Positions 1 to 10,235 of a stretch of DNA of 10,235 bases are shown here, in pieces. Positions within the stretch are counted from its first letter, which is position 1; every line of letters begins with the position of its first letter. This DNA comes from an archaeon (GTDB lineage: Archaea; Micrarchaeota; Micrarchaeia; Norongarragalinales; SBBD01): contig SBBD01000098.1 in NCBI GenBank assembly GCA_005239845.1, positions 1-10,235 on the forward strand. The letters are read 5' to 3'. The notes beneath the pieces were generated by a model, which saw only the letters and a program-made list of their open reading frames with translations, was not told the origin of the DNA and did no database searches. Made by a program: the position numbers and the translations under genes.

Positions 1-11
1 CATGGCCGCCG
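1..11 (+). repeat. Left arm of 11-bp inverted repeat
   Basis: CATGGCCGCCG is the exact reverse complement of 249-259. The match stops at position 12 on the inner side; on the outer side the window ends, so the repeat may be longer. It forms one edge of the segment that must be flipped to restore the permease frame. Confidence 0.75.
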
Positions 12-258
12 CGGTCGCCGTTAATACGATGCCTGTCCCGCCGTTCCAAAGCGCGTTCCCTCCTAGCAGCAACGCCAGCAAGGCCCAGCGAAGGCGTTCC
101 ATCGAGATTTTTTCCAGGAGTGCCGTGCTGGCTGCGCTAATCCTGGACAGCACGAGAACGGCGAGGGCGCACGAGGCCAGGGCGGCCAGAGCAACCAGGG
201 TAGGCAACGCAGGAGCCGCCGGCGTCCGGGCCAGTTCCGTCACCCAAACGGCGGCCAT
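1..258 (-). pseudogene. Inverted fragment of a TctA/DUF112-like membrane permease (penultimate C-terminal segment)
   Basis: Reading the minus strand from 258 to 1 gives 86 uninterrupted, very hydrophobic codons. They hold a segment resembling the short loop of archaeal TctA-like permeases (VTELARTPAAPAL), a membrane helix (about residues 20-39), a basic/acidic linker (LLEKISMERLRW) and a second helix ending GTGIVLTATAAAM at the window edge. The frame does not continue sensibly upstream: beyond 259 it is antisense to the plus-strand fragment and meets a stop at 295-297. If 1-258 is flipped, its end joins in frame to the plus-strand codons from 260, giving TAAAMGTLPVLWKVKHSYAA, a pattern typical of the last helices of this family. 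I infer one gene broken by an inversion. Family assignment is from remembered sequence patterns and is moderate. The alternative is a real minus-strand gene starting at 258 and running off the window. Confidence 0.5.
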
Positions 259-259
259 G
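249..259 (-). repeat. Right arm of 11-bp inverted repeat, inversion junction
   Basis: CGGCGGCCATG pairs with the arm at 1-11. Reading frames on the two strands switch exactly here. This is what recombination, or a chimeric polymerase template switch, at short inverted microhomology would leave. Confidence 0.75.
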
Positions 260-355
260 GGCACGCTGCCCGTGCTCTGGAAGGTCAAGCACAGCTATGC
301 GGCAGGGGCCCTGCTGTTTCCCGCCATGCTGTATGCGGCAGGAATCAACACGTAA
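260..355 (+). pseudogene. C-terminal end of the same TctA/DUF112-like permease
   Basis: Thirty-one codons (GTLPVLWKVKHSYAAGALLF, then PAMLYAAGINT) end at a TAA at 353-355. They look like the end of archaeal TctA-like permeases: a short cytoplasmic turn with basic residues, then a Gly/Leu/Pro-rich final helix. The same frame is open to position 2, but its codons upstream of 257 translate to an Arg/Ala/Ser-rich stretch that is simply the antisense of the hydrophobic minus-strand fragment, so they are unlikely to be real coding sequence. The switch happens at the inverted repeat 249-259. No other gene lies between this stop and the pilin-like operon. The TctA label is tentative; that this is the C-terminus of a membrane protein is more secure. 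Confidence 0.5.
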
Positions 356-487
356 AACCAGCCGAGACCCTTGCCAAGTGCATCCTTCTATGGACACGCG
401 TGCACCAGGAAAAAAAAGCGCGGTACCAGCCCGTTGGCCGCAAATGATTCGGAAGTAGAAAAGGAAAGGGAGAGAAACGAGGATAGT

Positions 488-499
488 GATTTAAAAGTG
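488..499 (+). promoter_or_regulatory. TATA-box promoter of the pilin-like operon
   Basis: GATTTAAAAGTG contains a TTTAAAA box centred about 25 bases before the ATG at 518. Archaeal initiation about 25 bases past the box would start the transcript at or next to the start codon, so the first mRNA is probably leaderless. Nothing else is recognisable in 356-517, which I regard as intergenic. Confidence 0.55.
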
Positions 500-517
500 G
501 CGGGCGTAAGGCAGTTC

Positions 518-949
518 ATGCGCGGGCAAGTGGCCGTCGAATTGTTTTTGGCCATGAGCATCGGCTTGCTCGTGCTCTTCTGGTTCGTCAACTATTCCAC
601 GGCCTTCTCGGACAGCACGCGCACCACGGCCGTCAACGAACAGCAGAAGTGGTTTGCCAAGAGCCTCGCGAACACGGTGAACGAAGTGTGCCTCCGCAAC
701 GTGAACGTGAGCGTGAAGATTCCGTGCCTGTTCGCACAGGACCAGAACGTGCTCTACGAAATCGACGTTTCCGGCGACCGCCTCCGGGTCTACAACACGT
801 TCAGCAACTTCAATTCCTCCGAACCCACCGCCTGCCAACTGGTGGACGAGCTTCCGCGGACGGTCCAGTGCGCCGACCTGGCGTACGCCTGCATGTATAA
901 GCATCCGACCGACCCCTTGCGCGTGCGGTTGAAGGAAGGGTTTTGCTAA
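518..949 (+). CDS. Pilin-like secreted protein 1 with class III leader
   Basis: A 143-residue protein. The first residues, MRGQVAVELFLAMSIGLLVL, match the archaeal class III (prepilin-like) signal: a very short basic n-region, Gly-Gln at the expected cleavage site, Glu a few residues on, then a single hydrophobic helix. Such leaders are cut by an EppA/FlaK-type peptidase and the helix packs into a filament core or anchors the protein. The remainder is soluble, with three N-X-S/T sequons (NYS, NVS, NSS) and six cysteines, as expected for a glycosylated, disulfide-bonded extracellular domain. The start at 518 is preferred over the longer open frame because it begins the leader and fits the TATA spacing. 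It is the first gene of a four-gene operon; its TAA overlaps the next ATG (TAATG). No specific filament family is recognised. Confidence 0.8.
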   Translation: MRGQVAVELFLAMSIGLLVLFWFVNYSTAFSDSTRTTAVNEQQKWFAKSLANTVNEVCLRNVNVSVKIPCLFAQDQNVLYEIDVSGDRLRVYNTFSNFNSSEPTACQLVDELPRTVQCADLAYACMYKHPTDPLRVRLKEGFC

Positions 950-1275
950 TGAAAGGACAGATTTTCAGCATTGATTTCGTGTTGGCCATTGCCGTATTGT
1001 CGCTCAGCTTGGGCATCGCCCTGCAGACCATGGACTTGGCCCAGAAGAACGGGGACGTGTACGCGCAGCTGCACTCGAACCAGGCGGAACTCATCGCGCA
1101 AAACTGGACGTACAACACGCGGAACTTTTCGAATACGTCACCCTATTGCCTGCAGTTTTCCAACGGGAGCGGGGACTGCAGTGCCTTCGCCTGCACGGAA
1201 AACACGTTTACGGCCCAGCGGCTCGTCGAATGCCCGCAAGGCGTTTGCTTGTTGGAGGTAAGGACGTGTGCCTAA
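949..1275 (+). CDS. Pilin-like secreted protein 2 with class III leader
   Basis: A 108-residue protein starting at the ATG that overlaps the upstream stop, so probably translationally coupled. It begins MKGQIFSIDFVLAIAVLSLS: a short basic n-region, Gly-Gln cleavage site and an acidic Asp in the Glu+5 region before the hydrophobic helix, the pattern of archaeal pilin-like subunits. The outer domain is small and carries four N-glycosylation sequons (NWT, NFS, NTS, NGS) and six cysteines, half of them in the last 20 residues (CPQGVC, CA end). This suggests a compact, disulfide-pinned minor subunit. Function beyond surface or pilin-like is not recognised. It must be co-transcribed with its neighbours given the overlap on the 5' side. 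Confidence 0.78.
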   Translation: MKGQIFSIDFVLAIAVLSLSLGIALQTMDLAQKNGDVYAQLHSNQAELIAQNWTYNTRNFSNTSPYCLQFSNGSGDCSAFACTENTFTAQRLVECPQGVCLLEVRTCA

Positions 1276-1332
1276 AAACGTAGCGGAAAGGAAAGCCCGT
1301 GAACGGACGCTAGGCGGCGGGAGCACGGGTAA

Positions 1333-1349
1333 GCGGGCGGAGAGCCCGC
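1333..1349 (+). promoter_or_regulatory. Hairpin just before the start of the third pilin-like gene
   Basis: GCGGGC-GGAGA-GCCCGC can form a perfect 6-bp GC stem with a 5-base loop, three bases before the ATG at 1352. The purine loop (GGAGA) sits where a Shine-Dalgarno sequence would lie. It may influence translation of the next gene, or be a chance product of GC-rich coding sequence if translation starts at the upstream GTG (1268). Confidence 0.3.
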
Positions 1350-1351
1350 CG

Positions 1352-2341
1352 ATGCAACAGGCGTTCGTGTTCACCATGGACGCGCTCTTCGCGCTTTCCG
1401 CCATCGTGCTCTTGAGCACGTCGTACGTCGTGCTGAACTCGCTCTTCCTCGAGTCGCAAAAGTTTTCTTCCCTGGACCAAGAGGGGAGGGACTACTTGTA
1501 TTTAGCATATGTACGGGGCTACAGCCTGTCGAACGAGGGGTTCAGAAACTTGACGGGGCACACGCTGTACGGGGGCTTGGGCGAGAAGTACTGGCCTTTT
1601 GACACCGCAGCGGAAGTGGGGGAATGGACGCAGAACGGAACGGGCTGGCACTGGAACAGCTCGTTGGGAGGCACCTACAAGCACAATATATCGATTGTCG
1701 ACGAACTGGCTTACGTCGGCGACGTCAAGTGGAAAAACTATGAAGTGAGTGCGTACGTCGTCCTGCTCTCGGCGACGGCCAACGAGCCCGCGGCCGGAGT
1801 CAGCGCGCGCATCAACGCCACGGGGGGCCGGTATGCCTGCGTACTCTTTGGCAACAGCAAGCTTACGCTGTTAAAGCTTTCGAGCTGGCTAGAACCATTG
1901 CCACGGTGGACGGCGACGCTGGGCTTGAATGGCTCGAAAACGGTCACCACGGAAGGAGACCCCGGCCTGATTGGGAAATGGCACTACCTTTCGCTGAACG
2001 TCACCGGCAACTTCGTAAACTGCAGCGCCATCGGTTACGGGGCTACGCTTCAATCGATCGTCTACACGGATCCAACCCCCCTCCGGCGCGGAAGCGCCGG
2101 TTTGGAAGGAACTCAGTACACGGACGCTTTTTTCAACAACGTGAGCATCAAGTACGTGAAAACGCTTCCCCCGTTGAACCCCGACTTCATGGTACGGGCC
2201 AACCTGCACGCCTACCCCGAAGTCTGCCAGTGTGATTTTGTTGAAAGCATGAACTGTACGGTCAAAAAAGAGGAGGCGTGCTTGCGCGCTCAAGAACAGC
2301 TGCTCGCTGCAAACTATACGAACGAGGTCTGGGTGGGATGA
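1352..2341 (+). CDS. Large pilin-like protein with LamG/DUF1080-like jelly-roll region
   Basis: A 329-residue protein. The start MQQAFVFTMDALFALSAIVL is a class III-type leader and single helix (residues 13-32), like its neighbours; an in-frame GTG at 1268, overlapping the previous gene, would add 28 basic residues and cannot be excluded. Residues about 80-270 resemble concanavalin-like jelly-roll domains (LamG/DUF1080/galactocerebrosidase lectin type): WKNYEVSAYVVL strand, then a GVSARINATGGRYACVL pair, KWHYLSLNVTG, a GSAGL turn and a closing AFFNNVSIKYV strand. Those folds usually bind glycans, so an adhesin or tip role is plausible. It has 11 N-glycosylation sequons and six cysteines, four of them clustered after residue 290. 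Its TGA overlaps the next ATG (ATGA). The domain call rests on pattern resemblance only. Confidence 0.75.
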   Translation: MQQAFVFTMDALFALSAIVLLSTSYVVLNSLFLESQKFSSLDQEGRDYLYLAYVRGYSLSNEGFRNLTGHTLYGGLGEKYWPFDTAAEVGEWTQNGTGWHWNSSLGGTYKHNISIVDELAYVGDVKWKNYEVSAYVVLLSATANEPAAGVSARINATGGRYACVLFGNSKLTLLKLSSWLEPLPRWTATLGLNGSKTVTTEGDPGLIGKWHYLSLNVTGNFVNCSAIGYGATLQSIVYTDPTPLRRGSAGLEGTQYTDAFFNNVSIKYVKTLPPLNPDFMVRANLHAYPEVCQCDFVESMNCTVKKEEACLRAQEQLLAANYTNEVWVG

Positions 2342-3000
2342 AAAAGGCCTTCTTTTCGTTTGCCGTGCTCGCCTTCGTGGCCATTGGGTTATTCTTTTTT
2401 GCCAGCCTCGCGTTCGGAGCCAGAGATTACCGCGAAAGCGCGGTCACGAACTTGGAGGCGAGGAACGTGTTCCAACGAACCCAAGACGCGCAGCTCTATG
2501 CGAGCGCTGCCTTGGACGACGCCATCCTGGACACGGCCTTCCGCATCTACAACTGCTCCATCTCGGTTCCCAACGTCAACCCGCCCAGCAACAAATCCAT
2601 TGCTTTCTGCATCGATTTCAACACCAGCGCGAACAGCCTCTCCAGACCCTATCTCTATGCCATACGCAACCTTTCCGGCGACGGCATCACGGTCACCAAC
2701 CAGAGCACGAGCATCAAATGCGATCCCAACGTGCAGGACAACGACCCTTCCCTATTGCCGTACAACTTCAGCCTCAACGTCACCATGAACGTCACCGTCC
2801 TCGTCAACAGCTCGCACGCGACCTCCAGGCAAACCTTCCGATACGCCAAGCGCGTCGACATCGCCTTCCCCAACATGACGTTAGGGACAGGATGGAGCGA
2901 CGCCATCGGACAGTTCCGCTTGTTCATCAACGACACGGGCTACCTCAACGCCTCACGAGTTGGAAGGAACTATACGTGGCACGTGAACTGCTCGGCATGA
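2338..3000 (+). CDS. Sequon-dense pilin-like/secreted protein 4
   Basis: A 220-residue protein starting in an ATGA overlap with the upstream gene. The N-terminus (MKKAFFSFAVLAFVAIGLFF, then FASLAFGARDY) is a basic n-region and one long hydrophobic helix; it lacks the Gly-Gln site, so it may be an uncleaved anchor or ordinary signal peptide. The helix is followed by a polar, probably helical stretch (residues 30-65) and then a beta-rich, Ser/Thr/Asn-rich domain. It carries 14 N-X-S/T sequons, about one per 16 residues, concentrated between residues 76 and 220, and four cysteines. Such density strongly suggests a heavily N-glycosylated surface protein. It is the last clear member of the operon. 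No named family is recognised. Confidence 0.75.
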   Translation: MKKAFFSFAVLAFVAIGLFFFASLAFGARDYRESAVTNLEARNVFQRTQDAQLYASAALDDAILDTAFRIYNCSISVPNVNPPSNKSIAFCIDFNTSANSLSRPYLYAIRNLSGDGITVTNQSTSIKCDPNVQDNDPSLLPYNFSLNVTMNVTVLVNSSHATSRQTFRYAKRVDIAFPNMTLGTGWSDAIGQFRLFINDTGYLNASRVGRNYTWHVNCSA

Positions 3001-3167
3001 TAATCAAGTGCCAAAACGCCTTCGCAGCTAGCAACCCGCCGAAAAAAAAGCTACTCGCAAACGCCTTTGTCGACTGCGAGGAATGCGACCGCCTTCCTGG
3101 CTATGAAAAAAGTGCGAAAAGTATTTCCCGTTGTTTTTTCTGTTCTGCGGGTATGGAAAGCGTTTAA
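2997..3167 (+). CDS. Possible small zinc-ribbon-like protein (56 codons)
   Basis: An ATG overlapping the previous stop (ATGA) opens a 56-codon frame. The product is basic and has two CxxC pairs, CEEC and CFFC, separated by 15 residues, plus one earlier Cys. That spacing could hold a zinc ion. Against it: its last codons overlap the TATA box of the next gene (3162-3169), there is no recognised homologue, and short frames of this length arise by chance. Otherwise 3001-3203 would be intergenic. Confidence 0.3.
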   Translation: MIIKCQNAFAASNPPKKKLLANAFVDCEECDRLPGYEKSAKSISRCFFCSAGMESV

Positions 3168-3169
3168 AT
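3162..3169 (+). promoter_or_regulatory. TATA box upstream of the 192-residue membrane protein
   Basis: TTTAAATA lies about 38 bases before the ATG at 3204, predicting a transcript start near 3190 and a short leader that contains GAGAGGGA (3191-3198), a plausible ribosome binding site six bases before the ATG. Confidence 0.55.
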
Positions 3170-3203
3170 AAGCGCTTCCTTACAGTGCTAGAGAGGGAAT
3201 TGC

Positions 3204-3782
3204 ATGCGCCAAGCCATCGTGCTGGCGGCCATCTTGCTGGGGGTGCTGGTCGCCTATACGCTGATGCCCAAACCCGACACGCTCTTGCAGCCTACGGACG
3301 TGCCTCGGTTTGTGGTGGAGGACGCCAAGAAGACGTTCGGGGAAGAAGCCAGCTACCAAATCCTGCGCTCCGAGAAAAAGAACGGCAAGTGGGAAGTGGA
3401 CTTGAAAATCGCGGTGGCCCCCCATTCCAAGTGCCCCAAGCTCCTCCGGCGCGCCTACGTGTTCCCACCTCCCTATTTCCGAGAAGAAGTGTTGAACGAC
3501 GCATGCCGCTGGCCCGTCTTCATCGCCTATGACGAGGAAGCCTTGCTGGCGACGCTCAAGCTCCAAAAAGTGCAGCGCCTGCCTGAAACGGCGACGGGCT
3601 ACGTGACGCGGTATACGGCAGAAGAAGTGCAGGCCTTGCAGCAATGCGTTTCCTGCTCGCCACTTCAAGAATTCGCGAAACAGCTGCAGCCTGCAGAGCT
3701 CTGGATCGTGGAGTGGAGGAACGACACGGAAAGCTTTTTCGTGGCCGTGGACAAGAACGGCGACCTGGTAGCCAACACGTAA
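3204..3782 (+). CDS. Membrane-anchored extracytoplasmic protein of unknown function
   Basis: A 192-residue protein. It begins MRQAIVLAAILLGVLVAYTL, one basic residue followed by a 17-residue hydrophobic helix, then a polar region for the rest of its length. I read this as an N-terminal anchor or signal peptide with a soluble outer domain of mixed alpha/beta character. Four cysteines occur (KCPK, ACRW, and CVSC), which could form disulfides or a metal site. Only one N-glycosylation sequon (NDT) is present, unlike the pilin-like operon upstream. The final strand pattern FFVAVDKNGDLVA resembles many small extracellular domains but is not diagnostic. It has its own promoter and an A/T-rich downstream region with T-runs. 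No family is recognised. Confidence 0.7.
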   Translation: MRQAIVLAAILLGVLVAYTLMPKPDTLLQPTDVPRFVVEDAKKTFGEEASYQILRSEKKNGKWEVDLKIAVAPHSKCPKLLRRAYVFPPPYFREEVLNDACRWPVFIAYDEEALLATLKLQKVQRLPETATGYVTRYTAEEVQALQQCVSCSPLQEFAKQLQPAELWIVEWRNDTESFFVAVDKNGDLVANT

Positions 3783-3798
3783 AAAGAACGACGACTTA

Positions 3799-3838
3799 CC
3801 TTTTTACCAACCCACGCTCCAAACGCTTTCTTTTTTAA
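3799..3838 (+). terminator. T-rich termination region, also holding a TATA-like box for amzA
   Basis: Two T-runs (TTTTT at 3801 and TTTTTT at 3831) follow the stop of the membrane protein, the usual form of archaeal intrinsic termination. The second, TTTTTTAA at 3831-3838, also lies about 26 bases before the ATG at 3861 and could act as a TATA box giving a leaderless archaemetzincin mRNA. Confidence 0.4.
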
Positions 3839-3860
3839 CTCGTCTTCCATGGGGTTTTTC

Positions 3861-4406
3861 ATGCGCCTCCTGCTGGTGGAACTCGAACGGCATTTCCCCT
3901 TGCTCACGAAACTGAAGCAGCCGCTCGCGGAAACGTTCGGCTTCGAAGTGGAAGTGGCGCGGGAAATTTATGCGCCAGCCTACGGCGCGTTTAATGCCGC
4001 TCGCTCGCAATGGGACGGGGAAAACCTGTTGCGCCAGCTTTCCTCCGCCTTCCAGCACGCGCCCTACAGCGCGGTGCTCGCCTTCTTTCCCTACGACCTC
4101 TACGCCAAAGGATACCGGCGCGCGTTCGGCATCGCGGAAAACAACGGAAAAGTGGCCGTAGTGGCGTATCATTACTTGGACCCAGCCCTCCACGGCAATC
4201 CAGACGAAGAATTGTTTTTGCGCCGTCTTGTGAAGAAAAGCGTGCACGAAATCGGCCATGTCATCGGGCTGCCGCACTGCACGCGTCCCTACTGCGTCAT
4301 GAACTTTGCGCGCACGCTCCTGTTTCTGGACCGGAAGCAAGCCGCATTTTGCAGCAAGTGCCGGTTTCTTCTCGGAGCCCAACGCCCCGCGGAATCCGTA
4401 GACTAA
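3861..4406 (+). CDS. amzA: Archaemetzincin, zinc metalloprotease
   Basis: A 181-residue protein of the archaemetzincin family (metzincin-clan, soluble, zinc-dependent peptidases found in archaea and vertebrates; natural substrates poorly known). The signature is complete: HEIGHVIGLPHC at residues 129-140 supplies the HExxHxxGxxH zinc site with Glu130 as the catalytic base. It is followed by CTRPYCVMNF with the Met-turn at 147, and by a CSKC pair at 164-167. The four cysteines (140, 145, 164, 167) are the family's second, structural zinc site. I chose the ATG at 3861 (MRLLLVELERHF) because family members start with this first beta strand and the TATA-like box is spaced for it; the ATG at 3849 adds MGFF. 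Length is normal for the family. It is convergent with the minus-strand TBP genes. Confidence 0.93.
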   Translation: MRLLLVELERHFPLLTKLKQPLAETFGFEVEVAREIYAPAYGAFNAARSQWDGENLLRQLSSAFQHAPYSAVLAFFPYDLYAKGYRRAFGIAENNGKVAVVAYHYLDPALHGNPDEELFLRRLVKKSVHEIGHVIGLPHCTRPYCVMNFARTLLFLDRKQAAFCSKCRFLLGAQRPAESVD

Positions 4407-4430
4407 AACAAAAGAAGGGCGGCTGCCCTT
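4404..4430 (-). terminator. Stem-loop plus T-run terminator for the minus-strand tbp unit
   Basis: On the minus strand AAGGGC-AGCC-GCCCTT forms a perfect 6-bp stem with a 4-base loop and is followed by CTTTTGTTTTAG. It lies between convergent genes, touching the amzA stop codon. No gene is seen in 4431-4543. Confidence 0.5.
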
Positions 4431-4543
4431 GCAAGAAAACAAGAGGACAACCTAGTTCTTCGCATCTGATGAAGGCGGGAATGGAGCGCCAATAATGACC
4501 TAGCAAGCCAAAGAAGACAAGAAAAAGCCCTGCCGCACCCTCG

Positions 4544-4726
4544 TTAGAGGAGCAGCATTAATAGACCGATAAAGACGAGGAACAGCCCCAGCAGCACGAC
4601 GCCTCCTTGCACGGTCACGAGAAGCATGACCCAAAGCCCCGAGGACTGGAAGGCATAAAACCAGACCCCTGCGAGAATCAGGAGCCCCAAAAGCACGGAA
4701 GCCAGCCCCGTCTTGCTGAACGCCAT
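4544..4726 (-). CDS. Small two-helix membrane protein
   Basis: A 60-residue protein made almost entirely of two transmembrane helices: residues 8-25 (GLASVLLGLLILAGVWFY region) and 31-60 (WVMLLVTVQGGVVLLGLFLV, then FIGLLMLLL), joined by a short FQSSG turn. The ATG at 4726 is preferred to the longer frame because TGAGGT lies just before it as a ribosome binding site and the longer version crosses the spacer. It starts 40 bases after the stop of the TBP gene and is probably co-transcribed with it, ending at the stem-loop near 4404-4430. No function can be assigned; very small helical-hairpin proteins like this are common in small archaeal genomes. Confidence 0.65.
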   Translation of the reverse strand: MAFSKTGLASVLLGLLILAGVWFYAFQSSGLWVMLLVTVQGGVVLLGLFLVFIGLLMLLL

Positions 4727-4766
4727 GGTTACCTCAACTCCAAATGCACGCGTGCTTCCGGGCCAG

Positions 4767-5060
4767 TTATTCAATGAAGTCTTCCAGCAACTCCACGGCT
4801 CTTCGGATGCTTTGCTCGATCTGCTTCTCGCTTTTCGCGCCGCTGCAGATCACTTTCCCGTTCTTGAAGAGCAGGAGCGTCGTGCCGATTTCCTTCAACC
4901 GCATGATGGCTCCCGGAAACTGTTCGGGCTCGTATTCCACGTTGTCCACTTCCATGGCGATGTTGAACAAGTCGAGTTCCACGTTCAAGTTCGCGGAAGC
5001 CACGATGTTTTCCACTTTAAAACTCATGTTGATGCGTTTGTGTTTCTTTTTCTTGGGCAT
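4767..5060 (-). CDS. tbp: Half-length (single-repeat) TATA-binding protein
   Basis: A 97-residue protein that is one complete TBP repeat. Archaeal TBP normally has two repeats in about 180 residues, bending promoter DNA and recruiting TFB and RNA polymerase. Here residues 14-97 run VENIVASANL, VEYEPEQFPG, TTLLLFKNGK and VICSGAKSE, covering all five strands and both helices. The DNA-contact features are present: Asn18 in VENIV, Phe48 in QFPG and Phe65 in LLLF, the two positions whose phenylalanines kink DNA. It then stops (TAA); no second repeat follows in any frame before the next gene. The motifs mix repeat-1 (ENIVAS) and repeat-2 (YEPEQFPG, CSGAKSE) character. An 11-residue basic leader (MPKKKKHKRIN) precedes the usual start; the ATG at 5027 is the alternative. 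It would have to dimerise to make a full saddle. Whether the genome also has a full TBP is unknown. Confidence 0.88.
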   Translation of the reverse strand: MPKKKKHKRINMSFKVENIVASANLNVELDLFNIAMEVDNVEYEPEQFPGAIMRLKEIGTTLLLFKNGKVICSGAKSEKQIEQSIRRAVELLEDFIE

Positions 5061-5078
5061 GAGGCATGCACCAAAGAA

Positions 5079-5101
5079 GGGTATTTAAAGGGCCTTTATA
5101 A
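5079..5101 (-). promoter_or_regulatory. Twin, palindromic TATA region of the tbp gene
   Basis: On the minus strand CTTTATAAAGG is followed directly by CCCTTTAAATAC. The TTTAAATA box is centred about 23 bases before the ATG at 5060, suiting a leaderless start. The centre, TAAAGG-G-CCTTTA (5086-5098), is a perfect 13-bp palindrome, so boxes can be read on both strands. Confidence 0.5.
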
Positions 5102-5152
5102 AGAGGTAGGTTTTCAAAAAGCGGCTCTGGGCACCTGCAAAACAGTTGGTTT

Positions 5153-5166
5153 TTGGTAATTACCAA
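5153..5166. repeat. Perfect 14-bp palindrome TTGGTAATTACCAA
   Basis: The palindrome overlaps the stop codon of the 90-residue membrane protein gene and lies about 55 bases upstream of the tbp TATA boxes. It could be an operator or a weak AT-rich stem; nothing in the sequence decides. Confidence 0.4.
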
Positions 5167-5432
5167 GCAATCAGGTAGGCGAACGCTAGGAAGAACAAGA
5201 ACAGAAGGCCCACTCCATACTGGCTCCAAATGCCTTTGAAGGCGGCAATGACGAGCGTCAACAGGAGAATCGTGTCAATTCCATACAGGTTGATGCCGAA
5301 CAACTTGTCGGTGATAGAGCCTGAAAAAGGCCAGACGAGCGCCTCGAACGGGATTCCCAGATGCATGTTCAGCACTATTCCGACGATAATCAGCATGCCG
5401 ACCAGCGTTATGAGCGAGTCCTCACTAATCAC
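5160..5432 (-). CDS. Small three-helix membrane protein A
   Basis: A 90-residue integral membrane protein with helices at about residues 7-24 (LITLVGMLIIVGIVLNMHLG), 53-66 (TILLLTLVIAAFKG) and 71-89 (YGVGLLFLFFLAFAYLIAW). Loops are short; the first contains EALVWPFSGSITDKLFGINL. The GTG start at 5432 has GGTGG eight bases before it and lies about 17 bases past the predicted transcript start. It shares its promoter/operator cassette with protein B (5580-5846), so the two are probably regulated together. Their sequences have the same size and topology but no convincing identity by eye. Function unknown; the arrangement would fit a two-subunit membrane complex, but that is inference. Confidence 0.7.
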   Translation of the reverse strand: MISEDSLITLVGMLIIVGIVLNMHLGIPFEALVWPFSGSITDKLFGINLYGIDTILLLTLVIAAFKGIWSQYGVGLLFLFFLAFAYLIAW

Positions 5433-5449
5433 AGCAATCCACCAAATAC

Positions 5450-5496
5450 ACTACTTTTAAGTAGTAACAAGTATTTAAGGTTTGCTGATATTTAAA
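5450..5496 (-). promoter_or_regulatory. Promoter/operator cassette, copy A
   Basis: Reading on the minus strand there are two TATA boxes (plus-strand TATTTAAA at 5489-5496 and TATTTAAG at 5472-5479), then a 16-bp inverted repeat ACTACT-N4-AGTAGT (5450-5465) just upstream of the expected transcript start. It aligns with copy B at 43 of 48 columns, with one single-base gap. The palindrome's place between TATA box and start site suggests a repressor operator. Confidence 0.65.
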
Positions 5497-5579
5497 GACC
5501 CTGAAAGACGCCCGCCTGGCGAGCGAATGCCAAGAAAAGAACGTCGCCAAAAACGAGCAAGGGCTAGCCATGGCGTTCG

Positions 5580-5846
5580 CTAGGGAATCCCTCTTGCAGA
5601 AATGATCCAAAGGATGGCGGTGGCGAAGAAGAGAATCTTGGCTCCTGGCAATAAGTTGGAGATGAAGAAGCTTGGCGCAAGTAGGATTACAGCGATGAGG
5701 AAGTAGCCCAAAGGATTGGCAAAAAACAGCGCGTCGAGTGCGGTCTGGGGGCCGCCTCCCTGCGTGGCCATGTGCAAAATAACGAACACCGTGACGATGG
5801 GGATGAACGTGGTTACAAAGTACTCCGCATCAACCATAACTTTCAC
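5580..5846 (-). CDS. Small three-helix membrane protein B
   Basis: An 88-residue integral membrane protein with helices at about residues 8-28 (YFVTTFIPIVTVFVILHMAT), 46-62 (PLGYFLIAVILLAPSFF) and 68-83 (GAKILFFATAILWIIS). The first loop is Gly/Gln-rich (QGGGPQTALDALFF). Start is GTG 5846 (MKVMVDAEYF) or ATG 5837 (MVDAEYF); the ATG leaves a short leader after the predicted start site and is equally likely. Its promoter is copy B of the cassette used by protein A. It precedes protein A in the direction of transcription, with 147 bases between them that include A's own promoter. No family is recognised. Confidence 0.68.
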   Translation of the reverse strand: MKVMVDAEYFVTTFIPIVTVFVILHMATQGGGPQTALDALFFANPLGYFLIAVILLAPSFFISNLLPGAKILFFATAILWIISARGIP

Positions 5847-5850
5847 TGAA

Positions 5851-5898
5851 ACTACTTAATAGTAGTAACAAGTATTTAAGGTTTTGCTGGTATTTAAA
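5851..5898 (-). promoter_or_regulatory. Promoter/operator cassette, copy B
   Basis: Same layout as copy A: plus-strand TATTTAAA (5891-5898) and TATTTAAG (5873-5880) boxes and an ACTACT-TAAT-AGTAGT inverted repeat at 5851-5866. The 21 bases from the second arm through TTTAAGG are identical in both copies. The palindrome spacer has changed at three positions while both arms stay intact, which points to selection on the arms. Confidence 0.65.
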
Positions 5899-6092
5899 TG
5901 CCTAATCAGAGGCGGTTTGCGTGTGCTACGTGGGAGATGGCGGTGGAAAAAAGAAGAGGTTGGCCGCTGGCAAGAGACGTGAAACAAAGGGTTTTTAATG
6001 ATTGGATGGGTTAAAGCAAAGGAGGAAGACAAATACAAGCAGAAGGGGGCCAACGCATTTTCTGTTGAATTTTTGGGTTAGGGGAAAGAATC

Positions 6093-6368
6093 ATGAAGCG
6101 CAGCCATGGAAGGAACGTGGGGAGAAGCCGAAAGCTCCGCAGCAAGGGCAGGCTGTCCATGCCCCGCCAGTTGGCAGAATTCCATGAAGGAGAACGCGTC
6201 CGCATTGACATCAATCCTTCGTTCGGGAAGGGCATGCCGCACCTGCGGTTCAACCACCGTGCAGCAGAAGTAGTTGGAAAGCAAGGCAGGAGCACGAAAG
6301 TCGCGTTTTTGGATGGAAACAAGGAAAAGCACTTGGTGGTGGCCAACGTGCACTTAGTCAAGGCGTAA
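6093..6368 (+). CDS. rpl21e: 50S ribosomal protein eL21 (L21e)
   Basis: A 91-residue basic protein. The order of motifs matches archaeal/eukaryotic eL21, a large-subunit protein with an SH3-like barrel: basic RNA-binding N-terminus (MKRSHGRNVGRSRKLRSKGR), FHEGERVRIDINPSFGKGMP, then HLRFNHRAAEVVGKQG, and a final strand ending HLVVANVHLVKA. Length is close to the usual 95-97. The ATG at 6093 follows TTAGGGGA, a plausible ribosome binding site. It heads the well-known archaeal gene order eL21 - rpoF - DUF655. The 246 bases upstream hold the divergent membrane-protein promoter and a GGAGG at 6020-6024 with no ATG behind it; a TTTTTAATG at 5989-5997 is a weak promoter candidate. Confidence 0.93.
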   Translation: MKRSHGRNVGRSRKLRSKGRLSMPRQLAEFHEGERVRIDINPSFGKGMPHLRFNHRAAEVVGKQGRSTKVAFLDGNKEKHLVVANVHLVKA

Positions 6369-6447
6369 AAAAACGAGGGCAACAACAGGGAGGAAAGCGG
6401 GACGTTGGAAGAGGTATGAAAAAAGCCGCGTATTAAGGTGTCAGGAT

Positions 6448-6777
6448 ATGCAGCAAGTCGGCGAGAAGTTTTTGACGGTGGAGGAAGCGAAGGAGCTGCT
6501 GGAAAAGCGCCGCAAGGACGCGGAGCTCGGCTACGAACAGCAGAACGCCCTCGACTATCTGGAGAAGTTCGCGAAGCTCTCGAAAAGCGAGGCGGAAAAA
6601 ATGCGGAAAGAGCTCGAGGCGCTCGGCATCCTCTCGGAAAAACAGGTCGTGTGGCTCGTGAACGTCGCGCCCTCGAAAGAAGAGACCGTAAAGGCGATTT
6701 TGGGGCAGGAAAAGCTGGAGCTGGGCACGGAGCAAGTGAAGGAAGTCCTCAAGATTTGCAAGAAGTACGCAAAATAA
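6448..6777 (+). CDS. rpoF: DNA-directed RNA polymerase subunit Rpo4 (RpoF, Rpb4 homologue)
   Basis: A 109-residue, mostly helical protein. It matches archaeal Rpo4/F, which with Rpo7/E forms the stalk of RNA polymerase that helps open-complex formation and binds the emerging RNA. Visible features are FLTVEEAKELLEKRRKDAEL at the start (Rpo7-binding tip), QQNALDYLEKFAKLSKSEAE (helical middle) and the HRDC-like end LGILSEKQVVWLVNVAPSKE then TEQVKEVLKICKKYAK. The length is that of the family. It sits between eL21 and DUF655 in the standard archaeal order, 79 bases after eL21 and 10 before DUF655. Confidence 0.93.
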   Translation: MQQVGEKFLTVEEAKELLEKRRKDAELGYEQQNALDYLEKFAKLSKSEAEKMRKELEALGILSEKQVVWLVNVAPSKEETVKAILGQEKLELGTEQVKEVLKICKKYAK

Positions 6778-6787
6778 GGCGCTTTCC

Positions 6788-7468
6788 ATGTTCCGCAAGG
6801 AAGAGCACGCGCTCGTATTGGACTTTTTGCCTGCAGGAAAAGCGGGAGAAGCAAGGCAGGAACCCACGGCACAAGTTGTGGGCGACCAGTATTTTACGCT
6901 CTTGGAACTCGTCACGAAGCCCGGCATTCGATTGAACGTCATGGATCGCGTGTATATTGGAAAGGGAGTCCGGGACCAAATCGAGCGCATCAAGTGCCGC
7001 ATTTTATACAACCAGCTTACGGCCTCTTCGCAGCAGCAAGTCGTGGAGGCCGTCCGCCACGTCGTAAAGACGCGGGAAGCCGACTTCGTGAACTTTTTGA
7101 ACAAAGCAGGGCCGGTGAACATCCGCTTGCACGCCCTCGAACTTTTGCCGAACATCGGGAAAAAGAATTTGGAGGCGCTGCTTGCAGAACGCGAGAAAGG
7201 CCTCTTCCAGGACTTCGAGGACATCCGCAACCGCGTGCCGCACTTGGTTCACGTGGAGGAAAGCTTCCTGCAGCGCATCCTTGCAGAGCTCAAGGGCCAG
7301 GAGAAATACCACTTGTTCGTCAAGATTCCCCCCAAGGAGGGGGACGAGGGCGAGCGCTACCACCATGACCAGTACGGGGATCGCGGGCGTTACGGAGAGC
7401 GGGAACGCGGAGGATACGGCGACCGGGGCTACCGCGGGGAACGGCGCTTTGACCGGCCCAGATACTAG
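6788..7468 (+). CDS. DUF655 family nucleic-acid-binding protein with RGG/YG-rich tail
   Basis: A 226-residue protein. Residues 1-180 match the archaeal DUF655 (COG1491) family: EEHALVLDFLPAG start, QYFTLLEL, MDRVYIGKGVRDQIERIKCR (OB-like strand region), TREADFVNFLNKAGPVNIRL, and a helix-hairpin-helix LELLPNIGKKNLEALL at 117-132, followed by FEDIRNRV and a YHLFVKI finish. HhH plus OB-like segments imply RNA or DNA binding; the gene's fixed place after rpoF suggests a role in transcription or ribosome biogenesis, not proven. Unusually, residues 185-226 form a low-complexity tail of Arg, Gly, Tyr, Asp and Glu (DRGRYGERERGGYGDRGYRG), like eukaryotic RGG boxes. The usual next gene, rsmA/ksgA, is absent here. 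Confidence 0.88.
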   Translation: MFRKEEHALVLDFLPAGKAGEARQEPTAQVVGDQYFTLLELVTKPGIRLNVMDRVYIGKGVRDQIERIKCRILYNQLTASSQQQVVEAVRHVVKTREADFVNFLNKAGPVNIRLHALELLPNIGKKNLEALLAEREKGLFQDFEDIRNRVPHLVHVEESFLQRILAELKGQEKYHLFVKIPPKEGDEGERYHHDQYGDRGRYGERERGGYGDRGYRGERRFDRPRY

Positions 7469-7483
7469 AGTACACGCTTCCTC

Positions 7484-7499
7484 TTGCTTTTTTAAATTC
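7484..7499 (+). promoter_or_regulatory. T-run terminator overlapping a TATA box
   Basis: GCTTTTTTAAATTCCC ends the DUF655 unit with a run of six T and, as TTTTAAAT, forms a TATA box about 25 bases before the ATG at 7517, predicting a nearly leaderless mRNA for the next gene. Confidence 0.5.
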
Positions 7500-7516
7500 C
7501 CAAGCAATAGCAATGC

Positions 7517-7933
7517 ATGGACGCGAATGAAATCGTGGAAGAAAACCTGCGTCTCATGAAAAGCAAAGCGCGCGGGGGAATGGAGGTGCTTCTTGCAAAG
7601 GAAAGCATGGGGGGAACTGCGGGGCGCTTCCAAGGATACTCCTGTGCGGGAGCGAATTTTCATTACGACTCGCAGTCGGGTAGAATCCTTTACTTTGAAA
7701 ACCTGCAGGACGTCCCGCCAGAAATAAGAAACCGAGGGAGAGAGAGTATCTTCAAAGTTGCCGTGAACATCGCGGCAGCGGCGGAGCGGGCGCGAGCAGG
7801 CAAACCTCCGGTGGACGACCTCTACCACATCGTCGAATACGAGCCTCCCTCGGGCATCCATCCAGACGCGCAGGAAATCTTACGGCGGACCGTCTCGGAA
7901 TACAACCGGCGCTTCGGATTTCTTCGTGGTTGA
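7517..7933 (+). CDS. Hypothetical soluble protein
   Basis: A 138-residue protein without membrane segments or signal peptide. It starts with a charged helix (DANEIVEENLRLMKSKARGG), followed by a region with aromatic residues and likely beta strands (RFQGYSCAGANFHYDSQSGR, ILYFENLQDVPPEIRNRGRE), a helix rich in Ala (VAVNIAAAAERARAG) and a charged, helical end (DAQEILRRTVSEYNRRFGFL). A single Cys is present. The start is supported by the TATA spacing. Base composition and codon use are like the neighbours, so it does not look foreign. I recognise no family. It stands alone between the eL21-rpoF-DUF655 cluster and an RHH regulator. Confidence 0.65.
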   Translation: MDANEIVEENLRLMKSKARGGMEVLLAKESMGGTAGRFQGYSCAGANFHYDSQSGRILYFENLQDVPPEIRNRGRESIFKVAVNIAAAAERARAGKPPVDDLYHIVEYEPPSGIHPDAQEILRRTVSEYNRRFGFLRG

Positions 7934-8002
7934 AGCGGAAAACGCGCCACCATAGTGAACGAGCGGCGCGCCGGAGGGAGGCCGCCCAGGAGCGAATTGC
8001 CG

Positions 8003-8019
8003 CTACAATAAAATTGTAG
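8003..8019. repeat. Inverted repeat CTACAAT-AAA-ATTGTAG in the 7934-8160 spacer
   Basis: A perfect 7-bp inverted repeat with 3-base loop, AT-rich in a GC-rich surrounding. It could be an operator or an RNA stem. It lies 141 bases before the RHH gene. The rest of the spacer holds only the TATA box near 8117-8128. Confidence 0.4.
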
Positions 8020-8116
8020 GAGGCTACGTCTGCACCTAGTGTGTTCCACTGCGCCACGAGTTCCGCCATTCCCCTAGTTTTCCAACGGCATTTCGTCATT
8101 GGAAGCGAGGCCGGTA

Positions 8117-8128
8117 GCTATTTAATAT
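8117..8128 (+). promoter_or_regulatory. TATA box upstream of the RHH gene
   Basis: CTATTTAATATC is centred about 38 bases before the ATG at 8161. It would give a leader of about a dozen bases carrying GGCGAGGCAAGG as ribosome binding site. Confidence 0.45.
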
Positions 8129-8160
8129 CTTTTTGGTATCTTTTAGTGGGCGAGGCAAGG

Positions 8161-8442
8161 ATGGAGATGGTGGTGAGAATGGAGGGAGTCGTGGAAAACG
8201 TGTTGAACACGCTCGTGAAGAAGGGCTACTATAAGACCAAGTCGGAAGCGCTGCGCGCCGGAATCTTGGAGCTCGGCAAGGAGTACGCGCTTATCGGCAG
8301 CGAAAACGAGTTAGCGGCCAGAAAAATCGGGCGAATGGAAGCTGAGGCGGCAGCCGGGAGGAAAAAATTCACTCCGTTGGAGGAAGTGTTAAAGGAAGCG
8401 AGAAAGAAATCGAGAAAAGAATCTGCAAAACCTCACCTTTAA
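8161..8442 (+). CDS. Ribbon-helix-helix (CopG/ParD-like) DNA-binding protein, orphan antitoxin type
   Basis: A 93-residue protein. Residues 4-9 (VVRMEG) form the DNA-contacting strand, 10-21 helix A (VVENVLNTLVKKG) and 26-42 helix B (TKSEALRAGILELGKEY), the layout of dimeric RHH repressors such as ParD or CopG. The rest is a charged helical tail with KFTPLEEVLKEARKK, a motif seen in archaeal antitoxin-like RHH proteins where it would wrap a RelE/ParE toxin. No toxin gene is adjacent: the next gene is AMP phosphorylase, 34 bases on. So it is either a stand-alone regulator, possibly of its own promoter or of the downstream gene, or a toxinless antitoxin. ATG 8167 is an alternative start. Confidence 0.75.
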   Translation: MEMVVRMEGVVENVLNTLVKKGYYKTKSEALRAGILELGKEYALIGSENELAARKIGRMEAEAAAGRKKFTPLEEVLKEARKKSRKESAKPHL

Positions 8443-8447
8443 ATTCG
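8438..8447 (+). promoter_or_regulatory. TATA box of the AMP phosphorylase gene
   Basis: CCTTTAAATT overlaps the stop codon of the RHH gene and lies about 35 bases before the ATG at 8477, so AMP phosphorylase can be transcribed independently with a short leader. Confidence 0.5.
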
Positions 8448-8476
8448 CGCGCTGCTTCTTCGCTGCTGAAAGCACC

Positions 8477-9982
8477 ATGCCCATGCAGTTCAAGGTCCGC
8501 ATCTTCGAGGTCGAACAGGGCCAGAACGAGATTGTCTTGAACGAGGAGAGTGGAGCCGCCTTGGGCATCAACCACTTCGACCGCGTGTCCGTGCGCTCGC
8601 ATTCCAGGAAAGCGATGGCTATCGCGGACTTTTCCCATGAACTCATACGGTCGCACGAAATCGGCGTGTTTGAAGAGGTCGCCAACCAGTTGCAGGTAAA
8701 GAACGGGGACTGGGTGTTCGTGGAGCCCGTGCACCGCCCGGAAAGCCTCGAGTACATCAAGAAGAAGCTAGACGGCAGGACGTTGACGGGAAGCGAAATC
8801 GGCACCATCATCGGGGACCTGATGCAGGAAACGCTTTCCTCTACAGAACTGGCGGCCTTCATTTCCGCCATCTACACGAAAGGCATGAGCGTGGAGGAAA
8901 CCGCGGAGCTCACAAACGCCATCTGCGAGAGCGGCGACGTATTGAATTTCGGGCAGCAGCTCGTCGTCAGCACGCACAGCATCGGAGGCGTTGCAGGAGA
9001 CCGCACCAGCATGATCGTAGTCCCCATCCTTGCCTCGCTGGGGCTGAAAATCCCGAAGACGGCGAGCCGCGCCATCTCTTCCGCGAGCGGAACGGCGGAC
9101 GCCATGGAAGTGCTGACGAACGTCACGCTGGACCTCCAGCAAATCAAGCGCGTCGTGGATAAGACAAACGGGTGTTTGGTGTGGGGAGGCGCGGTCCGCC
9201 TGGCTTCCGCTGACGATAAACTCATCCGCATCAGGAATCCCTTGCACTTGGACCCCAAGCCCTTGCTGTTGAGCAGCATTCTCGCAAAAAAGAAGGCGGA
9301 AGGCGCCAAATACGTGATTATCGACATCCCCGTAGGGTCAGGAGCGAAGATCGAGGACGTGGAGGAAGGCAAGGCCCTGGCAAGAGATTTCGAGAACTTG
9401 GGCGCGCACTTGGGCATCAAGGTGCAGTGCCTCATTTCGGATGGCAGCGAGCCGCTGACGCACGCTATAGGCTCCGCCTTGGAGGCCAAGCTGGTGCTGG
9501 AGACGCTGGAAGAAAAGCGCATGAACCTCTTGCTGGAAAAATCGTGCTTGATGGCGGGGGTGATGCTCCATCTGGTGAAAGGGGTCAGCAAGGAAGAGGG
9601 CTATCGCATGGCGTTGCAGCAAGTGCATTCGGGGGCGGCGCTGGAGAAGCTGCAGCAAATCATCGTGGAGCAGGGAGGCAAGCGCGTCACTTCGAAAGAC
9701 GTCAAGACGGGAAGGCTGCACGCTGTCCTGAAGGCGAGGGAGAGGGGAAAGATTTCGCACGTGGACAACCGCGCCGTCTCGCAATTGTGCCGCATGCTCG
9801 GAGCCCCCCAGGATAAGGGCGCGGGCGTTTTGCTGAAAGCGGCGAAAGGCCAGCACGTGGAGAAAGGGCAGGAGCTCGCGGTACTCGTTTCCAACAGCAA
9901 GGAAAAACTCGCATACGCCTTGCAGCAGACGGAGAACCTGCCGCTCGTCCAAGTGCAGCGCATCATTATCGACGTCGTATGA
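8477..9982 (+). CDS. deoA: AMP phosphorylase (archaeal DeoA-type nucleoside monophosphate phosphorylase)
   Basis: A 501-residue cytosolic enzyme, full length for archaeal AMP phosphorylase (about 500). It converts AMP (also CMP, UMP) and phosphate into the free base and ribose-1,5-bisphosphate, which R15P isomerase and type III RuBisCO take to 3-phosphoglycerate. Residues 1-85 are the archaeal-specific N-terminal domain absent from bacterial thymidine phosphorylase. The glycosyltransferase family 3 core follows, with THSIGGVAGDRTSMIVVPIL (166-184, phosphate and substrate loop), KTASRAISSASGTADAMEVL (194-213), WGGAVRLASADDKLIRIRNP (236-255) and DIPVGSGAKI (283-292). The last part holds the alpha/beta domain with HVDNRAVSQLCRMLGAP and GAGVLLKAAKGQHVEKGQEL. 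ATG 8483 is an alternative start. All expected motifs are intact. Confidence 0.93.
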   Translation: MPMQFKVRIFEVEQGQNEIVLNEESGAALGINHFDRVSVRSHSRKAMAIADFSHELIRSHEIGVFEEVANQLQVKNGDWVFVEPVHRPESLEYIKKKLDGRTLTGSEIGTIIGDLMQETLSSTELAAFISAIYTKGMSVEETAELTNAICESGDVLNFGQQLVVSTHSIGGVAGDRTSMIVVPILASLGLKIPKTASRAISSASGTADAMEVLTNVTLDLQQIKRVVDKTNGCLVWGGAVRLASADDKLIRIRNPLHLDPKPLLLSSILAKKKAEGAKYVIIDIPVGSGAKIEDVEEGKALARDFENLGAHLGIKVQCLISDGSEPLTHAIGSALEAKLVLETLEEKRMNLLLEKSCLMAGVMLHLVKGVSKEEGYRMALQQVHSGAALEKLQQIIVEQGGKRVTSKDVKTGRLHAVLKARERGKISHVDNRAVSQLCRMLGAPQDKGAGVLLKAAKGQHVEKGQELAVLVSNSKEKLAYALQQTENLPLVQVQRIIIDVV

Positions 9983-10033
9983 AGGAAAAACGAGAAGACG
10001 AAAAAGGGGTGAAAAGGCCCTGGGTAGAAACAG

Positions 10034-10235
10034 ATGACAAAAACCCCTCCGCAACGACTCGCTTCTGAAAAGGAAACCATGCGCCTGCTGCAGAAGTACG
10101 GCATTCCCCACGTGAAGGAAAGGCGGGCAAAGGGTTGGACGGAGTTGCTGCAGGCCTCGAAAAAACTGAAGCCGCCCTGGGTGCTCAAAATCATTTCCGC
10201 GCAAGCCACGCACAAGACGGACAAGGGCCTTGTGA
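10034..10235 (+). CDS. acdB: ADP-forming acyl-CoA (acetyl-CoA) synthetase beta subunit, N-terminal part
   Basis: The first 67 codons of a gene cut by the window end. After a short leader the product reads SEKETMRLLQKYGIPHVKER and, near residues 52-66, WVLKIISAQATHKTDKGLV. This is the start of the ATP-grasp domain of ADP-forming acetate-CoA ligase (ACD) beta subunits, where family members have a VLKIVSPxxxHKSDxGGV pattern. ACD makes ATP from acetyl-CoA or other acyl-CoA, ADP and phosphate, the main substrate-level step in fermentative archaea. The invariant His-Lys and the preceding Lys are present. It starts 51 bases after AMP phosphorylase. Whether it is a separate beta subunit or a fused alpha-beta protein cannot be seen. 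An ATG at 10079 could also serve as start. Confidence 0.78.
   Translation, partial: MTKTPPQRLASEKETMRLLQKYGIPHVKERRAKGWTELLQASKKLKPPWVLKIISAQATHKTDKGLV

Follow-up and report, generated by a model that had tools for sequence, protein, structure and literature searches.

A gene encoding a TATA-binding protein (TBP) with a single lobe, referred to here as half-TBP, was identified on the minus strand of the window, a 10,235-nt stretch of DNA from a Norongarragalinales archaeon. The gene, its parts, its likely promoter and its conserved neighbours are as follows.

4767..5060, minus strand: gene of the single-lobe TBP, 97 aa, with both its ATG start and its stop codon present (open reading frame, Pfam, AF2 model and structural superposition)
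4776..5024, minus strand: TBP lobe, residues 13-95, matching positions 1-85 of 85 in Pfam PF00352
4866..4868, minus strand: F65, second Phe position of the lobe, invariant in alignment A1
4911..4934, minus strand: YEPEQFPG stirrup, residues 43-50, including F48, invariant in alignment A1
5025..5060, minus strand: basic leader MPKKKKHKRINM, read from the sequence
5080..5097, minus strand: likely half-TBP promoter, AAAGGCCC TTTAAATA CC, with the TATA 29 nt before the ATG (G001 matrix, 8.2 bits)
6093..7468, plus strand: conserved neighbours L21e, Rpb4 and DUF655, divergent from the TBP gene (Pfam)

Half-TBP contains one complete TBP lobe

The half-TBP matches PF00352 in a single stretch with 99.8 bits (cut-off 22.9, E-value 7.6e-29). 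Because the profile is covered once, from position 1 to position 85 of 85, the protein has one complete lobe and nothing beyond it. The two tandem lobes (~180 aa) of the archaeal TBP class are absent, and the 97 aa of half-TBP correspond to one lobe. N18, F48, F65 and the YEPEQFPG motif (residues 43-50) are invariant across the 43 sequences of alignment A1. The AF2 model, predicted from 43 sequences, has a pLDDT of 92.9 and superposes onto one lobe of Methanocaldococcus jannaschii TBP (2z8u) with an rmsd of 0.9 Å over 80 columns. Sequence searches of the PDB returned 35 distinct matches, nearly all named TBP or TBP fusion, and each was hit in two stretches, for example 2z8u at 68 and 64 bits. 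Ten NCBIfam models of two-lobe TBPs were also matched, all below their cut-offs (best, 87.4 bits vs 255), with the best alignment in the first half of four models and in the second half of six. The first-pass annotation had described a complete single TBP repeat followed by a stop, with mixed repeat-1 and repeat-2 features. The single full coverage of PF00352, the 97-aa length and the lobe fold of the AF2 model bear out the former, and the four-to-six split of the NCBIfam models the latter. Half-TBP is a real and complete member of the TBP-lobe superfamily and not a fragment.

F48 and F65 are presumably the DNA-kinking Phe positions, and from residue mapping we take the Glu residues in YEPEQFPG to be those that contact TFB in canonical repeat 2. 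A TFB contact role of the YEPEQFPG-type repeat-2 stirrup is described in the available text of PMC7221094. Lys/Arg-rich leaders are found in relatives too, for example L058, L059 and L157. The basic leader may, as the first-pass annotation suggested, add to DNA affinity. Assignment to Norongarragalinales follows the names given at source to two proteins with 80-84% identity to half-TBP (P0061 and P0102), and assignment to Micrarchaeota follows the titles of relatives' records. In public records, some of these proteins are named TATA-box-binding protein and others are hypothetical.

Locus conservation and selection

Twenty-four close named loci (L058-L081), assigned to the order by 77-94% identity and including L078, which is titled Marsarchaeota, were compared with the half-TBP locus. 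All 24 encode a single-lobed TBP. The genes for L21e, DUF655 and Rpb4 lie near TBP in 22, 21 and 20 of the 24 loci, respectively. In the nearest relative, L058, the half-TBP gene ends at the same point and is followed by the same small membrane-protein gene. Over 76 codons, half-TBP and L058 differ by a dN of 0.036 and a dS of 0.75 (dN/dS ~0.05), one of eight pairs tried, five of which had saturated dS. The half-TBP gene is under purifying selection.

A frameshift, an assembly break or a decaying gene would make the single lobe an artefact, and the first-pass annotation had named a second repeat nearby or a two-repeat gene in relatives as evidence against its reading. Neither the surroundings of the gene nor the rest of the assembly yielded a second repeat, none of the 24 loci has two repeats, and the gene end is shared with L058. 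Frameshift, assembly break and pseudogene are ruled out by the 24 single-lobe loci, the synteny with conserved neighbours and the dN/dS, and the probability that we leave to an artefact is negligible.

Further genes lie on the plus strand of the window. The product of 3849-4406 resembles archaemetzincin (90.6 bits with Pfam M54 and 132.3 bits with NCBIfam archmetzin, below the cut-off of 145), and a gene of this kind is found near half-TBP in L058 and L059 as well. The products of 371-949, 943-1275 and 2278-3000 have N-terminal hydrophobic stretches without a Pfam match and are possibly pilin-like or secreted. Positions 1268-2341 have a sub-threshold lectin-like match, and 8477-9982 encode an AMP phosphorylase (TIGR03327, 550.6 bits, above cut-off).

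Half-TBP as the only TBP found in the order

The source genome of half-TBP, G000, is a 70% complete draft. Half-TBP is the single PF00352 match in its assembly, and no second TBP was found there. A loose first-pass search with PF00352 (E-value up to 10) was also performed on a set of 29 Norongarragalinales genomes, all metagenome drafts. Exactly one TBP match above the cut-off, always single-lobed, is present in 26 of the 29, including all eight genomes of at least 90% completeness. The other three, 62-79% complete, have no real TBP match. No consistent second TBP gene was detected in the order by this search, and the scattered additional matches scored below 20 bits. The first-pass annotation had made part of its argument depend on half-TBP being the only TBP, and this agrees with the lack of a full-length TBP both in its own assembly (70% complete) and in the 29 genomes of the order. 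According to the available text of PMC8407392, TFB, TBP and several polymerase subunits are conserved in ~88.8% of the tested DPANN genomes.

It could be argued that half-TBP is a side paralogue and that the drafts lack the true TBP with its two lobes, given that the genomes come from metagenomes and G000 is 70% complete. However, the eight order genomes of at least 90% completeness and the single-contig genome G160 of another family contain the half only, and the complete-chromosome genome CP058998.1 has three halves without a two-lobe TBP. We consider a side paralogue very improbable. These comparisons of sequence suggest that half-TBP is the general TBP of this Norongarragalinales archaeon.

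Lobe arrangements across Micrarchaeota and Diapherotrites

The class set and the phylum set comprise the same 301 Micrarchaeota genomes, of which 276 have a TBP match. The arrangement in each genome was read from match counts and open-frame lengths among the matches listed. Among these, lone halves occur in the order, in families f9, f11, f14, f17, f19 and f26 and in part of f12, f10 (from seven genomes read) and part of f14 have two separate halves, and fused two-lobe TBPs occur in f8, f13, f15, f16, f18, f20 and others. A lone single-lobe gene was found in 24 of the 96 genomes with at least 90% completeness and at most 5% contamination, again among the matches listed. A search for viral copies returned one short partial match.

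Several genomes encode more than one single-lobe TBP. In each of the seven f10 genomes, including the single-contig G056, two single-lobe TBPs that differ consistently from each other are encoded far apart (L138-L151), and this pair is a candidate heterodimer. Descent of the f10 halves from a normal TBP split into its repeats 1 and 2 is disfavoured, as they are sisters in the lobe tree (92/83), weakly supported. The complete chromosome of Fermentimicrarchaeum limneticum (CP058998.1) has three single-lobe TBP genes (L100, L101 and L112). In G307, a diverged half-TBP (L203, 105 aa, 42 bits) is encoded beside an ordinary half-TBP gene.

In the neighbouring phylum around G308 (a Diapherotrites record), 49 of 55 genomes have a match above the cut-off, mainly two-lobed, and G319 has a lone half. 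This phylum also encodes a separate family of diverged TBP-lobe proteins of ~95 aa (L191-L202; consensus MELxDFTGKPC...YEFLPKK...SLFxSGKI), usually alongside a two-lobe TBP. Two scanned members scored 25.2 and 28.8 bits, above the Pfam TBP cut-off.

The two repeats of the fused TBPs share 52-83% identity in 34 of 35 proteins, compared with 43-53% in three canonical archaea; L088 (undetermined stretches and a broken frame) and L170 were left out of this comparison, the Diapherotrites rows include L121, which is titled Falkowbacteria, and L117 and L131 in the identity list bear other titles. The 35th protein, L031, with 44% repeat identity, is a canonical TBP in the Micrarchaeota genome G287 and was set aside. 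It is most likely contamination, as its sequence matches a protein labelled Nitrososphaerota at 100% identity.

TFB and promoter motifs

TFIIB repeats were detected in 23 of the 29 order genomes, and no match was found in the G000 assembly (70% complete). Two TFBs of the order were scanned with Pfam, and each contains a Zn ribbon and two repeats. TFB in the order thus appears to be an ordinary asymmetric two-cyclin protein.

A promoter motif was found de novo in 302 upstream regions of G001, a genome of the same family that also encodes half-TBP (LL 392.5 vs 89.9 for one shuffled set). The motif is present in ~57% of the 302 regions, begins near -38 and consists of a CRAAA-like BRE, a short GC-rich spacer and TTTWWAAA. 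The BRE-like part is on the upstream side only. The 8-bp TATA box is near-palindromic, with a mean JSD of 0.021 to its own reverse complement. With the G001 matrix, the likely promoter of half-TBP itself was located at 5080..5097, at a spacing predicted to be leaderless. The same near-palindromic site scores 12.6 bits on the plus strand. An alternative minus-strand site with its TATA at 5102 scores 9.5 bits but is 42 nt from the ATG.

Symmetry of the TATA box as a mark of half-TBP genomes was rejected, since the motif of the fused-TBP genome G062 is symmetric too and those of the half-TBP genome G036 and of the order genome G004 are less so. The mean JSD is 0.044 in G062, 0.035 to 0.038 in half-TBP G160, 0.10 in half-TBP G036 and 0.038 in split-TBP G278. 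The fused-TBP genome G316 has a weak and less symmetric motif (0.127), and the motif of G004, a member of the order, is weak and not symmetric (0.15-0.30). In a wider 28-column fit, G001 has a mean JSD of 0.046 and G062 one of 0.021, and their 5-95% ranges over 60 bootstraps overlap (0.028-0.075 and 0.027-0.087, respectively). The upstream regions of G056 yielded a Shine-Dalgarno-like motif and no promoter motif.

In G160, G036, G278 and G062, the motif looks palindromic beyond the TATA box, in the order AA, 2-3 bases, TATA, 2-3 bases and TT. This extended palindrome is not visible in the upstream regions of G001 or G004. It could reflect two-sided TFB contacts or bidirectional promoters.

The first-pass annotation had expected the symmetry of a half-TBP pair to have consequences for promoter direction. 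In G001 this is not seen, as the upstream BRE is kept and TFB is ordinary. The expectation may still apply to G160 and G036, half-TBP genomes of another family, in which the motif looks two-sided, with a TT behind the TATA box opposite the AA in front of it. A direction signal confined to the upstream side is therefore not general. The upstream BRE in G001, together with the ordinary TFB in the order, suggests that direction can come from TFB and the BRE. The available text of PMC7289017 likewise attributes the orientation of archaeal promoters to TFB and the BRE.

Proposed assembly of half-TBP

We propose that half-TBP is the general TBP, that it works as a symmetric homodimer and that direction comes from TFB and the BRE, and we regard this reading as probable. 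In Norongarragalinales, the general TBP would have been cut down to one lobe, and two identical chains would pair via the face that joins the two lobes of a normal TBP. The resulting homodimer would sit astride the 8-bp TATA box as a symmetric saddle. Since each stirrup would bear the TFB-contact signature, either one could serve as docking site for a normal TFB. TFB would then read the upstream BRE, by which direction would be fixed and RNA polymerase recruited. We infer homodimerisation, DNA binding and bending, TFB docking and direction from the BRE alike, and the homodimer would be the simplest working form of half-TBP. A normal saddle is predicted for a fused relative whose repeats are 83% identical, which suggests that near-identical lobes are compatible with a saddle.

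Half-TBP might instead form an asymmetric saddle with a second lobe from another locus, one so strongly diverged that it has escaped recognition. A heterodimer may be in use in some lineages, given the two distinct half genes that f10 genomes carry far apart; G307 has a half together with the diverged half L203, and Diapherotrites carry a separate lobe-like protein of ~95 aa. Within the order, however, PF00352 (E-value up to 10) recovers no consistent second gene. A model of the ~95-aa family was searched against the 29 order genomes (E-value up to 1, loose first-pass) and returned half-TBP itself in 26 genomes plus five scattered weak matches. As this model recovers only half-TBP consistently, the ~95-aa protein is not the missing lobe there. 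We consider a heterodimer improbable for half-TBP.

A monomer, in which one lobe occupies half of the TATA box and the remaining promoter is held by TFB or RNA polymerase, appears less probable still. TFB in other archaea contacts DNA on both sides of the TATA and could compensate in this way. Such contacts flanking the TATA on both sides are reported in the available text of PMC8131849. Against a monomer, the TATA element of G001 extends over all 8 bp and is near-palindromic, as would suit two lobes, and the two scanned TFBs look ordinary. The symmetric homodimer is preferred over both alternatives.

Origin of the single lobe

TBP is described in the available text of PMC7221094 as two repeats that arose by duplication and fusion, and in that of PMC4910066 the first and second repeats fall into separate clades across 34 species. 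An unrooted tree of 77 lobes, including those of six canonical archaeal TBPs, was constructed from 80 columns. Each set of identical lobes is represented by one copy, for which reason its 77 rows lack L059, L101 and L082; L209 is not among the rows either. Every lobe from Micrarchaeota and Diapherotrites falls on one side of a split (97/94), with canonical repeats 1 and 2 on the other. In L106 (99/94), L154 (98/87) and L153 (91/97), the two repeats of one protein pair with each other, and the five halves of the order in the tree form one group (96/96). Because of this within-protein pairing and the split between canonical and Micrarchaeota/Diapherotrites lobes, the tree, which has few columns, an unsettled bootstrap and long canonical branches, favours a return to the single lobe, from which re-duplication then occurred repeatedly. 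The first-pass annotation had likened half-TBP to the pre-duplication ancestor; the likeness holds as an analogy, while the lobe tree leans towards a single lobe that arose secondarily.

We tentatively place this return in the common stock of Micrarchaeota and Diapherotrites, with the fused, two-gene and three-gene forms rebuilt several times from a homodimeric half, a history to which we give slightly less than an even chance. Alternatively, the single lobe may be primitive and never duplicated, or the likeness of fused repeats may come from gene conversion and not from re-duplication. In an unrooted tree, the 97/94 split looks the same as a pre-duplication origin. One ancient duplication was not rejected in any of four AU tests, in which it was kept for canonical and Diapherotrites lobes (p = 0.171), for all repeats (p = 0.0556), for Micrarchaeota (p = 0.321) or for Micrarchaeota and Diapherotrites (p = 0.202). 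A primitive state, however, would presumably place these archaea outside the other archaea and eukaryotes for TBP. The within-protein repeat pairs in separate lineages (L106 and L154) fit repeated tandem duplication, although conversion would look alike. We consider a primitive or converted lobe rather unlikely. If return and rebuilding is the true history, these archaea replay the TBP duplication and are living stand-ins for its homodimeric ancestor.

Comparison with known systems

TBP is regarded as a pseudo-dimer within one molecule, and an ancestor with a single lobe has so far been a hypothesis only. Such an ancestor, resembling RNase HIII, is regarded as the likely prototype in the available text of PMC12917281. 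No report of a single-lobe TBP in archaea was found in the open-access literature, to which our search extended. A living lineage with one lobe as its only TBP makes the ancestor hypothesis directly testable. Half-TBP also opens the questions of why the two lobes diverged and how direction is set with a symmetric TBP, and Micrarchaeota, in which lobes occur singly, in twos, in threes and fused, lend themselves to comparison.

The N-terminal domain of RNase HIII is a single TBP-like lobe, as in half-TBP, but RNase HIII is not a transcription factor, and its domain is a weak structural match to the half-TBP model (rank 45, E-value 0.41). Poxviral VETF-l and VITF-3, as presented in the available text of PMC12917281, are atypical TBPs with a TFIIB-like partner, as here. 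They have a bipartite or tripartite TBP fold in one chain and are elaborated, whereas half-TBP is reduced. The f10 pairs and the CP058998.1 triplet are single-lobe genes like half-TBP. Unlike the lone half, they comprise two diverged halves (f10) or three halves (CP058998.1) per genome, so that hetero-pairing is possible. The near-symmetric fused TBPs of other Micrarchaeota and Diapherotrites typically have FPGAI and FKNGK in both repeats, motifs common to half-TBP, but differ from it in having two lobes in one ORF, with 52-83% repeat identity. Canonical archaeal TBPs (2z8u, S. acidocaldarius 1mp9 and P. woesei 1ais) share with half-TBP the lobe fold, the Phe positions and YEPEQFPG, and their partner TFB is present in the order. 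They carry two lobes per chain, with repeats 43-53% identical, whereas half-TBP carries one.
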